64,000 nt of DNA from Chlorogloea purpurea SAG 13.99 (GTDB lineage Bacteria; Cyanobacteriota; Cyanobacteriia; Cyanobacteriales; Microcystaceae): positions 1-64,000 of the forward strand of contig JADQBB010000001.1 of the NCBI GenBank assembly GCA_016903695.1, in the 5' to 3' direction. The stretch's first letter is position 1, and each line of letters opens with the position of its first letter. Of this stretch, positions 1-64,000 are shown piece after piece. Both the position numbers and the translations under genes were made by a program. Under the pieces are notes generated by a model. It did no database searches. It saw nothing but the letters and a program-made list of their open reading frames with translations, and had not been told where the DNA came from.

Positions 1-105
1 GCATCCCATTTTTGCAACGACCGGCGGGGAATCAATTCCCCGCCTCATAGTCCAAGTCCTCTTAAGAGGACTTCTGCTATGAGACCGTGATTTTAATCAC
101 GGTCG
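1..105. repeat. Three back-to-back palindromes at the cimA 3' end
   Basis: Three hairpins follow each other without a gap. The first is 23-44 (GGCGGGGAAT with its complement, 2-nt loop). The second is 44-83, where CTCATAG/CTATGAG encloses a perfect 20-bp palindrome at 54-73. The third is 83-104 (GACCGTGATT with its complement, 2-nt loop) and lies inside the last codons of cimA. Seen directly. The structure would work as a bidirectional terminator. It also resembles the subterminal hairpins of cyanobacterial IS200/IS605-type elements, so an element may lie just left of the window; that is inference. Confidence 0.75.
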
Positions 106-1741
106 GGTCAGGTATACCTTGCATAATTGGGATGCTCCCCATCGGTTTTTCTAATGGACAGGAATTAAGTAGTAAGCCGTATTCAATTCCCTCCACTACC
201 GCCTGATAGGAAGCCTCTAAAATATTGGGAGATACGCCTACAGTAGTCCAGCGTTGCTTACTATCGCTAGACTCTAATAAAACACGAGTTTTAGCAGAGG
301 TTGCCGCCCCACTATCGAGGATTCTCACTTTATAGTCTGTGAGGTGAAAGTGGGCTATCTCTGGATAAAATTTAACTAAAGCTTTTCGTAAAGCGTGGTC
401 TAAAGCGGCTACAGGGCCATTACCTTCCGCTACTTCTAATAAATCTTCATCTCCCACCCTGAGTTTAATCGTGGCGATCGCATTACTTTCTGTTTTCAAC
501 ATATCGCAATGCACATGAAACCCTTTCAAATCAAACATCTGCCGTCTCTGTCCCAAAGCCGATCGCATTAACAGTTCAAAACTAGCCTCGGCCGCTTCAA
601 ACTGATAGCCTTCGCTTTCTAAAGCCTTCAACCGTTCAAGAATTTCTTGACAAGCTCGATCGTTTTTATTTAAGTCTATACCGAAACTTTTCGCCTTGGC
701 TAACACATTACTTAACCCCGATTGATCGGATATGACGATCCGTCTTTGATTGCCGATTCTTTCCGGGTTAATATGTTCGTAAGTGAGGGGATTTTTCGCC
801 ACCGCCGACACATGAATTCCCCCTTTATGAGCGAAAGCAGATCGCCCTACGAAGGGAGCGTGATCGTCGGGTGCTAAATTAACTATTTCACTTACTAAGC
901 GACTGGTTTCTGTTAATTGCCCCAAGCCCTCTTCATCTAGACATTTATAGCCCATCTTTAACTGTAAATTCGGGATGACAGTACAAAGATTAGCGTTACC
1001 GCAACGCTCACCGTAACCGTTAATCGTACCCTGGATCATTTTCACCCCATCTAACACCCCGGCGAGGGCGTTAGCCACCGCAGTACCACCATCGTTATGA
1101 GTGTGGATACCCAGTTTCGCACTCCCCGAATCGGTCTTTAATTCCTTCACTACCGCCCGCACTATGTCGCTAATTTCCTGGGGCAAAGTACCGCCGTTGG
1201 TGTCGCACAAGACTATCCATTCAGCGCCCGCTTTTTGAGCGGTTTTTAACGTGTTTAACGCATAATCGGCATTGTTTTTATAACCGTCGAACCAATGTTC
1301 GGCATCGTAAATAACTCTTCTGCCTTGGTCACGGAGATAGTTGATCGTATCTTCGATCATAGCTAAATTTTCTTCTAGAGTGGTGTTTAACCCTTCTGTA
1401 ACGTGTAAATCCCACGACTTGCCGAAAATCGTCACCCAGAGAGTGTTAGCGGCGAGGATGGCCTTTAACATACGATCGTTTTTCGCTTCTATACCGGGGC
1501 GGCGAGTGGAACAAAAAGCCACTAATTGCGCCTGTTGTAAAGGTTCGGACTGTAATTTCCAGAAAAACTGCACATCGGTGGGATTAGCACCGGGCCAGCC
1601 CCCTTCTATAAAAGGTATGCCCAAGCGATCGAGTTGACGCGCTATCTTAACTTTATCTTCTAAGGATAGGGATATTCCTTCTCTCTGGGCCCCGTCTCTG
1701 AGGGTAGTATCGTACAGCCAAATTTTGTTACCACTAGCCAT
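77..1741 (-). CDS. cimA: (R)-citramalate synthase
   Basis: Condenses pyruvate with acetyl-CoA to (R)-citramalate, the entry to the threonine-independent isoleucine route. The N-terminus carries the DTTLRDGAQREG motif of the LeuA/CimA/HMGL-like TIM-barrel family, followed by the metal-site HTHNDGG motif and a C-terminal LeuA allosteric dimer domain. At about 554 residues it matches long cyanobacterial CimA proteins rather than short homocitrate synthases. ATG at 1741 is preferred over a TTG at 1753. The last ten codons (PTVIKITVS) are encoded by a perfect palindrome, so the extreme C-terminus may be acquired sequence. A divergent gene starts 62 bp away. LeuA paralogy is the main alternative. 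Confidence 0.88.
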   Translation of the reverse strand: MASGNKIWLYDTTLRDGAQREGISLSLEDKVKIARQLDRLGIPFIEGGWPGANPTDVQFFWKLQSEPLQQAQLVAFCSTRRPGIEAKNDRMLKAILAANTLWVTIFGKSWDLHVTEGLNTTLEENLAMIEDTINYLRDQGRRVIYDAEHWFDGYKNNADYALNTLKTAQKAGAEWIVLCDTNGGTLPQEISDIVRAVVKELKTDSGSAKLGIHTHNDGGTAVANALAGVLDGVKMIQGTINGYGERCGNANLCTVIPNLQLKMGYKCLDEEGLGQLTETSRLVSEIVNLAPDDHAPFVGRSAFAHKGGIHVSAVAKNPLTYEHINPERIGNQRRIVISDQSGLSNVLAKAKSFGIDLNKNDRACQEILERLKALESEGYQFEAAEASFELLMRSALGQRRQMFDLKGFHVHCDMLKTESNAIATIKLRVGDEDLLEVAEGNGPVAALDHALRKALVKFYPEIAHFHLTDYKVRILDSGAATSAKTRVLLESSDSKQRWTTVGVSPNILEASYQAVVEGIEYGLLLNSCPLEKPMGSIPIMQGIPDPTVIKITVS

Positions 1742-1803
1742 GTTCGCCGTCAATTAATGTTAACGTAAGTTAATATCCGTCCCGATCGAGAAATACATCT
1801 CTA

Positions 1804-2361
1804 ATGCCTACGATAACAGCTCAAGGAAAAACAATCACCTTTCCCATCTCGCCTTTAATAAAAATCACCTTACTGTCCCTTTATGTGGCTTTAACCGTAC
1901 CTTTACCCTTTCTTTCCCAGGTGACTTCCTCTCCTATTTCTCCCTCCTTACTCTGGTTAGGTATAGTTATCGGTTTGATCGTTCTTTATGGTGCTTTAAC
2001 TCAAAAAGTAGTATTAAATGAAGAGGGTATCGCCGTTACTTATCCGGCGTGGATTCCTAAATTCCTGCGTCAAGAGTGGTTTTTATCTTGGACTCATATT
2101 AAGAAGCTTAAACCTCGTAGCACGGGACAGGGAGGGTTAGTGTATTATTTTCTCACCGAAGAGGGCGATAGAGCTTATTTATTGCCGATGCGGGTAGCGG
2201 GGTTCGCTAAAATGGTGAAAATTGTTGAAGAAAAAACCGGTATAGATACCACCGATATTCGCCCTCTGAGTCAACCTTGGATGTATATTATTCTCTTGAG
2301 CGTCACCGCGCTTTTACTTTTAGTGGATGGCTGGACGATTATCACGGCAACAAGTTTATAG
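1804..2361 (+). CDS. Conserved membrane protein, PH-like domain between TM pairs
   Basis: Not a named family that I recognise. The 185-residue protein has two hydrophobic helices near residues 18-65, a soluble middle (about 70-150) rich in beta-type segments such as KVVLNEEGIAVTYP and GLVYYFLTEEGDRAYLLP, and a last hydrophobic helix at about 158-180. This resembles membrane-anchored bacterial PH-like proteins. It is divergent from cimA and is followed 13 bp later by glucokinase in the same direction, so co-transcription is likely. Function unknown. Confidence 0.6.
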   Translation: MPTITAQGKTITFPISPLIKITLLSLYVALTVPLPFLSQVTSSPISPSLLWLGIVIGLIVLYGALTQKVVLNEEGIAVTYPAWIPKFLRQEWFLSWTHIKKLKPRSTGQGGLVYYFLTEEGDRAYLLPMRVAGFAKMVKIVEEKTGIDTTDIRPLSQPWMYIILLSVTALLLLVDGWTIITATSL

Positions 2362-2374
2362 AAAGGATCAACTT

Positions 2375-3436
2375 ATGTCATTAATACTAGCAGGGGATAT
2401 TGGCGGTACGAAAACTCGCCTACGGATTTTAAAAACAGAAGACTACATCGGGCAATTCGTACCCAAACAAACTGTCATCCACGAAAAGAAATATTGCAGC
2501 CGAGACTATCCCGATTTATCGCCACTAGTCAAAAGTTTTCTCGAAGAATGTTGGCAGCTCGACGGTAAAACATACCCCATAGATAAAGCTTGTTTCGGTA
2601 TTGCCGGGCCCGTGGTGCGTGAAACCTGCGAGTTAACTAATTTAAGTTGGTCTCTGGGTAGCGATCGATTAGCGCGGGAATTATCCATTCCTACTATCAA
2701 ACTCATTAACGATTTTACCGCCGTCGGTTACGGATTACTGGGTTTAGAGGCGGATGATTTATACGATCTCCAATATATCAAACCGGATCTCAATACACCT
2801 ATAGCCCTATTAGGTGCTGGCACAGGTTTAGGTCAGGGATTTTTAACCCCCTTACCAGGTGGCGGTTATCAAGTATTCGGTAGTGAAGGTTCTCACGCCG
2901 ATTTCGCCCCTCGCTCGGCGATCGAATATGATTTATTGAACTACCTTCTCGAAAAACTGGAACTCGAGCGTCTTTCCGTGGAGAGAGTTGTTTCTGGCAA
3001 TGGGATTATTAATATCTATAGGTTTTTGCGCGATCGTTATCCCCAGAAAGAAAGCCCCGCTATGAATGAATACTTCCAAGCTTGGTTCAACCAACAGGGC
3101 CAACCCCATCCAACTATAGACTTGGCGGGAAAAATATCGAAATCGGCGATGCAGGAAAAAGATCCTCTCTGTCAGGAAACTATGAAAATATTTATGTCCG
3201 CCTACGGTGCCGAGGCCGGAAATTTAGCTTTGAAAATACTTCCCTACGGGGGTTTATATATAGCCGGAGGCATCGCCCCGAAGATTATCTCTTTATTCAC
3301 AGAAGAGGACTTCATGTCCTCATTTTTAGCTAAGGGGAGATTAAGACCGGTATTAGAGAAAATACCCGTTAAGATAGTCCTCAATTCGCAAGTAGGCTTG
3401 ATCGGTGCGGGATTGTGCGCGGGGTTGTCTCGTTAA
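2375..3436 (+). CDS. glk: Glucokinase
   Basis: ATP-dependent phosphorylation of glucose to glucose-6-phosphate in the cytoplasm. The start at 2375 has a GAAAGGA ribosome site 8 bp upstream and puts the phosphate-binding DIGGTKTRL motif at residues 8-16, as usual for the family; a longer reading frame from 2327 would overlap the previous gene. Other signs are the INDFTAVGYGL segment with the catalytic Asp, GAGTGLG for nucleotide binding and GSEGSHADFAPR near the sugar site. The 353-residue length fits non-ROK glucokinases of cyanobacteria and proteobacteria. A hairpin terminator follows at 3462. Confidence 0.93.
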   Translation: MSLILAGDIGGTKTRLRILKTEDYIGQFVPKQTVIHEKKYCSRDYPDLSPLVKSFLEECWQLDGKTYPIDKACFGIAGPVVRETCELTNLSWSLGSDRLARELSIPTIKLINDFTAVGYGLLGLEADDLYDLQYIKPDLNTPIALLGAGTGLGQGFLTPLPGGGYQVFGSEGSHADFAPRSAIEYDLLNYLLEKLELERLSVERVVSGNGIINIYRFLRDRYPQKESPAMNEYFQAWFNQQGQPHPTIDLAGKISKSAMQEKDPLCQETMKIFMSAYGAEAGNLALKILPYGGLYIAGGIAPKIISLFTEEDFMSSFLAKGRLRPVLEKIPVKIVLNSQVGLIGAGLCAGLSR

Positions 3437-3461
3437 CATGGTGGAATGACGGTAAGAAAAG

Positions 3462-3484
3462 CTAGGGAAAAAACAATTCCCTAG
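3462..3484. terminator. Hairpin between convergent genes
   Basis: CTAGGGAA (3462-3469) pairs with TTCCCTAG (3477-3484) across an A-rich 7-nt loop. It lies between the convergent ends of glk and the 3500-3778 gene, so it probably serves both as a terminator. There is no long T-run on the plus side. Confidence 0.6.
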
Positions 3485-3499
3485 ATTATGCGATCGATG

Positions 3500-3778
3500 T
3501 TAAGATTCAGTTCTTTCTAATTGCCATAGATATTGATTGCCCTCGCGCCTAACCCGTGAAACCACCCAATTGCGCCAAGACCAATGATCTCCGCGACTGG
3601 TGACGGCACTAGCGTTAATATTCATTAAATCCGCTAGTTCTGAACTAGTGATCAAATATTTTTGCTCGGCAATTTCGTCGGCGATACGCAAAGTATCGAT
3701 TAGATTTTTGAGTTCGACGACTCTTTCTTCGTTAGGTAATTGTAGTTCCTCGACGAGATTACTATTAGTTGTGTCCAT
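3500..3778 (-). CDS. Small conserved protein, HTH-like C-terminal half
   Basis: A 92-residue acidic-to-basic protein. Residues 1-40 are acidic and helical (LVEELQLPNEERVVELKNLI). Residues 41-70 (KYLITSSELADLMNINASAV) read as a helix-turn-helix recognition segment, followed by a tryptophan-rich wing (DHWSWRNWVVSRVRREGNQYLW). I recall similar small proteins in many cyanobacteria without an assigned role. A DNA-binding or adaptor role is inferred from the HTH-like pattern only. Confidence 0.65.
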   Translation of the reverse strand: MDTTNSNLVEELQLPNEERVVELKNLIDTLRIADEIAEQKYLITSSELADLMNINASAVTSRGDHWSWRNWVVSRVRREGNQYLWQLERTES

Positions 3779-3914
3779 GATGATATAGGAAGGTATTCAG
3801 CTTTATATTTACTAGAATAAACGGTGTTGAAAGTGGGTTGAGTTAAGCCAGCCTACTATAATTTTATCGATTTAATCTAAAAAATGCAGGAAATAAATAA
3901 AAAATATGACCTCC

Positions 3915-4805
3915 TCAAGGTTGAGTTAACAAAAAATCCCACAAGGTTTGACGATAGAATTCAGGCATACCAGTGTCAAAATACTGACCCCGTACACGAT
4001 AACCTATGAGGGGATGACCCGCCAGAGAGCGATCTAAGCAAGTGGTAAGTTGAAATTCTCCCCGGTAACGTTGCCCGTTAATTATGTCCATTTCTAGATA
4101 ATCAAAAATATAGGAATCTAAGATATACAACCCGAACACTCCTAAATAATTTCGGTGTGCGATTTCCGGTAATTGTAAATGAGATCTAGCATAATTCAAG
4201 TCCGGTTTTTCTGAAAGTTTTGTAATATTAATCACACTATCCGGGGATAACCAATCGCCGGTAACAATACCCGCTTTATGAATGATCTCTTCTGCCATGA
4301 TAGTTAAGGCAATCACACCCGTTTGGTATTCTTTATATATTTCTACTAATTGTTTGGCGCAAGATAGACCCGTGTGAGAAAGATAGATATGGTCTCCCAA
4401 AGTTAGCAGGAAGGGTTGGTCGTTGACCCAATTTCTGGCGCAGTAGACAGCGTGACCGTATCCTTCTTGAGTTTCTTGGGGGATGAAAGTTACGCGCTTG
4501 CCAATATGGAGTAAATATCGATCGTAGTCTTGATTGTCGGCGGATAACTTCTCTGCTAATCCAGCTTTAACCGGCCGCTGGAAAAAGTATTGAAATAGGG
4601 GTAAGTCGTCGGGTTGAATGACAATAGCGATTTCTTCGATGCCAGCCGATAATAATTCCTCCACTAACATTAATATAACGGGTTTAGCTATACCGTCTCG
4701 ATCGATCACCGGAAAAAATTCTTTCTTGAACACCTTGGTAGTGGGATAAAGACGAGTACCGAAACCCGCCGCTGGAATGACCGCTTTCGTAATGGACTGT
4801 GACAT
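3915..4805 (-). CDS. Sugar nucleotidyltransferase, GalU-like (UTP-glucose-1-phosphate uridylyltransferase family)
   Basis: The N-terminus AVIPAAGFGTRLYPTTK followed by KKEFFPVID is the nucleotide-binding signature of the GalU/RmlA-type nucleotidyltransferases. LLTLGDHIY supplies the metal-binding Asp. At 296 residues it has GalU length. The expected reaction is UTP plus glucose-1-phosphate to UDP-glucose. The lysine-rich VFKKEFFPVIDRDG segment differs from textbook GalU (usually KEMLPIVDKP), and cyanobacteria often use CugP for UDP-glucose, so the true sugar is uncertain. Transcribed on its own, divergent from the hydrolase at 4848. Confidence 0.8.
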   Translation of the reverse strand: MSQSITKAVIPAAGFGTRLYPTTKVFKKEFFPVIDRDGIAKPVILMLVEELLSAGIEEIAIVIQPDDLPLFQYFFQRPVKAGLAEKLSADNQDYDRYLLHIGKRVTFIPQETQEGYGHAVYCARNWVNDQPFLLTLGDHIYLSHTGLSCAKQLVEIYKEYQTGVIALTIMAEEIIHKAGIVTGDWLSPDSVINITKLSEKPDLNYARSHLQLPEIAHRNYLGVFGLYILDSYIFDYLEMDIINGQRYRGEFQLTTCLDRSLAGHPLIGYRVRGQYFDTGMPEFYRQTLWDFLLTQP

Positions 4806-4847
4806 AATTAAAAACTAGATAAATTTTCTTTCTTCCTGTTGCCGTTA

Positions 4848-5882
4848 ATGGTTTATCAACCTCCCGCCCTGTTAAAAAATGGACTCGCCATGACTCTCTA
4901 CGTAGCTTTAAAAGCTAAAGATAATTGGCCGCAAACCATTACGGAACTAGAACCATCCTATCAATTCGTCATCCTCACGGGAGCGCAATCCGTCCCCATA
5001 TACGCTCTTGTCGCCATCCCCGAAAACCCTAAAGCCACTATAGTCGCCACTTACGGTATTACCGGCGATTTGGGTAATCAATGGTTCCTGCAAATTCTCG
5101 CCCGTTTGGCTTATCAGAGGAATTACGCCCTGATTCTCTTCGATTGGCGCGCCCACGGTAAAACCGCCGATTTATCTCCCACCTTAACCTCTGATGGTAT
5201 CTACGAGGGTTTAGATTATCTGCATCTGGCGGCGGAGGGTAAAAAGTTGGGTTGCCCCGCACCTTTTTGGTTCACGGGTTACTCTTTAGGGGGACAATTA
5301 GCCCTCTGGGGAATCAAAGAAAGTCAAGAGGTTCACGACCTCAATATTACCCCCGACGAGATTGGCGGCGGCGCGGTGATTTGCCCTAATTTAGATTCTA
5401 ATCGCTCTCTCACATATCTACTGAAGGACAGGTGGGGAAAACATCTAGAAAAAGCCATCGTCAAACAATTAAAAGAATTGGGCAAAAGATTACACGCGTC
5501 CCATCCCGATTTTATCGACCCGGAAGCGGTAAAAAGAGCCAATACTATTCGCGGTTTCGACCATGAGCTGGTGATCGATCGTTTGGGCTTCTCTAGCGTC
5601 GAGGAGTATTATGATGCCAGTAGCCCCCTGCCGTTTCTGTCTCACCTGTCTAAACCGACTTTGATTCTTTACGCTGCCGATGACCCGATGTTCGACCCTA
5701 CTATCATCCCCGATTTGCAACGGGCTTGTAGGGGGAATAATTCGATCGATCTACAGTTAACTTCTTACGGTGGTCACGTGGGTTACATTAGCGCCAAGTC
5801 CTGTCAGAGGGATTACGGCGATAGCAGTAGATGGTGGGCGTGGCATCGGGTTCTAGATTTTTTTGATCGATTTTCCAGCTAG
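4848..5882 (+). CDS. Alpha/beta-fold hydrolase
   Basis: Cytoplasmic alpha/beta hydrolase of 344 residues. The nucleophile elbow is FTGYSLGGQLALWG (GxSxG as GYSLG), an oxyanion strand TIVATYGITGDLGNQW lies upstream, the acid is in YAADDPMFDP and the catalytic His is in SYGGHVGY. It resembles the YheT-like hydrolases that end in a GGHxG(Y/F) motif. ATG at 4848 is chosen over a TTG at 4839. Substrate unknown. It ends 10 bp from a convergent gene. Confidence 0.85.
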   Translation: MVYQPPALLKNGLAMTLYVALKAKDNWPQTITELEPSYQFVILTGAQSVPIYALVAIPENPKATIVATYGITGDLGNQWFLQILARLAYQRNYALILFDWRAHGKTADLSPTLTSDGIYEGLDYLHLAAEGKKLGCPAPFWFTGYSLGGQLALWGIKESQEVHDLNITPDEIGGGAVICPNLDSNRSLTYLLKDRWGKHLEKAIVKQLKELGKRLHASHPDFIDPEAVKRANTIRGFDHELVIDRLGFSSVEEYYDASSPLPFLSHLSKPTLILYAADDPMFDPTIIPDLQRACRGNNSIDLQLTSYGGHVGYISAKSCQRDYGDSSRWWAWHRVLDFFDRFSS

Positions 5883-5892
5883 TCAGGTTGGG

Positions 5893-6540
5893 TTAATAAC
5901 CGTTCAGGTTCCTGTTATTGCCTTTTATTCTCATGGCGATTCCTAAATCCGCCTGTTTGACTATCCAATATAAACCCGCCAAAACCCCGGTAGTGATAAC
6001 CATTATTAACAGGGGATATTTACTGGTGAAGTTATCGAAAACGCTGAAAACAACGGCGTGAGGTTGAGTGATGAAATCCCAACTGTTGTAACGTTGAAAG
6101 CGACCTAAATAAATACCGATCGCGCAGAGAGCGTGTAGGGTCAATTCTATTAAAGGTAGATAGGCCTTATACTTAGTTTTCTCGATGTAATAACCTAAAT
6201 TAATCAGGGAAATGGCGTAAGCTTGAAACCCCAGTAAGAGAAATAAAGTGTATTGGGGTATCAAAATTAAAGTTACCAGCCAAACCGATAAACGATATTC
6301 AATTAATTGGATTAAATGGATCACGTCGGTTAGGACGTAAGGGGCGTTAGGTAAGAAAGCGATGAATACGAGAAAAACGCCCCACCATAGCCAACCAGGT
6401 TTATGAGAGCGAGTTCTGAATAGCCACAGACTCAATACTAGAGGAATAAAAGCTAAAAATAAATTCCACGCGATCAAACCATTACTATAGTTGAAAACTT
6501 TCCAAGCGGAATAACTCCAGTGGCGCAAAGTTTCAGACAT
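5893..6540 (-). CDS. DUF1361 membrane protein
   Basis: A 215-residue integral membrane protein with about six hydrophobic segments. The FLPNAPYVLTDVIHL stretch in the first half is the hallmark of DUF1361 proteins, found in cyanobacteria and Firmicutes with no assigned function. Its start lies 121 bp from the stop of flv3, which is transcribed in the same direction. That gap holds an inverted repeat (AACCGCC/GGGCGGTT around CTACAA/TTGTAG) that may separate the two transcripts. Confidence 0.82.
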   Translation of the reverse strand: MSETLRHWSYSAWKVFNYSNGLIAWNLFLAFIPLVLSLWLFRTRSHKPGWLWWGVFLVFIAFLPNAPYVLTDVIHLIQLIEYRLSVWLVTLILIPQYTLFLLLGFQAYAISLINLGYYIEKTKYKAYLPLIELTLHALCAIGIYLGRFQRYNSWDFITQPHAVVFSVFDNFTSKYPLLIMVITTGVLAGLYWIVKQADLGIAMRIKGNNRNLNGY

Positions 6541-6661
6541 ATTCTCGATTCTCGTTTATTACTTCTTTCTACGATAACATAACCGCCCAAAATGGCGATT
6601 CTACAAGTTTTAAATTTGTAGCAACACCAGCGAGTGAGGGCGGTTAATTTTTCGGATTATT

Positions 6662-8392
6662 TTAGTAATAATTACCCACTTTGCGATGATGGACGGCGGT
6701 TAAAGCATCGGGTTTAGAAACGCGTCCTGTGGCCACTTTACTATAGACGATCCAGTGATCGTTACACTCCATGCGACTAACCACCTCACACTCTAAATAA
6801 GCTAACGCATCATTGAGAATCGGTGAACCGTTACCCGCGGTTTGGGTTTTTACACCGGCAAAACGGTCTTCACCGGGGCCGAAACGTTTCAGGAAATGTT
6901 TGATTAAAAGTTGGTAGTGACCTTCTTCAAGAATATTGAGGATGAATTTATCGCCGACGTGAAGTAAGGATTCTATGGCCCTATCTTTGGCTACGGCTAC
7001 CGTGAAGCCAGGGGGGTCAAAACTAGCTTGAGTCACCCAAGAAGCCACCATCGCCCCCGATAAGTCGCCTTTTTTCGTGGTGATGATATATAAGCCACCG
7101 CTGATGCGCCCGATGGCTTTATCTAATTCGGTGTCGAGAGATTTACGCTGTTTCACCTTCGTGTTTTGAGTTAGGGCTTGTCCTAAGTCCGTACCCGCCT
7201 CTTCACACAGTTGATATACAGATTCTGAAGGTTGTTGGGCTATACGAATCGGTTCAAAAGCTTTAACTAATCCAATCTCCCTGAATTTATTAAACAGGGG
7301 ATAAATCGGCTCATCATCGCCGCCGCAGGCTTCAAACATCCCGATGTATTGTTTCGGTTCGATAGAAGCGAGAATTGTCCCCATATTGGCGGTTATCTCT
7401 TGACTGTACTGCCCCGATGTGGGCGGTGTGCCGATGATAATCCCCACGGCGCTACTGGCTAATTCTTTGACTTCTTGGGGGTCAGCCGCTTTTAAATCCA
7501 GCATTTCTACTGCTGTGCCCGTTTTTGTCACCCCTTTGGCGATCGCTTGAGCCAATCGATCGCTGTAGCCGTAATCGGAAGCGTAAAATACAGCCACGGT
7601 TTTCTCGCCTTTGGTTTGGGCTTGACTCCAAGAGCGATAACGTCCTAAAAGTTCGCTGACGTTATAACTCAGTAAGGGGCCGTGACCGTTGGCCACTAAA
7701 TTAATAGTGCCCAGTTGTTCCATGCGATTCATGGCCGATAAAACCGATCGAGCGTTAGGGGCCATGAGACACTCGTAATAGAAGCGATAATCCGGCTCGA
7801 TCGCGCTCAAATCTTCATCGAACAGTTGATCGGAACAGTAGTGCATTCCGAAAGCGTCGCAGGTGAAGAGGATACCCGTGCCGTGGTCGTAAGTGAAGAT
7901 AGTATCGGGCCAGTGGAGATTAGGGGCGTTGACGAATTCTAACTCGTGTCCGTTACCCAAGTCTAAACGATCGCCGTTTTTAACTATTTGCCGTTTAAAA
8001 TCGTGATGGACTAGATTTTCTAGAAATTGGATGGCGACTTTAGCACCGACTACGGTTATATCGGGCACTAATTGGAGAATATCTTTAACTAAACCACTAT
8101 GATCCGGTTCCGTATGGCTGATGATGAGATAATCAATTTCTTTGGGATTGATCAAGCCATTAAGAGCATCGAAATAGAGAGCGCGGAACTTCTCATGGGA
8201 TGTATCGACCAGGGCGATTTTTTCCCCTCTGACGAGATAGGAATTATAGGTAGTGCCGTTTTGTAAACCGAATTCTATATCGAATCTATCTCTATCCCAA
8301 TCGAGGGAGCGAATAGCGGTAATATCACCCGTTAAGTCAGCCACTTGCGTCGTTAACCGTTTCTCTGTTTTGACAGGTGTTGCAACCATCAA
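6662..8392 (-). CDS. flv3: Flavodiiron protein Flv3
   Basis: Photoprotective flavoenzyme that reduces O2 to water downstream of photosystem I, normally as an Flv1/Flv3 heteromer. Domains in order are a metallo-beta-lactamase-like diiron domain (about 35-235), a flavodoxin domain (about 265-405) and the cyanobacterial C-terminal flavin-reductase domain (about 425-575). The diiron ligands are canonical: HTEPDH gives H93, E95, D97 and H98. Flv1 normally lacks some of these, which together with overall resemblance favours Flv3. The 576-residue length is normal. No flv1 is adjacent. Confidence 0.92.
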   Translation of the reverse strand: MMVATPVKTEKRLTTQVADLTGDITAIRSLDWDRDRFDIEFGLQNGTTYNSYLVRGEKIALVDTSHEKFRALYFDALNGLINPKEIDYLIISHTEPDHSGLVKDILQLVPDITVVGAKVAIQFLENLVHHDFKRQIVKNGDRLDLGNGHELEFVNAPNLHWPDTIFTYDHGTGILFTCDAFGMHYCSDQLFDEDLSAIEPDYRFYYECLMAPNARSVLSAMNRMEQLGTINLVANGHGPLLSYNVSELLGRYRSWSQAQTKGEKTVAVFYASDYGYSDRLAQAIAKGVTKTGTAVEMLDLKAADPQEVKELASSAVGIIIGTPPTSGQYSQEITANMGTILASIEPKQYIGMFEACGGDDEPIYPLFNKFREIGLVKAFEPIRIAQQPSESVYQLCEEAGTDLGQALTQNTKVKQRKSLDTELDKAIGRISGGLYIITTKKGDLSGAMVASWVTQASFDPPGFTVAVAKDRAIESLLHVGDKFILNILEEGHYQLLIKHFLKRFGPGEDRFAGVKTQTAGNGSPILNDALAYLECEVVSRMECNDHWIVYSKVATGRVSKPDALTAVHHRKVGNYY

Positions 8393-8469
8393 ACCCCCTC
8401 CTTGATAATATTTTTCTTTTCTTTACAATATAGCATTTCCTATTGAGTCTCTTTAGTAAAGTGCGTTAA

Positions 8470-9318
8470 TTAATGTCCCGCTAACTGTAGCGGCGTGGGC
8501 ATCGTAGACAACTCGACGGGATAGTTACTGATAAAAAGTTCTTTGCCCTTTTTCGCCGAACCCTGCATATAATTATTCATCCCATATTGCAATTCCCACT
8601 CGTAAATATGGGCGAAGGCAAAATACGATCGCACCTCTTCACAATCATCGTAAGTGATCAGCCACTTATGGGCACACTGACACATTGATTTAGCAAAACG
8701 CTGGTGGTCGAAACCCGTGTGTAAATCGCCCTTTCTACCGTATAGCTTGGAACGAGTTTTACTGAGGTAAGGAGGGTCTAAAAAAATGAAAACATCCTCG
8801 CCTCGTTCTTCTAATAAGGCGTTGTAATCCATATTGGTGATGCGGGTATTGTCTAGCCAACCGCTCAAATCCGATAATCGCGCGATCGATGAGTCGGTGA
8901 ATCGACTTTGAAACGAGGCGTTAGAATAGCCGCCACTTTCGATCGTTCCCGAAAAGGTGATCCGATTGAGAACGAAAAATCTGACGGCGCGATCGATGGG
9001 TGTCATCGTACTGGTATCCGCGCCCGCGAGACGGAGGAATAAAGCCTTTCCATCTTGAGTTTCTTGTTTTACTTGCGCCGCCCGCTGAACCAATTCTGGT
9101 AGATTGCTTTTCACCTGTGACCAGAAGTGTTGCAGGTCTTGGTTAAGATCGTTTATCCAACAAGGTATATTCGGGTATTTTTCTAGTATATAAAGCGAAA
9201 CCGAACCACCGCCGATGAAAGGTTCTCTATATTCAGAGAATTCTCTTGGCAGATAATGGGCGATTTGAGGAATTGCCTTTTGTTTACCGCCAGGATAACG
9301 TAGAGGGCTTTTGGGCAT
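8470..9318 (-). CDS. DNA adenine methylase (Dam/D12 class)
   Basis: N6-adenine methyltransferase of the D12 class. The RYPGGK motif at residues 7-12 is the AdoMet-binding FxGGG-type start, EPFIGGGSVSLYI follows, and IFLDPPYLSKTRSK carries the DPPY catalytic motif. The 282-residue length suits Dam-like enzymes. No restriction enzyme gene is adjacent, so it is probably a solitary GATC methylase. That fits the many GATC-containing GCGATCGC sites in the window. GATC specificity is inferred. Confidence 0.85.
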   Translation of the reverse strand: MPKSPLRYPGGKQKAIPQIAHYLPREFSEYREPFIGGGSVSLYILEKYPNIPCWINDLNQDLQHFWSQVKSNLPELVQRAAQVKQETQDGKALFLRLAGADTSTMTPIDRAVRFFVLNRITFSGTIESGGYSNASFQSRFTDSSIARLSDLSGWLDNTRITNMDYNALLEERGEDVFIFLDPPYLSKTRSKLYGRKGDLHTGFDHQRFAKSMCQCAHKWLITYDDCEEVRSYFAFAHIYEWELQYGMNNYMQGSAKKGKELFISNYPVELSTMPTPLQLAGH

Positions 9319-9411
9319 TAACAGTATAAGGCTTTAAATGTTCACTGAATAACTTCTGTTTATCTTCTGGATTTATCCGCACATCAAGAATCTTATTTAT
9401 TCAAGGGGGAA

Positions 9412-10026
9412 TTAATTTTTTATGTACCGCTCGAAAACAGTGCCAAAATTTTTAACTTGATGTTTATGGTGATTATTAACCAACCAAGCATAGCTGTACT
9501 CGTTGATTTGTTTGAAGCTGTCATATAAATCCCGTGTTTCGGTTCTCGCACTACCTAAAGTTTGAGAAGCGTACTTGATACTTTGATTGGCGCATTCGGA
9601 CAATTTAGCTTTATCGTATTTGATTTCAGCGATTTTTAAGAGGGCCTTATATAAATCTTTTAATTGCTCTAGTTGATTTTTGTCCACATCGATAGAAAAC
9701 TGTTTGTTACCTAAAAGGAACTTGATCTCTACATCTAAATCAACTGTGCCGGCCGTTTCCAAACGAACATCGCTTAAATTGTGTAAGTAATAGTCGTACC
9801 GCCATAAACTGCGTTTCTTACTTACGGCACTCGCACCATCTACGTGAATCAGGGCTAAGTCAGTAAAACAGTATTCATCGCTCTTAGATTTGATCAGAAA
9901 ATAAATCCGCTCGTTGTCTTCGTGCCGGATATAATTGTCGGACTCTACCTTATCGTAATCTTTAGGGGGGACGATTTTACCAATATCGCTAATGCCTAAA
10001 ACATCTGATGCTATTTTTCCAAACAT
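9412..10026 (-). CDS. YvbH-like bacterial PH-domain protein
   Basis: A 204-residue cytoplasmic protein. It starts MFGKIASDVLGISDIGKI and contains LIKSKSDEYCFTDLALIHVDG and VDLDVEIKF, a pattern I recognise from Bacillus YvbH-like proteins: an N-terminal bacterial PH domain (about 1-130) with a C-terminal helical extension (about 135-200). The molecular role of the family is unknown. It is far more typical of Firmicutes, so transfer is possible. It lies just upstream of the dam-like gene on the same strand, 93 bp apart. Confidence 0.8.
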   Translation of the reverse strand: MFGKIASDVLGISDIGKIVPPKDYDKVESDNYIRHEDNERIYFLIKSKSDEYCFTDLALIHVDGASAVSKKRSLWRYDYYLHNLSDVRLETAGTVDLDVEIKFLLGNKQFSIDVDKNQLEQLKDLYKALLKIAEIKYDKAKLSECANQSIKYASQTLGSARTETRDLYDSFKQINEYSYAWLVNNHHKHQVKNFGTVFERYIKN

Positions 10027-10146
10027 AGACTTACACCTGGTTTAATTATTTGTGTTTATTTTAACTGTTAATCTGAAGGGGTTACATAAAAAAGACGGCT
10101 TGGAAACAAAAGCACCAAACCTGAGAATACAAACAACGGGGAGAGT

Positions 10147-11088
10147 TTACGCGCTAGCTTTCAATTGATCAGCTTTCTTACCTTGACGGGTACGCCACCA
10201 AGCCAGCAGGGTACTGGCGATGAAAATACTGGAATAAGCACCGGAGGCGAAGCCCACGATCAAAGCCAAGGCGAAGTATTTTAAAGTAGAGCCACCGAAG
10301 AGGAAAATTCCCACTAGAGGTAATAAAGTCGTCATGGTGGTATTGATTGATCGTCCCAGGGTTTGAGTCACGGCATTATCCACTATTTCATTCACCGGTA
10401 AATCCGGGGTTTGGGCGAAATTCTCCCGCACTCGATCGTATATGACCACCGTATCGTTAACAGAAAAGCCGACAATTGTCAAGAGGGAAACGAGAAATAA
10501 ACTATCCACCTCCACCCCCAACACCAAACCGAGGATAGCGAAAACTCCCACGGTGATGAACACATCGTGAAAAAGAGCGACGATGGCGAAGAAAGCGTAA
10601 TCGAACTGGAAACGGAAACTAAGATAGACGGTGATACCGAAGAAAGAAACCAGTAGGGCTAAGATACCCGACTTGAATAACTCTTTACCGATAGTGGGGC
10701 CCACCGTATCGATTTGAATGCTTTCCGGGTCGAATTGACCGATTTGAGTGTTTAAAGCCTGTTGTAATTTCGTCCTTTGTTCCACATCTAAAGTTTGGGT
10801 GCGAATCGAGAGAGCGTAATTATCGATAACTTGGACACTACTATTACTCAAATTCTCCGAGTTGAGAATCTCTTGCACCTCGGCGGTTGTTAAAGGTTTG
10901 GGGCAGGTTTTCGTTTTTGCGCAAGCCAACTCTAACCCGATTCTCGTACCGCCGACGAAATCCAAACTGGGGCGGAGAGGACTGCCGATCGTCGTTTGTG
11001 AGATAATCATAGCGATGATTCCCGCTATGGTGATGATGATCGAAACCGTCCACCAGAATTTTTCTTGTTTAGTAACGCTGAATGACAT
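10147..11088 (-). CDS. secF: Protein translocase subunit SecF
   Basis: Inner-membrane SecDF component that uses proton motive force to help pull preproteins through SecYEG. The 313-residue protein has one N-terminal TM, a P1-type periplasmic domain and five clustered TMs. [14 protein letters not shown] (residues 39-52) is the SecF hallmark, and [18 protein letters not shown] is the conserved D4 region. It starts 4 bp after secD ends, so the pair is one transcript. The long periplasmic insert with a KTKTCPK segment matches cyanobacterial forms. Confidence 0.95.
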
Positions 11089-11091
11089 ATT

Positions 11092-12498
11092 TTACTGCTG
11101 ATTGATAGGAACTTTAGGGGCGAATAGTTGGGGATTCTGCCGTAGACTTGGCACATTCAACACCGTTAAGAGGAGGAAAGTGCGACTACAGGTAATAGCG
11201 GTGAACATACTGATCACAACGCCTATAGCCAGAGTTAAAGCGAAACCTTTAACCAAACCGGAACCCAACCAGAATAAAGCAGCACAAGCGATTAAAGTAG
11301 TGACATTACTATCTAGAATACTGGAGAAAGCCCGATAGAATCCCGACTCTACAGAGCGATAGAGAGTTTTACCCGCTTTCAACTCTTCCCGCGTGCGTTC
11401 AAAAATCAACACGTTAGCATCTACCGCCATGCCAATACTGAGGATAAAGCCCGCGATACCTGGTAAAGTCATCGTCACCCCTACTAAGCAGAAAGCCGCT
11501 AGAGAGAGAATCGTATAAATCACTAGAGAAACATCGGCGATAACCCCAGGTAGACGGTAGTAAACCGCCATGAAGATCAAGACCAACAATAAACCCACTA
11601 CCCCGGCGTAAATACTTCTGCGGATGCTATCCTGTCCCAAACTAGCCCCTACGGTACGATTTTCCACGACTGCCACGGGGAAGGGTAAAGAGCCGCCCCG
11701 CAATTGCACCGCTAATTCACTAGCGGAGGCGGGGGTGAAATTACCGGTGATTACCGCGCCGCCGCCGGTGATGCCGGTTTGAGCGAATTCTACACCTACC
11801 ACTGGCGCGCTGATCAACTCGTTATCGAGGAAGATACCGATACTGCGCCCTGTGCCCGCCAGTTTTTTCGTCAATTCGGCGAATTTATTACCGCCGTCAC
11901 CGTTGAATTTTATGGCTACTTCCCAGCTGGTGCCTTGGGTGGGTGCGGGTTGAGCGTTTTCTAGGTTTTTACCCGTCAAGTCAACGGATTGAAACAGGTC
12001 TAATACCGCGGCGTTAGATTTTTTTAATAATCCTTCTAATTGGGCGATTTCTTCGGCGTTAGCTTCTCTACCGGCTTTTCTCAGGGCTTCTAATTCCTGT
12101 TTTCTCTGGCGTTGAATACTGTATTCGGCCTGAAATTGTCCTTCTGTGCCCGGTTTTTGCTCTCTAAATTCTAGTTGTGCCGTACCGCCGAGAATTCTTT
12201 CCGCCTGTTGCGGGTCGGTGACACCAGGTAACTGTACGATGATCTTATCATTACCCACGGTTTGCACTAACGGCTCGGAAACACCGAGGGCGTTGATGCG
12301 ATTTTCGATGACGCTTTTAACCGCTTGAATATCATTTTGGGTGATGGTGGGCACTTCCTTGGTAGGTTGTGCTTGGATGGTCAATTGAGCGCCGCCTCGT
12401 AAATCTAAACCCAATTGTAGGGGCAGATTGATGATAACTACGATCGAAGCGATGAGCAACCCTACGATTAACAATAATATCCAGTTTTGTCGCTGCAT
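11092..12498 (-). CDS. secD: Protein translocase subunit SecD
   Basis: Partner of SecF. LGLDLRGGAQLTIQA (residues 29-43) is the SecD D1 motif and GMAVDANVLIFERTREE is the D4 motif with the functional Asp/Arg. The fold order is one TM, a large periplasmic P1 domain to about residue 270, then five TMs. The 468-residue length fits cyanobacterial SecD, shorter than in E. coli. It lies 27 bp after pdhB on the same strand, so pdhB-secD-secF is probably an operon. Confidence 0.95.
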   Translation of the reverse strand: MQRQNWILLLIVGLLIASIVVIINLPLQLGLDLRGGAQLTIQAQPTKEVPTITQNDIQAVKSVIENRINALGVSEPLVQTVGNDKIIVQLPGVTDPQQAERILGGTAQLEFREQKPGTEGQFQAEYSIQRQRKQELEALRKAGREANAEEIAQLEGLLKKSNAAVLDLFQSVDLTGKNLENAQPAPTQGTSWEVAIKFNGDGGNKFAELTKKLAGTGRSIGIFLDNELISAPVVGVEFAQTGITGGGAVITGNFTPASASELAVQLRGGSLPFPVAVVENRTVGASLGQDSIRRSIYAGVVGLLLVLIFMAVYYRLPGVIADVSLVIYTILSLAAFCLVGVTMTLPGIAGFILSIGMAVDANVLIFERTREELKAGKTLYRSVESGFYRAFSSILDSNVTTLIACAALFWLGSGLVKGFALTLAIGVVISMFTAITCSRTFLLLTVLNVPSLRQNPQLFAPKVPINQQ

Positions 12499-12525
12499 AA
12501 TTTCCCGATGTGAGGAGAATAATAT

Positions 12526-13509
12526 TTATAATTGTCCACTAACTATTTTCTGTACCGCTTCTACTATTTGCGGAGGTTGAATAATAGTTAATCTTTCTAA
12601 ATTTCCATTATAGGGAGTGGGAATATCTTGAGATGACAGGCGTAAAACGGGCGCATCTAATTCATCGAATAACTGTTCGTTGATCAGCGACATCAATTCG
12701 GCGGCGATTCCCCCGGTTTTCATACATTCTTCGACGATGATCACTCTATGAGTTTTCCGTACCGAACGGGCTATAGTTTCCATATCGAAGGGTTTGAGGG
12801 AGATCAAATCGATGATTTCCGGGTCATAACCTTCTTTTTCCAGGGGTTTAACCGCCTGTAAACAGTGATGCCGCATTCTCGAATAGGTGAGGAGAGTCAC
12901 ATCACTACCTTCTTTAACTATTTCCGCTTTATCTAAGGGAACAATATATTCTCCGTCGGGTAAATTTTCTTTGAGATTATATAAAAGAACGTGTTCAAAA
13001 AATAGGACTGGATTATCATCCCTGATGGCTGCTTTTAGAAGTCCTTTGGCATTATAAGGAGTAGAACAAGCGACAATTTTTAAACCTGGCACCGCGTGGA
13101 AGTATGCCTCTAAACGTTGGGAATGTTCCGCGCCCAATTGTCTACCTACACCCCCCGGCCCGCGGATGACCATGGGGATTTTGAAATTACCGCCGGAGGT
13201 GTAACGTAACATACCGGCGTTATTGGCGATTTGATTGAAGGCTAAGAGGAGGAAGCCCATATTCATGCCCTCGATAATCGGGCGCAAACCCGTCATAGCA
13301 GCACCGACAGCCATACCGGTAAAGCTGTTTTCGGCGATGGGAGTATCTAAGACTCGCAAGTCCCCGTATTTTTTGTATAAATCTTTAGTAACTTTATAAG
13401 ACCCGCCATAGTGACCTACATCTTCACCGAGGACGAATACCGTGCCATCCTTACCCATTTCCTCGTCGATGGCCTGTCTGAGCGCGTTGAATAATAAAGT
13501 TTCTGCCAT
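12526..13509 (-). CDS. pdhB: Pyruvate dehydrogenase E1 component, beta subunit
   Basis: With PdhA (not in the window) it forms the thiamine-diphosphate-dependent E1 heterotetramer that converts pyruvate for acetyl-CoA synthesis. [34 protein letters not shown] and [14 protein letters not shown] are standard E1-beta motifs, with Glu at the ThDP N1' position. The start [18 protein letters not shown] at 13509 is the usual cyanobacterial start; an ATG two codons upstream is the alternative. About 327 residues, normal length. A futB remnant lies directly upstream. Confidence 0.94.
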
Positions 13510-13565
13510 AGTCATCCCAAGCTAAGTTAAATGTAATCTTATCACTAGACTCTATATTGTACCGT

Positions 13566-13618
13566 TATCCTTCCCGGTGAGAAGCGATCTGTTAACTTAA
13601 AACGATGACGGGGCCGAT
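13566..13618. repeat. Left copy of a 53-bp imperfect direct repeat (futB 3' end)
   Basis: Reads the same as 15791-15843 except at four positions (two adjacent pairs). Together the copies bracket the ATPase/TOPRIM-like module like the target-gene repeats left when an element integrates into a gene's 3' end and restores it. Confidence 0.8.
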
Positions 13619-13765
13619 TCCCACCTCGACACCCGGTATGGCGTAGCCGAAGGAAAACTCTTTCACTGACGCTCGCGATAGCTAATTCGGACTCGATCTC
13701 TAACTGTAGGCGAGGATAACAGAGAGGGTGACAGCGATCGCATTGTTCAACCGGGCTAAGATCAG
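13566..13765 (-). pseudogene. Decayed remnant of a futB-like permease gene
   Basis: Two blocks match the intact permease gene in the same orientation. Block 13566-13618 matches 15791-15843 (its 3' end) with four differences in 53 bp. Block 13631-13765 matches about 16273-16412 (an internal part) with many substitutions and small indels. The roughly 430 bp between them in the intact gene are missing. It is therefore an internally deleted, diverged second copy. Its position beside pdhB suggests futB originally ended here, before the ATPase module separated it from pdhB. Confidence 0.8.
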
Positions 13766-13861
13766 AATTAAAATTTTAGACAAAGTCTCTAAAGCCATGT
13801 AAATGTTTGGTAGGATAAGACCTTTATTGTCCTCCAGCAGATTGCGAAAGCAGGTGCTCCT

Positions 13862-14995
13862 ATGCAAATAAAAAAATTAAAGTTTTACGATGATGAGTAT
13901 AAATGGAAACTGGCAGAGATGGACTTTCTGCCAAATCTCAATCTTTTAGTCGGTGTTTCCGGTGTAGGAAAAACAAGAATCCTCCGAGCTATTAAAAGCC
14001 TAAAATCAATAGCGAATGGTGGCTCTTTAAATGGAGTAAAATGGAGCGTTTGTTTTCTAGCAGACAACGATATTGAATATACTTGGAGTGGAGAGTTTGA
14101 AACAAAAGAGGGTAATATTTTGCTCGATGGAAACTCAGAAAAGGATGAGCAAGTAAAACTCATATATGAAAGATTAATTGGTAACAATGAAGTTATCGTG
14201 TCGAGAAAAGATTTTGAAATAATTTTTAATGGAAAACAAACGCCTAAATTATCACCTTTTGAAAGTGTCGTCGAACTACTTAAGCAAGAAGAGCAAATTG
14301 CTCCCATAAAAAAATCCCTAGACAAAATTATACTGGATGACTATATAAATATTGATAAAGTTTGGAGTTTGCCTGTATCTATCTTCAAAAAGTACGAAAA
14401 AGCACAAATTCATACTTTAAAAGAAAGTAGTTTACCGATAGAAGCAAAATTGTCTATCATCTATAGAGCATTTACAGAAGAATTTAACAAGATTAAAAAA
14501 GATTTTATTTCAGTTTTCCCAAATATTATAGACATAAAAATAGATGGAATAAAAGATGATGATGATATTCCTATCGTCCTATCCGAGTTGTTAAAAAATT
14601 TTGCCACCATTAGCATCAAAGAGAGAGGCGTAGAAGATTGGATCGAAAATATATCTTCGGGAATGTCGAAAACGTTAATGTACATCAGTCAGTTATATTT
14701 AGCTCCTGACAACTCTATAATTTTAATTGATGAGTTTGAAAATAGTTTAGGCGTTAATTGCCTAGATAGTGTTACTGAACTTGTCCTGAATAATAATAAG
14801 CTACAATTTATTATTACTAGCCATCACCCCTATATAATCAACAATATTAGTCCTGCCTACTGGAAAATAGTAACTCGAAAAGCTGGCTTGGTGACTGTCA
14901 AAAATTCTGAAGATTTCCACATATCCAAGTCTAGACAGAAAGCTTTTATTGATTTGATTAATGTTTTAGAGGAAGATGCCGATATACAACATTAG
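13862..14995 (+). CDS. ABC-type AAA ATPase of a two-gene module (putative defence)
   Basis: A 377-residue soluble ATPase of the SMC/RecF/OLD-like branch (AAA_21 style). Walker A GVSGVGKT is at residues 31-38, an ABC-signature-like SSGMSKTL at about 264-271, Walker B IILIDEFEN at about 282-290 and a switch histidine in ITSHHP at about 317-322. The long middle (about 60-250) is helical and AT-rich. The next gene starts 2 bp after the stop, so the pair is certainly co-transcribed. Base composition is clearly poorer in GC than the flanking pdhB and futB. Similar ATPases pair with TOPRIM nucleases in OLD, Gabija and PARIS anti-phage systems; that role here is inference. Confidence 0.85.
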   Translation: MQIKKLKFYDDEYKWKLAEMDFLPNLNLLVGVSGVGKTRILRAIKSLKSIANGGSLNGVKWSVCFLADNDIEYTWSGEFETKEGNILLDGNSEKDEQVKLIYERLIGNNEVIVSRKDFEIIFNGKQTPKLSPFESVVELLKQEEQIAPIKKSLDKIILDDYINIDKVWSLPVSIFKKYEKAQIHTLKESSLPIEAKLSIIYRAFTEEFNKIKKDFISVFPNIIDIKIDGIKDDDDIPIVLSELLKNFATISIKERGVEDWIENISSGMSKTLMYISQLYLAPDNSIILIDEFENSLGVNCLDSVTELVLNNNKLQFIITSHHPYIINNISPAYWKIVTRKAGLVTVKNSEDFHISKSRQKAFIDLINVLEEDADIQH

Positions 14996-14997
14996 CT

Positions 14998-15711
14998 ATG
15001 AATATTTATTTTTTAGTTGAGGGGAATAGTACAGAAAGAAAAATATACCCCAAATGGCTTGAATATTTAATTCCTGAGTTAATGAGGGTTGATTATCACG
15101 ATCAAGTTGATAATAATAACTATTACCTCATAAGCGGGGAAGGTTATCCAGGAATTTTATATGATGGGCTTGAAAATGCAGTTGATAAAATTGCCGAGAT
15201 TCCTAAATATGATTATCTCGTTATTTGCGTCGATGCCGACGAGGAGTCGGTAGAAGAAAGAACTGAATATATATCTGAATTTATCCAAAAGAAAAAAATA
15301 AATTTAGGAAAAACTAAAATCGAAATTGTCATACAGAATCGCTGTCTAGAAACTTGGTTGCTCGGTAACAGGAGAATTTTTGACTCTAGGCAACCATTAG
15401 ATAAACCCCTATCAGATTATGTAAATTACTATGATGTTTCTCAAAAAAATCCTGAAGAGATGGGAAGTTATGAAATGAGAAACCATGCTGACTTCCATTA
15501 TGAATATTTACGTGAAGTTTTTAGATCGAGAAATACAACATACAGTAAAAAGAATCCGAAGGATGCTAGAGAAAGATACTATTTTGAGGAATTGCAGAAA
15601 AGAGTAAGAGATAAACCTGAAGACTTGAAAACTTTTCAGGGTTTCCTCAAGTTCTGTGAGAGAGTCAGAAATATTATAAATCAAAGCGATGAGGGGCAGC
15701 GGTTAATCTAA
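14998..15711 (+). CDS. TOPRIM/DUF4276-like partner protein (putative effector)
   Basis: A 237-residue protein starting IYFLVEGNSTERKIYP, with the glutamate of a TOPRIM-like VEG motif at residue 8. The second acidic cluster is YLVICVDADEES (D79, D81). NRCLETWLLGNR at about 114-125 resembles the FExWLL motif of RloB/DUF4276 proteins. These are the expected metal ligands of a TOPRIM-type nuclease fold. I recall unnamed homologues next to AAA ATPases in diverse bacteria. The tail is charged and helical. No nuclease activity is proven from sequence. It is translationally linked to the ATPase gene and shares its AT-rich composition. Confidence 0.75.
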   Translation: MNIYFLVEGNSTERKIYPKWLEYLIPELMRVDYHDQVDNNNYYLISGEGYPGILYDGLENAVDKIAEIPKYDYLVICVDADEESVEERTEYISEFIQKKKINLGKTKIEIVIQNRCLETWLLGNRRIFDSRQPLDKPLSDYVNYYDVSQKNPEEMGSYEMRNHADFHYEYLREVFRSRNTTYSKKNPKDARERYYFEELQKRVRDKPEDLKTFQGFLKFCERVRNIINQSDEGQRLI

Positions 15712-15713
15712 GT

Positions 15714-15746
15714 TTTGCTCGAGCAAAGGGGGCTAAAAGCCTTTTT
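15714..15746 (+). terminator. Possible terminator of the ATPase module
   Basis: The perfect palindrome TTTGCTCGAGCAAA (15714-15727) is followed by a short GGCT/AGCC stem (15731-15741) and five T residues. Position right after the stop codon supports a terminator; the second stem is short. Confidence 0.4.
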
Positions 15747-15789
15747 ATTAATACACGTTAGAAATGATACCAATTTCCATATTCTATCT

Positions 15790-17427
15790 CTATCCTTCCC
15801 GGGAAGAAGCGATCTGCCAACTTAAAACGATGACGGGGCCGATGCCCGCGGCGACGATCGCTAACGCGGGTAAAGCCGCCTCTATCAATCTCTCATCAGA
15901 CGCGTATTGATAAACTCTCACCGCTAAGGTATCGAAGTTAAAAGGACGTAACACCAAAGTTGCGGGTAATTCTTTCATCACGTCTACAAACACTAACATT
16001 ACTGCGGTCAGTATTCCCCCTGACATTAAAGGCAAGTGAATGTTAAAAAGGGTACTGATAACACCGTGACCCAAACTGTGGGCTGCATCGTCCAAACTGG
16101 GTTTAATTTTTTCAAGACTCGATTCTAAAGTGCCTAAAGAAACGGTGAGGAAGCGCACACAGTAAGCGAATATTAAGGCGGCTACAGTGCCACTCAAAAC
16201 AATTTTGAAGTTTTCGTCGAGCCACTTATCGAAATGCCCCAGGGGTATTAACACGCCCACGGCAATAACTATACCTGGTATAGCATAGCCGAGAGAGGAA
16301 AATCTCACCGACGATCGTAACAGCCAATTAGGACTCAATCGCTCACCGTAGGCGAGAATCAGGGAAACTACCAGAGCGATCGCTGCCGTCAATCCGGCTA
16401 AGATCAAACTATTACCGGCCAGACTCGCAAAATCGTTATTACTCGTTTCCCGCGCTTGAGAAATACCCAAATACAGTAAGTACGCACCGGGGAGAATAAA
16501 CCCTAACCCGATTGGTATCCCGCAGGCTAGGGCGGCACACAATCCCCGTATTCCCTTTAATCCGTATTTTGACAGGGGTTGTCGGCGATTACTGGTATCG
16601 TAATAACGGGCTTGACTGCGGGATAAGCGTTCTAGAATTATCAATCCTAAAATAAACACCATTAAAACCGTGGCCAATTGGGCCGCCGCTACTCTATCCC
16701 CCATGCCGAACCAAGTATTATAAATACCCGTGGTAAAGACATTAACGCCGAAATATTGTACTGTACCGAAATCGTTCAACGTTTCCATCAAAGCTAGAGC
16801 TAAACCAGCTATAATTGCCGGGCGCGCCAGAGGTAAAGCTATCATGAAAAAACTCTGCCAGGGATTGCATCCTAAGCTTCTGCTGGCTTCTAAAGTACTT
16901 TGAGATTGTTCGATAAAAGTGACTCTAGCTAATAAATACACGTAGGGATATAGTACCAAAATTAACATGGCTATACAGCCTGGCAGAGAGCGAATATTGG
17001 GAAACCAATAAGCTTCACTACTGGCCCAACCGAATATCTGCCGGAGGAAACTTTGCACCGGGCCGAAATAATCGAGCATATTGGTGTATGTATAGCTTAA
17101 TAAATAGGCGGGGGCCGCTAGGGGTAATAATAAAGCCCACTCGAACAGACGCACCCCCGGAAATCGACAGAGAGTCACCAGCCAAGCGGTAACGACACCG
17201 ATAATCAATACTCCCCCGCCTACTCCCACCATTAACCACAGGGAGTTTGTCACGTAATCTAGTAACACCGTTTGCGCCAGATGTATCCATAGGTCGATCG
17301 AATTGGTGAACACGCTACTGAAAACGCTTAATATGGGTATAGATAGGATCGCGGCAATGAGTAGGGTTACTATCGTCGATACTTGTACGCTTATGTAAGT
17401 ATTGATTTTGGGTAGGATGGCTTTCAT
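15790..17427 (-). CDS. futB: Ferric iron ABC transporter permease
   Basis: Polytopic permease with two fused binding-protein-dependent permease domains (about residues 55-260 and 325-535) and roughly twelve TM segments, the layout of FbpB/FutB-type ferric iron transporters. It would work with a FutA-type binding protein and a FutC ATPase, neither of which is in the window. SRSLGCNPWQSFFMIALPLARPAI and AHSLGHGVISTLFNIHLPL are the two EAA loops that dock the ATPase. At 545 residues it is complete. Its last 53 bp are duplicated beyond the ATPase module at 13566, which suggests the 3' end was replaced or regenerated by an insertion. Confidence 0.88.
   Translation of the reverse strand: MKAILPKINTYISVQVSTIVTLLIAAILSIPILSVFSSVFTNSIDLWIHLAQTVLLDYVTNSLWLMVGVGGGVLIIGVVTAWLVTLCRFPGVRLFEWALLLPLAAPAYLLSYTYTNMLDYFGPVQSFLRQIFGWASSEAYWFPNIRSLPGCIAMLILVLYPYVYLLARVTFIEQSQSTLEASRSLGCNPWQSFFMIALPLARPAIIAGLALALMETLNDFGTVQYFGVNVFTTGIYNTWFGMGDRVAAAQLATVLMVFILGLIILERLSRSQARYYDTSNRRQPLSKYGLKGIRGLCAALACGIPIGLGFILPGAYLLYLGISQARETSNNDFASLAGNSLILAGLTAAIALVVSLILAYGERLSPNWLLRSSVRFSSLGYAIPGIVIAVGVLIPLGHFDKWLDENFKIVLSGTVAALIFAYCVRFLTVSLGTLESSLEKIKPSLDDAAHSLGHGVISTLFNIHLPLMSGGILTAVMLVFVDVMKELPATLVLRPFNFDTLAVRVYQYASDERLIEAALPALAIVAAGIGPVIVLSWQIASSREG
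15791..15843. repeat. Right copy of the 53-bp imperfect direct repeat (futB 3' end)
   Basis: The intact futB 3' end, matching 13566-13618 at 49 of 53 positions. It marks the right border of the inserted module. Confidence 0.8.
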
Positions 17428-17753
17428 GGGTGGATGGGCGATCGATTATGGTAGACGATACTATTACGGACTTTTAATGGTTATTATAAATTAATATATA
17501 AATAGATTATTTACTAATATCAAGTATAAAATACAAAATCTAAAATTTATTGAACGAAATTAATAAACTTGAATACCCGCACTAAAGATAGACGAAATTT
17601 TCCCTCCCCTTGAATAAGATATTAATACGTCAAAAAGATTTTGTTGTAGTGCGCAAACACATTTATCGAGTAAATATATGACCTCGCTTAAACAATGTTC
17701 TGCCTATAAACAATGAGTATCAATACAAATGTAATAATCAAGGAAGAACGATC
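17428..17753. other. AT-rich divergent intergenic region
   Basis: Lies between futB (leftward) and the SDR gene (rightward) and must hold both promoters. It is very AT-rich, with runs such as TTATAAATTAATATATAAATAG at about 17484-17505. An AAGGAAG ribosome site precedes the GTG start at 17754. No gene or RNA was recognised. Confidence 0.5.
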
Positions 17754-18551
17754 GTGACTACATTAACTAGACCTCTAGCCGTCATAACCGGCGCTTCGGG
17801 TGGGATCGGTTTAGAACTGGCCAAACAGTTCGCTCAAAACGGCTTCGACTTATTAGTAACCGCAACCGATTTTAAAATAGACGAAGCGGCTAAAAGCTTC
17901 CAACAACTCGGTGCTAACGTGGAAACTTTACAAGTAGATCTGGCCACTTACGAGGGTGTGGAAAAACTCTACAGCCAAATTAAAACCCTCGCCAGACCCT
18001 TAGAAGCGTGCGCCATCAATGCTGGGGTCGGCGTAGGCGGAGAATTCACAAAGACCGATTTACAAGAAGAATTGAACCTGATCGATCTGAACGTGAAATC
18101 CTCGGTGCATCTCGCTAAAAGAGTCCTACCGGATATGGTCGCCAGGGGAGAGGGAAAAATTCTATTCACCTCCTCCATCGCCGCCACGATGCCAGGGCCT
18201 TTTGAAGCCGTTTACGCCGCCTCTAAAGCTTTCTTACAATCTTTTTCCGAGGCCATCCGCAACGAGTTAAAAGATACAGGCGTGACCGTCACCGCCATGA
18301 TGCCGGGGCCCACGGAAACCAATTTCTTCCATCGCGCCGGTATGGACGATACCAAAGTGGGCGCAGGCAAGAAAGATGATCCGGCCCAAGTGGCCAAACA
18401 GGGCTTTGAAGCCTTGATGGCGGGTAAAGATAGCGTGATAGCTGGTTCTATGGCGACGAAAATTCAAGGAACGATTAGTAAAGTATTGCCAGATACTGTC
18501 GCCGCTGAACAACATAGAAAGTTAACCGAACCTGGTTCGTCTAATAAATAA
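17754..18551 (+). CDS. Short-chain dehydrogenase/reductase
   Basis: Classical SDR oxidoreductase of 265 residues. The cofactor motif is TGASGGIG (residues 13-20), INAGVG corresponds to the NNAG motif, and the catalytic set is S140-type TSSIA, then YAASK (Tyr-x-x-x-Lys). The substrate is unknown; the sequence recalls DltE/YqjQ-like SDRs. The start is GTG at 17754, supported by AAGGAAG upstream. It is a single-gene unit with a long AT-rich leader. Confidence 0.88.
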   Translation: MTTLTRPLAVITGASGGIGLELAKQFAQNGFDLLVTATDFKIDEAAKSFQQLGANVETLQVDLATYEGVEKLYSQIKTLARPLEACAINAGVGVGGEFTKTDLQEELNLIDLNVKSSVHLAKRVLPDMVARGEGKILFTSSIAATMPGPFEAVYAASKAFLQSFSEAIRNELKDTGVTVTAMMPGPTETNFFHRAGMDDTKVGAGKKDDPAQVAKQGFEALMAGKDSVIAGSMATKIQGTISKVLPDTVAAEQHRKLTEPGSSNK

Positions 18552-18644
18552 TTCTCCATCCCATTACCTGGAACCAGTGAAGGAGATTTAATAGAAAATC
18601 CTAGGAAAAGAGAGTAAAATTGTATATCCCCGCCTTACTCCGTG

Positions 18645-18893
18645 TCAGGTGGGTATCGGTTCACCGGGGCGAAGACTCGCCCATTTACCGTTCTCCCGCA
18701 AGAAACTCAAACAACCGACTACATCCCACTCCATCTCGATAATTTCATCTTTAGTGCGGATGTTGACGTTGATAGAAGGTTCTTGCGGTTCAAAGTCGGG
18801 GTTATGGGTTAAATGAGGTTCTTGATGTTGTCCTTCTACGGCGTGGTAAGTTATACAACGATCGACGAAATAGCAATTGACGCAAATACACAT
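18645..18893 (-). CDS. ycf34: Ycf34 family iron-sulfur protein
   Basis: An 82-residue protein that starts MCICVNCYFVDRCITYHAVE, the cysteine-rich signature of Ycf34, a family shared by cyanobacteria and red-algal plastids. Work in cyanobacteria links Ycf34 to Fe-S binding and photosynthetic electron transport. The four N-terminal Cys (positions 2, 4, 7, 13) are the likely cluster ligands. The length is normal. It is divergent from cca, 89 bp apart. Confidence 0.9.
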   Translation of the reverse strand: MCICVNCYFVDRCITYHAVEGQHQEPHLTHNPDFEPQEPSINVNIRTKDEIIEMEWDVVGCLSFLRENGKWASLRPGEPIPT

Positions 18894-18982
18894 AGTTTTT
18901 ACTATCCCCTTTTTTGTTAATCTAGCTCAGACTCGATGATGATGGAGCGACCGGATAATATATTTTTGTAACTAAATTTTCG

Positions 18983-20203
18983 ATGGACTGGCACGAACCT
19001 TTAATTAGATTATTTTCTGAAGATTTACCGATTAAATTGGCGGAACTTCCCACCGATGCCTGTTTGGTAGGCGGTGCGGTGCGTGATGCCCTCTTAGGGC
19101 GACGGAAAGATTATTTGGATCTGGATTTCGTCGTGCCCCAAAACGCACTGGAAACCGCCAAAGCGATCGCTAATAAGTATAAAGCTGGGTTCGTCATCCT
19201 CGATCGCGACCGCGGTATCGCCAGGGTGGTATTTCCCCAAGGTACTCTCGATTTCGCCCAACAAGAAGGCGATACTCTAGAAACCGATCTCAATCGCCGC
19301 GATTTTCGAGTTAACGCCATCGCTTATCACCCCCTCACCGGTACTTTAATCGACCCTTTAAACGGCTTGACCGACCTAGAAAATAAAACTTTGAGGATGG
19401 TGTCAGAGAAAAATTTACGCGATGACCCGTTAAGATTATTAAGAGCTTATCGACAAGCCGCCCAATTAGGATTCACGATCGACGAAACCACTCGCGCTAC
19501 TATTCATCAATGCGCTGGGTTAATCATAGACGTGGCCGCCGAGAGAGTGCAATCGGAGTTAAATTATTTATTACTCAATCCCCAAGGTACTAACTGGTTA
19601 AAAAGTGCCTGGTTTGATGGCGTTCTTTCCCCTTGGTTAACGAGTGTTAATAGTTGCCGCTTATCTAAAGTTTGTCAGGTAGAACATAACGCCAAAATAT
19701 TAGAAGCTGGGCAATTTATCTTTAGCAACGAACAATTACACCTCACTAAATTAGCTATTTTAGTGGGCACAGATGTAGTTTCGGCCCAAAAACAACTACT
19801 GGATTTAAAATATTCAAAACTAGAGATAAAAACCATCATAACCGTGGTGCGGAATTTTCATTCACTGGGTCAAAAACAAAAGCTAAACCAAAAATTAACT
19901 ATGAGAGATCAGTATTTTCTATTTTTGGAAGTGGGGAAAGTTTTCCCGGTGTTGGCTTTATTCGCTTTGATAGGAGAGATCGATCGCTATACCGTCCTAG
20001 ATTTATGGAAATGCTATTTAGATCCTCACAATAATATTGCCCACCCTCAACCTTTGTTAACAGGAACCGACCTGATCAAAAAATTAAATCTTTCCCCGGG
20101 CCCTCTAATCGGAAAATTACTGACAGAAGTACAAATCGCTCATCTAGAGGGCAAGGTGGATGATGTGGAAAGCGCGATCGATTACGCCAAAGGCTTAATC
20201 TAG
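18983..20203 (+). CDS. cca: CCA tRNA nucleotidyltransferase / poly(A) polymerase family
   Basis: Class II nucleotidyltransferase that adds or repairs the 3' CCA of tRNAs. LVGGAVRDALLGRRKDYLDLDFVV (residues 28-51) gives the GGxVRD motif and the two metal Asp residues. LNRRDFRVNAIAY and RDDPLRLLRAYRQAAQLGF are the next two conserved motifs, and ER motif C is in AAERVQSEL. The C-terminal part is shorter than in enzymes with an HD domain. In some bacteria CC- and A-adding activities are split, so exact specificity is open. The tRNA in this window has no encoded CCA. Confidence 0.87.
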   Translation: MDWHEPLIRLFSEDLPIKLAELPTDACLVGGAVRDALLGRRKDYLDLDFVVPQNALETAKAIANKYKAGFVILDRDRGIARVVFPQGTLDFAQQEGDTLETDLNRRDFRVNAIAYHPLTGTLIDPLNGLTDLENKTLRMVSEKNLRDDPLRLLRAYRQAAQLGFTIDETTRATIHQCAGLIIDVAAERVQSELNYLLLNPQGTNWLKSAWFDGVLSPWLTSVNSCRLSKVCQVEHNAKILEAGQFIFSNEQLHLTKLAILVGTDVVSAQKQLLDLKYSKLEIKTIITVVRNFHSLGQKQKLNQKLTMRDQYFLFLEVGKVFPVLALFALIGEIDRYTVLDLWKCYLDPHNNIAHPQPLLTGTDLIKKLNLSPGPLIGKLLTEVQIAHLEGKVDDVESAIDYAKGLI

Positions 20204-20206
20204 CCC

Positions 20207-21271
20207 TTAAAAAATCCCCGCCAGTTGTCGCTCGTTCTGGCGAATCCACTCGTAAAGATCGCTTATCAAGGTTTTCCCATCCCGTTGCGGTTGCCAGCCG
20301 CTGGGTTCCATAACTTTACGGGAATCGGTGATAAATATGGGCATATCCCCGGTACGATTATCGGCAACCCCTTCTATAGGTATTACATTCCCCGTTATTT
20401 CTTGACAGAGTTTGGTAGTCTCGTACAGGGATAGGGAAAAATCAACGCCTCCCCCCACGTTGAAGGTTTTACCTTGGAATTTGTCCAAGTGGGTTATCTG
20501 AATGTCGATCAAATCTAGAAGGTCAGCAACGTGGAGAAAATCCCGCACCTGCTTCCCACTGCCGCCATAGCCGATATACTTCAAAGATTTCTTGAAGTAA
20601 TGATTGGCTACCCAGAGGGCGAATACTCCTTGGTCTACTTTGCCCATCTGCCAGGGGCCCGTTAGCACTCCACAACGATCGATCACTGTTTTCAAACCGT
20701 AAGCTTCGGCGTATTCTGCGATGATCAATTCCGAGGCTAATTTAGTTGTACCGTAGAGCGATCGGGCCCTGTCAAGGGGAAAATCTTCCGAGATGCCGAA
20801 ACCCGACACACCTGGCAGGGATTGTTCGTCGGATAGCTGAAAGCGGGTCGGGGTTTCCGTATAATTGAGGGCGTTAAGATAACTGATGGGGTAAACCCTG
20901 CTAGTGGAAAGGAACAAAAAATGGGCCCCCGTCTGTCGCGCTAATTCCAAGCAATTGATCGTCCCCACCAGATTAGTTTCCAAAACGTAGCCCGGTGAGG
21001 TATATCCGGCTAACACCGAAGGTTCGGCGGAACATTCGAGGATTAAATCCACGTTCAGTAAGGAGGGGTCAAGATCTGATTTATTCCTCACGTCTCCGTG
21101 GACGAATTCTATCCCGGCATCCCCCAGGCGGGGAATATTCAATTCTGAACCGCGGCGCTTTAAATTATCGAGGGCGATAATTTTCCAGTCAGGATAGCGG
21201 TTTTTTAAACCCAATCCCAAAGAGCTGCCCACGAATCCGGCCCCGCCGGTGATTAAAACTTTTCTGCTCAT
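20207..21271 (-). CDS. NAD-dependent sugar epimerase/dehydratase
   Basis: Extended SDR of 354 residues. GGAGFVGSSLG at residues 9-19 binds NAD, STSRVYP carries the catalytic Ser/Thr region and YGTTKLASE carries Tyr-x-x-x-Lys. The overall pattern recalls CDP-paratose 2-epimerase relatives; residues such as GYGGSGKQVRDFLHVADL match those enzymes. It would act on a nucleotide sugar in the cytoplasm. It is the last gene of a leftward surface-sugar cassette, 20 bp after the methyltransferase. The sugar made is unknown. Confidence 0.83.
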   Translation of the reverse strand: MSRKVLITGGAGFVGSSLGLGLKNRYPDWKIIALDNLKRRGSELNIPRLGDAGIEFVHGDVRNKSDLDPSLLNVDLILECSAEPSVLAGYTSPGYVLETNLVGTINCLELARQTGAHFLFLSTSRVYPISYLNALNYTETPTRFQLSDEQSLPGVSGFGISEDFPLDRARSLYGTTKLASELIIAEYAEAYGLKTVIDRCGVLTGPWQMGKVDQGVFALWVANHYFKKSLKYIGYGGSGKQVRDFLHVADLLDLIDIQITHLDKFQGKTFNVGGGVDFSLSLYETTKLCQEITGNVIPIEGVADNRTGDMPIFITDSRKVMEPSGWQPQRDGKTLISDLYEWIRQNERQLAGIF

Positions 21272-21291
21272 GGTTTTTTAGATAAATTAAT

Positions 21292-21978
21292 TTATGGTTT
21301 AGTCGCCCGCACGAATAGTTGTCCGCCCAATAAACCCCAAGCGATCGGTAGTTTGAGATAAATTTTCAGGAGTGCGGGTGAGGATGGTCTACCTTTGGTG
21401 GAAAAAGGTAGAAAACGAGGTATCAGTACATCGATCTTGAAGCCTACGGTTTTTAGTATTTCCTCTAAAGATAAATGAGTGATCGCCAGTTTATGATCGA
21501 TAAAATCGAAATATTCTTTATAAGAGTATTTGAAATTCGGCTGAATAACTAGTAACGAACCGTGTGGCTTAAGAATGTGAAAACAAAAATCGAGAACTTG
21601 GATTAGCTCTTCAGAATTGTTTAAATGCTCGAAGAAATTAGAAATGAATATTTTATTAAATTTTCCCCTCAGCTCTTCTTTATTTTGAACTTCAAAAATA
21701 TTGATATTGAGAACTTTAATATCTGGATTGGCGTAAATTTTCGCATCTGGATTCAGATCTATCAAGTATTTATTTTTAGCTTTAATCTGATTTATGAATT
21801 CGCAATAACCACCCCCAATGTCTACGATTGAATCATTTTCATTAACATGATTTTGTAAAAAATCTTCCACCAAAACTTTCCACAGGGATAGCTTCGCTCT
21901 CCTCTCACCGGGATTGAATCGGTTTGAATAAAGCTTCTGCAAATATTCCATCTGTACGGTGGATAATTGTTCTGACAT
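21292..21978 (-). CDS. Class I SAM-dependent methyltransferase
   Basis: A 228-residue Rossmann-type methyltransferase. The AdoMet loop is IVDIGGGYCEFINQI (about residues 45-59), with DLNPDA at the end of strand beta-2 and FISNFFEHLN as motif IV. The C-terminal LVIQPNFKYSYKEYFDFIDHK stretch is seen in methyltransferases of polysaccharide clusters. Placed 15 bp after the GtrA-GT2 gene, it probably modifies a sugar or lipid-linked intermediate of the same pathway (inference). Confidence 0.82.
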   Translation of the reverse strand: MSEQLSTVQMEYLQKLYSNRFNPGERRAKLSLWKVLVEDFLQNHVNENDSIVDIGGGYCEFINQIKAKNKYLIDLNPDAKIYANPDIKVLNINIFEVQNKEELRGKFNKIFISNFFEHLNNSEELIQVLDFCFHILKPHGSLLVIQPNFKYSYKEYFDFIDHKLAITHLSLEEILKTVGFKIDVLIPRFLPFSTKGRPSSPALLKIYLKLPIAWGLLGGQLFVRATKP

Positions 21979-21993
21979 AATTAGAACCTAATT

Positions 21994-23268
21994 TTATTTA
22001 ACGGTGAGCATTTGCTTTTTTTTGCGGGTATAATCTCCACGAGAAAGATGTTTTTCCAACCAGATAGACAGAACGATGAAAAGATAACGACTGCCCATTT
22101 CTTTAAGTTTCAGCTTGGATACACCCGTGGTGCGATTGCGCCAAGTAATCGGGATAGTCGTATAAGAATAACCCCGTACTATAGCCTTTAACGGCATCTC
22201 GACGGTGAGATTGAAATGATGGGATAGTAAGGGCGAAATCCCCTCGATTACTTCCCGGCGATACATTTTAAAAGCATTCGTCGTATCGTTGAACTTTAAC
22301 CCGAAAATAATCTGAATGAATAAATTAGCGAGTCGATTCACTATTAATTTATGTGGGGGATAATCGATAACCCTTCCACCCTTGATGAACCGAGATCCGA
22401 AGACACAATCGTAACCTTGAGCCAATTTATAATAGTAATCAATGATATTATCAGGCGAATCGGAGTTATCCGCCATCACCACCGCTACCGCATCGCCCTT
22501 GAAGTTTTCTAGCCCGCAACGAACTGCGAAACCGAAGCCGTTAGGATAGTAATTATTTATATAGTTAACGCGGGGATTGTTCGCGTGTAATTCCTGTAGA
22601 ACCTCTTCGGTGCGATCTTTACTATTATCATTAACCGCTAATATTTCGTAATCGATTCCTTCGGCCGCCAGTCGATCGATGATAATACCTATGGTAGCCG
22701 CGATACAATCTTCCTCATTATAAGCGGGAATAACGATCGACAGGGTTTGCAAGGCGCGCGGATGTTCGCCCTGGGGGGGGCGAGGAGGTGAATTTTCCAC
22801 CCCTGATGGAGCCAATCCCTCCGGGGAATACATTTGGGTCATCTCCGGTTTATTCTTGGGTTTAAAGATTAAACTATCGCTGGCCACGTAATTGATGCTC
22901 GCACCGGCCAGAACCCCGACGAGGGTATTCACTCCAGGACTGATTTTCCACGAATCCAACAGCGGGAAGATGATCAGGATTCTCAACAGCACGGCTAAAC
23001 CCGCCGCCAGATGATAGAGGGGCAGTTGCACCAGCAGAACGTCTTTTATCTTCCAATCGCCGCCCGTCCATACCCAGAGGCGATAGATGAAAAAACTGGC
23101 CACTAGGGAAATTTCGATGGAGATAATATTAGCAACGTTTCTTAATAGGGGGGTATTAAATCCCCAGCCATCGATAAACCAGTGGATTAAAATTAAATTG
23201 AGCAAAAAAGCTAACCCACCGGCGATCAAGAAGCGAAAAATTTTGTTTCTATAAAATTTGCTGAGCAT
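21994..23268 (-). CDS. GtrA flippase-like domain fused to a family 2 glycosyltransferase
   Basis: A 424-residue fusion. Residues 1-135 are a four-helix GtrA-like domain (FLIAGGLAFLLNLILIHWF, then NYVASDSLIFK). Residues 175-415 are a GT2 domain of the dolichyl-phosphate sugar synthase type, with SIVIPAYNEEDCI, DNSKDRT and a DNSD divalent-metal site. A 35-residue Pro/Gly-rich linker encoded by a stretch with an eight-G tract (22773-22780) joins them. Known systems put a sugar on a lipid carrier (GT2) and flip it (GtrA). The GtrA-first order is less usual than GT2-first. It sits inside the epimerase cassette. Confidence 0.88.
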   Translation of the reverse strand: MLSKFYRNKIFRFLIAGGLAFLLNLILIHWFIDGWGFNTPLLRNVANIISIEISLVASFFIYRLWVWTGGDWKIKDVLLVQLPLYHLAAGLAVLLRILIIFPLLDSWKISPGVNTLVGVLAGASINYVASDSLIFKPKNKPEMTQMYSPEGLAPSGVENSPPRPPQGEHPRALQTLSIVIPAYNEEDCIAATIGIIIDRLAAEGIDYEILAVNDNSKDRTEEVLQELHANNPRVNYINNYYPNGFGFAVRCGLENFKGDAVAVVMADNSDSPDNIIDYYYKLAQGYDCVFGSRFIKGGRVIDYPPHKLIVNRLANLFIQIIFGLKFNDTTNAFKMYRREVIEGISPLLSHHFNLTVEMPLKAIVRGYSYTTIPITWRNRTTGVSKLKLKEMGSRYLFIVLSIWLEKHLSRGDYTRKKKQMLTVK

Positions 23269-23316
23269 GGATGATATTAAATAGAGAGGATTGGCGGTAA
23301 TTTCCCGTGGGATAAT

Positions 23317-24384
23317 TTATATCCATCTACTGGTATTTTGCCCGAAAATTTCTTTGAGTATATCCGTTACCGTATAAGTTAATTGCCAATCGGGATAATG
23401 GGCTTTAAATTTATTCACATCGGAGATCCACCAGATGTGATCGCCGATACGATTGGTTTCCATATATTGCCAATCCAGTTTTTTTCCGGTTATGACCTCA
23501 CATTCAGTAATCGCCTCTAACATCGAACAATTGCTGAAACGACTCCCCCCCATATTGTAAACTTCGGCCGTGCGGGGAGTTTGGTAGAAATGATAGAAAG
23601 CATTGACAAGATCGTAACTGTGAATATTGTCCCGTACCTGCTTCCCTTTATACCCGTGAATATTATAGGGTTGGCCGGTCATGGTGCATTTCATCAAGTA
23701 GGAGAGAAAACCGTGTAATTGTGTTCCCGAATGACTCGGCCCCGTGAGACATCCTCCCCGGAAAGATGCCGTTTTCATCTCGAAATAGCGACCATACTCC
23801 TGTACTAATATATCCGCCGCCACTTTTGACGCTCCGAAGAGAGAATGTTTACAGGCATCTATGCTCATAGATTCATCGATACCGGCAGCATAAAAGGGAT
23901 GGTCGGCGGCGATTTCCCAGCGTGATGAGGTTTCGATTAAAGGCAGGTAATTGGGTCTATCCCCGTAAACTTTATTGGTGGAACAGAAGATAAATACCGC
24001 TTCCGGGCAATGTTGACGGGTGTTCTCTAATAACACCAGCGTCCCGTTAGCGTTAACGGTAAAGTCCATATAAGGGTCTTTTGCCGCCCAATCGTGGGAG
24101 GGCTGAGCTGCGGTATGGATGATCAAGGCAATATCCGTGCCGTACTCTTGAAAAATTTTGGCTACCGCTTCTTCGTCGCGAATATCTACAGAGTGATGAA
24201 TGTATCGTTCACCGTAATCGCTGCATAATCTCTGTAAATTCCACGCGGTGGATGCTTCTTCTCCGAAGAAAACCTGACGCATATTATTATCGATACCCAC
24301 AGCGGTAAAATTTCGCTCGCAAAAAAATTTTACCGACTCGGAACCTATGAGACCCGCAGAACCCGTAATTAAAACGATCGACAT
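23317..24384 (-). CDS. NAD-dependent epimerase, CDP-tyvelose/paratose 2-epimerase-like
   Basis: Extended SDR of 355 residues. The cofactor loop is [10 protein letters not shown] (residues 7-16). [18 protein letters not shown] and HHSVDIRD match CDP-paratose 2-epimerase relatives more closely than UDP-glucose epimerases. [10 protein letters not shown] and FGASKVAAD complete the active site (Ser/Thr, Tyr replaced region, Lys). Products of the family are 3,6-dideoxy sugars of surface glycans. The upstream CDP-glucose enzymes are not in the window, so the actual product cannot be fixed. The next downstream gene (GtrA-GT2) is 48 bp away. Confidence 0.83.
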
Positions 24385-24504
24385 ATTATAGTATTCCTAA
24401 AGTAACTCAATCTGTTATTAATTTATACAACAATTAAGCTGTTTTGAAATAAAAATAATGCCCTGATAATCATCGAAAAACTTCTCCGAGCCAAGCTAAA
24501 AATT

Positions 24505-26964
24505 TTATTGAATCATCGCTTGCGACCAATAAGACCAGTCCCAGTTAGTATTTTGACGAGGCCGAGTTTCTAAAATTATCTTTTTAGCATTGGTTAGGGT
24601 TAAGTCGATCTCGGTTTTTTGGGTTCCTCGATCGGCAGGATTAGTAAAGGGATTCAGCAGTTTTGAAAAGATAATTTCTTCTTTGCCATCGGCGTTAACC
24701 GCCAGTACGCGAAATTCCACTCCGTCTGGCCCTGGCACCACGGGGTTTTTATCATTCTCTTGCCACGCCCCGTCCATAATACCGTAACCGATCGATAAGT
24801 TTTTCGCTCCCGCGGGAACAACTCCCTCGATTCGAGCGGGAGAATGGGCGAAAAGAATTAACTTCCCGGATGTAGCGTTCGGGGATTTTATCCATTTTCC
24901 TCCATTATCGAAGGCATTGTCAGCTCCCAAAAAATTGAAATCTTCAGTATAAGGATCTGACCAACCGAGAACATCGGCAAAGTCTTGACGGGGGAAATCT
25001 AGGCGACTCAGGGATAGGGAATAAGATTTTTCATAGGCGAAAGCATCTTCTTTTCCAGTTACTAAACGCATTTTTTTTATACGTGAGTATTTAAGGACTT
25101 CTTTCCATCTCGGAGATGCTAGAAACAAAAAATCTCCTGTATCTTTTATTAAAGGTGACAATAGTTGCCCCGCCCCCATTATGTCCGGCAGAACTCGGTA
25201 TTTTTCCACAACGTCATCCCTATTCTGCACCTCTATAAAAAGAGGGGGCAGTTTCAAAAGGGAAGCAGTTAATTTTCCCATGGTGGTAGGAGCGATATTA
25301 ACCCTCATCCAAAGCGGATCTGAGTCGCTATTGGGTAATTCTATCCATTCCCCCATCTTCACGGTCTGCTCTTTGATGGGAAGCAACGCATAAGCCCGCG
25401 GGGATGGGGTTCGCTTCAGGACCAAGAATTTATTTCTCCCGTCAGTAATATCGTAGCGGGTCAAGAGTTCAGGCCAAGAGAGACCATCTTCAGAACTGGG
25501 TAAACGTTGATCGATCTCATCCATATTGAATAAAATCGTTTCCGGGGCATGGGAAGAATTGAGATGATCTCGATTTAACCTGGCTAATTTGCCCGTGTAG
25601 GCGGCGAAGCTTTGAATAATAGGACGTGGCTGGTAAGGTAGTCCCTGAGCGAAAATCACGGCTGTTTCATTACTATACAGATCCGCCTTACCAGACATTA
25701 CTGGCATGGGATTACTCGATCGTATATTGTTCAGGGAACCATCATATATATTTCCTATGTTAGTCCTCCTTGTTATTAGCTTGAATAAGCCTTCGATACT
25801 ATCACCTATTCTAGTAAAATTTTGTATATAGTATTGTCCGTAGGAGCGCCCTGTAGCATCATAATAACCGAATATAGTATAAGCACTAATAAGAATTAAA
25901 ATCCAAGACAAAAGGATGAAAGGAATATAAATTCTCAGTTTTTTAATAGTGATACCCGATTTAACTATGTCGGGCCACAGTAAAGCTGTGAATAAACAAG
26001 CTACAGGTACGGTAACGTGAGGGGAAAGTGTTGCGTGATAGGCATCATGACGGATGAAAGAGGCTTTAAAAACTACAAACGAGAACACTATTAAGCCTAA
26101 CACTGGCAACAGATGGAATCGACTTCGAGACTTCCAGACAGTGGCTAAAATTAACAGCGAAAATGTTCCCATGCTGAAGAGATAGGCGTAAATATGGGCT
26201 GGCGGCCCAGGTGTGCCCATCGTCGCCCCGAAACCTTTGACAATTTCTGACCCGTTGACCAGATAGCCAGGTATGTTAAGGGGATTTTGACCGGCGAGAA
26301 TCCAGAATACTAAAGTGAAAATTAAATAGAGACCGAGAACAAGCGGCGGGCGGCGTTGACGAAAAACTTCATCCACGCCTATCAGCACCATGAAAACAAC
26401 CGACAAGCTAAGATAGGTTTGCTTGATCAGGCCCACCAAGGCTGATAATACTATGATCAATACTAAAACCGGGGAAATTTTACCTTCGTTGACGTGAAAA
26501 TAAATTAATAAAGGTAATGTGAGAATCATGAAATAAAAAGCGTTGGCCTCCATGCCTGAATTCAGAAAAAAGGCAGAAAAAGGCAGGAAGAAAATGACAG
26601 AAAATTTATCCTTACTCCAACAGTGTAAAATTAATTTCCATAGGCCAACAGCAAAACTCATCCCTATCAATAGCCTGCCTCCTAAAAGATAGGCATAGGT
26701 ATCGGGAAAAGCTTTACTTGTCTGTAGGATGCCATAAGGGCCGTAAGTATAGATAAAATCTCTGCCGAATTGAATATCGGTTCTAAAAATTTCATGCAAA
26801 ACAACTTGAAAGGATTCGTCTAGAATATAACCGAATTCATTGGGAGACCAAACCCCCGACATCAGCATCGCATACGCTACCAGTACAATTCCTAATATAT
26901 CCGCCCAATTTAAATCTTTTAGTTGATTGAAATTATCAATATTTGAAGTTTTTTTAGGTAACAT
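24505..26964 (-). CDS. Large polytopic membrane protein, putative acceptor glycosyltransferase
   Basis: An 819-residue protein that I cannot place in a named family. The first half (about residues 20-385) has some ten to twelve hydrophobic helices. An acidic DESFQVVLHE segment follows the first helix, where GT-C glycosyltransferases carry their catalytic Asp/Glu. The second half is soluble and ends in a beta-rich domain (about 700-819) with VEFRVLAVNADGKEEIIFSK and IDLTLTNAKKIILETR, a pattern like NPCBM carbohydrate-binding domains. In Gtr-type systems such a protein transfers the flipped sugar. It overlaps the preceding permease gene by 11 bp. Confidence 0.7.
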   Translation of the reverse strand: MLPKKTSNIDNFNQLKDLNWADILGIVLVAYAMLMSGVWSPNEFGYILDESFQVVLHEIFRTDIQFGRDFIYTYGPYGILQTSKAFPDTYAYLLGGRLLIGMSFAVGLWKLILHCWSKDKFSVIFFLPFSAFFLNSGMEANAFYFMILTLPLLIYFHVNEGKISPVLVLIIVLSALVGLIKQTYLSLSVVFMVLIGVDEVFRQRRPPLVLGLYLIFTLVFWILAGQNPLNIPGYLVNGSEIVKGFGATMGTPGPPAHIYAYLFSMGTFSLLILATVWKSRSRFHLLPVLGLIVFSFVVFKASFIRHDAYHATLSPHVTVPVACLFTALLWPDIVKSGITIKKLRIYIPFILLSWILILISAYTIFGYYDATGRSYGQYYIQNFTRIGDSIEGLFKLITRRTNIGNIYDGSLNNIRSSNPMPVMSGKADLYSNETAVIFAQGLPYQPRPIIQSFAAYTGKLARLNRDHLNSSHAPETILFNMDEIDQRLPSSEDGLSWPELLTRYDITDGRNKFLVLKRTPSPRAYALLPIKEQTVKMGEWIELPNSDSDPLWMRVNIAPTTMGKLTASLLKLPPLFIEVQNRDDVVEKYRVLPDIMGAGQLLSPLIKDTGDFLFLASPRWKEVLKYSRIKKMRLVTGKEDAFAYEKSYSLSLSRLDFPRQDFADVLGWSDPYTEDFNFLGADNAFDNGGKWIKSPNATSGKLILFAHSPARIEGVVPAGAKNLSIGYGIMDGAWQENDKNPVVPGPDGVEFRVLAVNADGKEEIIFSKLLNPFTNPADRGTQKTEIDLTLTNAKKIILETRPRQNTNWDWSYWSQAMIQ

Positions 26965-28144
26965 TACTTGATTTGGTTAAACTAATTTTATTCGTTTGTC
27001 CTTCGTTATTTAAAGATCGTTCCAGTTGACGACTTGTTAAAGACATGAAATAACAGAAAATTCCATAAATTAAAGCGACAAATAAATAAACTTCTTGATA
27101 ACGTCCGATGTATCGAGGATTGGCCAGGATAGATTGAGCCATACCTAATAAATCCACCAGCCCCACGATCGCCAGTAAAGAAGTATCCTTGAATAAACTG
27201 ATAAACTGCCCCACCAAACTCGGTATCACCGCCTTTAAAGCTTGGGGTAAAACGATCAATATTGTAATTAATACAGGATTCAAACCCAAAGCTTTACCCG
27301 CTTCTTTCTGTCCGATCGATACCGATTGTAAACCACCCCGCACATTCTCGGCTAGATAAGCAGAGGCGAAAATCGTGAAACCTGCGATCGCACGAATCAC
27401 TCGATCGGGCCGCACATCGATCGGTAAAATCAAAGGTAACATTACCTGTGCCATAAAGAGAATCCCGATTAAAGGCAAGCCCCGCACCACCTCGATATAG
27501 GCGATACACAACCAGCGAATCACCGGCAAATCTGTTTGTCTTCCCAGGGCTAATAACACACCAAAGGGGAAACAAAGGACGATACTGATCACCGCGGTCA
27601 CTAAAGTCAGAACTAAGCCGCTTAAATCATCGATGGGGATAACCTTTAAACCCACACCTCCTAGTAACAGCCAATAAACGGGTAAAAAACTTGCAGACCA
27701 AAGTAAACCCAACCAAGGGCCAAAACCTCGTAACCGCCGCCCTGAAAGACCCGTTAACAGGAGTAAACCCAATAACCCCAATAATCCTGCGGTGATATTG
27801 ACTCCCGTCACCGGAGTCAACACCAAGCATAACAAACCCAAAAAAGAGAAACTCACCAGTAGGGGCGGATTTAATAGCCGCCCTCCCCCCAGACAACCCC
27901 AGGATAAGCCGCCCAAAAAAGCGATGATGGCGGCGATAAGCCAAAGCCGCCACTGGGAATCTACCGGGTATCTACCCGCGAAAAATAGGGGTAGATTATC
28001 CCCTATCACTCCCCATCGTGCCTCCGTAAAAGCCCAGAAAAGGAAGCCGGAAGCGAACCAATAGAGAAAGGAAACACTCAGTAAAGTTAAGACAACGTTG
28101 TACCAAGTGTTAAACAGATTATTTTTCACCCAGGCGATGATCAT
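26954..28144 (-). CDS. Amino-acid ABC transporter permease (HisM/GlnP family)
   Basis: A 396-residue membrane protein. The N-terminal ~190 residues hold extra TM helices, and the C-terminal ~200 carry the permease domain with the EAA loop EAGKALGLNPVLITILIVLPQALKAVIP. The long form with extra helices resembles the NatG/NatH-type subunits of the cyanobacterial neutral/acidic amino-acid transporters. The start at 28144 is 5 bp after the upstream stop; a longer frame to 28255 would lie within that gene. Its binding protein, partner permease and ATPase are not in the window. Confidence 0.83.
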   Translation of the reverse strand: MIIAWVKNNLFNTWYNVVLTLLSVSFLYWFASGFLFWAFTEARWGVIGDNLPLFFAGRYPVDSQWRLWLIAAIIAFLGGLSWGCLGGGRLLNPPLLVSFSFLGLLCLVLTPVTGVNITAGLLGLLGLLLLTGLSGRRLRGFGPWLGLLWSASFLPVYWLLLGGVGLKVIPIDDLSGLVLTLVTAVISIVLCFPFGVLLALGRQTDLPVIRWLCIAYIEVVRGLPLIGILFMAQVMLPLILPIDVRPDRVIRAIAGFTIFASAYLAENVRGGLQSVSIGQKEAGKALGLNPVLITILIVLPQALKAVIPSLVGQFISLFKDTSLLAIVGLVDLLGMAQSILANPRYIGRYQEVYLFVALIYGIFCYFMSLTSRQLERSLNNEGQTNKISLTKSSNVT

Positions 28145-28149
28145 TTTTC

Positions 28150-29151
28150 CTAGCGTACGAATTGGGGCATGGCTTCGACGGCGGTTAATAAACCGTGAAT
28201 GCCCCGGCGGTGCAAACTTACCGCGGTTTTCAAATAACCGAAAGCGGGGCCGCACACGTTGGCGGCCATACTGGTTTCATCCCCTAAAGTAAAGGTGTGG
28301 GTGGATATTTTGCCTTCAAAAGTGCGCCCGGTGATTTTCACGTTAGTGCTGATGGGTTTTTTAGGGTTGCGGGTGTCCACTAAACCACCTACGCTGACTT
28401 GTTCTCGATCGCAAATACCCGCCAGTTCCAACATAATATCGTCAGCGTGTTCCATGTTTTCCAGGCGAAGAATCCCGCCCGTCGTCTCTAGAAAGGCTTC
28501 TACTTCCGCATCGCTCATTTTGCAGGCGCTTTCCACATCGTAACCTGGTAAATGGGCGATGTCTTCTCTCACCGTCGCCCGATAAGCTTCCCAGTTGGCA
28601 ATCCCCACGCCGAAAGTAATTTTGACCGAGTGAATTTCGCTGAAACTCTGGGCGGCGATCGTTGCGGCCGCGGTCAATAATCCTGGAGTGGCCCCGCAAC
28701 CGGTCATGTAAGTAATGCCCGCTTTTTGTAAATCTTCCTTGAGACTTAATAATTGTTCCATGGCGCTAGTCCGTTTGAGCGCGTCTACCAATACCCCACG
28801 CCATCCCGACTGAATAAAACTTCTCGCTACTTCCGCCATGAATGTATTGGGTAAATTCGGTAAAGCTAGGAAATAACCATCTACATCGGCGATTTCGATC
28901 AAGTCTTTAATAGAGTCGCCGCTGATTGTGCCGTAAGGTTCCACGTATCCCACCGAGCCTTTTTTACCGTATGTGGCGATCGTATCATCCGGGTTCAATC
29001 CCGCCTGGTTGTAAATGTATCCCCCTTTATCGGCGGTTGCCACCCACAGCATTTCTTTTTTCGGGGTTAATATTCTCGCTGCTGCCTGTCCCAATCCGCC
29101 GAATCCTAACACGCCCACGCGGATTTTTCTATTCACTGCTTCTCGATTCAT
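28150..29151 (-). CDS. Saccharopine dehydrogenase-like oxidoreductase
   Basis: A 333-residue Rossmann-fold oxidoreductase ([17 protein letters not shown] near the N-terminus). The long middle with [20 protein letters not shown] and the C-terminal [22 protein letters not shown] are conserved in a cyanobacterial group usually annotated as saccharopine-dehydrogenase-like. The reaction is not known. It is the first gene of the leftward run that continues through the permease and the sugar cassette, with only 5 bp to the permease start, so the two are very likely co-transcribed. Confidence 0.8.
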
Positions 29152-29469
29152 TTTTTCTCCCTCAGCATAGACAACCTTCTATATTACTTGCCGTTGATCG
29201 CCGTTTACTCTCTAGTCTGATGGTTTTAGGCGCGGGTTTTTGTATATTTTTGTAAAAACCGTCGCCGTCATCCCATCGGGTATTGACTAACCTTGGGCGA
29301 TTAAGCGAAACTTATCATTAACTAAAGTAGAATACCTACTATCTATTAACTTTTGCTAAAATTTGATCCATATTGCTAAGATTGCCCGAACATTTGTTAA
29401 CAAGCAAACCCTAGCAGTGGTTTTCTAGAGATTATCTATTTTTAGCCCGGAGGTGAGAGGGGACAATTT
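29152..29469. other. Divergent intergenic region
   Basis: Separates the leftward saccharopine-dehydrogenase-like gene from the rightward DUF2997-ycf35-ferredoxin operon, so it must hold both promoters. A GGAGGTGAGAGGGG purine-rich stretch just before 29470 includes the ribosome site. No RNA gene was recognised. Confidence 0.5.
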
Positions 29470-29685
29470 ATGAACATGGAAAGCCTAGAGTTTGTCATAT
29501 ACCCCGATGGTCGAGTCCTGGAAAAAGTAACAGGCATAGTCGGAGCATCTTGTCAAGAAGTGACGGCAGCGATCGAAGCTCAACTAGGCGTAGTGGTATC
29601 TCAAGAGAAAACAGCAGATCATTACCGACAGAACCAACATCAGTCAAACGAGGTGAGTAATCAAACTTCCTTTAGTGACTGGTAA
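29470..29685 (+). CDS. DUF2997 protein
   Basis: A 71-residue protein whose core, EFVIYPDGRVLEKVTGIVGASCQEVTAAIE, is the DUF2997 signature. No function is established. It is the first gene of a set (DUF2997, ycf35/DUF1257, ferredoxin) that I recall as conserved together in cyanobacteria, suggesting a shared role with the iron-sulfur protein. ycf35 starts 34 bp downstream. An ATG two codons in is an equally good start. Confidence 0.85.
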   Translation: MNMESLEFVIYPDGRVLEKVTGIVGASCQEVTAAIEAQLGVVVSQEKTADHYRQNQHQSNEVSNQTSFSDW

Positions 29686-29719
29686 TTTTTTATTTACCTT
29701 TAATTTTGAAACAAGCCAT

Positions 29720-30103
29720 ATGTCACACTTTAGCAACATCAAAACCAAAATCCGCGATCTATCTTCCCTGAAAGCCTCCCTATCGGCTATGGGCATCGAT
29801 TGGAAAGAAGGTCCCTCACCGGTGAGAGGTTATCAAGGGCAAACAGTTAAGGCCGAAGTGGTAGTTCAACAAGAGAACAACTACGACATCGGCTTTACCT
29901 GGAATGGTAACGAATACGAATTAGTGGCCGATTTACAATACTGGCAACAACCTTTAACCGTGGATGGATTTTTAAGAAAAGTCACCCAGGGATACGCGTA
30001 TCACACCGTATTAACCCAATCGAGTAAACAGGGGTTCAACCTGGCGCAAGAACAGAAAAACGCCGACGGTTCCATCACACTAGTAGTAGAACGCTGGAGT
30101 TAA
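29720..30103 (+). CDS. ycf35: Ycf35 (DUF1257) protein
   Basis: A 127-residue protein starting MSHFSNIKTKIRDLSSLKASL, the typical Ycf35/DUF1257 start; an in-frame extension to 29675 would overlap the previous gene. WKEGPSPVRGYQGQ and YDIGFTWNGNEYELVADLQYW are conserved in plastid and cyanobacterial forms. Function unknown. It sits between DUF2997 and the ferredoxin gene (3 bp gap), consistent with one operon. Confidence 0.9.
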   Translation: MSHFSNIKTKIRDLSSLKASLSAMGIDWKEGPSPVRGYQGQTVKAEVVVQQENNYDIGFTWNGNEYELVADLQYWQQPLTVDGFLRKVTQGYAYHTVLTQSSKQGFNLAQEQKNADGSITLVVERWS

Positions 30104-30106
30104 TAA

Positions 30107-30547
30107 ATGGCTGATTTATCGGCTAATTTTATCATTACCCCCGATCGCTCTGGACTAGAACCGGAGTTAGGGGGTATTTTAAGAGATAGTACCTCGCAAA
30201 CTGGTTTGGAACCGGAGTTAGGAGGTAGCCTGCGCGACCAAGCCGCTTATGTAGACGAAGCTACCTGCATCGGCTGTTTACACTGCGCCCACGTTGCTCC
30301 TAATACATTCTTCATCGAAGAAGACTTCGGACGCTCCAGGGTATTCAATCAGAATGGTGATAATGCAGAACGAATACAGGAAGCGATGGATACCTGTCCC
30401 GTGGACTGTATTCACTGGGTTGATTACTCGGAACTCAAAGAATTAGAAGAAGCCAGAAAAGAGCAGGTGATCAAACAGATAGGCTGTCCCCAAGATAACA
30501 GAAAGCCCAAACTCAAACGGAGAAAGTCTTCTCGTACAAGTTTTTAA
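30107..30547 (+). CDS. 4Fe-4S ferredoxin with duplicated SGLEPELGG motif
   Basis: A 146-residue ferredoxin. CIGCLHCAHVAPNTF plus the distal CPVDCIHW supply the Cys ligands of one 4Fe-4S cluster (about residues 50-110). The N-terminus holds two tandem copies of (S/T)GLEPELGGxLRD, which I recall as normal for this cyanobacterial and chloroplast ferredoxin group. The C-terminus is Lys/Arg-rich. It is the last gene of the DUF2997-ycf35 set and its stop overlaps the convergent DUF486 gene by 4 bp. Electron partner unknown. Confidence 0.88.
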   Translation: MADLSANFIITPDRSGLEPELGGILRDSTSQTGLEPELGGSLRDQAAYVDEATCIGCLHCAHVAPNTFFIEEDFGRSRVFNQNGDNAERIQEAMDTCPVDCIHWVDYSELKELEEARKEQVIKQIGCPQDNRKPKLKRRKSSRTSF

Positions 30548-30885
30548 CGTCGGGGTTCTGTAAAAATTAGATAAGCCGCCCCGGCTAAGAGCATAGCCGC
30601 CAAAAAATAATTGCGGGTGACGGGTACTTTCATGTACCAAACGCTAAATCCGGCGAAAACTATCATCGTGATAATTTCCTGTAAAACTTTCAATTGAGGT
30701 AGGGTAAAGTAATTTATCCCGATACGATTAGCGGGAACTTGGAAGCAATACTCTAAAAAAGCTATACCCCAACTCACTATAATAGCGATAAAAACCGGAG
30801 CGTTTTTAAAATCTTTTAAATGACCGTACCAAGCGAAGATCATAAAAAGATTGGACATGAATAATAATAAAATAGGTTTGAACAT
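30544..30885 (-). CDS. DMT family membrane protein (DUF486)
   Basis: A 113-residue protein with four TM helices. It starts MFKPILLLFMSNLFMIFAWYGHLK, and the middle contains GIAFLEYCFQVPANRIG, the DUF486 hallmark. The family resembles small drug/metabolite transporters, but substrates are unknown. A longer frame to 30963 adds 26 residues not typical of the family, so 30885 is preferred. It overlaps the preceding small frame on the same strand and the ferredoxin stop on the other. Confidence 0.85.
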   Translation of the reverse strand: MFKPILLLFMSNLFMIFAWYGHLKDFKNAPVFIAIIVSWGIAFLEYCFQVPANRIGINYFTLPQLKVLQEIITMIVFAGFSVWYMKVPVTRNYFLAAMLLAGAAYLIFTEPRR

Positions 30886-31259
30886 AAATTTATCAATAGC
30901 GATCGTATTTGATTCGTAAACGGGCCCTCCGACAAAGGCAGGAGGCAGGTGAGGTGTTTCCACAATCGCGAAGCTTCTAGCAAAGATTGACCGGGGGGAT
31001 GGTTGAGAAGTTCATCTTTAATTTTCTCACGGGCGAATTTATCGCGAATCCCCAGGCGGGAAGTTGTCAGGAGCGGGAGGGATGAAGTCAGGAAACTTTG
31101 CCACCCAGGATAGATTAAATGGCGGAGAATATTGCTCGTAAAAAGTATTGCGAGAGCGGGGCCGGGAATATCTTCAGAATTTGCTAGAGACGAAACTACT
31201 CTAGAGAGAATAATATTGATCTTAGGTATGAGCGATCGAAGATTGTTTTCAACAGTCAT
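30840..31259 (-). CDS. Hypothetical protein, doubtful
   Basis: An open frame of 139 codons beginning MTVENNLRSLIPKINIILSRV. The first 100 residues have an ordinary composition and could be a real N-terminus; the last 30 look like out-of-frame translation and overlap the DUF486 gene. Possibly a shortened or frameshifted gene. It fills the otherwise empty gap between DUF486 and the Crp-family regulator. No family recognised. Confidence 0.3.
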   Translation of the reverse strand: MTVENNLRSLIPKINIILSRVVSSLANSEDIPGPALAILFTSNILRHLIYPGWQSFLTSSLPLLTTSRLGIRDKFAREKIKDELLNHPPGQSLLEASRLWKHLTCLLPLSEGPFTNQIRSLLINLCSNLFYYYSCPIFL

Positions 31260-31339
31260 GGTTAACCTTTACTAATCACTTTATACTCGATGGAGGTGAA
31301 TAGGGATAGCGGTGACGTTATACTCTACTCAGTAAAAAT

Positions 31340-32047
31340 ATGCAAGCCAGATACGATTACCCGGACAAACAAGCCGATATACAAAGATTAATTGACACCG
31401 CTTTCCTGTTTAAAGGGTTGCCAAAAGAGGCTTTAATCAAATCCACCGCTAACGCCGTTACCCGTAGCCATCCCCCTAATAGAGTGATTCTATTGGAAAA
31501 TGACTGGGGCGGCTCGGTATATTTTATTATCGAGGGCTGGGTAAAAATTAGAACTCATAACGTGGAGGGAAAAGAAGTCACCCTCAATATCGTCGGTAGA
31601 GGAGAGATTATCGGCGAGATGGCCGCTTTAGATGAGGCCCCTCGTTCCACGGATGCGATCACTCTCACGTCCACTACTATAAGTAGTATACCCGCCCATG
31701 ATTTCGTCCACCTCCTGCAAACCGAATCCCTCGCGGGCATTCGCCTTTCGCAACTGATGGCAAAAAGATTGAGACAGTTGAATAGGCGTTTGCGTTTGCG
31801 AGAAGCCGATAGCGTTTCTAGAGTGGCCGACAGCATTATATTTTTAGCCGAGGGACAGGGGAAACAGGGTCAACAAGGGATAGAAATTCCCAATTTACCC
31901 CATCGGGAATTGAGTAGTATTAGTGGACTGGCGAGAGAGACGGTGACGAGGGCCCTGACTAAACTGGAGAAAAAGGGATTGATAGAAAGACGCGAAGAGA
32001 TTATCTGTATTCCCGATATGTTAGGTTTAGAACGGATTATTACTTAG
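31340..32047 (+). CDS. Crp/Fnr-family transcription regulator
   Basis: A 235-residue regulator with an N-terminal cyclic-nucleotide-binding fold (about residues 20-140) and a C-terminal winged HTH (about 165-230, with RELSSISGLARETVTRALTKLEKKGLI as the recognition helix region). In the phosphate-binding cassette, GEMAALDEAPRSTDAI keeps the Arg-Ser pair used by cAMP receptors, so it may bind cAMP like SyCRP1. That is inference from one motif; NtcA is the alternative, but it lacks a comparable Arg-Ser pair. DUF2232 follows 5 bp later. Confidence 0.85.
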   Translation: MQARYDYPDKQADIQRLIDTAFLFKGLPKEALIKSTANAVTRSHPPNRVILLENDWGGSVYFIIEGWVKIRTHNVEGKEVTLNIVGRGEIIGEMAALDEAPRSTDAITLTSTTISSIPAHDFVHLLQTESLAGIRLSQLMAKRLRQLNRRLRLREADSVSRVADSIIFLAEGQGKQGQQGIEIPNLPHRELSSISGLARETVTRALTKLEKKGLIERREEIICIPDMLGLERIIT

Positions 32048-32052
32048 TAACC

Positions 32053-32775
32053 ATGGCCGAAGATGACACCAATTGGGTTGATTTACCCCTTGAGGATAAA
32101 CAAGACCAATCCTTTACCTCAGAGAAAGCAAAGCCGATGAAACTGGTGCCGATAAAATCCATCAGCACTTTAATCATGGTGGAAACAGCTTTTTTAGCCA
32201 GTACGGCAGGTTTGGTCTGGCTGATTAATTATTACTTCCCCTTGGGGCCTTTATTACGGATCTTTTTTCCTATACCCATCGCTCTAGCTTATTTACGATG
32301 GGGCAGTCGTGCTTCGTGGATGTCGGCTTTAATCGCGAGCTTGTTATTATCGGTGTTGATGGGCCCCACCCGTAGTATCGTGTTTTTAATACCCCACGGC
32401 TTGATGGGGGTACAATTGGGGGTTTGTTGGCGTAGGGGCGCTAATTGGGGATTCTCTATCTTTACCGGCGCTTTAATCGGGGCGCTGGGGCTATTTTTCC
32501 GCTTCTGGTTGTTTTCGATCCTCTTGGGAGAAGACTTATGGTTGTACGTGATCACTCAGGCTACTAATTTCCTCGATTGGATTTTTAGTTTGTTGGGTTT
32601 ATTATCACGTCCCGATTTTGCTCTCGTACAAACGATCGCTATCGTTGGTATTTTTATCAATAATATCGTATATTTATTCGCTGTGCATCTAGTGGCTTTA
32701 TTGGTGTTCGATCGTCTCGGTAATCCCATCCCTCGCCCGCCGAAGTGGATACAGACAATTTTAGATTATGAGTGA
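32053..32775 (+). CDS. DUF2232 membrane protein
   Basis: A 240-residue protein. A hydrophilic N-terminal ~45 residues is followed by five to six TM helices (FPIPIALAYLRWGSRASWMSAL and GPTRSIVFLIPHGLMGVQLG are typical DUF2232 segments). The family resembles ECF-type substrate-binding S components; no substrate is known here. It starts 5 bp after the Crp-family regulator, so the two probably share a transcript. Confidence 0.85.
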   Translation: MAEDDTNWVDLPLEDKQDQSFTSEKAKPMKLVPIKSISTLIMVETAFLASTAGLVWLINYYFPLGPLLRIFFPIPIALAYLRWGSRASWMSALIASLLLSVLMGPTRSIVFLIPHGLMGVQLGVCWRRGANWGFSIFTGALIGALGLFFRFWLFSILLGEDLWLYVITQATNFLDWIFSLLGLLSRPDFALVQTIAIVGIFINNIVYLFAVHLVALLVFDRLGNPIPRPPKWIQTILDYE

Positions 32776-32872
32776 GTTAACCCCCGATCGCCCTATAAGC
32801 TACACTGGTTAGAATCTCTTCTTGTCAGAATTTTGGTATAACAGGTATAAGCAAAGACTGACCTGATAAACT

Positions 32873-34810
32873 ATGGGGACACAAGACAAATTGGTAATTC
32901 GATCGTCACCGGATGAAATCAAGGACAAAACCAAAGGGGTAATAGTTCCGCTCTGGAAAAATTTACGCACCAGACTAACCTGGCAACATTGGGCTATTCT
33001 ATCCCTGTTATTGCTGGGCGGTGTCGGCGGTACGGCCACATTGCTACTGTTCAACTGGTCGAAATCCTCCAATTGCCCCGCTGTTTTCTGGCCCTTGGCT
33101 TCCGCTTCCACCCGTTTCTATTGCGCCCAATTAGAAGCCAATACCCGCACAGTGGACGGCTTATTAAAAGCAATCAATCTCGTCACCGCCCTACCGCCAG
33201 ACCATCCCCTGCGGGCGGAAATGAATCCCCTGGTAGAACAGTGGGCGGAAGATATTTTCAATCTGGCGGAGAAAGATTTCCAAGCCGGTAATATTGAAAA
33301 AGCGATCGCTACGGTCAAGAAAATTCCCCAAGATGTGAGTGTCGCCAAACTCGTAGACGAACAGATTCAGAAATGGCGGGATACTTGGAAAAAGGGCGAA
33401 GAAATTTTCGTCCAGTTAGAAGAACATCTACGCCAATCCCATTGGAATCACTCTTTCCGTCTGGCGGTAGATTTACTGAATCTCGATAATCAATATTGGG
33501 CCACGACTAAATATAACGAAGCGATAGCCAAAATTAACCTCGCCCAGGTCGAGAGCGCTAAATTAGATAAAGCCTACGCTATTTTTAACACTGGTGGTAT
33601 CAGTAACTGGATACAAACTATAATCGAAGCCAATAAAATCGGATCGGAAAGTTACGCTTATCAAGAAGCGCAAAGATTAGTAAAAGACGCGGAAGAAAAA
33701 ATTAGAAACTACGCCCAAGGCTTAATAGATAATAAAAACTGGCCGGATTTAAAAAATCTCGTCGCCCTCATGCCAGAAAAAACATCGATGACGGCAGATG
33801 TGGGGGATTGGTCGAGTCTAGCTGATGCAGGTATTGACGGAACTACCGGGACAACAGATAGTATTAAAGCGGCGATTCTATCCGCCCAACAGATAGCCCC
33901 GGAGCGTCCCCTGTATACTTTAGCTCAAGATTTGATAGGTCGTTGGAATCTAGAACTAAAGGATTTAGAAAAATTAGAAATAGCACAAAAATTAGCTATC
34001 GGGGGGGCAATAAAAGATTTACAAGCTGCTATCAAGAAAGCGCAAGAAATTCTTTCCGGTCATCCCCGTTACAACGAAGCCCAAGGGGAAATCAATCGCT
34101 GGGTAGCACAGATACAAGTAATCGAAGACAAACCCTTTTTAGACCAAGCGAGGGAATCAGCTTTACCAGGAGACATCGATTCCTTGAAATCAGCTATCAA
34201 TACGGCTAATAAAATCGGCCCCAATCGCGCTCTCTACTCCGAAGCCCAGAGAGACGTGGGTAATTGGTGGGGTCAAATTCAGCGTATCGAAGACCAGCCA
34301 ATCCTCGATCAAGCACAGGCTTTAGCCAATGTTAAAGATTATAGTACAGCGATCGAAACGGCCCGACGGATAGGTTCCGGTCGTACCCTATATTATGAAG
34401 CGAGAAATAATGTCCGACAATGGCGGAGACAATTAAACGCCCAGCAGGACTTACAACAAGCTGGTCAATTAGCGCAGAGCAAGCTACCGGATAATTTAAT
34501 CCGCGCTATCGGTATCGCCAGAAATATCCCCAGGGCCACGGACGCGGGGATGGAAAAAGGAGAGGCGATCGATCGATGGAGTTTCCAACTTTTAGCCTTA
34601 GCCACGGATCAAGGTAATAACGGCAATTATACCGAAGCGATCCGACTGGCAGAAAATATTCCCTCGGAAAGTTCCGCTTACAGTTCTGCTCGCTCTCAGA
34701 TAGAAATTTGGCGGCGTATTTTAGATCCGACTCCCCCCGCCCCCGTTCCCGAAGCCCCGCCCGAGAGCCTTCCCGAAACTCCGCCCGCCGCAGCAAATGA
34801 AGGAATTTAA
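32873..34810 (+). CDS. Membrane-anchored TPR-like repeat protein
   Basis: A 645-residue protein with one TM helix at about 42-62 and a long helical region outside or inside the membrane. From about residue 330 to 615 a unit of about 65-70 residues recurs, with the pattern A-x-x-I-G-x-x-x-x-L-Y-x-E-A-Q-x-x-(I/V)-x-x-W-x-x-x-I-x-x-I-E-D-x-P. This is a TPR/solenoid-like repeat. Homologues in cyanobacteria are often labelled chromosome-segregation ATPase, but I see no Walker motifs. The tail is Pro/Glu-rich. A role as a scaffold is inference. Confidence 0.75.
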   Translation: MGTQDKLVIRSSPDEIKDKTKGVIVPLWKNLRTRLTWQHWAILSLLLLGGVGGTATLLLFNWSKSSNCPAVFWPLASASTRFYCAQLEANTRTVDGLLKAINLVTALPPDHPLRAEMNPLVEQWAEDIFNLAEKDFQAGNIEKAIATVKKIPQDVSVAKLVDEQIQKWRDTWKKGEEIFVQLEEHLRQSHWNHSFRLAVDLLNLDNQYWATTKYNEAIAKINLAQVESAKLDKAYAIFNTGGISNWIQTIIEANKIGSESYAYQEAQRLVKDAEEKIRNYAQGLIDNKNWPDLKNLVALMPEKTSMTADVGDWSSLADAGIDGTTGTTDSIKAAILSAQQIAPERPLYTLAQDLIGRWNLELKDLEKLEIAQKLAIGGAIKDLQAAIKKAQEILSGHPRYNEAQGEINRWVAQIQVIEDKPFLDQARESALPGDIDSLKSAINTANKIGPNRALYSEAQRDVGNWWGQIQRIEDQPILDQAQALANVKDYSTAIETARRIGSGRTLYYEARNNVRQWRRQLNAQQDLQQAGQLAQSKLPDNLIRAIGIARNIPRATDAGMEKGEAIDRWSFQLLALATDQGNNGNYTEAIRLAENIPSESSAYSSARSQIEIWRRILDPTPPAPVPEAPPESLPETPPAAANEGI

Positions 34811-34814
34811 AATA

Positions 34815-34827
34815 ACCTCAGTTCGGG
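34815..34827. repeat. Left 13-bp inverted repeat (ACCTCAGTTCGGG)
   Basis: The exact reverse complement occurs at 37636-37648. The two copies enclose the tnpB element and gltS, a 2.8-kb interval, just outside the flanking genes (5 bp after the previous stop on the left; overlapping the ureC stop codon at 37648 on the right). Confidence 0.7.
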
Positions 34828-34881
34828 TTGAGCGGAGGGGGTTCTAACTCCTACCCTCAAATCGTAGAAAACTGGAGTAAA

Positions 34882-35028
34882 TCATTGAAAGTTAACGTTC
34901 GGGGAAGCTCCCCTAATTAGCTCCCTGACTGCTTCGCTCATCGTTAACCCGACACTTGCGGCATATTGCGATAACTTTTCCCGTTCATAGTTATTTAACC
35001 TGACCTGTAGCCTGTAATCTCTATCCAT
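34882..35028 (-). CDS. Ribbon-helix-helix DNA-binding protein
   Basis: A 48-residue protein starting MDRDYRLQVRLNNYEREKLSQYA, followed by GLTMSEAVRELIRG. This is a CopG/Arc-type ribbon-helix-helix: one beta strand (residues 5-11) and two helices. Such proteins bind DNA as dimers. It diverges from tnpB with only 28 bp between start codons, so it overlaps the tnpB promoter and may repress it (inference). An in-frame extension to 35112 would run into tnpB. Confidence 0.75.
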   Translation of the reverse strand: MDRDYRLQVRLNNYEREKLSQYAASVGLTMSEAVRELIRGASPNVNFQ

Positions 35029-35044
35029 ACTGTCAAACGTGAGG

Positions 35045-35050
35045 TATAAT
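35045..35050 (+). promoter_or_regulatory. -10 box of tnpB (TATAAT), leaderless mRNA likely
   Basis: A consensus TATAAT ends 6 bp before the tnpB ATG at 35057, so transcription would start at about the ATG. The same bases read as TATTAT-like on the other strand, 17 bp from the RHH start, allowing a shared bidirectional core. No good -35 box was seen. Confidence 0.5.
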
Positions 35051-35056
35051 AGCATC

Positions 35057-36229
35057 ATGGTAACATTACTCGGATTCAAAACGCAACTAAGGTTAAATAA
35101 CGCACAGCGCACCTTGTTGGCACAGCATAGCGGCGTTGCGCGCCACGCTTATAACTGGGGATTAGGTTTAACAAAAGCTATCCTCGATAATAATAAGTTG
35201 AATCCACAAGATAAAATTAAATTCCCCACCGCTATTGACCTACATAAATGGTTGGTTGCAATGGTGAAACCGAAGAATCCTTGGTACTATGAAGTCAGTA
35301 AATGCGCCCCTCAATACGCATTGAGAGCGTTACGGGAAGCGTGGGACAGATGTTTCAAAAATATTGGAGGTGCGCCCCGATTCAAGAAGAAAGGTAAAAA
35401 CGATAGTTTCACTCTTGATGGTTTGATAAAACTTGAGTCGAGAAGGATAAAAGTACCCGTTATAGGTTGGTTAAAAACCTATGAGACTTTACCGACTGGC
35501 TTCACACCTAAATCGATAACGATAAGCCGAACTGCAGACCGTTGGTTTATCAGTTTTAAGATAGAAGCGCATCTTCAAGAAACACCTAAAGTCGTGGATG
35601 TAGTAGGCTGCGACCTTGGGGTTAAGCGACTCGTAACTTTAAGTACGGGCGAGACTTTCGAGGGTAGCAAGTCCTATAAAAAGTACGAAGCAAAATTATC
35701 AAGATTACAGTGGCTAAATCGCCGCAAGAAGAAAGGTTCAAATAACGACAAGAAAGCCCAAGTTAAAATAGCCCGACTACATAGAAAAATAGCCAACATC
35801 CGTAAGGATACCCTGCATAAAATAACCACTTATATCGCCAAAAACCACGGCGAGATAGTGAGAGAAGATTTGAATGTAAGGGGCATGATGGCTAACCATA
35901 AACTAGCTAAGTCTATAGGGAACATGGGTTTTTACGAGTTCCGCCGGCAGTTAACTTACAAATGCGAATTATATGGCTCTAAGTTGACGGTGGTGGATAG
36001 ATGGTTCCCGAGTAGTAAAACCTGTTCCAATTGTGGGCAGAAAAAAGACTCTTTATTATTAAGTGCAAGAGTCTTCTCTTGCAATTGCGGCATTAGTTTA
36101 GACAGAGATTTGAACGCCAGTTTAGTTCTAGCTAAGGCGGGGAGTTGCCCCGTGACAGCCTGTGGAGTGGATAGAGCCGACTCTACCACAATGAAGCAGG
36201 AAGTGGACTCTCAACCTTCGGGTTGTTAA
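35057..36229 (+). CDS. tnpB: RNA-guided endonuclease TnpB
   Basis: A 390-residue IS200/IS605-family TnpB, ancestor-type relative of Cas12 that is guided by an RNA from the element's right end. The RuvC residues are intact: D186 (VGCDLGVKRLV), E270 (VREDLNV) and the Asp pair in LDRDLNAS (349-351). The zinc finger is C323-x2-C326 and C342-x-C344. The N-terminal KTQLRLNNAQRTLLAQHSGVARHAYNW is the usual start region. The reading frame is full length, so it is probably active. ATG at 35057 is favoured over GTG at 35039, which lies upstream of the -10 box. Confidence 0.94.
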   Translation: MVTLLGFKTQLRLNNAQRTLLAQHSGVARHAYNWGLGLTKAILDNNKLNPQDKIKFPTAIDLHKWLVAMVKPKNPWYYEVSKCAPQYALRALREAWDRCFKNIGGAPRFKKKGKNDSFTLDGLIKLESRRIKVPVIGWLKTYETLPTGFTPKSITISRTADRWFISFKIEAHLQETPKVVDVVGCDLGVKRLVTLSTGETFEGSKSYKKYEAKLSRLQWLNRRKKKGSNNDKKAQVKIARLHRKIANIRKDTLHKITTYIAKNHGEIVREDLNVRGMMANHKLAKSIGNMGFYEFRRQLTYKCELYGSKLTVVDRWFPSSKTCSNCGQKKDSLLLSARVFSCNCGISLDRDLNASLVLAKAGSCPVTACGVDRADSTTMKQEVDSQPSGC

Positions 36230-36252
36230 AGTAGAGAATTTCGATTTTCTAC
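36212..36252 (+). ncRNA. Right-end hairpins, probable 3' part of the TnpB guide RNA
   Basis: Two hairpins overlap the tnpB stop: CAACC-TTCG-GGTTG (36212-36225, a UUCG tetraloop) and GTAGAGAA...TTTTCTAC (36231-36252, 8-bp stem). In characterised elements the omega RNA scaffold spans the tnpB 3' end and right end, with the guide immediately after it. The 5' and 3' limits here are unknown. Confidence 0.45.
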
Positions 36253-36384
36253 AGTTTCACGTAACGGCCGGTAAAATCCATGACCTATTCAAGGAAGGTT
36301 TTTTGGGTAATAAAAGATTAAGCGAGTATCAAGACTCGATCGCGCGAAAACTTCTTGAAAAACCGAGGAATAAAATTTCAGACA

Positions 36385-37593
36385 ATGGATATTTTTCTAT
36401 TAGATGTACGCCAAACTCTTATCGTGGCTATTTTAGTCCTGTATCTGGGTAAGTCCTTAACCAAACAGATTAAATTTCTGCAAGACTTTAATATCCCTGA
36501 TGCCGTTTCGGGTGGGGTGCTAGCCTCACTTATTTTTGCGATCGCCTATGCCGTTTTTAAAGTTCAGATCGAATTCTCTCTCAACATCCGCGATGCTCTC
36601 TTGATTATTTTTTTTACCGCGATCGGGCTTTCTTCCAAGCTGAAAACCCTCCTGAAAGGTGGGAAACCCCTGTTGATCCTGTTGGCGACCGCTGTGAGTT
36701 ATCTCTTCTTGCAAAATTTGATGGGGTTAGGAATTTCCGCTTTGATGGGGTTGGATTTGCCCATTGGCTTGCTCTCAGGCTCAGTCTCCCTCAGTGGAGG
36801 ACACGGAACTGTGATCGCTTGGTCTCCGATTTTTCGGGACACCTACGGGATTGCCAATGCTTCGGAAATTGGTATTGCCAGTGCTACATTTGGCTTAGTC
36901 TTGGGGGGAATCATTGGGGGGCCCATAGCGAAATGGTTGATTATTCGGAACCAACTGAGTACCGATAACCCGGATCAAGACCTGACGGTAGGAATCAAGC
37001 ACAGACAGAAGAATGTCAAAATTGACTATAACACCATGCTAAATTCCTTCTTGGTCATCGCTCTGACGATCGGTTTAGGAATTAAGCTCAATTCTGTCGT
37101 CGCCGCACTCGGTTTAAGATTACCCGATTTTGTTGCCTGTTTATTGGCGGGCATTATCCTGACCAATACAATCCCTTTGATGTTCAAACGGTTTCCCATG
37201 CCTTCTGATACGCCGTCTTTGGCTTTAATCTCCGATGTCTGTCTCGGTTTGTTCCTCGCCATGTCACTCATGAGCTTGCAGTTGTGGACATTGGCCGGCA
37301 TGGGGGGATCGATCGCCCTATTGCTGTTAGCGCAGGTGTTTCTCAGTACCCTTTATACCATTTTTGTTGTGTTTCCCGCTATGGGCAGATCTTATAATGC
37401 GGCGGTCATCTCAGCCGGCTATTCAGGGCTGACTTTGGGCGCAACACCGACAGCGATCGCCAATATGACGGCTGTTACAGAACAATTTGGGGCTTCACCA
37501 CAGGCGTTTATTATTGTTCCTTTAGTAGGCGCTTTTTTTATCGATATTGCCAATGCCTTCGTCATTCAAAATTTTCTGAATTTTATCAGTTAA
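36385..37593 (+). CDS. gltS: Sodium/glutamate symporter
   Basis: A 402-residue polytopic protein of the GltS family, which takes up glutamate with Na+. The first helix follows MDIFLLDVRQTLIVAILVLYLGKSL; SLSGGHGTVIAWSP in the middle is the re-entrant-loop motif of the family and TLGATPTAIANM is the second one. Both halves of the inverted topology are present, so the gene is intact. It starts 133 bp after the IS right hairpin and ends 43 bp before the right 13-bp repeat. Its wording and codon choice look somewhat different from the neighbours, and transfer with the element is possible. Confidence 0.9.
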   Translation: MDIFLLDVRQTLIVAILVLYLGKSLTKQIKFLQDFNIPDAVSGGVLASLIFAIAYAVFKVQIEFSLNIRDALLIIFFTAIGLSSKLKTLLKGGKPLLILLATAVSYLFLQNLMGLGISALMGLDLPIGLLSGSVSLSGGHGTVIAWSPIFRDTYGIANASEIGIASATFGLVLGGIIGGPIAKWLIIRNQLSTDNPDQDLTVGIKHRQKNVKIDYNTMLNSFLVIALTIGLGIKLNSVVAALGLRLPDFVACLLAGIILTNTIPLMFKRFPMPSDTPSLALISDVCLGLFLAMSLMSLQLWTLAGMGGSIALLLLAQVFLSTLYTIFVVFPAMGRSYNAAVISAGYSGLTLGATPTAIANMTAVTEQFGASPQAFIIVPLVGAFFIDIANAFVIQNFLNFIS

Positions 37594-37635
37594 GAATGGC
37601 GTTGTTGCCACCACAGAATCAGGGTTTGGGCTTAT

Positions 37636-37648
37636 CCCGAACTGAGGT
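37636..37648. repeat. Right 13-bp inverted repeat
   Basis: CCCGAACTGAGGT, the exact reverse complement of 34815-34827. Its last base is the first position of the ureC stop codon on the opposite strand. Confidence 0.7.
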
Positions 37649-39357
37649 CAAAATAAGAAATAACGTTGGGCCATCGGTAATACAGTCGCTGGCTCACAGG
37701 TTAATAACTCTCCATCGGCTTTAACTTCATAAGTTTCCGGGTTAACCTCCATCACGGGTAAAGCGTTATTTAACTTCATCTGCGCCTTGGTTAATTCCCT
37801 TGTATTACTCACGGCTACCGCCTTTTTCCTCAAACCCAAACGCTCAGGAATATTACCCTTCATAGCGGCTTTAGAGAGGAAAGTCAGACAGGTGGAGTCG
37901 ATCGCACCCCCGTAACTGCCGAACATCGGACGCATATACACGGGCCCCGGTGTGGGTATACTAGCGTTAGCATCGCCCATCTGGGCCCAAGCGATCAAAC
38001 CGCCTTTAATCACTAATTCCGGCTTCACCCCGAAAAAGGCGGGTTTCCACAGGCACAAATCCGCCAGTTTGCCCTCTTCGATCGAACCCACATAATCAGC
38101 GATGCCGTGGGTGATAGCGGGATTGATAGTGATCTTGGCTATATATCTTTTCGCCCGGAAATTATCATTGTCTCCGGTTTCCAGGGACAATTTACCCCTC
38201 TGTACCTTCATCTTATGGGCGGTTTGCCAGGTGCGAATAATGACTTCGCCCACGCGCCCCATCGCCTGGGAATCGGAAGAAATCATACTGAAGGCTCCCA
38301 AGTCGTGTAGAATATCTTCGGCGGCGATCGTTTCTCTCCTGATCCTCGACTCCGCGAAAGCCACATCTTCGGGGATGGATCGATCGAGGTGATGGCACAC
38401 CATCAACATATCCAGATGTTCTTCTAAAGTATTAACGGTATAGGGGCGAGTGGGATTAGTAGAAGAAGGTAACACATTCGCTTCGCCGCACACCTTGATA
38501 ATATCCGGTGCGTGGCCGCCCCCCGCCCCCTCGGTATGATAGGTGTGGATGACGCGATTTTTAAAAGCGGCGATAGTAGCTTCCACGAAACCCGCCTCGT
38601 TGAGAGTATCCGTGTGGATGGCTACCTGCACATCGTATTTATCCGCCACGCTCAAACAAGTATCGATACTCGCCGGAGTCGTGCCCCAGTCTTCATGAAG
38701 TTTTAAACCCATCGCCCCCGCTTTAATTTGTTCTTCTAAACCCGACGGCTGGCTGCTATTGCCTTTGCCGAGAAAGCCCAGATTAACCGGGAAAGCGTCG
38801 GCGGCTTGTAGCATCCGGTGTAGATTCCATTCTCCGGGGGTGCAGGTGGTGGCGTTGGTGCCCGTGGCCGGGCCCGTGCCGCCCCCTATCATGGTGGTGA
38901 TGCCAGATGCGATCGCCGTCTCGATCTGTTGCGGGCAGATAAAATGTATATGGGTATCGATGCCCCCCGCCGTGACGATCATTCCCTCCCCCGCGATTAC
39001 TTCTGTGCCGGGGCCGATAATGATACTCACGTTATCTTGTACGTGAGGATTGCCCGCCTTCCCGATTTTGGCAATCTTGCCGTTTTTAATACCTATATCG
39101 GCTTTAACTATCCCCCACCAATCCAATATCAGCGCGTTGGTGATGACTAAATCCACCGCGCCCCCTTCCCTGGATATGGGAGATTGCCCCATACCGTCAC
39201 GGATTACCTTCCCGCCACCGAATTTCACTTCGTCTCCATAGGTGGTGTAATCTTTTTCCACTTCGATGATCAATTCTGTATCCGCGAGGCGCACTTTATC
39301 GCCTACCGTGGGGCCGTAGGTTTCAGCGTAAGTGCGACGATCGATTCTGTAACTCAT
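37648..39357 (-). CDS. ureC: Urease subunit alpha
   Basis: Catalytic subunit of nickel urease, hydrolysing urea to ammonia and carbamate. The start [27 protein letters not shown] at 39357 is the family start and gives 569 residues, the usual length. Ligands are visible: HIHFICPQ (first Ni pair), [10 protein letters not shown] (the carbamylated Lys), [12 protein letters not shown] and [14 protein letters not shown] (other Ni His) and VCHHLDR (catalytic His). ureA, ureB and the accessory genes are absent nearby, as is common in cyanobacteria where urease genes are scattered. It follows aroB by 32 bp. Confidence 0.97.
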
Positions 39358-39389
39358 TAAATTATCCCAGTAACAAGCCGATACGGTCA

Positions 39390-40481
39390 TTATATGTCCG
39401 TTTCTAGAATCTCTTTTATTAATTCGGGGGTAACTGCATCGCTAATTGTCACCGCTCCGATTTCCGTGGGTAAAATAAATCTTACCTTACCATCTTTGAC
39501 TTTTTTATCAGTGGTGAGAGTATGCAGCACCGATTGAGTATCCAATAGGGGCAAACTCGTTTCCAAACCCGCTTTAGCGATGAGGTTTTCTTGTCGCGTA
39601 GCTTCCTCTTGTGTCCACATCCCCAGTTTCACCGCCAGTTTACCCGCGGCCACCATGCCCATCGCCACTGCTTCCCCGTGATTGATGCTGGTATATCCCG
39701 TCTGGCTTTCCACCGCGTGGGCGATCGTATGTCCGTAATTTAAGATGGCCCTCAATCCCGCTTCTTTTTCATCTTTACTTACTACATCCGCTTTGGCTTG
39801 GCAGGATTTAGTGATGATGGTCTGTAATAATCCGGGATCGATCGAGTCATAATCACTTATATCGGGGGCCGACTCTAATTGCTGGAATAGTTCTTTATCC
39901 CAGATAACTCCGTATTTGATTATTTCCGCCATACCCGCTTTGAATTCTCGATCGGGTAATGTTTTCAACACATCGGGGTCGAGCAATACTAAACGGGGCT
40001 GATAAAAAGCGCCGATAAGGTTTTTACCATCGGGGTGATTGACTCCCGTTTTGCCGCCGATAGAAGCGTCTACCATCGCCAGTAGGGAGGTGGGCACTTG
40101 TACGAAGTTGATGCCCCTCAACCAGGTAGCCGCAGCGAAACCCGTCATATCGCCGATGACTCCGCCCCCTAACGCGAGCATGGCGGACGATCGTTCGAGG
40201 CGATAGTCGAGGGCGGTATCGTAGATTTTCGAGATAGAATCGAGGGTTTTGTAAGCTTCTCCGGCGGGTATTAAATGGGTACTGGGTTCAAACCCAGCAC
40301 TTTCCAGGGAAGTTAAGACGGTTTCGCCGTAATGACTGAATATTTCCGGGTTGGATACCACTAAGACTTTTTTCCCTATCTTCAGGCTACTGATTTCCGT
40401 TCCTATTTGTTTGAGACAGCCGGGGGCGATCAAGATTTCATAGGAGTTTTCGGGTAGGGTGAGGGGAATGCGGATGGTCAT
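39390..40481 (-). CDS. aroB: 3-Dehydroquinate synthase
   Basis: Second step of the shikimate pathway, converting DAHP to 3-dehydroquinate with NAD and a divalent metal. [20 protein letters not shown] is the dinucleotide-binding region, [19 protein letters not shown] the substrate region, and metal ligands appear in [12 protein letters not shown] and [11 protein letters not shown]. At 363 residues the length is normal. It starts with ATG at 40481 and is followed by ureC, with which it may be co-transcribed although the pathways are unrelated. Confidence 0.97.
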
Positions 40482-40624
40482 AGATGGGGAGGGCGATCAG
40501 GAAACGAATTTTCATCCTATCATTTACTGGAGACGGAGATCATCAGCTCTATTAAAAGGTTCGTTTTTCTGTTGTCAACCATCCGCTAACGTTACCCGAC
40601 TCAATATAAAATCTTCTACAGATA

Positions 40625-40987
40625 TTAGTAAGCACAGAATTCGATGTTACTGAAATCCGTACTCGCCACCACCGAGATGTAATAATCCCCCGTTGCGGGT
40701 ATTGGATAGTTGATTTGGTCTTCTCCCTCCTGTCTACCCCGTATGCTTCCGGTGGGGCCGCTCACATCCAAGTTATATTGAGTGCCGCCGCCGATGTTCC
40801 GGGTCGTTAACGTTTGTCCCCGGCGCAGACCCAATACGAAATCCCTGCCCCTGACGAAATTGCCTGAATAGGAACCGCAATAACTTCCAGGAGCGAACTT
40901 GATTCTCGTCGCCGCTAAAGCTAGATCTACATTGAGGCAGATAAGTCCTAAGGTTGTGGTTACGATCGCTCTTTTTAAAGATTTCAT
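40625..40987 (-). CDS. Secreted small beta-type protein
   Basis: A 120-residue protein with a clear signal peptide (MKSLKRAIVTTTLGLICLNVDLALA, cleavage after ALA at about residue 25). The mature part is about 95 residues with paired Cys (SYCGSYSG and EFCAY) and repeated Gly/Ser turns; YPIPATGDYYISV resembles the end of bacterial pre-peptidase/PPC-like beta sandwiches. Probably periplasmic or exported. Function unknown. Confidence 0.7.
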   Translation of the reverse strand: MKSLKRAIVTTTLGLICLNVDLALAATRIKFAPGSYCGSYSGNFVRGRDFVLGLRRGQTLTTRNIGGGTQYNLDVSGPTGSIRGRQEGEDQINYPIPATGDYYISVVASTDFSNIEFCAY

Positions 40988-41441
40988 ATTTCACCTGATA
41001 CTAATGTTTGTTGTTTCTATTTTCTCTATGCGAATTTTCTCACCGTTTTTATGTTTAATGCTTCCCTATTTTTTTAGTACTTTTGTTTGGTTAAGCGCTT
41101 TTTGACAAAACAAGCCTGAGACTATGTAGTATATCAGAAAATGAAGCCTCAAACAACGCAAAATCGTTGGCAAAACCGGTCATTTTTTCTCTTGTCAAGG
41201 GGGTAAAATTTCTTGGTTCAACTTTTTTGCCGTTTTGAAGGTTTCATTAGATATTTAAAATAAAAATCGGCTAAACTATAAGTTTAGACAATACATAATT
41301 AAATAGGGAAGAGAAAGAACATCGATCGACCGAACTTGATACACTAGAAGTAAAGGATTATTAAGGAAATGTAATCAAGTTGGCTTTTTATGTACGAATT
41401 GTTGCAAAATGTAAACAATCTATTCATTTTTCTTGATACTT
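40988..41441. other. Divergent intergenic region with an operator-like palindrome
   Basis: Carries the promoters of the secreted-protein gene and cytM. At 41271-41287 CTAAACT-ATA-AGTTTAG is a perfect 7-bp inverted repeat with a 3-bp spacer, the shape of a dimeric repressor site. The rest is AT-rich, and no gene was recognised. Confidence 0.5.
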
Positions 41442-41816
41442 GTGGATAGTCAATTAGCTAAACCAAAATCTAGGTTTCCGAGCGTTGTAGTGGGGGTTAT
41501 CGTGCTGGTATCGCTAGTGATAAGCTTGTGGGCCGGTTACTACTACTATGAAACATCCAATCCTTACATCAAAGAAGTATTAGCTTTGAAGGGAGACGCT
41601 AATAGAGGCTATCAAATCTTTCAAATCAACTGTGCGGCCTGTCACGGGAAAGAAGCAGATGGAGTAGTGGGGCCGAGCTTGCACTACGTATCAAAAAGAA
41701 AGTCGTACATTGACCTGATCGATCAAGTCACTAGCGGCAAAACCCCGCCCATGCCAAAATTTCAACCGGACGGGCAAACTATGGCAGATTTATTAGAATA
41801 CTTACACAATTTGTAA
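41442..41816 (+). CDS. cytM: Cytochrome cM
   Basis: Small membrane-anchored c-type cytochrome of cyanobacteria, linked to repression of photosynthesis or respiration under certain conditions. One N-terminal TM (about residues 13-33) is followed by a haem domain with CAACH (C64, C67, H68) and a likely Met ligand in TPPMPKF. The start is uncertain: GTG at 41442 and TTG at 41433 are the only reasonable choices, with no clear ribosome site for either. The 124-residue length is slightly above the family norm. Confidence 0.9.
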   Translation: MDSQLAKPKSRFPSVVVGVIVLVSLVISLWAGYYYYETSNPYIKEVLALKGDANRGYQIFQINCAACHGKEADGVVGPSLHYVSKRKSYIDLIDQVTSGKTPPMPKFQPDGQTMADLLEYLHNL

Positions 41817-41844
41817 GGAGTCCCCGAAGGAACTCCAGACGATA

Positions 41845-42387
41845 TTAAACACCTACGGGTAATTTATTAGAATTCCCCACCGGTTGAGCGCCATCGGGTT
41901 GTAAAGCTTCCCCTTGGATGAAAGAGCGTAACATCCAAGCGATCTGCTCGTGCTGTTCCATTTTACCCGTCAAGAAATCCGCCGTACCTTGGTCGTGGTA
42001 TTCCTCATCACAGCGATCGATGAACTCGCGTAGGTTGCGGATTACCTGCTCGTGGTCTTCACATAAAGCGGCCACCATCTCTGTAGCGGTAGGCAGATTA
42101 CCCGGATTTTCTTTAATAGATGCTAGGCGTAAAAAACCTTCCGCCGTGCCCACGGGATAGCCGCCCAAGGTTCTAACTCTCTCGGCGTAGCTATCTATGT
42201 CCTCGGTGAGAGTTTGGTAATGCTCCTCGAATAATTTATGTAGGGTCATGAACTGGGGCCCTACCACGTCCCAATGGTATTTCTTGGTCTTAATTAAGAG
42301 CAAGTAAGCGTCGGACAGCACTTTATTTAATAGGTCAATAACACCTTGTCTCTGTTCGTCCGTGAGGCCTATATTAATCTTACGCAT
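41845..42387 (-). CDS. dps: Dps-family ferritin-like protein
   Basis: Dodecameric iron-storing, DNA-protecting protein of the stress response. The ferroxidase ligands have the standard spacing: H38 and H50 on one subunit, D65 and E69 on the other (KKYHWDVVGPQFMTLH...TEDIDSYAERV). The 180-residue length and the hydrophilic C-terminal tail with a Pro/Asn-rich end are typical of MrgA/DpsA-type proteins in cyanobacteria. It is a single-gene unit, convergent with cytM. Confidence 0.94.
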   Translation of the reverse strand: MRKINIGLTDEQRQGVIDLLNKVLSDAYLLLIKTKKYHWDVVGPQFMTLHKLFEEHYQTLTEDIDSYAERVRTLGGYPVGTAEGFLRLASIKENPGNLPTATEMVAALCEDHEQVIRNLREFIDRCDEEYHDQGTADFLTGKMEQHEQIAWMLRSFIQGEALQPDGAQPVGNSNKLPVGV

Positions 42388-42719
42388 GGTTAAAATAACT
42401 CCTTTTATTCTCCTTCCTAGTTAAGCTAAAAAACCTGATACAAAACATCATGCCTAAGAAATAATCAGGAAGATTTTAACCCGATAAACCAGTTTATCTA
42501 CCCTTGGACATAGGATAAAATCAGACCTTAGCGTTTAGCTTCAAGCCTCAGAGGGATGAATAAAAACCTTTAAATTCAGAAACTAGAATAAGTAAGCGGT
42601 GTGAGGAATAATCCCGGTCAGATATACTCATTTTTCGAGGAATATTTAGAGATGATGACTCCAGATTATTGTGATAGATCAGCTTGTGAGTAACCCCATT
42701 AACTAACCATAATAAAACT
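42388..42719. other. Divergent intergenic region
   Basis: Between dps (leftward) and the large repeat protein (rightward). AT-rich; only short frames without a convincing start or ribosome site. Nothing else recognised. Confidence 0.5.
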
Positions 42720-45700
42720 ATGTTTTTGAGTAAATTAATAATCGAAAAAATTCCCATTTTATCCCAGGTGAATACTACAGGAAATTACACCACGCCGGAA
42801 GGAGCAGAAAACGCCGCCTTAGTTTTCAGCGGGCCGCAATTCTTCACCGCTTTAATAGCGGGGGTGTTATTAACATTCGCTTTTCAATTATTACTAACTA
42901 ATTTTGGTTTAGCGGCGCTGATGTCTTTAGGTAATGGTTCAAAGACGAAAGACAGCCACGATTCCAAGACCAGTATGAGTAAAATAGGTTTTTATTTAGG
43001 AATAGCCACTTTAATTACCGTGAGTACGGCTTTATTCCTAGCCAGTGCCTTTGCGGTGAAATTAAGCTTGTTAGCGTCCCCGGCTTCGGGTGCGATCGTG
43101 GGTCTGGTGATCTGGGCGAGCTATTTCTCCCTGATGGTGTGGTTGAGTTCCACTACTTTAGGCTCGATGGTGGGCACCCTATTAAATACCGCTAGTGCGG
43201 GATTACAGACTATCATCGGGACGGTATCGGGTGTTATCGGCGGTAAAATGGTCAATCGTCAGGTGGTAGCCACGGCAGAAGCGGCGGCGGCGGCGGTGAA
43301 AAGAGAATTGGGGTCTGGACTCGACCCGATGACCCTGAAGGAAAACCTACAAGACTATTTAGATATTGTCAAACCGCCGGAACTGGATTGGAATAAGATT
43401 CGCGGTGATTTTGAAAGTTTATTGAACGATCAGAACTTACAAGAAGCGGCTCGTAACGGTGGGTTAGATAATATCGATAAATCGTACTTCGTCAATTTGA
43501 TCAGCGATCGCAGCGACCTGTCGAAAAAAGAGGTAGAACGTTTAGCCGACCAACTCGATGCTGTCTGGAGGAAAACCGTCAAACAATCGAGTCAAAAAGA
43601 TCCGATCGGCGAGTTAGTCAATTATGTCAAGTCCGGTAGCCGCGACCAGTTATTGGGCGAAGACTTCACCGAAAAAATTAAAAATTTTCTCCCCAAAGGA
43701 GGTGATGATTCAGCCGGTGGAGTGGGTCAAGGTTTAAGCTTGGGTTTAAACGGTCTGATCGGTTTGGTACTGGGACGTACCGACCTATCGGATGTAGATG
43801 TGGAGAAGATCGTCGGTAAACTGCAAAGCACAGCAGGTAAAGTAGGGGAGAAAGTCGCGAGCGCGAGCGATAACTATAGCCCCGTGAGAGCCGATATAGA
43901 AAACTACCTGTTGAACGCGTATCCCTGGCAGTTAAAACCCCAGAATTTGCAGAAAGAGTTCAGGGATTTATTGTACGATCGAGAAGCCGACCCGGTAGCG
44001 GTGGAAGCGGAATTAGAATCGATCCGCCGGGCGGATTTCGTCGGCATCCTCGATCGCAAAGGGATGTTAACCAAAGACCAAACCAGCGAAATCGCCAATG
44101 TTCTCAACGATATTCGCTTAGAAGTCCTCTCGGTGGCTCGTACGGCCCAAGAGCAACAAAAAGCTTTGGATTCCCTCGCGAGAGTAGAGAACTATCTCCG
44201 CACAGCACCGAGGAGCGATTTATTAACAAAAGACACTATCGGGAAAAATCTACGCCCCCTATTGGAAGATACGGACACGGATTATGAACACCTCAGTAAC
44301 CGTTTAGCAGAAATCAATCAAATCTTTTTAGAACTACTGCTAGACCAACGGCACGATTTAACCCCGGAAGAAAAATCCTATCTGGTGTTAGAGATTGGCA
44401 ACATCCGCCACGACATCCTGCAAGCGTCGCAATTGCGGCAGGCGGAAATCCAAAGCAAAACCGCCGAACAGTGGGGTTATATTCAAAACTACCTCAAACA
44501 AACAAATCCCAACGAATTCACCGACGAGAAAATCACGTCTGCTTTACAAGAAATCCTCGGCGGGGCTTTCACGGGTAGCGCGGCTAAACAAGTCCGACAA
44601 AGTTATTTCCAACGCCAATCCTTACAGAGTTTATTAACCGGCCGTCAGGATTTAGGGGCCGAACAAATTCAACATATCCTAGACAGGGTAGAAGCTGCTT
44701 GGACAGAACCGCCCCAACAAATCACGGGCAAAGTTCAAGAGCAATATAGTAAAGCCACAGCCGTTATCGCCGATTATTTACGTCGCACCGGTAAAGAAGA
44801 ACTCAACCCGGAAGGTATCAAACGAGACTTGAATATACTTCTACAAGACCCTTCTCTAGGACTCAAAGCCATCGGCGGCAGATTATCGCGGATGGATAGA
44901 GACACCCTCGTGCAACTTCTCGCCCAGAGAAAAGATCTCGATCAAACTCAAATCAATGGGGTTATCGATGAGGTGCAGGGTAATTTACAAGCGCTCTTCA
45001 AAGCGCCCCGCCGACTCGCCCGCCGCGGTCAAGTCCAAGCCCAAGATTTTCAAAGTGCGATCGCCGATTACCTTCGTTCCACCGATAAAGAGGCATTAAA
45101 TCCCGAAGGCATTCAGAGAGACTTGAAATTGCTACTTAACGACCCTCGTCTGGGGATGCAAAATCTCAAAGAAAGATTATCGGCGTTCGATCGTTCCACT
45201 TTGGTGGCGTTATTATCCCAGAGGGAAGATATTAACCCCCAAGATGTCGATCGTATCATCGATCAAGTGATGGTAGTGAGAGAGCAAGCCCTCGAAACAC
45301 TACAAAAGGCCCAATCCCGTATAACAGGGATGGTGGAATCGGTCTTCAATAAAATTCGCGACTACCTCAACGGCTTAGAGCGTCCCGAATTGAATTACGA
45401 CGGCATCCAACAGGATTTGAGAAAACTATTCGATGACCCGGAAGCCGGTTTCGACGCTCTCAGGGATAGATTCTCGCAAATCGATAAAGATACCCTCATC
45501 GCCCTGTTAAGCTCTCGCGACGATATATCTCCCGCCCAGGCCGAGAGAATCGTTCGCTCTGTAGAGCGTAGCCGCGATCGTATTTTACAAAGAGCGGAAA
45601 GACTACAACAACAGACCCAGATGCGTTTAGAACAGATCAAACAGGACGCGCAGAAACAGATGGAAGAAACCCGTAAAGCAGCCGCGAAAGCCGCCTGGTG

Positions 45701-45785
45701 GTTATTCGTCATCGCCTTGGTATCCGCCATCGCCGCCGCCTTCGGAGGGGCCTTGGGAGTGTTAAACGCTTTCTTGATCATTTAA
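42720..45785 (+). CDS. 1021-residue membrane protein with eight ~95-residue repeats
   Basis: Not a family I can name. Residues 1-190 hold about four TM helices. Residues about 205-970 are eight repeats, each ending in a pattern like L-L-x-(Q/S)-R-x-D-(L/I)-x-x-x-(Q/D)-(V/I)-x-x-I-(I/V)-(D/G)-x-V, with the clearest copies in the C-terminal third (I-x-D-Y-L-R at the start, then L-N-P-E-G-I-x-R-D-L-x-x-L-L). A coiled-coil, Gln/Arg-rich stretch and one last TM (about 985-1015) follow. The repeats are helical and probably form a cytoplasmic or periplasmic rod between two membrane anchors. The strong hairpin at 45797 closes the transcript. Confidence 0.75.
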   Translation: MFLSKLIIEKIPILSQVNTTGNYTTPEGAENAALVFSGPQFFTALIAGVLLTFAFQLLLTNFGLAALMSLGNGSKTKDSHDSKTSMSKIGFYLGIATLITVSTALFLASAFAVKLSLLASPASGAIVGLVIWASYFSLMVWLSSTTLGSMVGTLLNTASAGLQTIIGTVSGVIGGKMVNRQVVATAEAAAAAVKRELGSGLDPMTLKENLQDYLDIVKPPELDWNKIRGDFESLLNDQNLQEAARNGGLDNIDKSYFVNLISDRSDLSKKEVERLADQLDAVWRKTVKQSSQKDPIGELVNYVKSGSRDQLLGEDFTEKIKNFLPKGGDDSAGGVGQGLSLGLNGLIGLVLGRTDLSDVDVEKIVGKLQSTAGKVGEKVASASDNYSPVRADIENYLLNAYPWQLKPQNLQKEFRDLLYDREADPVAVEAELESIRRADFVGILDRKGMLTKDQTSEIANVLNDIRLEVLSVARTAQEQQKALDSLARVENYLRTAPRSDLLTKDTIGKNLRPLLEDTDTDYEHLSNRLAEINQIFLELLLDQRHDLTPEEKSYLVLEIGNIRHDILQASQLRQAEIQSKTAEQWGYIQNYLKQTNPNEFTDEKITSALQEILGGAFTGSAAKQVRQSYFQRQSLQSLLTGRQDLGAEQIQHILDRVEAAWTEPPQQITGKVQEQYSKATAVIADYLRRTGKEELNPEGIKRDLNILLQDPSLGLKAIGGRLSRMDRDTLVQLLAQRKDLDQTQINGVIDEVQGNLQALFKAPRRLARRGQVQAQDFQSAIADYLRSTDKEALNPEGIQRDLKLLLNDPRLGMQNLKERLSAFDRSTLVALLSQREDINPQDVDRIIDQVMVVREQALETLQKAQSRITGMVESVFNKIRDYLNGLERPELNYDGIQQDLRKLFDDPEAGFDALRDRFSQIDKDTLIALLSSRDDISPAQAERIVRSVERSRDRILQRAERLQQQTQMRLEQIKQDAQKQMEETRKAAAKAAWWLFVIALVSAIAAAFGGALGVLNAFLII

Positions 45786-45796
45786 TCTTAACCGCA

Positions 45797-45840
45797 GAAA
45801 GGGGGGCCCGTTACAAGTAACGGGCCCCCCTTTCTTTTTT
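45797..45840 (+). terminator. Rho-independent terminator with a perfect 18-bp stem
   Basis: GAAAGGGGGGCCCGTTAC (45797-45814) pairs without mismatch with 45817-45834 across a 2-nt AA spacer, followed by six T residues. It lies 12 bp after the stop of the repeat-protein gene. It is a textbook strong terminator. Confidence 0.95.
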
Positions 45841-45939
45841 ATCCCTCCCAAGATGAAGCCATGATTATTCCTTTGACAGAACTAAAGTATCGGGGTCGGG
45901 TTATAGCCTAGAAATATATAGAAAAGGAATTTAAGTGCT

Positions 45940-46731
45940 ATGACTCCCGAAGATAATAAATACAAATATACGGAAATCACCCACGAAGAAACTAACGGTA
46001 ATAACCCCTATGTGACCAAGCACGTAGAAGAGATAGTAGAAACCACGCCATCGCCCACACCTTACTCTAACGGTTACGTCCACGGCCAAGCGGTAGAGCG
46101 CAGTCGCCAAAGAGAAGAATTAAGAGAGAGAGACGAAGAAAATAAAACTAACCGCTGGCTCGTCTTCGGGATTCTCATACCCACCACAGCGGCCCTACTG
46201 GGAGGTTTATTGTGGTCTTTAAACCGTCTCAACGAAGCCCAACAAACTAACACCACACCGGTAATCGTACCAGTACCACAAAAGGCTCAAAGTCCCGCGC
46301 CGACACGGACAACAGTCATCGAAAGAATTCGAGAAGTACCGGTACAGCAAGCCTCACCCACCACACCTAACGTGAATGTAATAGTACCTAGTCCTTCTAA
46401 CAGTGCCCCCACTACTAACGGCTCTGCCGGGGGTACTACCAATTCTACTACTAACTCCCCTAGAACGGTTTCCCCTAATACCTCCACCGGTAACGCAGGT
46501 ACTTCCACTAGCGGCACATCGGGCCGCACTACAACTCCTAGTTCGTCTTCGGGTAACGCCCCGTCTTATCCTTCGTCTTCCTATACCACTACACCCAGCC
46601 CGCAACCTACTGTAGACGCGCCTGGCGCTAACGATACGAATAATTTACCGATTAGCCCCACCAATCCCTCTACTAACACCACTAACTCTACTAATCCCAC
46701 CGGGCCTTCTAATAACCCCAGTAACCCTTAA
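45940..46731 (+). CDS. Single-TM protein with Pro/Ser/Thr/Asn-rich tail
   Basis: A 263-residue protein. Residues 1-70 are charged and rich in Glu/Arg, a TM helix spans about 72-92 (WLVFGILIPTTAALLGGLLW), and the C-terminal ~170 residues are very low-complexity Pro/Ser/Thr/Asn repeats with short V-I-V-P segments. The tail looks like an extended exported linker or wall-spanning arm. Homologues are common in cyanobacteria with no assigned role. It is a lone gene after a strong terminator. Confidence 0.75.
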   Translation: MTPEDNKYKYTEITHEETNGNNPYVTKHVEEIVETTPSPTPYSNGYVHGQAVERSRQREELRERDEENKTNRWLVFGILIPTTAALLGGLLWSLNRLNEAQQTNTTPVIVPVPQKAQSPAPTRTTVIERIREVPVQQASPTTPNVNVIVPSPSNSAPTTNGSAGGTTNSTTNSPRTVSPNTSTGNAGTSTSGTSGRTTTPSSSSGNAPSYPSSSYTTTPSPQPTVDAPGANDTNNLPISPTNPSTNTTNSTNPTGPSNNPSNP

Positions 46732-46942
46732 AGAAGTTAGACTTCGTGTAGATGATATTGGTAAGCTTTTTTCCACAAAATGTTTTTACATCTGTAGAGT
46801 CATATGTCTATTTGACGTAATGACTCTATTGCGCTATGTGACTGTATTTGAGTTTTATCCTGGCCGCAAGAAATGAGACACAAGTAAGTGAAACGATAGA
46901 GGATAAGCTTGAATCTTTTAATACAGTAGGAAATGTTATTAA

Positions 46943-47015
46943 TCCAGGGTACAGGAGTTGAACCTGTCTTGGGCAAATTATGAGTTTGCTGCCTCAACCG
47001 CTCGGCCAACCCTGG
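46943..47015 (-). tRNA. tRNA with CAT anticodon, probably Ile2
   Basis: On the minus strand, CCAGGGT (5') pairs with ACCCTGG plus discriminator A. The D stem is GCC/GGC with a GAGCGGTTGA loop, the anticodon stem GCAAA/TTTGC has loop CTCATAA (anticodon CAT), and the T arm is ACAGG-TTCAACT-CCTGT. The 73-nt total with a 5-nt variable loop fits a canonical tRNA. The D-arm layout and CTCATAA loop resemble plastid trnI-CAU rather than elongator or initiator Met, so lysidine-modified Ile2 is the best reading; Met is the alternative. No CCA is encoded. Confidence 0.85.
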
Positions 47016-47074
47016 AGGAAAAGACTATCATAGCTATTATACTATACACTAAGTATTTATCGATCGGATCGCCA

Positions 47075-47377
47075 ATGTCAACCACGACCCCACGAAAGTT
47101 TAGAGTCAATAAAGCTTTACTGTTAGGGATTTTCCTACTGTTCACAATGGCAGGAGCGGGGCTGGGAACGGGTTATCTAGCCTATGAACTCGGCACGGAA
47201 TCTCTCAAGGGGGTGAGTCAACCCGACAATAATCCCAGTAAAAAGTTTAGTAAAAACCAAAAAACTTCCTATAAGTTACAACCATTCACTCCTATAAAAG
47301 AAAAAGAAGTTATTAAAAAAGTTAAGGTTTATATTCAAAAACAGAAAGAGGTTACTAAACAGGCAAATGAAAAATAA
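47075..47377 (+). CDS. Small single-TM protein
   Basis: A 100-residue protein with one TM helix (about 13-36) and a Lys-rich C-terminal tail (KEKEVIKKVKVYIQKQKEVTK). ATG at 47075 starts the gene after the tRNA; an upstream extension would run through the tRNA. Followed 51 bp later by the CNNM gene. No family recognised. Confidence 0.6.
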   Translation: MSTTTPRKFRVNKALLLGIFLLFTMAGAGLGTGYLAYELGTESLKGVSQPDNNPSKKFSKNQKTSYKLQPFTPIKEKEVIKKVKVYIQKQKEVTKQANEK

Positions 47378-47428
47378 AAATCTTGAGAGTAATAGTATTG
47401 CTCTCTTGCGGATATTTATTTTACTTTT

Positions 47429-48769
47429 ATGAATAGTGATATTTTAGTCAGAATAATTATAATTTTTTTATTAATAGCTATCAACGCTTTTTTCGTGGCT
47501 GGAGAGTTTTCTATCGTTTCCGTGAGGCGTTCTCGAATCAGTCATCTAGTAGAAGAGGGAGACTTGCAAGCGCAAACGGTTCAACGTTTACAGAGGACGA
47601 TCGAAAGATTATTATCCACCACTCAATTAGGTATAACCCTCTCTAGTCTCGCTCTAGGTTGGATAGGCGAGAGTACCATGGCGGTATTTTTACAAGAAGT
47701 CTTCGTGAATTTACCCGTTTCCCAATTATGGCGCATTAGCTTGACTCACAGCATATCTATTCCCTTAGCTTTTTTACTTATCGCTTACTTTCAAATAGTT
47801 TTGGGGGAATTAGTACCGAAATCTTTAGCGTTAATATACCCGGAACAATTAGCGAGGGTTTTAGCGGGCCCGGTGGGAGTAATTTCCAAAATTTTTAACC
47901 CTTTTATCTTCATACTCAATCAGTCTACTCGCTACTTATTAGGGATTTTCAAAATTAAGCATCCCGATAGTCATCTATATAATCGAGTTACTTCTGAAGA
48001 ACTGCGCTTAATTATCAGTACGGAAAGAGAATCGATCGGACTAGAAGCCGAGGAAAGGGAGATATTAAATAATGTCTTTCAATTCGGTGAGGTGACGGCG
48101 AAAGAAATCATGATACCTCGCAATCGTATCGTGTCAATTTCCGATACGGCCTGTTTTCAGGACTTGTTAGCCCAAGTGACGAAAACGGATTTTTCCCGTT
48201 ATCCCGTCAGGGGAGATTCTTTAGACGATGTTTTAGGTATTATTGACTTTAAAGATTTAGCCTTACCCATGGCCGCGGGGCAATTAACACCCCATACAGC
48301 GATCGAAGCCTGGGTGAAACCAGTGAGATTTTTTCCAGAATCCACTTCCTTGAGCGAATTATTAGGAGTGATGCAGAGGTCTCAACTAAAAATGATCATG
48401 GTGGTGGATGAGTATGGTGGCACCGCCGGATTGATTACCATCGAGGATTTAATCGGGGAAATTTTAGGCACGAAAAGTCAAGACGACGAATCGGAAAATT
48501 TCGAGATCAAGATAGTAGATGAGCAAACTTATCTTATTCAAGCACAGATGAATGTAGAAGCTATTAACGATATTTGTGATTTGAACCTACCCATTATCGA
48601 TGAATATCAAACTTTGGGGGGATTCATTCAATATCAATGGCAGAGAATACCACCTATTGGCGAGAAATTGAACTACGATGATTTAGAATTCACCATCATG
48701 TCAGCCCAAGGCCCCCGCCTCGGACATGTTCGTATTCATCGCCGCGAATCGATCGAACCGTCTTTGTAA
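47429..48769 (+). CDS. CNNM/CorC-type (UPF0053) transporter, hemolysin-C-like
   Basis: A 446-residue protein. An N-terminal DUF21 membrane domain of four TMs (about 1-200) is followed by a pair of CBS domains (about 215-335, with EIMIPRNRIVSISD and MVVDEYGGTAGLITIED) and a C-terminal CorC_HlyC domain (about 350-435). The family exports Mg2+ or Co2+ and CBS domains bind adenosine nucleotides. The membrane start MNSDILVRIIIIFLLIAINAFFVAGEFS is conserved. The name hemolysin is historical. Confidence 0.93.
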   Translation: MNSDILVRIIIIFLLIAINAFFVAGEFSIVSVRRSRISHLVEEGDLQAQTVQRLQRTIERLLSTTQLGITLSSLALGWIGESTMAVFLQEVFVNLPVSQLWRISLTHSISIPLAFLLIAYFQIVLGELVPKSLALIYPEQLARVLAGPVGVISKIFNPFIFILNQSTRYLLGIFKIKHPDSHLYNRVTSEELRLIISTERESIGLEAEEREILNNVFQFGEVTAKEIMIPRNRIVSISDTACFQDLLAQVTKTDFSRYPVRGDSLDDVLGIIDFKDLALPMAAGQLTPHTAIEAWVKPVRFFPESTSLSELLGVMQRSQLKMIMVVDEYGGTAGLITIEDLIGEILGTKSQDDESENFEIKIVDEQTYLIQAQMNVEAINDICDLNLPIIDEYQTLGGFIQYQWQRIPPIGEKLNYDDLEFTIMSAQGPRLGHVRIHRRESIEPSL

Positions 48770-48909
48770 TACATAATACAGGAGTTGAATTTCTCTTACC
48801 CTACATTCTTTATTCAATAAGCGATACAGACCCCACTCACCCCTAGAAATCGATAATTTGTAGTATGATAGGTAGAGGCAGTGCAAAAAAGAAATGACTG
48901 TACATCGAT

Positions 48910-50727
48910 ATGGTTTCCTTCAAAGATATATTAGGCTACTATCGTGACTATCGTCGAGTAGCAATATTTAGTATTATTACCTCCAGCCTATTAGAACTGG
49001 TGGATTTAATCGTCCCCTACTCTGTAGGGCAAATTCTCAATGTTTTATCAAATCAACCTCTAGATAAACCGATTTTATTTTTAGCGGGGGCAATCAGTCA
49101 GATTACTTCCCTGCCGAAAGGAAATTTCTTGATTTTAGGAATTTTATTAACATTGATCCTCTTGACGACGGTGGTGAAAGCACCGGTACAACCTTGGTTA
49201 TCAGGCTGGTTTCACTGGGAAATTTCCCTGAAAGCCCGCCGTGACCATATGAACAAGATTATCGCCAAAATTCTCACTTTACCTTTATCATTCTACGACG
49301 AAAATAATCCTGGGCGTATAGCTAACCGGATCGCTAAAGGTATTGAAAATCATACATGGACTTATCCAGAAGTAGCAGGGATTCTCATCCCGAAATTAGT
49401 GAGAGTCCTAGGTATATTTGTGATTATCTGGGTCATTGAATGGTGGATAGCCGTGGCTTTCCTAATGTCTTTCGTTTTAATTCTCTTTTTCAGTCTCAGG
49501 GATTTAAAAAATCTCATGAGTAAAGAGAGGATTCTCGACAAACATATGGAGAATACTCAAAGTAGGACATCAGAAATAATTACCAACATTAAAACCGTTA
49601 AAGCCTTCGCTACCGAAGGAAGCGAGTTAGCGCATCAAAGACAGAGATTAGAACGAGAATATAACTATGTGGTGTATCGTATCCACAGAGGTTATGTAGA
49701 TTTAGTGACCTGGCAGAAAACCCTCGTACAGGGGAGTTTATTCACCGTGTTCGTCGTCACTCTCATCTCTACTTTTAATGGAGATATATCGATCGGGCAC
49801 TTTATCACTACCTATACTTTAGCGAGTATGGCCTACGCCGAACTTGACCCCCTCTCTCAAATAGCGGAGTTGTTCGCCCGCCGTTACGCGTCGATGGTGA
49901 GATTACAGGAGTTTATCGATTTTCCCACGGGAGACGACGCGGGTAGTCTCTCCCCAGATCATACCCAAAACAATACTTATGGCTTCACGGGTAAAATTCA
50001 ACTGTCTGGAGTGTCTTTCGGTTACGATGCGAGTAGATTAGTGCTAAAAGATATTAATTTACTGATCGAACCTTATCAGACTGTAGCACTAGTGGGTCGA
50101 TCGGGTTCGGGGAAATCCACCCTCGTGAAACTTCTCTTCCGTTACTTTGAACCCACGACCGGTAAAATTCTCATCGATGGGGAAGATATAAACAATCTCG
50201 ATGTAACTTGGTATCGGAAACGATTAGCTATAGTGCATCAAGAGGTGGACATTTTCAACGGTACTGTTTTAGACAATCTCACCTACGGCAATCCGAAAGT
50301 CAGTTTCGAGAAAGTCCAAGAAGCCTGTCACATCGCCAGGGTGGAAGAATTCATCGGCGACCTACCCCACGGTTATTATACGATCGTCGGTGAGAGGGGC
50401 GTGAGGCTTTCCGGGGGGCAGAGACAGAGATTGGGGATTGCCAGGGCTTTAATCGCAGACCCGGACGTGTTAATCTTCGATGAAGCTACATCCAGTTTAG
50501 ACTACGAATCGGAGCGATCGATCCAATTAGCGATGAAATCCATACTGGGTACACGTACCACCATCATCATCGCCCACCGTCTCAGTACCGTGCGTGAAGC
50601 GGATAAGATAGTGGTACTCGATAAAGGAAACATCGTGGAAGTAGGTAGTCACGAACAATTATTAAGCCGAGAAGGAATTTATCAAAGACTTCACGCGCTA
50701 CAAGAAACGGGAGAATTACTCAATTAA
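48910..50727 (+). CDS. ABC exporter (fused TM and ATPase)
   Basis: A 605-residue half-transporter. Residues 1-335 are the six-TM exporter domain; the ATPase (about 355-600) has Walker A GRSGSGKST, signature LSGGQRQRLGIARAL, Walker B VLIFDEATSSLD and the switch His in IIAHRLSTV. It acts as a homo- or heterodimer; no partner gene is adjacent, so a homodimer is more likely. The substrate is unknown; the neighbouring PLD lipoprotein does not help. A 48-bp hairpin terminator follows the stop. Confidence 0.92.
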   Translation: MVSFKDILGYYRDYRRVAIFSIITSSLLELVDLIVPYSVGQILNVLSNQPLDKPILFLAGAISQITSLPKGNFLILGILLTLILLTTVVKAPVQPWLSGWFHWEISLKARRDHMNKIIAKILTLPLSFYDENNPGRIANRIAKGIENHTWTYPEVAGILIPKLVRVLGIFVIIWVIEWWIAVAFLMSFVLILFFSLRDLKNLMSKERILDKHMENTQSRTSEIITNIKTVKAFATEGSELAHQRQRLEREYNYVVYRIHRGYVDLVTWQKTLVQGSLFTVFVVTLISTFNGDISIGHFITTYTLASMAYAELDPLSQIAELFARRYASMVRLQEFIDFPTGDDAGSLSPDHTQNNTYGFTGKIQLSGVSFGYDASRLVLKDINLLIEPYQTVALVGRSGSGKSTLVKLLFRYFEPTTGKILIDGEDINNLDVTWYRKRLAIVHQEVDIFNGTVLDNLTYGNPKVSFEKVQEACHIARVEEFIGDLPHGYYTIVGERGVRLSGGQRQRLGIARALIADPDVLIFDEATSSLDYESERSIQLAMKSILGTRTTIIIAHRLSTVREADKIVVLDKGNIVEVGSHEQLLSREGIYQRLHALQETGELLN

Positions 50728-50729
50728 AA

Positions 50730-50777
50730 AGAGAAGCCTTTTAAGTCTTGCCATGTTGCGACTTAGAAGGCTTCTCT
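50730..50777 (+). terminator. Hairpin terminator after the ABC exporter
   Basis: AGAGAAGCC at 50730-50738 and the following TTTTAAGTC pair with GACTTAGAAGGCTTCTCT (50760-50777) across a 12-nt loop, and TTTA follows. It lies 3 bp after the stop codon at 50727, a strong stem suited to a rho-independent terminator. Confidence 0.85.
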
Positions 50778-50938
50778 TTATATTCCTCACACCAGGTTTT
50801 ATTTGATACTTATACAATATATAAATTCTTCCTCTTGCATAACCCGTAATGGACAGTTAGTTATGTGTCATAGGTCGGGAATAATAGTTAATGAGACCCC
50901 GCACTATTCCCAATCCATTTTCGGTAACAGGATTTAGT

Positions 50939-52351
50939 ATGACTAGAAAACCTTCCCTACAACGCCCCTTTATCTGCCTCTTCTGGGGGGTAATTTGTTT
51001 GATAAGCGGTTGTAGAGCCTCATCGGCCGTATCATCCTACCTTTCTCCATTACCCCAAGACCCTTTGATCGAAGTTTATTTCAATCATAATGGGGCCAAG
51101 GGGGCCGAGTATACCGATCCTTATCGGCAAGTTTCCCGCCCCGGCGATAACCTCGAACAGATCATCGTCGATACTATCAACTCGGCTGAAAAATCGATCG
51201 ATGTAGCGGTACAGGAATTACGTTTACCCAACGTGGCACAAGCTTTAGTAGCGCAACACCAAAAAGGGAGAAAAGTTAGAGTAATTTTAGAAAATATTTA
51301 TAATCGTTCCCTCGCTGATTTAAATCAAGATAGTCAAGATTTCGACGATAGGGAGCAAGATCGTTATCAAGAGTTATTTCGGTTAATAGACAGTAATAAC
51401 GATAAAAAGTTAAGTCAAGAAGAAATTAACACCAGAGATGCCATTGAAATTTTAAAAATCGGCGGTGTCCCGGTTATCGACGATAGAAGCGATAGGAGTC
51501 GGGGCAGTGGCTTGATGCACCATAAGTTCATCTTAGTAGATAGGAATACTTTAATCGTCACCTCGGCTAATTTCACACTCAGCGATATTCACGGAGATTT
51601 TAACAACCCCAAAACAACGGGAAATGCTAACCATTTACTAAAGATTAAAAGCCCAGGGTTAGTGAATACGTTTAAAAGAGAATTCGGTTTAATGTGGGGG
51701 GATGAGGGACTCAATAAATTCGGGGTAGATAAACCTTATCGCGAACCCCAAACGATCAAATTAGGGGATAATCAAGTTACGGTAAAATTTTCCCCCAATC
51801 GGCAAAGCTATCCTTGGAAACTGACAACCAACGGGGTTATCAACGATTACTTAGACGGGGCGCAAAAATCCGTCAACTTGGCTTTGTTCGTATTCACGGA
51901 ACAGAATTTAGCCAACACTTTAGAAATTAAACACGATGGGGGAGTGCAAGTAAAGGCTTTGATCGATCCCGGTTTTGCTTTCAGGGAATATAGCGAGGGG
52001 TTAGATATGTTGGGAGTGGCGTTAAATAAAAAATGTCAATCCGAGAGAGATAATCGCCCTTGGGGCAATCCAATTAATACAGTAGGTGTACCCAATTTGG
52101 AACCGGGGGATAAATTACACCATAAGTTCGGTTTGATCGATGAGAGTACCGTTGTAACTGGCTCTCATAATTGGTCTAAAGCCGCTAACTACCAAAATGA
52201 TGAAACTTTAATTGTCATTCAGAATCCGGTGGTGGCAGCACATTTTAAAAGGGAGTTCGAGCGGCTTTATAAAGATGCTAAGTTAGGATTACCCCAGAAG
52301 GTGAAGAGTCAGATCGAGAAACAACAAGCCTATTGCTCTAATAATTCCTGA
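50939..52351 (+). CDS. Phospholipase D-like lipoprotein with an EF-hand insert
   Basis: A 470-residue exported protein. The lipobox LISGC (Cys at about residue 25) marks a lipoprotein. Two HKD-type half sites are present: HHKFILVD with TSANFT downstream (H194, K196, D201) and HHKFGLID with TGSHNWS, so both halves of the PLD/nuclease active site are intact. Between the first beta-strand region and HKD1 lies DSNNDKKLSQEE (about 151-162), a canonical calcium-binding EF-hand loop. A role in nucleic-acid or lipid cleavage under calcium control is inferred. The ATG at 50939 is preferred to one 48 bp upstream. Confidence 0.85.
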   Translation: MTRKPSLQRPFICLFWGVICLISGCRASSAVSSYLSPLPQDPLIEVYFNHNGAKGAEYTDPYRQVSRPGDNLEQIIVDTINSAEKSIDVAVQELRLPNVAQALVAQHQKGRKVRVILENIYNRSLADLNQDSQDFDDREQDRYQELFRLIDSNNDKKLSQEEINTRDAIEILKIGGVPVIDDRSDRSRGSGLMHHKFILVDRNTLIVTSANFTLSDIHGDFNNPKTTGNANHLLKIKSPGLVNTFKREFGLMWGDEGLNKFGVDKPYREPQTIKLGDNQVTVKFSPNRQSYPWKLTTNGVINDYLDGAQKSVNLALFVFTEQNLANTLEIKHDGGVQVKALIDPGFAFREYSEGLDMLGVALNKKCQSERDNRPWGNPINTVGVPNLEPGDKLHHKFGLIDESTVVTGSHNWSKAANYQNDETLIVIQNPVVAAHFKREFERLYKDAKLGLPQKVKSQIEKQQAYCSNNS

Positions 52352-52386
52352 TTGCTAATTTTAGCCACGAATAAATTTCTGCCTAT

Positions 52387-52749
52387 TCACTCAGATGTTT
52401 TCCTGTTGCTGACTACTACAATTAACTCCCGTACCGCTACCTCTAGCTCTGGCGTATAAATTTTGGCTGCGTCCCAAACTCGCTCTAAATCAATCCCGCC
52501 TAAATAATCATGGACTAAAATATTACGAAAGCCCGATAAAGCTCTCCAATTAACTTCTGGACCTTTTACTTTTAAATCATCAGAAAGTCTTTGTGTTGAT
52601 TCGGCCATAATCTGTAGTCGCCTTAGCACCGCATCCTGAACAAATGTACTCTCCATGAATTCATGTTTACCGTTGATTGTATAACTTTGAATTAGAGAAG
52701 CACACTCTAGAATATGCTCCAAGTAAACTAGATCGTCATGGTCGGTCAT
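52387..52749 (-). CDS. hepT: HepT-like HEPN toxin
   Basis: A 120-residue HEPN-domain protein (DUF86). R75-N-I-L-V-H80-D-Y82 is the R-x4-H-x-Y motif required for toxicity in HepT. It forms a toxin-antitoxin pair with the overlapping MntA-like gene: in characterised systems MntA adds AMP to the HepT tyrosine, which neutralises it. The toxin follows the antitoxin and overlaps it by 4 bp. The length is normal. Confidence 0.9.
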   Translation of the reverse strand: MTDHDDLVYLEHILECASLIQSYTINGKHEFMESTFVQDAVLRRLQIMAESTQRLSDDLKVKGPEVNWRALSGFRNILVHDYLGGIDLERVWDAAKIYTPELEVAVRELIVVVSNRKTSE

Positions 52750-53039
52750 AGAGGTTTCGCCTCACCCAGAACACGATCGCGGATTAAAGGACTAATACCC
52801 CGCTCGGTCAATACATCTACTTTCCTCCCCAATAAATCTTGTAAATCCATTAATAACCCGCCCGGAAACCAAGGCGTTACCATTTGAGGATCGTAATCAA
52901 CCAGAAAATCAACATCGCTGTTTTCCGTATCCTCGCCCCTAGCAACAGATCCGAAGAATCGCACGTTAAAAGCTCCATGTTTGGAGGCAATAGACAGAAT
53001 TTCTTCTCGCTTTTCTTCTAATAATTCCCTTAATTTCAT
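52746..53039 (-). CDS. mntA: MntA-like nucleotidyltransferase antitoxin
   Basis: A 97-residue minimal nucleotidyltransferase. G30-S31-x10-D42-x-D44 (GSVARGEDTENSDVD) is the full GSx10DxD active-site motif of MntA-type antitoxins, so catalysis should be possible. First gene of the HEPN-MNT pair; its stop overlaps the toxin start. Confidence 0.9.
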   Translation of the reverse strand: MKLRELLEEKREEILSIASKHGAFNVRFFGSVARGEDTENSDVDFLVDYDPQMVTPWFPGGLLMDLQDLLGRKVDVLTERGISPLIRDRVLGEAKPL

Positions 53040-53109
53040 GCAAAGATCTCCAAAAGTTAATAATGGAAATGCTCCCTTGTTCGGGCATATTTATCTTTAT
53101 TTCCCATGT

Positions 53110-53931
53110 TCATCGATTTGTAGTTAACACCTCATTAAGCTTGCCGCTACGATAGCCCTCCAAATCTAAAGTTACATAAATAAATCCCAACTCTTGAAAG
53201 GCTTTCACAATATTGGGCAGCTCGTTATTAACAATAAATCCTGTGATTTGTTCGGGGGGTAATTCGATTCTGGCGGTGTTATTCTCCGATCGTACTCGTA
53301 AGTTCCTATAACCCAACCGCCGTAAATACATCTCTCCCCTACCCACCCTCTGTAGTTTCTCTAAAGTAATTTCTTCCCCGTAAGGAAACCTCGAACTTAA
53401 GCAAGGTTGCGCCGGTTTATCCCACCAGGGCAGATTTAACTCGCGGGATAATTGACGTACTTCTAACTTCGTCATGCCCACTTGAGCCAGGGGAGAAAGC
53501 GCGCCTCTTTCCTTCGCCGCCTTGATACCGGGGCGATAATCTCCTAAATCGTCGGCGTTGACTCCATCGATAACGTAATGATAACCCCGATTGATCGCCA
53601 TCGGTTTCAATGTATCGTGTAATTCGCTCTTGCAGAAATAACAACGATCGACGGGATTACTGGTATAGTTAGGGTTACTCATCTCCTCCGTCTCCACCAA
53701 CTGGTGAGGGATGCCCATATAATCCGCTTGTGCGATCGCCTCTTCTAATTCTTCTGGTAATAAAGAAGGCGAAACTGCTGTAATCGCTAACGCCCCACAA
53801 CCCAAAACATCGTAAGCAATCTTAGCTACTAAAGCACTGTCCACCCCTCCAGAATAAGCGATGAGAGCCTTTTCCATCTGCTTGAATAAATTTTGTAATT
53901 GTTGATATTTATCGGCTAAAACTACATCCAT
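53110..53931 (-). CDS. larE: LarE-type sulfur-transferring enzyme
   Basis: ATP-dependent sacrificial sulfur transferase that supplies sulfur during synthesis of the nickel-pincer cofactor of lactate racemase and related enzymes. The PP-loop SGGVDSA is at residues 27-33, and NPVDRCYFCKSEL in the middle carries the Cys that gives up its sulfur. CLSSRFPYGEEIT is another conserved segment. The 273-residue length is normal. larB and larC are not in the window. Nickel is also used by the UreC encoded at 37.6 kb, but no link is proven. Confidence 0.92.
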   Translation of the reverse strand: MDVVLADKYQQLQNLFKQMEKALIAYSGGVDSALVAKIAYDVLGCGALAITAVSPSLLPEELEEAIAQADYMGIPHQLVETEEMSNPNYTSNPVDRCYFCKSELHDTLKPMAINRGYHYVIDGVNADDLGDYRPGIKAAKERGALSPLAQVGMTKLEVRQLSRELNLPWWDKPAQPCLSSRFPYGEEITLEKLQRVGRGEMYLRRLGYRNLRVRSENNTARIELPPEQITGFIVNNELPNIVKAFQELGFIYVTLDLEGYRSGKLNEVLTTNR

Positions 53932-54062
53932 CGTCGCATTTCTTCATTAATATTTACCTCTAATTATATGTCTTTTACTAGACCCTTGATTATCCCCTTC
54001 GATTGATACATTTTGGACTTTAAAGAAGCAAAATGTAGGAGATTTCGTTTTAATTTGGGTCT

Positions 54063-54410
54063 ATGAATCAAAAATCTTTCATTAACAATGAATTACCACA
54101 GGATACAAACCCATCCTACGGTACTGTTGTTCATCAAGGGATTAGCCCCGTTGACAACGACGGTACTCTGGGCGGGGGCGATATAGATGCCGATTCCGCG
54201 GACGCTGATTCTGTAGGGGAAGAGGCAGTGGGAGGAACCGTTTCCACCCCCGACCAGGATATAGTCGATAATATCGGCAGGGCTGTGGGATTGGAAATCG
54301 GCGACGGCGAGATATTAAGGGGCGGCGAGATAATAGACGATCGCGATAACCGTCATCGGTGGGAATTAGACCCGGAATCTTCCGAAGATTACGAAACTAG
54401 ACTGTCATGA
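54063..54410 (+). CDS. DUF6335-like acidic protein
   Basis: A 115-residue, very acidic, Gly-rich protein. AVGGTVSTPDQDIVDNIGRAVGLE and the end RHRWELDPESSEDYE are the conserved segments of the cyanobacterial DUF6335 family as I recall it. Function unknown. It overlaps the MFS gene by 4 bp (ATGA), so the two are translationally coupled. Confidence 0.75.
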   Translation: MNQKSFINNELPQDTNPSYGTVVHQGISPVDNDGTLGGGDIDADSADADSVGEEAVGGTVSTPDQDIVDNIGRAVGLEIGDGEILRGGEIIDDRDNRHRWELDPESSEDYETRLS

Positions 54411-55702
54411 CTATAGCTCAAATAGAAAATTTTGCCCGCCCCCAGGATGAAATACAACTAAGTTTAAAAGCCTCTGCGGTCGATGGGGTTTTCGCAACCA
54501 TATTCACCTCTTTAACGGGGGGCGTTTTAGTAAATAACTTTTTAATTGAGCTACAAGCTAATCCCACCGAAATAGGTTTACTTTCATCTATCCCGATGCT
54601 AGTGAATTTACTTCAACCTCTGGGAGCATATATATCAGAAAAAACTGATAGCCGTCGTCACTATGGATTTTGGATATTCGCCGTTTCTCGGTCTTTATGG
54701 CTGATACTCGCGGTCGCCATCATCTTTCACTGCCGTCACCTACAGGCACAAAATTTAATATTAGTCACTTTAATAATCCTATCGATCAGCAACGTTTTAG
54801 GAGCCTTCGGTAGTGCTTCCTGGATGAGTTGGATGGCGAGTCTCGTACCGGAATCGGCGCGAGGGCGTTACTTTGGTTTCCGTAATAGCGCAGTTAGCCT
54901 AACCAATTTGTTGGTTATACCCCTTGGCGGTTGGTTGGTGGCTACTTGGGGGGGCGGGTCATTAGAAGGCTTCGGCGTTGTGATATTAGTGGGTCTAGCG
55001 GCAGGTTGGATCAGTTTAGCTTTTCAAAACCTGATGAAGGATGTCAACCCTCAAACGGAACATTTGGAGAGAAAGGCTAACATTCAACGGGAAGATACGG
55101 GGGATAAAGCTAATTTTTATATGTTCGCCGGTTACATCAGCCTTTGGATGTTCGCCGTCAACGTTAGCGCGCCTTTTTTCAATCTCTACTTACTTAAGTG
55201 CCTCGATATAGATTTACGTTGGGTGACTCTTTACAATAGCGCTTCTACCGGGGCTTATCTGTTGATGATGATGTTCTGGGGTTCATTGTCCGATCGCATC
55301 GGTAATCGTTCTATACTTATCGGTGTAGGTATTGTTGTCGCCGTAACCCCCCTTCTCTGGTTGGGTACAGGGAATAACTCTTACTCCCTCTTTTTGGTGT
55401 TACCGTTACTACACCTCTTAACGGGTGGCACATGGGCGGGTATAGATTTATGCGTCAATAATCTGCAATTGGGGATCGTACCCGTTTTAAATCAAGCCCG
55501 CTATTTTGCCATTATCGGGGCCTTAGGCGGCGCTTTCGGCGCTTTCGGTACGACCATAGGAGGCATATTAGTTCAAGTCAGCCAATATCACGGTTTATCT
55601 TCCGTGTTTATCCTCTCGGCGGCGTTACGTCTTTTAGCTCTCGTGCCGCTGTTTTTCCTGAAAGAAAAAGTACCTTCCAGTCAGGGGTTGGTTAAAGCAT
55701 AA
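54407..55702 (+). CDS. MFS transporter
   Basis: A 431-residue polytopic protein with about twelve TM helices. The first loop motif is EKTDSRRHYGF and the second is SLSDRIGNRSILI, the latter close to the MFS motif A (G-x3-D-R-x-G-x-R). The substrate is unknown. It is coupled to the DUF6335 gene upstream and is followed 3 bp later by tatC, so all three probably share a transcript. Confidence 0.88.
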   Translation: MTIAQIENFARPQDEIQLSLKASAVDGVFATIFTSLTGGVLVNNFLIELQANPTEIGLLSSIPMLVNLLQPLGAYISEKTDSRRHYGFWIFAVSRSLWLILAVAIIFHCRHLQAQNLILVTLIILSISNVLGAFGSASWMSWMASLVPESARGRYFGFRNSAVSLTNLLVIPLGGWLVATWGGGSLEGFGVVILVGLAAGWISLAFQNLMKDVNPQTEHLERKANIQREDTGDKANFYMFAGYISLWMFAVNVSAPFFNLYLLKCLDIDLRWVTLYNSASTGAYLLMMMFWGSLSDRIGNRSILIGVGIVVAVTPLLWLGTGNNSYSLFLVLPLLHLLTGGTWAGIDLCVNNLQLGIVPVLNQARYFAIIGALGGAFGAFGTTIGGILVQVSQYHGLSSVFILSAALRLLALVPLFFLKEKVPSSQGLVKA

Positions 55703-55705
55703 GCG

Positions 55706-56521
55706 ATGAGAGAAAATAGTTTAGAATCGTTAATATCTTCATTGCCGATTCTAGATATGACATCTACAGAAGTTAAATCCCCTCCAGAGGAAAATCAAGA
55801 ACCCTTAAGGGATGAATTGCCCGATGACGTGGAAATGTCGATTTTTGACCATCTCGAAGAGTTGCGTCACAGAATTTTCTATTCTCTCATCGCCGTGGCC
55901 CTGGGAATGGCTCTGTGTTTCGTCTACGTTAAACCCCTCGTGCAATTTTTAGAAGTCCCGGCTCAAGGAGTGAAATTCTTACAGTTAGCACCTGGTGAAT
56001 TCTTTTTCGTCTCGATTAAAGTCGCCGGTTATACGGGTTTATTAATCGCCAGTCCTTTTATTCTCTATCAGATCATACTGTTCGTCCTGCCTGGTTTAAC
56101 CCGCCGGGAAAGAGGTTTACTGGCTCCCGTGGTCTTGGGTTCGGGTGTATTATTCTTCGCCGGTTTAGCTTTCGCTTATATCGCTCTTATTCCCGCCGCC
56201 CTACAATTTTTCATCAGCTACGGGGCCGATGTGGTGGAACAATCCTGGTCGATCGATCGTTATTTCGAGTTCGTCCTTTTATTACTCTTCAGTACCGGAC
56301 TGGCTTTTCAAATACCCGTCATTCAATTAATCTTAAGCTTCCTCGGTATCCTCTCATCGGCGAAAATGTTATCGGGATGGCGTTATGTAATTCTCGGTGC
56401 TGTAGTTCTCGGCGCGGTTCTCACCCCTTCTACCGACCCTCTCACTCAATCTCTTCTAGCCGGTGCCGTCTTGTGTTTATATTTCGGCGGTATCGGGGCG
56501 GTTAAATTAAGCGGTCGTTAA
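55706..56521 (+). CDS. tatC: Twin-arginine translocase subunit TatC
   Basis: The receptor subunit of the Tat pathway that exports folded proteins across the thylakoid and plasma membranes. [18 protein letters not shown] is the TatC N-terminal signature (usually HLxELRxR), [11 protein letters not shown]-type first loop follows, and six TM helices occupy residues 60-265. The start is uncertain: ATG at 55706 gives 271 residues, while a later ATG at 55757 gives a tail more in line with homologues. tatA/tatB are not nearby. Confidence 0.94.
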
Positions 56522-56529
56522 GTAGCAAC

Positions 56530-56557
56530 GTGGAGATAGACTTTTTCCTATCTCCAC
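56530..56557 (+). terminator. Hairpin after tatC
   Basis: GTGGAGATAG (56530-56539) pairs perfectly with CTATCTCCAC (56548-56557) across an 8-nt T-rich loop, 8 bp after the tatC stop. The stem is strong, but no T-run follows, so termination efficiency is uncertain. Confidence 0.6.
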
Positions 56558-56696
56558 ATCGTATCTAGGGCTTGAATCTAATATTATTTTTATGCTAGTG
56601 CTTTCTCTGTTCCTTAATATCTCTCCTTAGATAGACAAAAATTCCTCTTGGCAACCGTTAGGGTAAAAAAGATACATTGATTTATTAACTTATGTT

Positions 56697-57017
56697 ATGT
56701 TAAAAAAACTATTTTTGCTCTTTTGCCTGACTTGCTTATTTTTGTCATCGTTTTTCTCAAATATTAATGATTCAGTTTTAGCCGCTCAAAGTCCGCCAGA
56801 AAAATTAGAGGAAGCCGCTGACAAAATAGTAGAAAACAAGGAGAAAGAAGGGGCGAAAAAAATCTTCGGGCAAACATATAAAGGAGATGAGCTGATCGAT
56901 AAAGCTAGAGATGTAGCTCAAGATAAGTTACAGAATTTAGCTCAAGAAGCCAGAAAAGACGAGCGGGGGGAGGCTAACTTATCTCCGAGCGAAAAAAGTT
57001 TTATTAAGAAGTTCTAG
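56697..57017 (+). CDS. Small exported Lys/Glu-rich protein
   Basis: A 106-residue protein with a signal peptide (MLKKLFLLFCLTCLFLSSFF, cleavage near LAA at about residue 30). The mature part is highly charged and helical (EKLEEAADKIVENKEKEGAKK, then AQEARKDERGE). Probably periplasmic. No family recognised. Convergent with the DUF2267 gene. Confidence 0.6.
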   Translation: MLKKLFLLFCLTCLFLSSFFSNINDSVLAAQSPPEKLEEAADKIVENKEKEGAKKIFGQTYKGDELIDKARDVAQDKLQNLAQEARKDERGEANLSPSEKSFIKKF

Positions 57018-57034
57018 CTATTACACAACGCCAA

Positions 57035-57574
57035 TTAAGCGCTTTCCCAAAGCTCTCGAATCCCTTGAGGAAGAGAACTGGCTATCTCCTGGGTACGTTC
57101 GGGGGATAGTAGGTCTTTTGTTGCCGAAAAAATCGCTTGGATCACCTGTTCACGGTTCTGAGAGGGAGATAGACCGCCTTCGTTAGCCACGCGGAAGAGA
57201 AAACGATCGGTGTCGATTCCCGATAGACCAGGGCCATTGAGGGGGGGACGAATGCGACTGAGGAAACGAACGAGGGGGTTAGTATCCTTCCACAATTCGG
57301 ACACTTCTACTTTCAGGGATTTTTCCTTCGTGGGCAGGGCTTCCTCGTGTAATTCTTCGGCCACTCGATCGGAGGCTTCGGTGGTCATCAGGTCCCGCAT
57401 GACGCGGTAAACGACTTCGGTGATGTCACGGGCATCGTAGGGGTCGGCGAAACCGCCTCTGACCATTACTTTTTCTAAGAAAGAGCGATTTTCATCGGCG
57501 TTGATCACGCGAATATCTTCTATTTCCGTGGGGTCTACTTCCGGGATATTTTTTCTGAATGCTTCATCAGCCAT
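57035..57574 (-). CDS. DUF2267 protein
   Basis: A 179-residue cytoplasmic protein with two helical DUF2267 repeats: residues about 30-90 (FLEKVMVRGGFADPYDARDITEVVYRVMRDLMT) and about 115-175 (FLFRVANEGGLSPSQNREQVIQAIFSATKDLLS). Each ends in an LP-x-E/G-x-R-E-L-W-like segment. The function of the family is unknown. ATG at 57574 fits the homologous start. Confidence 0.87.
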   Translation of the reverse strand: MADEAFRKNIPEVDPTEIEDIRVINADENRSFLEKVMVRGGFADPYDARDITEVVYRVMRDLMTTEASDRVAEELHEEALPTKEKSLKVEVSELWKDTNPLVRFLSRIRPPLNGPGLSGIDTDRFLFRVANEGGLSPSQNREQVIQAIFSATKDLLSPERTQEIASSLPQGIRELWESA

Positions 57575-57722
57575 AATATTGATCCTCATCTAGTTTCACC
57601 CAGAATCTCATAGGATCAAGACCGGATTCATCGTTCTACAGCCAGAAATAAAAATAGTTATTAATACCACCTGCGATTGAGGTTGCTCAAGGAAGCAGGC
57701 AGTATTAAACCGACTGATAGAT

Positions 57723-58046
57723 TTACAAATACTTTTCTAGGGTACTGGCTAAGGTGGTTTTCGGTACGGCACCCACTACCATATCTACTTTCTGACCGCC
57801 TTTAAAAATCATGAGGGTCGGGATACTTCTGATACCGTACTGACTGGCTATAGTAGGATTTTCATCGGTATTAACTTTAACTACCTTAACTTGACCGGCG
57901 AAGTGTTCGGCGATTTCGTCCACTACTGGTGCTACCATACGACAGGGGCCGCACCAAGGTGCCCAAAAATCCACTAACACTGGTACTGCACTATCTAAAA
58001 CTTCCGCTTTAAAGTTTGCATCTGTAACTGGGGCTGCTCCTGACAT
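57723..58046 (-). CDS. trxA: Thioredoxin
   Basis: A 107-residue thioredoxin with the classic active site WCGPC (residues 31-35) and the cis-Pro in [13 protein letters not shown]. It reduces disulfides in target proteins using electrons from ferredoxin- or NADPH-thioredoxin reductase. [12 protein letters not shown] at 58046 is the usual start; an in-frame extension to 58091 lacks family support. The small RNA Yfr1 lies upstream on the same strand. Confidence 0.95.
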
Positions 58047-58196
58047 ACGAGGAAATCCTTTAGTAATTGCGTTTGTATCTAATATCTTCAAATCTTACCA
58101 TAACGGAAACAGATCACATTTGCATCAAAACGGGGGATAATTTTAGGAATTGTTTACCTTTCTTAAGCCTTTATGGTAGCTTGAAGCGTTTGTAAT

Positions 58197-58265
58197 AGGA
58201 AACCGCCCGAACATCGCCCGGACGGAGTGTGGTGTGAGGAGTGAGCGAAGATTTTACTCTCCGCT
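58197..58265 (-). ncRNA. yfr1: Yfr1 small regulatory RNA
   Basis: Read on the minus strand: GCGGAGA-GTAAAA-TCTTCGC forms a 5' hairpin (58258-58264 with 58245-58251). Next comes an unpaired stretch with CACTCCTCACACC, the invariant Yfr1 core. A CCGTCCGG...TTCGGGCGG stem and a short T-run end it. The location upstream of trxA matches the conserved place of Yfr1. Known Yfr1 controls mRNAs of outer-membrane proteins through that single-stranded core. The exact ends are inferred from the promoter and the terminator hairpin. Confidence 0.85.
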
Positions 58266-58271
58266 TTCTCT

Positions 58272-58277
58272 ATTGTA
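58272..58277 (-). promoter_or_regulatory. yfr1: -10 box of yfr1 (TACAAT)
   Basis: TACAAT on the minus strand lies 7 bp before the predicted 5' end of Yfr1. A weak TTATCA -35 candidate is about 18 bp further upstream. Confidence 0.6.
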
Positions 58278-58448
58278 GGAGAGAACTTAAATAATTGATA
58301 AGACTCTAGGGGCGATGTGAGAAAAATTATCTGATCTTTATAGAGATTAATTTTTCGCTAAAAAAGTTTCTCTCTCGCATATCTGTTGATCTAGCGTCTT
58401 AAAAATCGTGTAGCCTGTTTATAGACCGTTTAGTTCCGAGAGCGATCG

Positions 58449-60788
58449 ATGACTACTAATCTTGACTATTTAAGGCAACTTAACCCCTCTCAGCGCAGTG
58501 CAGTAGAGCATTTTTGTGGCCCCTTATTAGTTGTTGCCGGTGCGGGTTCGGGAAAAACCAGGGCGTTAACTTATCGCATTATCCATCTCATCCGTTATCA
58601 CAAGGTAGACCCGGAAAATATCCTCGCGGTGACCTTCACCAATAAAGCGGCGCGGGAAATGAAACTGCGGATCGAAAGAACCTTCGCAGGGGAAATCTGC
58701 CAAGAGAAACACGAAAAACCTTTCGAGGCGTTAAAGGAGTCGGAACAGAAAAGCCTCCTCTCCCAAGTCTACCGCTGTGTTACTAAAAAACTCTGGATAG
58801 GTACTTTCCACGGCTTATGTAGTCGTATCCTTCGCTATGACATCGGTAAGTACCGCGACGAAAAAGGCAGAACCTGGCGGAGTAACTTCTCCATCATGGA
58901 TGAATCGGACGTACAGAGTTTACTCAAAAATATCGTTACTAAACAGTTTAACCTTGATGAAAAGAAATTCGATGCTCGATCGATCCGCTACAGCATCAGC
59001 AACGCTAAAAATTTGGGCTTATCGCCGGACGACTATTTAAAAGAACACAGCTACCCCAAGGGGAGGATCATCGCTGAAGTTTATCAAGAATACCAAAATC
59101 AACTATGCGCTAATAACGCGGTTGATTTCGATGATTTAATTTTGATACCGGTGCGTTTATTTCAGCAGAATGAATCGGTATTGGGCTACTGGCACAATCA
59201 ATTCAAACATATTCTCGTGGACGAATATCAAGACACCAATCAAATTCAGTACGATTTAATCCGTCTTCTGGGTACCAATGGAGAAACGGACAGAACTCAA
59301 TGGGATTGGCGCAATAGATCTATATTCGTGGTGGGGGACGCGGATCAATCTATCTACAGTTTCCGTATGGCGGACTTTACTATCCTCCTGAATTTCCAAA
59401 AAGATTTTGGCGATGGTTTACCTGATGCCGACACCCGCACGATGGTAAAACTAGAAGAAAATTACCGATCGCGGGAAAACATTCTCGAAGCGGCTAACAA
59501 ACTTATAGAAAATAACACTCAGCGCATCGATAAAGTTCTCAAGGCAACTAGAGGATCGGGAGATACGATCGGTTTTAAAGTTACTAGAGATGAACAGGAA
59601 GAAGCGGAATTTGTCGTTAGTAAAATCAAAGAAATTAAACGCAATAATCCTGAATTGAACTGGGGTAGTTTTGCGATTCTCTACCGGATAAATTCCCAAT
59701 CTCGACCCTTCGAGGACGTGCTGATCAAAAGTACCATACCCTATACGATCGTCGGCGGTTTCAAGTTTTACGATCGTCAAGAAATTAAAGACGCGGTAGC
59801 CTATTTAAGAGTCATAGCCAATCCCGCCGATACAGTTAGTTTATTGCGGGTTATTAACACTCCCCGTAGAGGCATCGGCAAAACCACCATAGAGAACTTA
59901 TTGAAAGCTTCCCAGGAATTGAGTATCCCTCTCTGGGAAATTATCAGCGATGAAACTTCGGTAAATACTATCGCCGGGAGAGCGGCTAAATCCCTCAATG
60001 AATTCTCTAAATTACTGCAAGATTTACACGGCAAAATCGAAGAACTTTCGGCTTCGGAAATTCTCACGGAAGTGATGGAATCGTCGGGATATATTGAAGA
60101 GTTGCGCTTACAAGGAACCGAGGAAGCCGATAACCGATTAGAAAATATCTTCGAGTTATCTAACGCCGTCTTACAGTATCAAGAAGATAACGAGGATATA
60201 ACCCTACAGGGATTTTTATCTAGCGCTTCTCTAGCCTCCGATTTGGATAATCTTAAAGAAGGAGAGGAAAGAGTATCCCTGATGACCCTACACTCGGCCA
60301 AAGGATTAGAATTTCCGATCGTCTATCTGGTGGGCTTGGAGCAGGGATTATTACCCCATAGTAGAAGTTTGAACGATCCCTTATCCTTGGAAGAAGAGCG
60401 CCGCTTGTGCTACGTGGGAGTCACCCGCGCCCAAGAACAGTTATTTCTCACCTACGCCAAGGAGAGATACGTGTGGGGTAATCGAGAAACCAAAATCCCC
60501 TCGCAATTTCTCGAAGAATTACCTCAGGAGTTACTGGATACGGGACGGGGGAAACAAACTACCAAGCGTAGTACCGGATCGAAAATCGTAGCCGTCAAGA
60601 GTAAAAGCGCCCCCAACGATAGTAAAGAATGGGAGGTAGGAGATCGAGTTCTACACCCGACTTTCGGCGAGGGTAAGATCACCAACGTTTTTGAGGGCGG
60701 CAGGAGAATTAGCATCGCAGTGAAATTCGATGCCTTGGGTAATAAAATTCTCGATCCGGTAATCGCTAAGTTACAGAAACTCAATTAG
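58449..60788 (+). CDS. pcrA: ATP-dependent DNA helicase, PcrA/UvrD family
   Basis: SF1A 3'-to-5' helicase of 779 residues for repair and replication restart. Motif I is GAGSGKTRAL, motif II HILVDEYQDTNQIQYDLIRLL, motif III VGDADQSIYSFR and motif VI YVGVTRAQEQLFLTY. The last 60 residues (WEVGDRVLHPTFGEGKITNVF) are the tudor-like C-terminal domain that contacts RNA polymerase in PcrA. Complete, single gene. Extra insertions in 2B are within normal variation. Confidence 0.94.
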   Translation: MTTNLDYLRQLNPSQRSAVEHFCGPLLVVAGAGSGKTRALTYRIIHLIRYHKVDPENILAVTFTNKAAREMKLRIERTFAGEICQEKHEKPFEALKESEQKSLLSQVYRCVTKKLWIGTFHGLCSRILRYDIGKYRDEKGRTWRSNFSIMDESDVQSLLKNIVTKQFNLDEKKFDARSIRYSISNAKNLGLSPDDYLKEHSYPKGRIIAEVYQEYQNQLCANNAVDFDDLILIPVRLFQQNESVLGYWHNQFKHILVDEYQDTNQIQYDLIRLLGTNGETDRTQWDWRNRSIFVVGDADQSIYSFRMADFTILLNFQKDFGDGLPDADTRTMVKLEENYRSRENILEAANKLIENNTQRIDKVLKATRGSGDTIGFKVTRDEQEEAEFVVSKIKEIKRNNPELNWGSFAILYRINSQSRPFEDVLIKSTIPYTIVGGFKFYDRQEIKDAVAYLRVIANPADTVSLLRVINTPRRGIGKTTIENLLKASQELSIPLWEIISDETSVNTIAGRAAKSLNEFSKLLQDLHGKIEELSASEILTEVMESSGYIEELRLQGTEEADNRLENIFELSNAVLQYQEDNEDITLQGFLSSASLASDLDNLKEGEERVSLMTLHSAKGLEFPIVYLVGLEQGLLPHSRSLNDPLSLEEERRLCYVGVTRAQEQLFLTYAKERYVWGNRETKIPSQFLEELPQELLDTGRGKQTTKRSTGSKIVAVKSKSAPNDSKEWEVGDRVLHPTFGEGKITNVFEGGRRISIAVKFDALGNKILDPVIAKLQKLN

Positions 60789-60916
60789 CGTTAATCGCGA
60801 GCGTTTGGAGTTGACCGCCCGTCGTTTGCTTGTGGTGGGAAGAAAAGATTATATAAAGGTACGCCCCTAAATTTATCCATTTAAACTATAGATGGAATAC
60901 GAAGAGGAATATTTTT

Positions 60917-61420
60917 ATGTTCGGCAATCTATTACCCCCTCTCAACGATCACAACTTACCCTATCCCGATACCATTCACCCGATCGTAGTCCATTTCGTC
61001 ATTGCTATGGTTCTGTTCGCTTTTGTCTGTGATATTATCGGCTATTTCACAAAAAACTATCGATTGTACGAAGTAAGTTGGTGGAACCTCTTTTTCGCCA
61101 CCATCTCTATCTTCATCGCCATTATTTTCGGACAGATAGAAGCGGGTTTATCACTAGCGTATGGGGCGGTGCAACCGATCCTCAACTTGCATACCATTCT
61201 CGGTTGGTCGCTCTCTGGCATTATCGCTGGCATTACCGGCTGGCGGTACGTTTTAAGAGTGCGAGATCCGAAAAACTTACCCTTACCTTATTTAGGGGTG
61301 AGTGTTTTTATCGTCGGATTGGTGTGCTTTCAAGTGTATCTAGGTGACGAACTGGTGTGGGTATACGGATTACATAGTGTACCCGTGGTAGAAGCGATCA
61401 AGGAAGGTATATTACAATGA
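60917..61420 (+). CDS. DUF2231 membrane protein (first of two)
   Basis: A 167-residue protein with four TM helices. PDTIHPIVVHFVIAMVLFAFVCDIIG is the DUF2231 start, with His residues conserved in the first helices that could bind haem or metal. It overlaps the next DUF2231 gene by 4 bp (ATGA) and leads into ctaC/ctaD, so it is almost certainly part of the oxidase operon. Role unknown; accessory or electron-entry functions are possible. Confidence 0.87.
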   Translation: MFGNLLPPLNDHNLPYPDTIHPIVVHFVIAMVLFAFVCDIIGYFTKNYRLYEVSWWNLFFATISIFIAIIFGQIEAGLSLAYGAVQPILNLHTILGWSLSGIIAGITGWRYVLRVRDPKNLPLPYLGVSVFIVGLVCFQVYLGDELVWVYGLHSVPVVEAIKEGILQ

Positions 61421-61992
61421 ACCAGCTTCAAGGATTATCCCTGGGAGATAATGGGCTTCCCTACTCTATTCCCATCCATCCCAACCTCGTACACCTAACC
61501 CTCGGATTATTTATCATCGCTATCGCCTTCGATATTGTCGGGGTTTTTTACACCTTTGAAAAACCCATCTTTAAGTATTTGGCGATTCCCGTCACCCGAT
61601 CGAGTTTATTCGATGTGGGTTGGTACAATATGCTAGCTTCATCGATCATCACCTTTTTCACGGTAGCCACGGGCTTTTACGAGATGTTGCTGGCCCGGCC
61701 CCTCGATGTGAAAAGTGATTGGGGATTAGGCGGGACGGAAACGATGCTATGGCATGGAGTCGGCGGGGTCGTCCTCCTGTTCCTGATGGTGGCTATGACC
61801 GTTTGGCGGGGCTTCCAGCGCTTTCTCTGGCGGCGGGAGAATAGCCGTCAGGTGCAGTGGAGTTATTTATTAGTGGGCTTGTTCATTTTCTTCTTACTAT
61901 ACCTGCACGGCACTTTAGGGGCCCACCTGGGCGGTGAGTTCGGCGTACATAACACGGTGATCCACCAGATACAGGAAAGCGCACCGGGTTAA
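61417..61992 (+). CDS. DUF2231 membrane protein (second of two)
   Basis: A 191-residue paralogue of the previous gene with four TM helices. It starts SIPIHPNLVHLTLGLFIIAIAFDIVG, the same His-rich motif, and later LHGTLGAHLGGEFGVH adds more His residues. The overlap with the upstream gene and the 44 bp to ctaC point to one transcript. The family has no proven function. Confidence 0.87.
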   Translation: MNQLQGLSLGDNGLPYSIPIHPNLVHLTLGLFIIAIAFDIVGVFYTFEKPIFKYLAIPVTRSSLFDVGWYNMLASSIITFFTVATGFYEMLLARPLDVKSDWGLGGTETMLWHGVGGVVLLFLMVAMTVWRGFQRFLWRRENSRQVQWSYLLVGLFIFFLLYLHGTLGAHLGGEFGVHNTVIHQIQESAPG

Positions 61993-62036
61993 TACCCCAA
62001 TTAAGCCGAACAAAGCTTTTAAGATCTAGGAAATTT

Positions 62037-62918
62037 ATGAAACCACGTACAATAGTTCTAATAGGTACTTCAGCGATCGCTCTTGCGGCCATTGGTTGGG
62101 TCACGGGGCAGGCCGCCTATAGTTGGCTACCCCCTCAAGCCTCGGCAGAATCGAAGCTGATCGATAATCTGTTCAGCGCCATGGTAGGCATAGGCACTTT
62201 TATTTTACTGGGAGTGTTTTTAGCTCTCGCCTACTCGGTTCTCTTCTTCCGCGCCGGTAGATACGATTACACCGACGGCCCCGCGATGGAAGGTAATCTA
62301 TCGGTGGAAATCATCTGGACGGTGATACCCTTCATATTAGCTATGGGCATCGCCATCTACAGCTATTTTATTTACGAACAAATGTCGATCGTCGGGCCGA
62401 TGGAACACGTACACGGCAGCGCCAAGACCGCAGAACAAGATCCCGGAGTCATCCAAGTTGTCGCCCGTCAGTGGTCGTGGGAATTCTACTATCCTCGATC
62501 GGGTGTTACTTCCACGGAACTGCATCTACCCAACAATCAAAGGGCGAAACTGGTGTTACGCTCCGAGGACGTGCTACACGGCTTCTATGTGCCCGCTTTC
62601 CGCATCAAACAGGACATCATCCCCGGTCGAGCGATCGATTTCCAGTTCACCCCCGTTCAAGAAGGCCGTTACCGTCTCCGGGATTCTCAGTACAGTGGTA
62701 CTTATTTTGCCGCCATGCAGACGGATGTGGTCGTGGAGTCACCGGAAAGTTATCGCCAGTGGTTAGAAGAAGGGGCGAAACGAACGGCGAAACCGGCCTA
62801 TAACCAAGCTTTTGAAGAATATAACCGGTCTTCTGGGAGCGCCCTCCACGCGGGGTGGAAAACGGTCATCCCGGCCAATCCCCCGATCGTTAACTACTCT
62901 TTCACACCGGACAAGTAA
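62037..62918 (+). CDS. ctaC: Alternative terminal oxidase subunit II without CuA ligands
   Basis: A 293-residue protein with two N-terminal TMs and a periplasmic cupredoxin-like domain. In aa3 oxidases the CuA site reads C-x3-C-x3-H-x2-M. Here residues 216-227 read DSQYSGTYFAAM, so both Cys and the His are lost and only the Met remains. The upstream His in DVLHGFYVP (H181) is retained. This is the mark of the alternative respiratory terminal oxidase (ARTO) of cyanobacteria, thought to take electrons from quinol instead of cytochrome c. Its stop overlaps the ctaD start. Confidence 0.92.
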   Translation: MKPRTIVLIGTSAIALAAIGWVTGQAAYSWLPPQASAESKLIDNLFSAMVGIGTFILLGVFLALAYSVLFFRAGRYDYTDGPAMEGNLSVEIIWTVIPFILAMGIAIYSYFIYEQMSIVGPMEHVHGSAKTAEQDPGVIQVVARQWSWEFYYPRSGVTSTELHLPNNQRAKLVLRSEDVLHGFYVPAFRIKQDIIPGRAIDFQFTPVQEGRYRLRDSQYSGTYFAAMQTDVVVESPESYRQWLEEGAKRTAKPAYNQAFEEYNRSSGSALHAGWKTVIPANPPIVNYSFTPDK

Positions 62919-64000
62919 TGAGCAATCTTTCCATACCAGAAATCCCTACCGACCAGCCGTTACCAGGCGCGCCTGATAATTGGCGACGTTTTTTTAGCTT
63001 CAGCACCGATCATAAAGTTATCGGTATCCAATACATCGTCACTTCCTTTTTCTTCTTTCTAGTGGGCGGCCTGTTGGCGATGATCATGCGGGGTGAATTG
63101 ATCACACCCGAAGCGGATTTGATCGATCGTAACGTTTATAACGCCATGTTCACCATGCACGGGACGATCATGTTATTCCTCTGGACATTTCCCGTGTTGG
63201 TAGGACTGGCTAACTATCTAGTTCCCCTGATGATCGGCGCTAGGGATATGGCATTCCCCCGACTCAACGCCGCCGCCTTCTGGATGGTTCCCGTTTTCGG
63301 TACTATCTTGATGGCCAGTTTTTTCGTCCCCGGCGGCCCTTCTCAATCGGGTTGGTGGGCTTATCCCCCCGTCAGCTTACAGAATCCCACGGGGAACCTG
63401 ATCAACGGTCAGGTTCTTTGGCTATTAGCCGTGGCCCTCTCTGGAGTTTCCTCGATCATGGGGGGAGTTAATTTCGTCACCACGATCGCTCGAATGCGCG
63501 CCCCCGGAATGACCTGGTTCCGAATGCCCATCTTCGTCTGGACGGTATTCAGCGCCCAGATCATCCAGTTATTCGGATTGCCCGCGCTAACTGCGGGGGC
63601 GGTCATGTTATTACTAGATCTCACCGTGGGGACGAGCTTTTTCGATCCGGCGAAAGGTGGAAATCCGGTTCTCTACCAACACTTTTTCTGGTTTTATTCC
63701 CATCCCGCCGTTTACGTGATCATCTTACCCGTTTTCGGCATATTCTCAGAGATCTTCCCCGTTTATGCCCGCAAACCTCTGTTCGGCTATCCCTTCGTCG
63801 CCGTTTCTTCCCTGGTGATCACTGGTTTGAGCGGTTTGGTATGGGTTCATCATATGTTCGCCTCCGGCACACCGGGATGGATGCGGATGCTATTCATGTT
63901 CTCTACCATGTTGATCTCCGTACCTACCGGGGTGAAGGTATTCGCTTGGGTGGCGACGATCTGGGGCGGCAAACTCCGCCTCAATACGCCCATGCTATTC
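62918..64000 (+). CDS. ctaD: Alternative terminal oxidase subunit I, partial (3' end beyond window)
   Basis: Haem-copper oxidase subunit I; only the first 361 codons are in the window. H81 in MFTMHGTIMLF binds the low-spin haem, the HPAVY motif in WFYSHPAVYVI holds the CuB His and the cross-linked Tyr, and VHHMF holds two more CuB His. No stop codon before 64000. The start ATG overlaps the TAA of ctaC (TAATG), showing translational coupling. Confidence 0.93.
   Translation, partial: MSNLSIPEIPTDQPLPGAPDNWRRFFSFSTDHKVIGIQYIVTSFFFFLVGGLLAMIMRGELITPEADLIDRNVYNAMFTMHGTIMLFLWTFPVLVGLANYLVPLMIGARDMAFPRLNAAAFWMVPVFGTILMASFFVPGGPSQSGWWAYPPVSLQNPTGNLINGQVLWLLAVALSGVSSIMGGVNFVTTIARMRAPGMTWFRMPIFVWTVFSAQIIQLFGLPALTAGAVMLLLDLTVGTSFFDPAKGGNPVLYQHFFWFYSHPAVYVIILPVFGIFSEIFPVYARKPLFGYPFVAVSSLVITGLSGLVWVHHMFASGTPGWMRMLFMFSTMLISVPTGVKVFAWVATIWGGKLRLNTPMLF

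What the first reader, a model, noticed from the sequence alone, without database searches (positions are those of the whole stretch)
34882..36252. tnpB element with a divergent RHH gene and an apparently leaderless tnpB
A 48-residue ribbon-helix-helix gene starts 28 bp from the tnpB ATG and overlaps its TATAAT box, so it is placed to control nuclease levels. The -10 box ends 6 bp before the ATG, implying leaderless translation. The RuvC residues D186, E270 and D349/351 are intact although TnpA is missing, so the nuclease may be kept for another purpose.
Basis: partly seen in the sequence, partly recalled or inferred. Interest (0 to 1): 0.58.

Follow-up and report, generated by a model that had tools for sequence, protein, structure and literature searches.

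The report
RHH gene paired with leaderless tnpB
A small jumping gene in a cyanobacterium carries its RNA-guided DNA-cutting enzyme next to a tiny DNA-binding protein gene, and the same back-to-back arrangement, with a promoter that seems to start transcription exactly at the enzyme's start codon, recurs in many distantly related copies, which suggests a built-in off-switch for the enzyme.

Summary
The 48-aa RHH gene (34882-35028, -) lies 28 bp from the tnpB ATG (35057), and TATAAT ends 6 bp before that ATG. Of 27 non-redundant cyanobacterial tnpB starts with a divergent RHH gene, 24 carry TANNNT exactly 6 nt before ATG; tnpB starts without RHH have it in 11 of 59, other ORFs in 19 of 383. TnpBs only 28-31% identical to this one share the junction, so tnpB is very probably leaderless. 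A dyad centred 19 nt upstream of the ATG overlaps the -10 box in relatives; it is weak in the window copy. The RHH is under purifying selection, lies inside the mobile unit and pairs with unrelated TnpBs, so the cassette is exchanged. Best reading: an autoregulated RHH repressor of tnpB. A later set is less uniform (3 of 9 new junctions leaderless). Missing TnpA does not imply domestication: related TnpA-less copies move, and two full-length IS607 TnpAs exist in this genome. Closest precedent: the CvkR/Arc regulators of leaderless cas12k in cyanobacterial CASTs, the same kind of design but not detectably the same RHH family. No bench data were available.

The parts
34840..36267 (+). whole element, TnpA-less, IS607-like ends (left ..GG|TTCTAACT, right ..AACGG)
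   Evidence: ends placed by homology to L005/L014/L092, whose copies lose identity at about -200 and +1196 from the tnpB ATG; the left boundary is uncertain within a G run, 34836-34841
34882..35028 (-). RHH gene, 48 aa
   Evidence: conserved divergent partner of tnpB; dN/dS 0.04-0.54 among relatives
35026..35050 (.). predicted RHH operator region, overlapping the RHH start codon and the tnpB -10 box
   Evidence: equivalent columns form a dyad in relatives; weak in this copy (3 of 12 pairs)
35045..35050 (+). -10 box TATAAT of tnpB; predicted start of transcription at 35057
   Evidence: exact spacing of 6 nt to ATG conserved in 24 of 27 RHH-paired junctions
35057..36229 (+). tnpB, 390 aa, RuvC D186/E270/D351 present
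36159..36202 (+). probable guide RNA scaffold (weak RAGATH-18 match, 30.3 bits, below the gathering score 44.9)
   Evidence: L001:2860-2903; the relative L014 also matches this family weakly
36230..36267 (+). right end, closing in AACGG

Best explanation
The window holds a TnpA-less, IS607-like transposable element that carries an RNA-guided nuclease gene (tnpB) and a divergent autorepressor gene (rhh). Transcription of tnpB starts at its ATG from a -10 box 6 nt upstream, so the mRNA, which also ends in the guide RNA scaffold, has no leader (inferred from conserved spacing). The RHH protein binds a dyad that overlaps this -10 box and lies just upstream of its own start codon, so it represses tnpB and itself (inferred). 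In a cell that already holds the element, nuclease and guide RNA stay low; on entry into a cell without RHH they would be expressed in a burst (speculative). Transposition would be supplied in trans by an IS607-type TnpA (inferred).
For: 46 of 90 RHH matches examined have tnpB divergently within 130 nt. 24 of 27 non-redundant RHH-paired tnpB starts have TANNNT at spacing exactly 6; other spacings from 0 to 10 give 0-4; 11 of 59 without RHH and 19 of 383 control ORFs. The junction is shared by TnpBs 28-31% identical to the window's (L098, L100, L105). The three TnpB-adjacent RHH hits among eight plasmid hits viewed (of 27 records) all have TACAAT-N6-ATG (L206 appears to be the same stretch as L161). 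The dyad centre at -19 stands out (0.487; 0.21-0.43 at other centres), and arms match within loci more than between loci (97 of 180, permutation mean 81.6, 4 of 20000). RHH dN/dS is 0.04-0.54 over the pairs computed. RHH lies inside the mobile unit. Analogy: CvkR represses leaderless cas12k from a divergent gene (PMC9938897, passages).
Against: No transcript or binding data. In a later set 3 of 9 new junctions have the N6 spacing; the six exceptions fall in two subfamilies, four of them with the box about 24-26 nt before the start. One of the three exceptions among the 27 (L201) has a Shine-Dalgarno-like sequence. The dyad is weak in the window copy, and its centre was chosen after looking at the column table. 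44 of 90 RHH matches have no adjacent tnpB. Binding could in principle activate rather than repress. The junctions are related by descent, so the counts are not independent events.
Confidence: 0.7

Rival explanations
1. The RHH protein works in transposition, by binding the transposon ends or regulating a TnpA acting in trans, and its position near tnpB is incidental.
For: RHH proteins include relaxosome accessory proteins (NikA-like is the best Pfam match); the gene sits where TnpA is missing.
Against: The conserved dyad is at the tnpB -10 box at a fixed offset; RHH pairs with elements of two end types, IS607-like and IS605 hairpin ends, which are moved by different enzymes (recalled).
Confidence: 0.12
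2. tnpB is not leaderless: TATAAT is only AT-rich sequence or part of the operator, and the true promoter is further upstream, inside rhh.
For: No -35 consensus is visible at the expected place (columns); some subfamilies keep the box but start tnpB about 24-26 nt downstream.
Against: Exact 6-nt spacing in 24 of 27 while the six bases between vary; of the 11 tnpB starts without RHH that have the spacing, 9 use TAAAAT, so the box is kept without the GTAC dyad.
Confidence: 0.13
3. RHH is an activator or a regulator responding to a host signal rather than a simple repressor.
For: The promoter lacks a recognisable -35 box; MerR-type regulators bind between -35 and -10 and can activate (recalled).
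Against: The dyad overlaps the -10 hexamer itself, and known RHH proteins at such sites are mostly repressors (recalled); CvkR, in the analogous place, represses (PMC9938897).
Confidence: 0.1

Closest known systems
CvkR and Arc_1/Arc_2 regulators of cyanobacterial type V-K CAST (PMC9938897, passages read)
   Same: [quoted passage not shown] cas12k reported leaderless; CvkR shown to repress cas12k.
   Different: The effector is a TnpB with intact RuvC residues in a 1.4-kb insertion sequence, not Cas12k; the two Arc-like proteins seen here at cas12k (L217, L220) score only 4-5 bits with our RHH profile, and TANNNT-N6 is seen at 1 of 18 cas12k starts (L230).
IS607 family (PMC6188088, passages read)
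   Same: GG at the element boundaries; TnpB close to those in tandem tnpA-tnpB elements (up to 72% identity); weak RAGATH-18 match.
   Different: No tnpA; a divergent rhh gene instead; tnpB has its own promoter rather than overlapping tnpA.
IS1341-type tnpB-only elements of IS200/IS605 (recalled)
   Same: tnpB without tnpA; some RHH-tnpB relatives have IS605-type hairpin ends.
   Different: The window element has IS607-like, not hairpin, ends, and carries a regulator gene.
CopG/Arc-type RHH autorepressors (recalled; CopG and NikA appear)
   Same: Short RHH protein with a predicted dyad operator over its own control region.
   Different: Would control an RNA-guided nuclease in an insertion sequence.

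Membership tests
Ribbon-helix-helix proteins | beta-alpha-alpha fold and RHH profile match | tested here: inconclusive
   Pfam matches below cut-off; the model has the two helices, strand not called; top PDB matches are mostly RHH proteins but with E 0.3 or worse
TnpB RNA-guided nucleases | guided_TnpB profile and RuvC D, E, D | tested here: met
   8.5e-90, cut-off passed; D186, E270, D351
TnpB RNA-guided nucleases | guide RNA encoded at the right end | tested here: inconclusive
   RAGATH-18 30.3 bits, gathering 44.9
IS607 family | serine-recombinase tnpA in the element | tested here: not met
   no tnpA ORF in the element; two full-length copies elsewhere in the genome. It is therefore called IS607-like, not an IS607 member
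IS607 family | GG at boundaries, no target duplication | tested here: inconclusive
   GG left and CGG right read by eye in 13 of 13 IS607-like copies looked at and consistent in the window; no empty site was compared
CAST Arc_1/Arc_2 regulators | sequence relation to the cas12k-linked Arc-like proteins | tested here: not met
   4-5 bits for the two found (L217, L220), below inclusion; the published Arc sets themselves were not available
Leaderless genes | mRNA 5' end at the start codon | not testable with these tools
   only the -10 spacing was tested

The most novel reading that the evidence does not exclude
The rhh gene with its dyad and leaderless tnpB start is a cassette that moves between otherwise unrelated TnpB lineages and between two transposon end types, and acts as an entry switch: the nuclease and its guide RNA are made in a burst when the element enters a cell without RHH, through a leaderless mRNA that needs little from the host, and are silenced once RHH accumulates. 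The divergent regulators of cas12k and of c2c8 would be parallel or derived versions of the same design.
Probability: 0.3. Interest if true: 0.72.

Novelty: new variant of a known kind. Interest (0 to 1): 0.56.

Why it matters
How TnpB nucleases in insertion sequences are kept in check is little described in what I could search. A repressor cassette found repeatedly beside tnpB, and apparently exchanged between unrelated TnpBs, makes that question testable. It also links IS-borne TnpB to the known leaderless, divergently regulated cas12k of CASTs. RHH genes and tnpB starts are sometimes missed or misplaced in public annotation (L206, L207, L211).

Tried and rejected
Domestication of the nuclease was rejected as unnecessary. 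Common descent of our RHH with the CAST Arc-like regulators was tested on two proteins and not found. A Shine-Dalgarno reading of GAGG at 35041-35044 was rejected because those columns are not conserved in relatives. The RHH as a chance antisense frame was rejected by dN/dS. Phage records gave no RHH match; a viral-contig scan gave two loci, neither with a divergent tnpB. The 42 RHH loci with no tnpB in the stretch were checked for a divergent neighbour of 100 aa or more; the few found were not identified further. An empty-site comparison was not made. Co-phylogeny of RHH and TnpB is weak (Mantel r 0.18, 146 of 5000 permutations reach it).

Full report
Observation. tnpB (35057-36229, 390 aa) is a clear TnpB. 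The RHH has only sub-threshold profile matches; its model matches RHH proteins best, without statistical weight. The genome is a 3.16-Mb draft, 78.6% complete, in which the RHH has no second copy at E <= 1.

Conservation of the pair. From TnpB-selected and RHH-selected searches of cyanobacterial genomes I took RHH loci for inspection: 90 of the matches listed, namely the 30 held as loci and 60 further listed rows; more rows were listed and not taken. In 46 of 90 a tnpB lies divergently within 130 nt; 44 do not, and these include RHH genes whose role I did not identify. Among 67 non-redundant TnpB-selected junctions, 10 have a divergent RHH, and 9 of those 10 have the box at spacing 6.

The junction. 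After removing near-identical upstream regions, 86 of 141 tnpB starts remained. Of 27 with divergent RHH, 24 have TANNNT exactly six nt before ATG; the others are L025, L172 and L201. Of 59 without RHH, 11 have it. Of 383 other ORFs of the same loci, 19 have it. The six bases between vary, and TnpB identity to the window's falls to 28-31% (L098, L100, L105). In a set collected afterwards with a broader RHH profile, nine junctions were new and readable: L250, L257 and L259 have spacing 6; the other six (L254, L262; L260, L264, L265, L266), from two subfamilies, do not. In the last four the box lies about 24-26 nt before the start, with the same dyad-to-box geometry as read by eye. So leaderless tnpB is common but not universal in such pairs.

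The dyad. Columns -29 to -9 before the ATG read roughly TGTAC-N11-GTACA, the right arm overlapping the -10 box. On 20 loci no more than 70% alike, complementarity is highest at centre -19. Arms match within a locus more than between loci: 97 of 180 against a mean of 81.6 (4 of 20000 permutations reach it), and 37 of 80 against 25.9 in the columns mostly outside the box (16 of 20000). The centre was chosen after seeing the column table. In the window copy only 3 of 12 pairs match, so the operator there is weaker or different.

Mobility and parts. Copies L092 and L094 are 99.2% identical from -200 to +1196 and differ outside, so RHH is part of the mobile unit. The IS607-like group begins at GG and ends in CGG (read by eye), in keeping with the GG targets of IS607 (PMC6188088, passages); other RHH-tnpB elements have IS605-type hairpin ends. 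By these ends the window element spans about 34840-36267. A weak RAGATH-18 match lies at 36159-36202; RAGATH-18 RNAs are reported as guide RNAs of IS607 TnpBs (PMC11061315, start of abstract and one passage). The genome has two full-length IS607-type TnpAs elsewhere.

Exchange. RHH-paired leaderless TnpBs are scattered over the TnpB tree (support values were not read). RHH of L176 and L194 are 85% alike while their TnpBs are 28% alike; the window and L005 are the reverse, 29% and 74%. Over 28 loci the two identity matrices correlate only weakly (r 0.18). The simplest reading is exchange of the RHH-promoter part between TnpB lineages.

Relation to what is known. PMC9938897 (passages and outline) reports that cyanobacterial cas12k and cvkR are leaderless, that CvkR represses cas12k, and that Arc-like RHH genes, predicted as repressors, lie upstream of cas12k in reverse orientation in other CASTs. 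Cas12k was found in 31 of 120 genomes and 20 loci were fetched. By eye, 13 of the 20 have a MerR-like divergent gene and two (L217, L220) an Arc-like one; those two score 4-5 bits with our RHH profile. TANNNT-N6 is present at 1 of 18 loci with a readable start, L230. The tnpB pair therefore works like the CAST design but is not shown to be the same family. Searches of the held library for TnpB with ribbon-helix-helix, leaderless, CopG, RHH, autoregulation or a divergent repressor, and for RHH in cyanobacterial insertion sequences (listings only) showed no paper on such a pair. The library lacks most subscription papers and preprints, so this is not proof of novelty.

Verdict.

Noticed in passing
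G000:C2:107092-109095 (L235): The window's genome carries a Cas12k gene with a small RHH-like divergent ORF of 58 aa nearby (L235:3751-3927), judged by eye.
   Followed up: no
L212:47-2126: On a Microcystis aeruginosa NIES-2481 plasmid a divergent RHH gene lies next to c2c8, with a GAGG-type leader rather than the leaderless box.
   Followed up: partly
L036, L041, L065, L201, L212: A second layout: divergent small gene, gap about 51-59 nt, and a shared AGGTCG before the nuclease start.
   Followed up: no
L076, L134: RHH gene upstream of tnpB on the same strand, its end overlapping the tnpB start.
   Followed up: no
L206, L207, L211: The annotation tables used lack the RHH gene in all three; the tnpB start is placed downstream in L206 and upstream in L207.
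   Followed up: partly
window 38916-39202 and 58201-58264: Rfam matches to 5' ureB sRNA and Yfr1.
   Followed up: no
L164, L168, L202, L204: RHH genes without tnpB that have inverted repeats just upstream of their own start, seen by eye, as if autoregulated.
   Followed up: no
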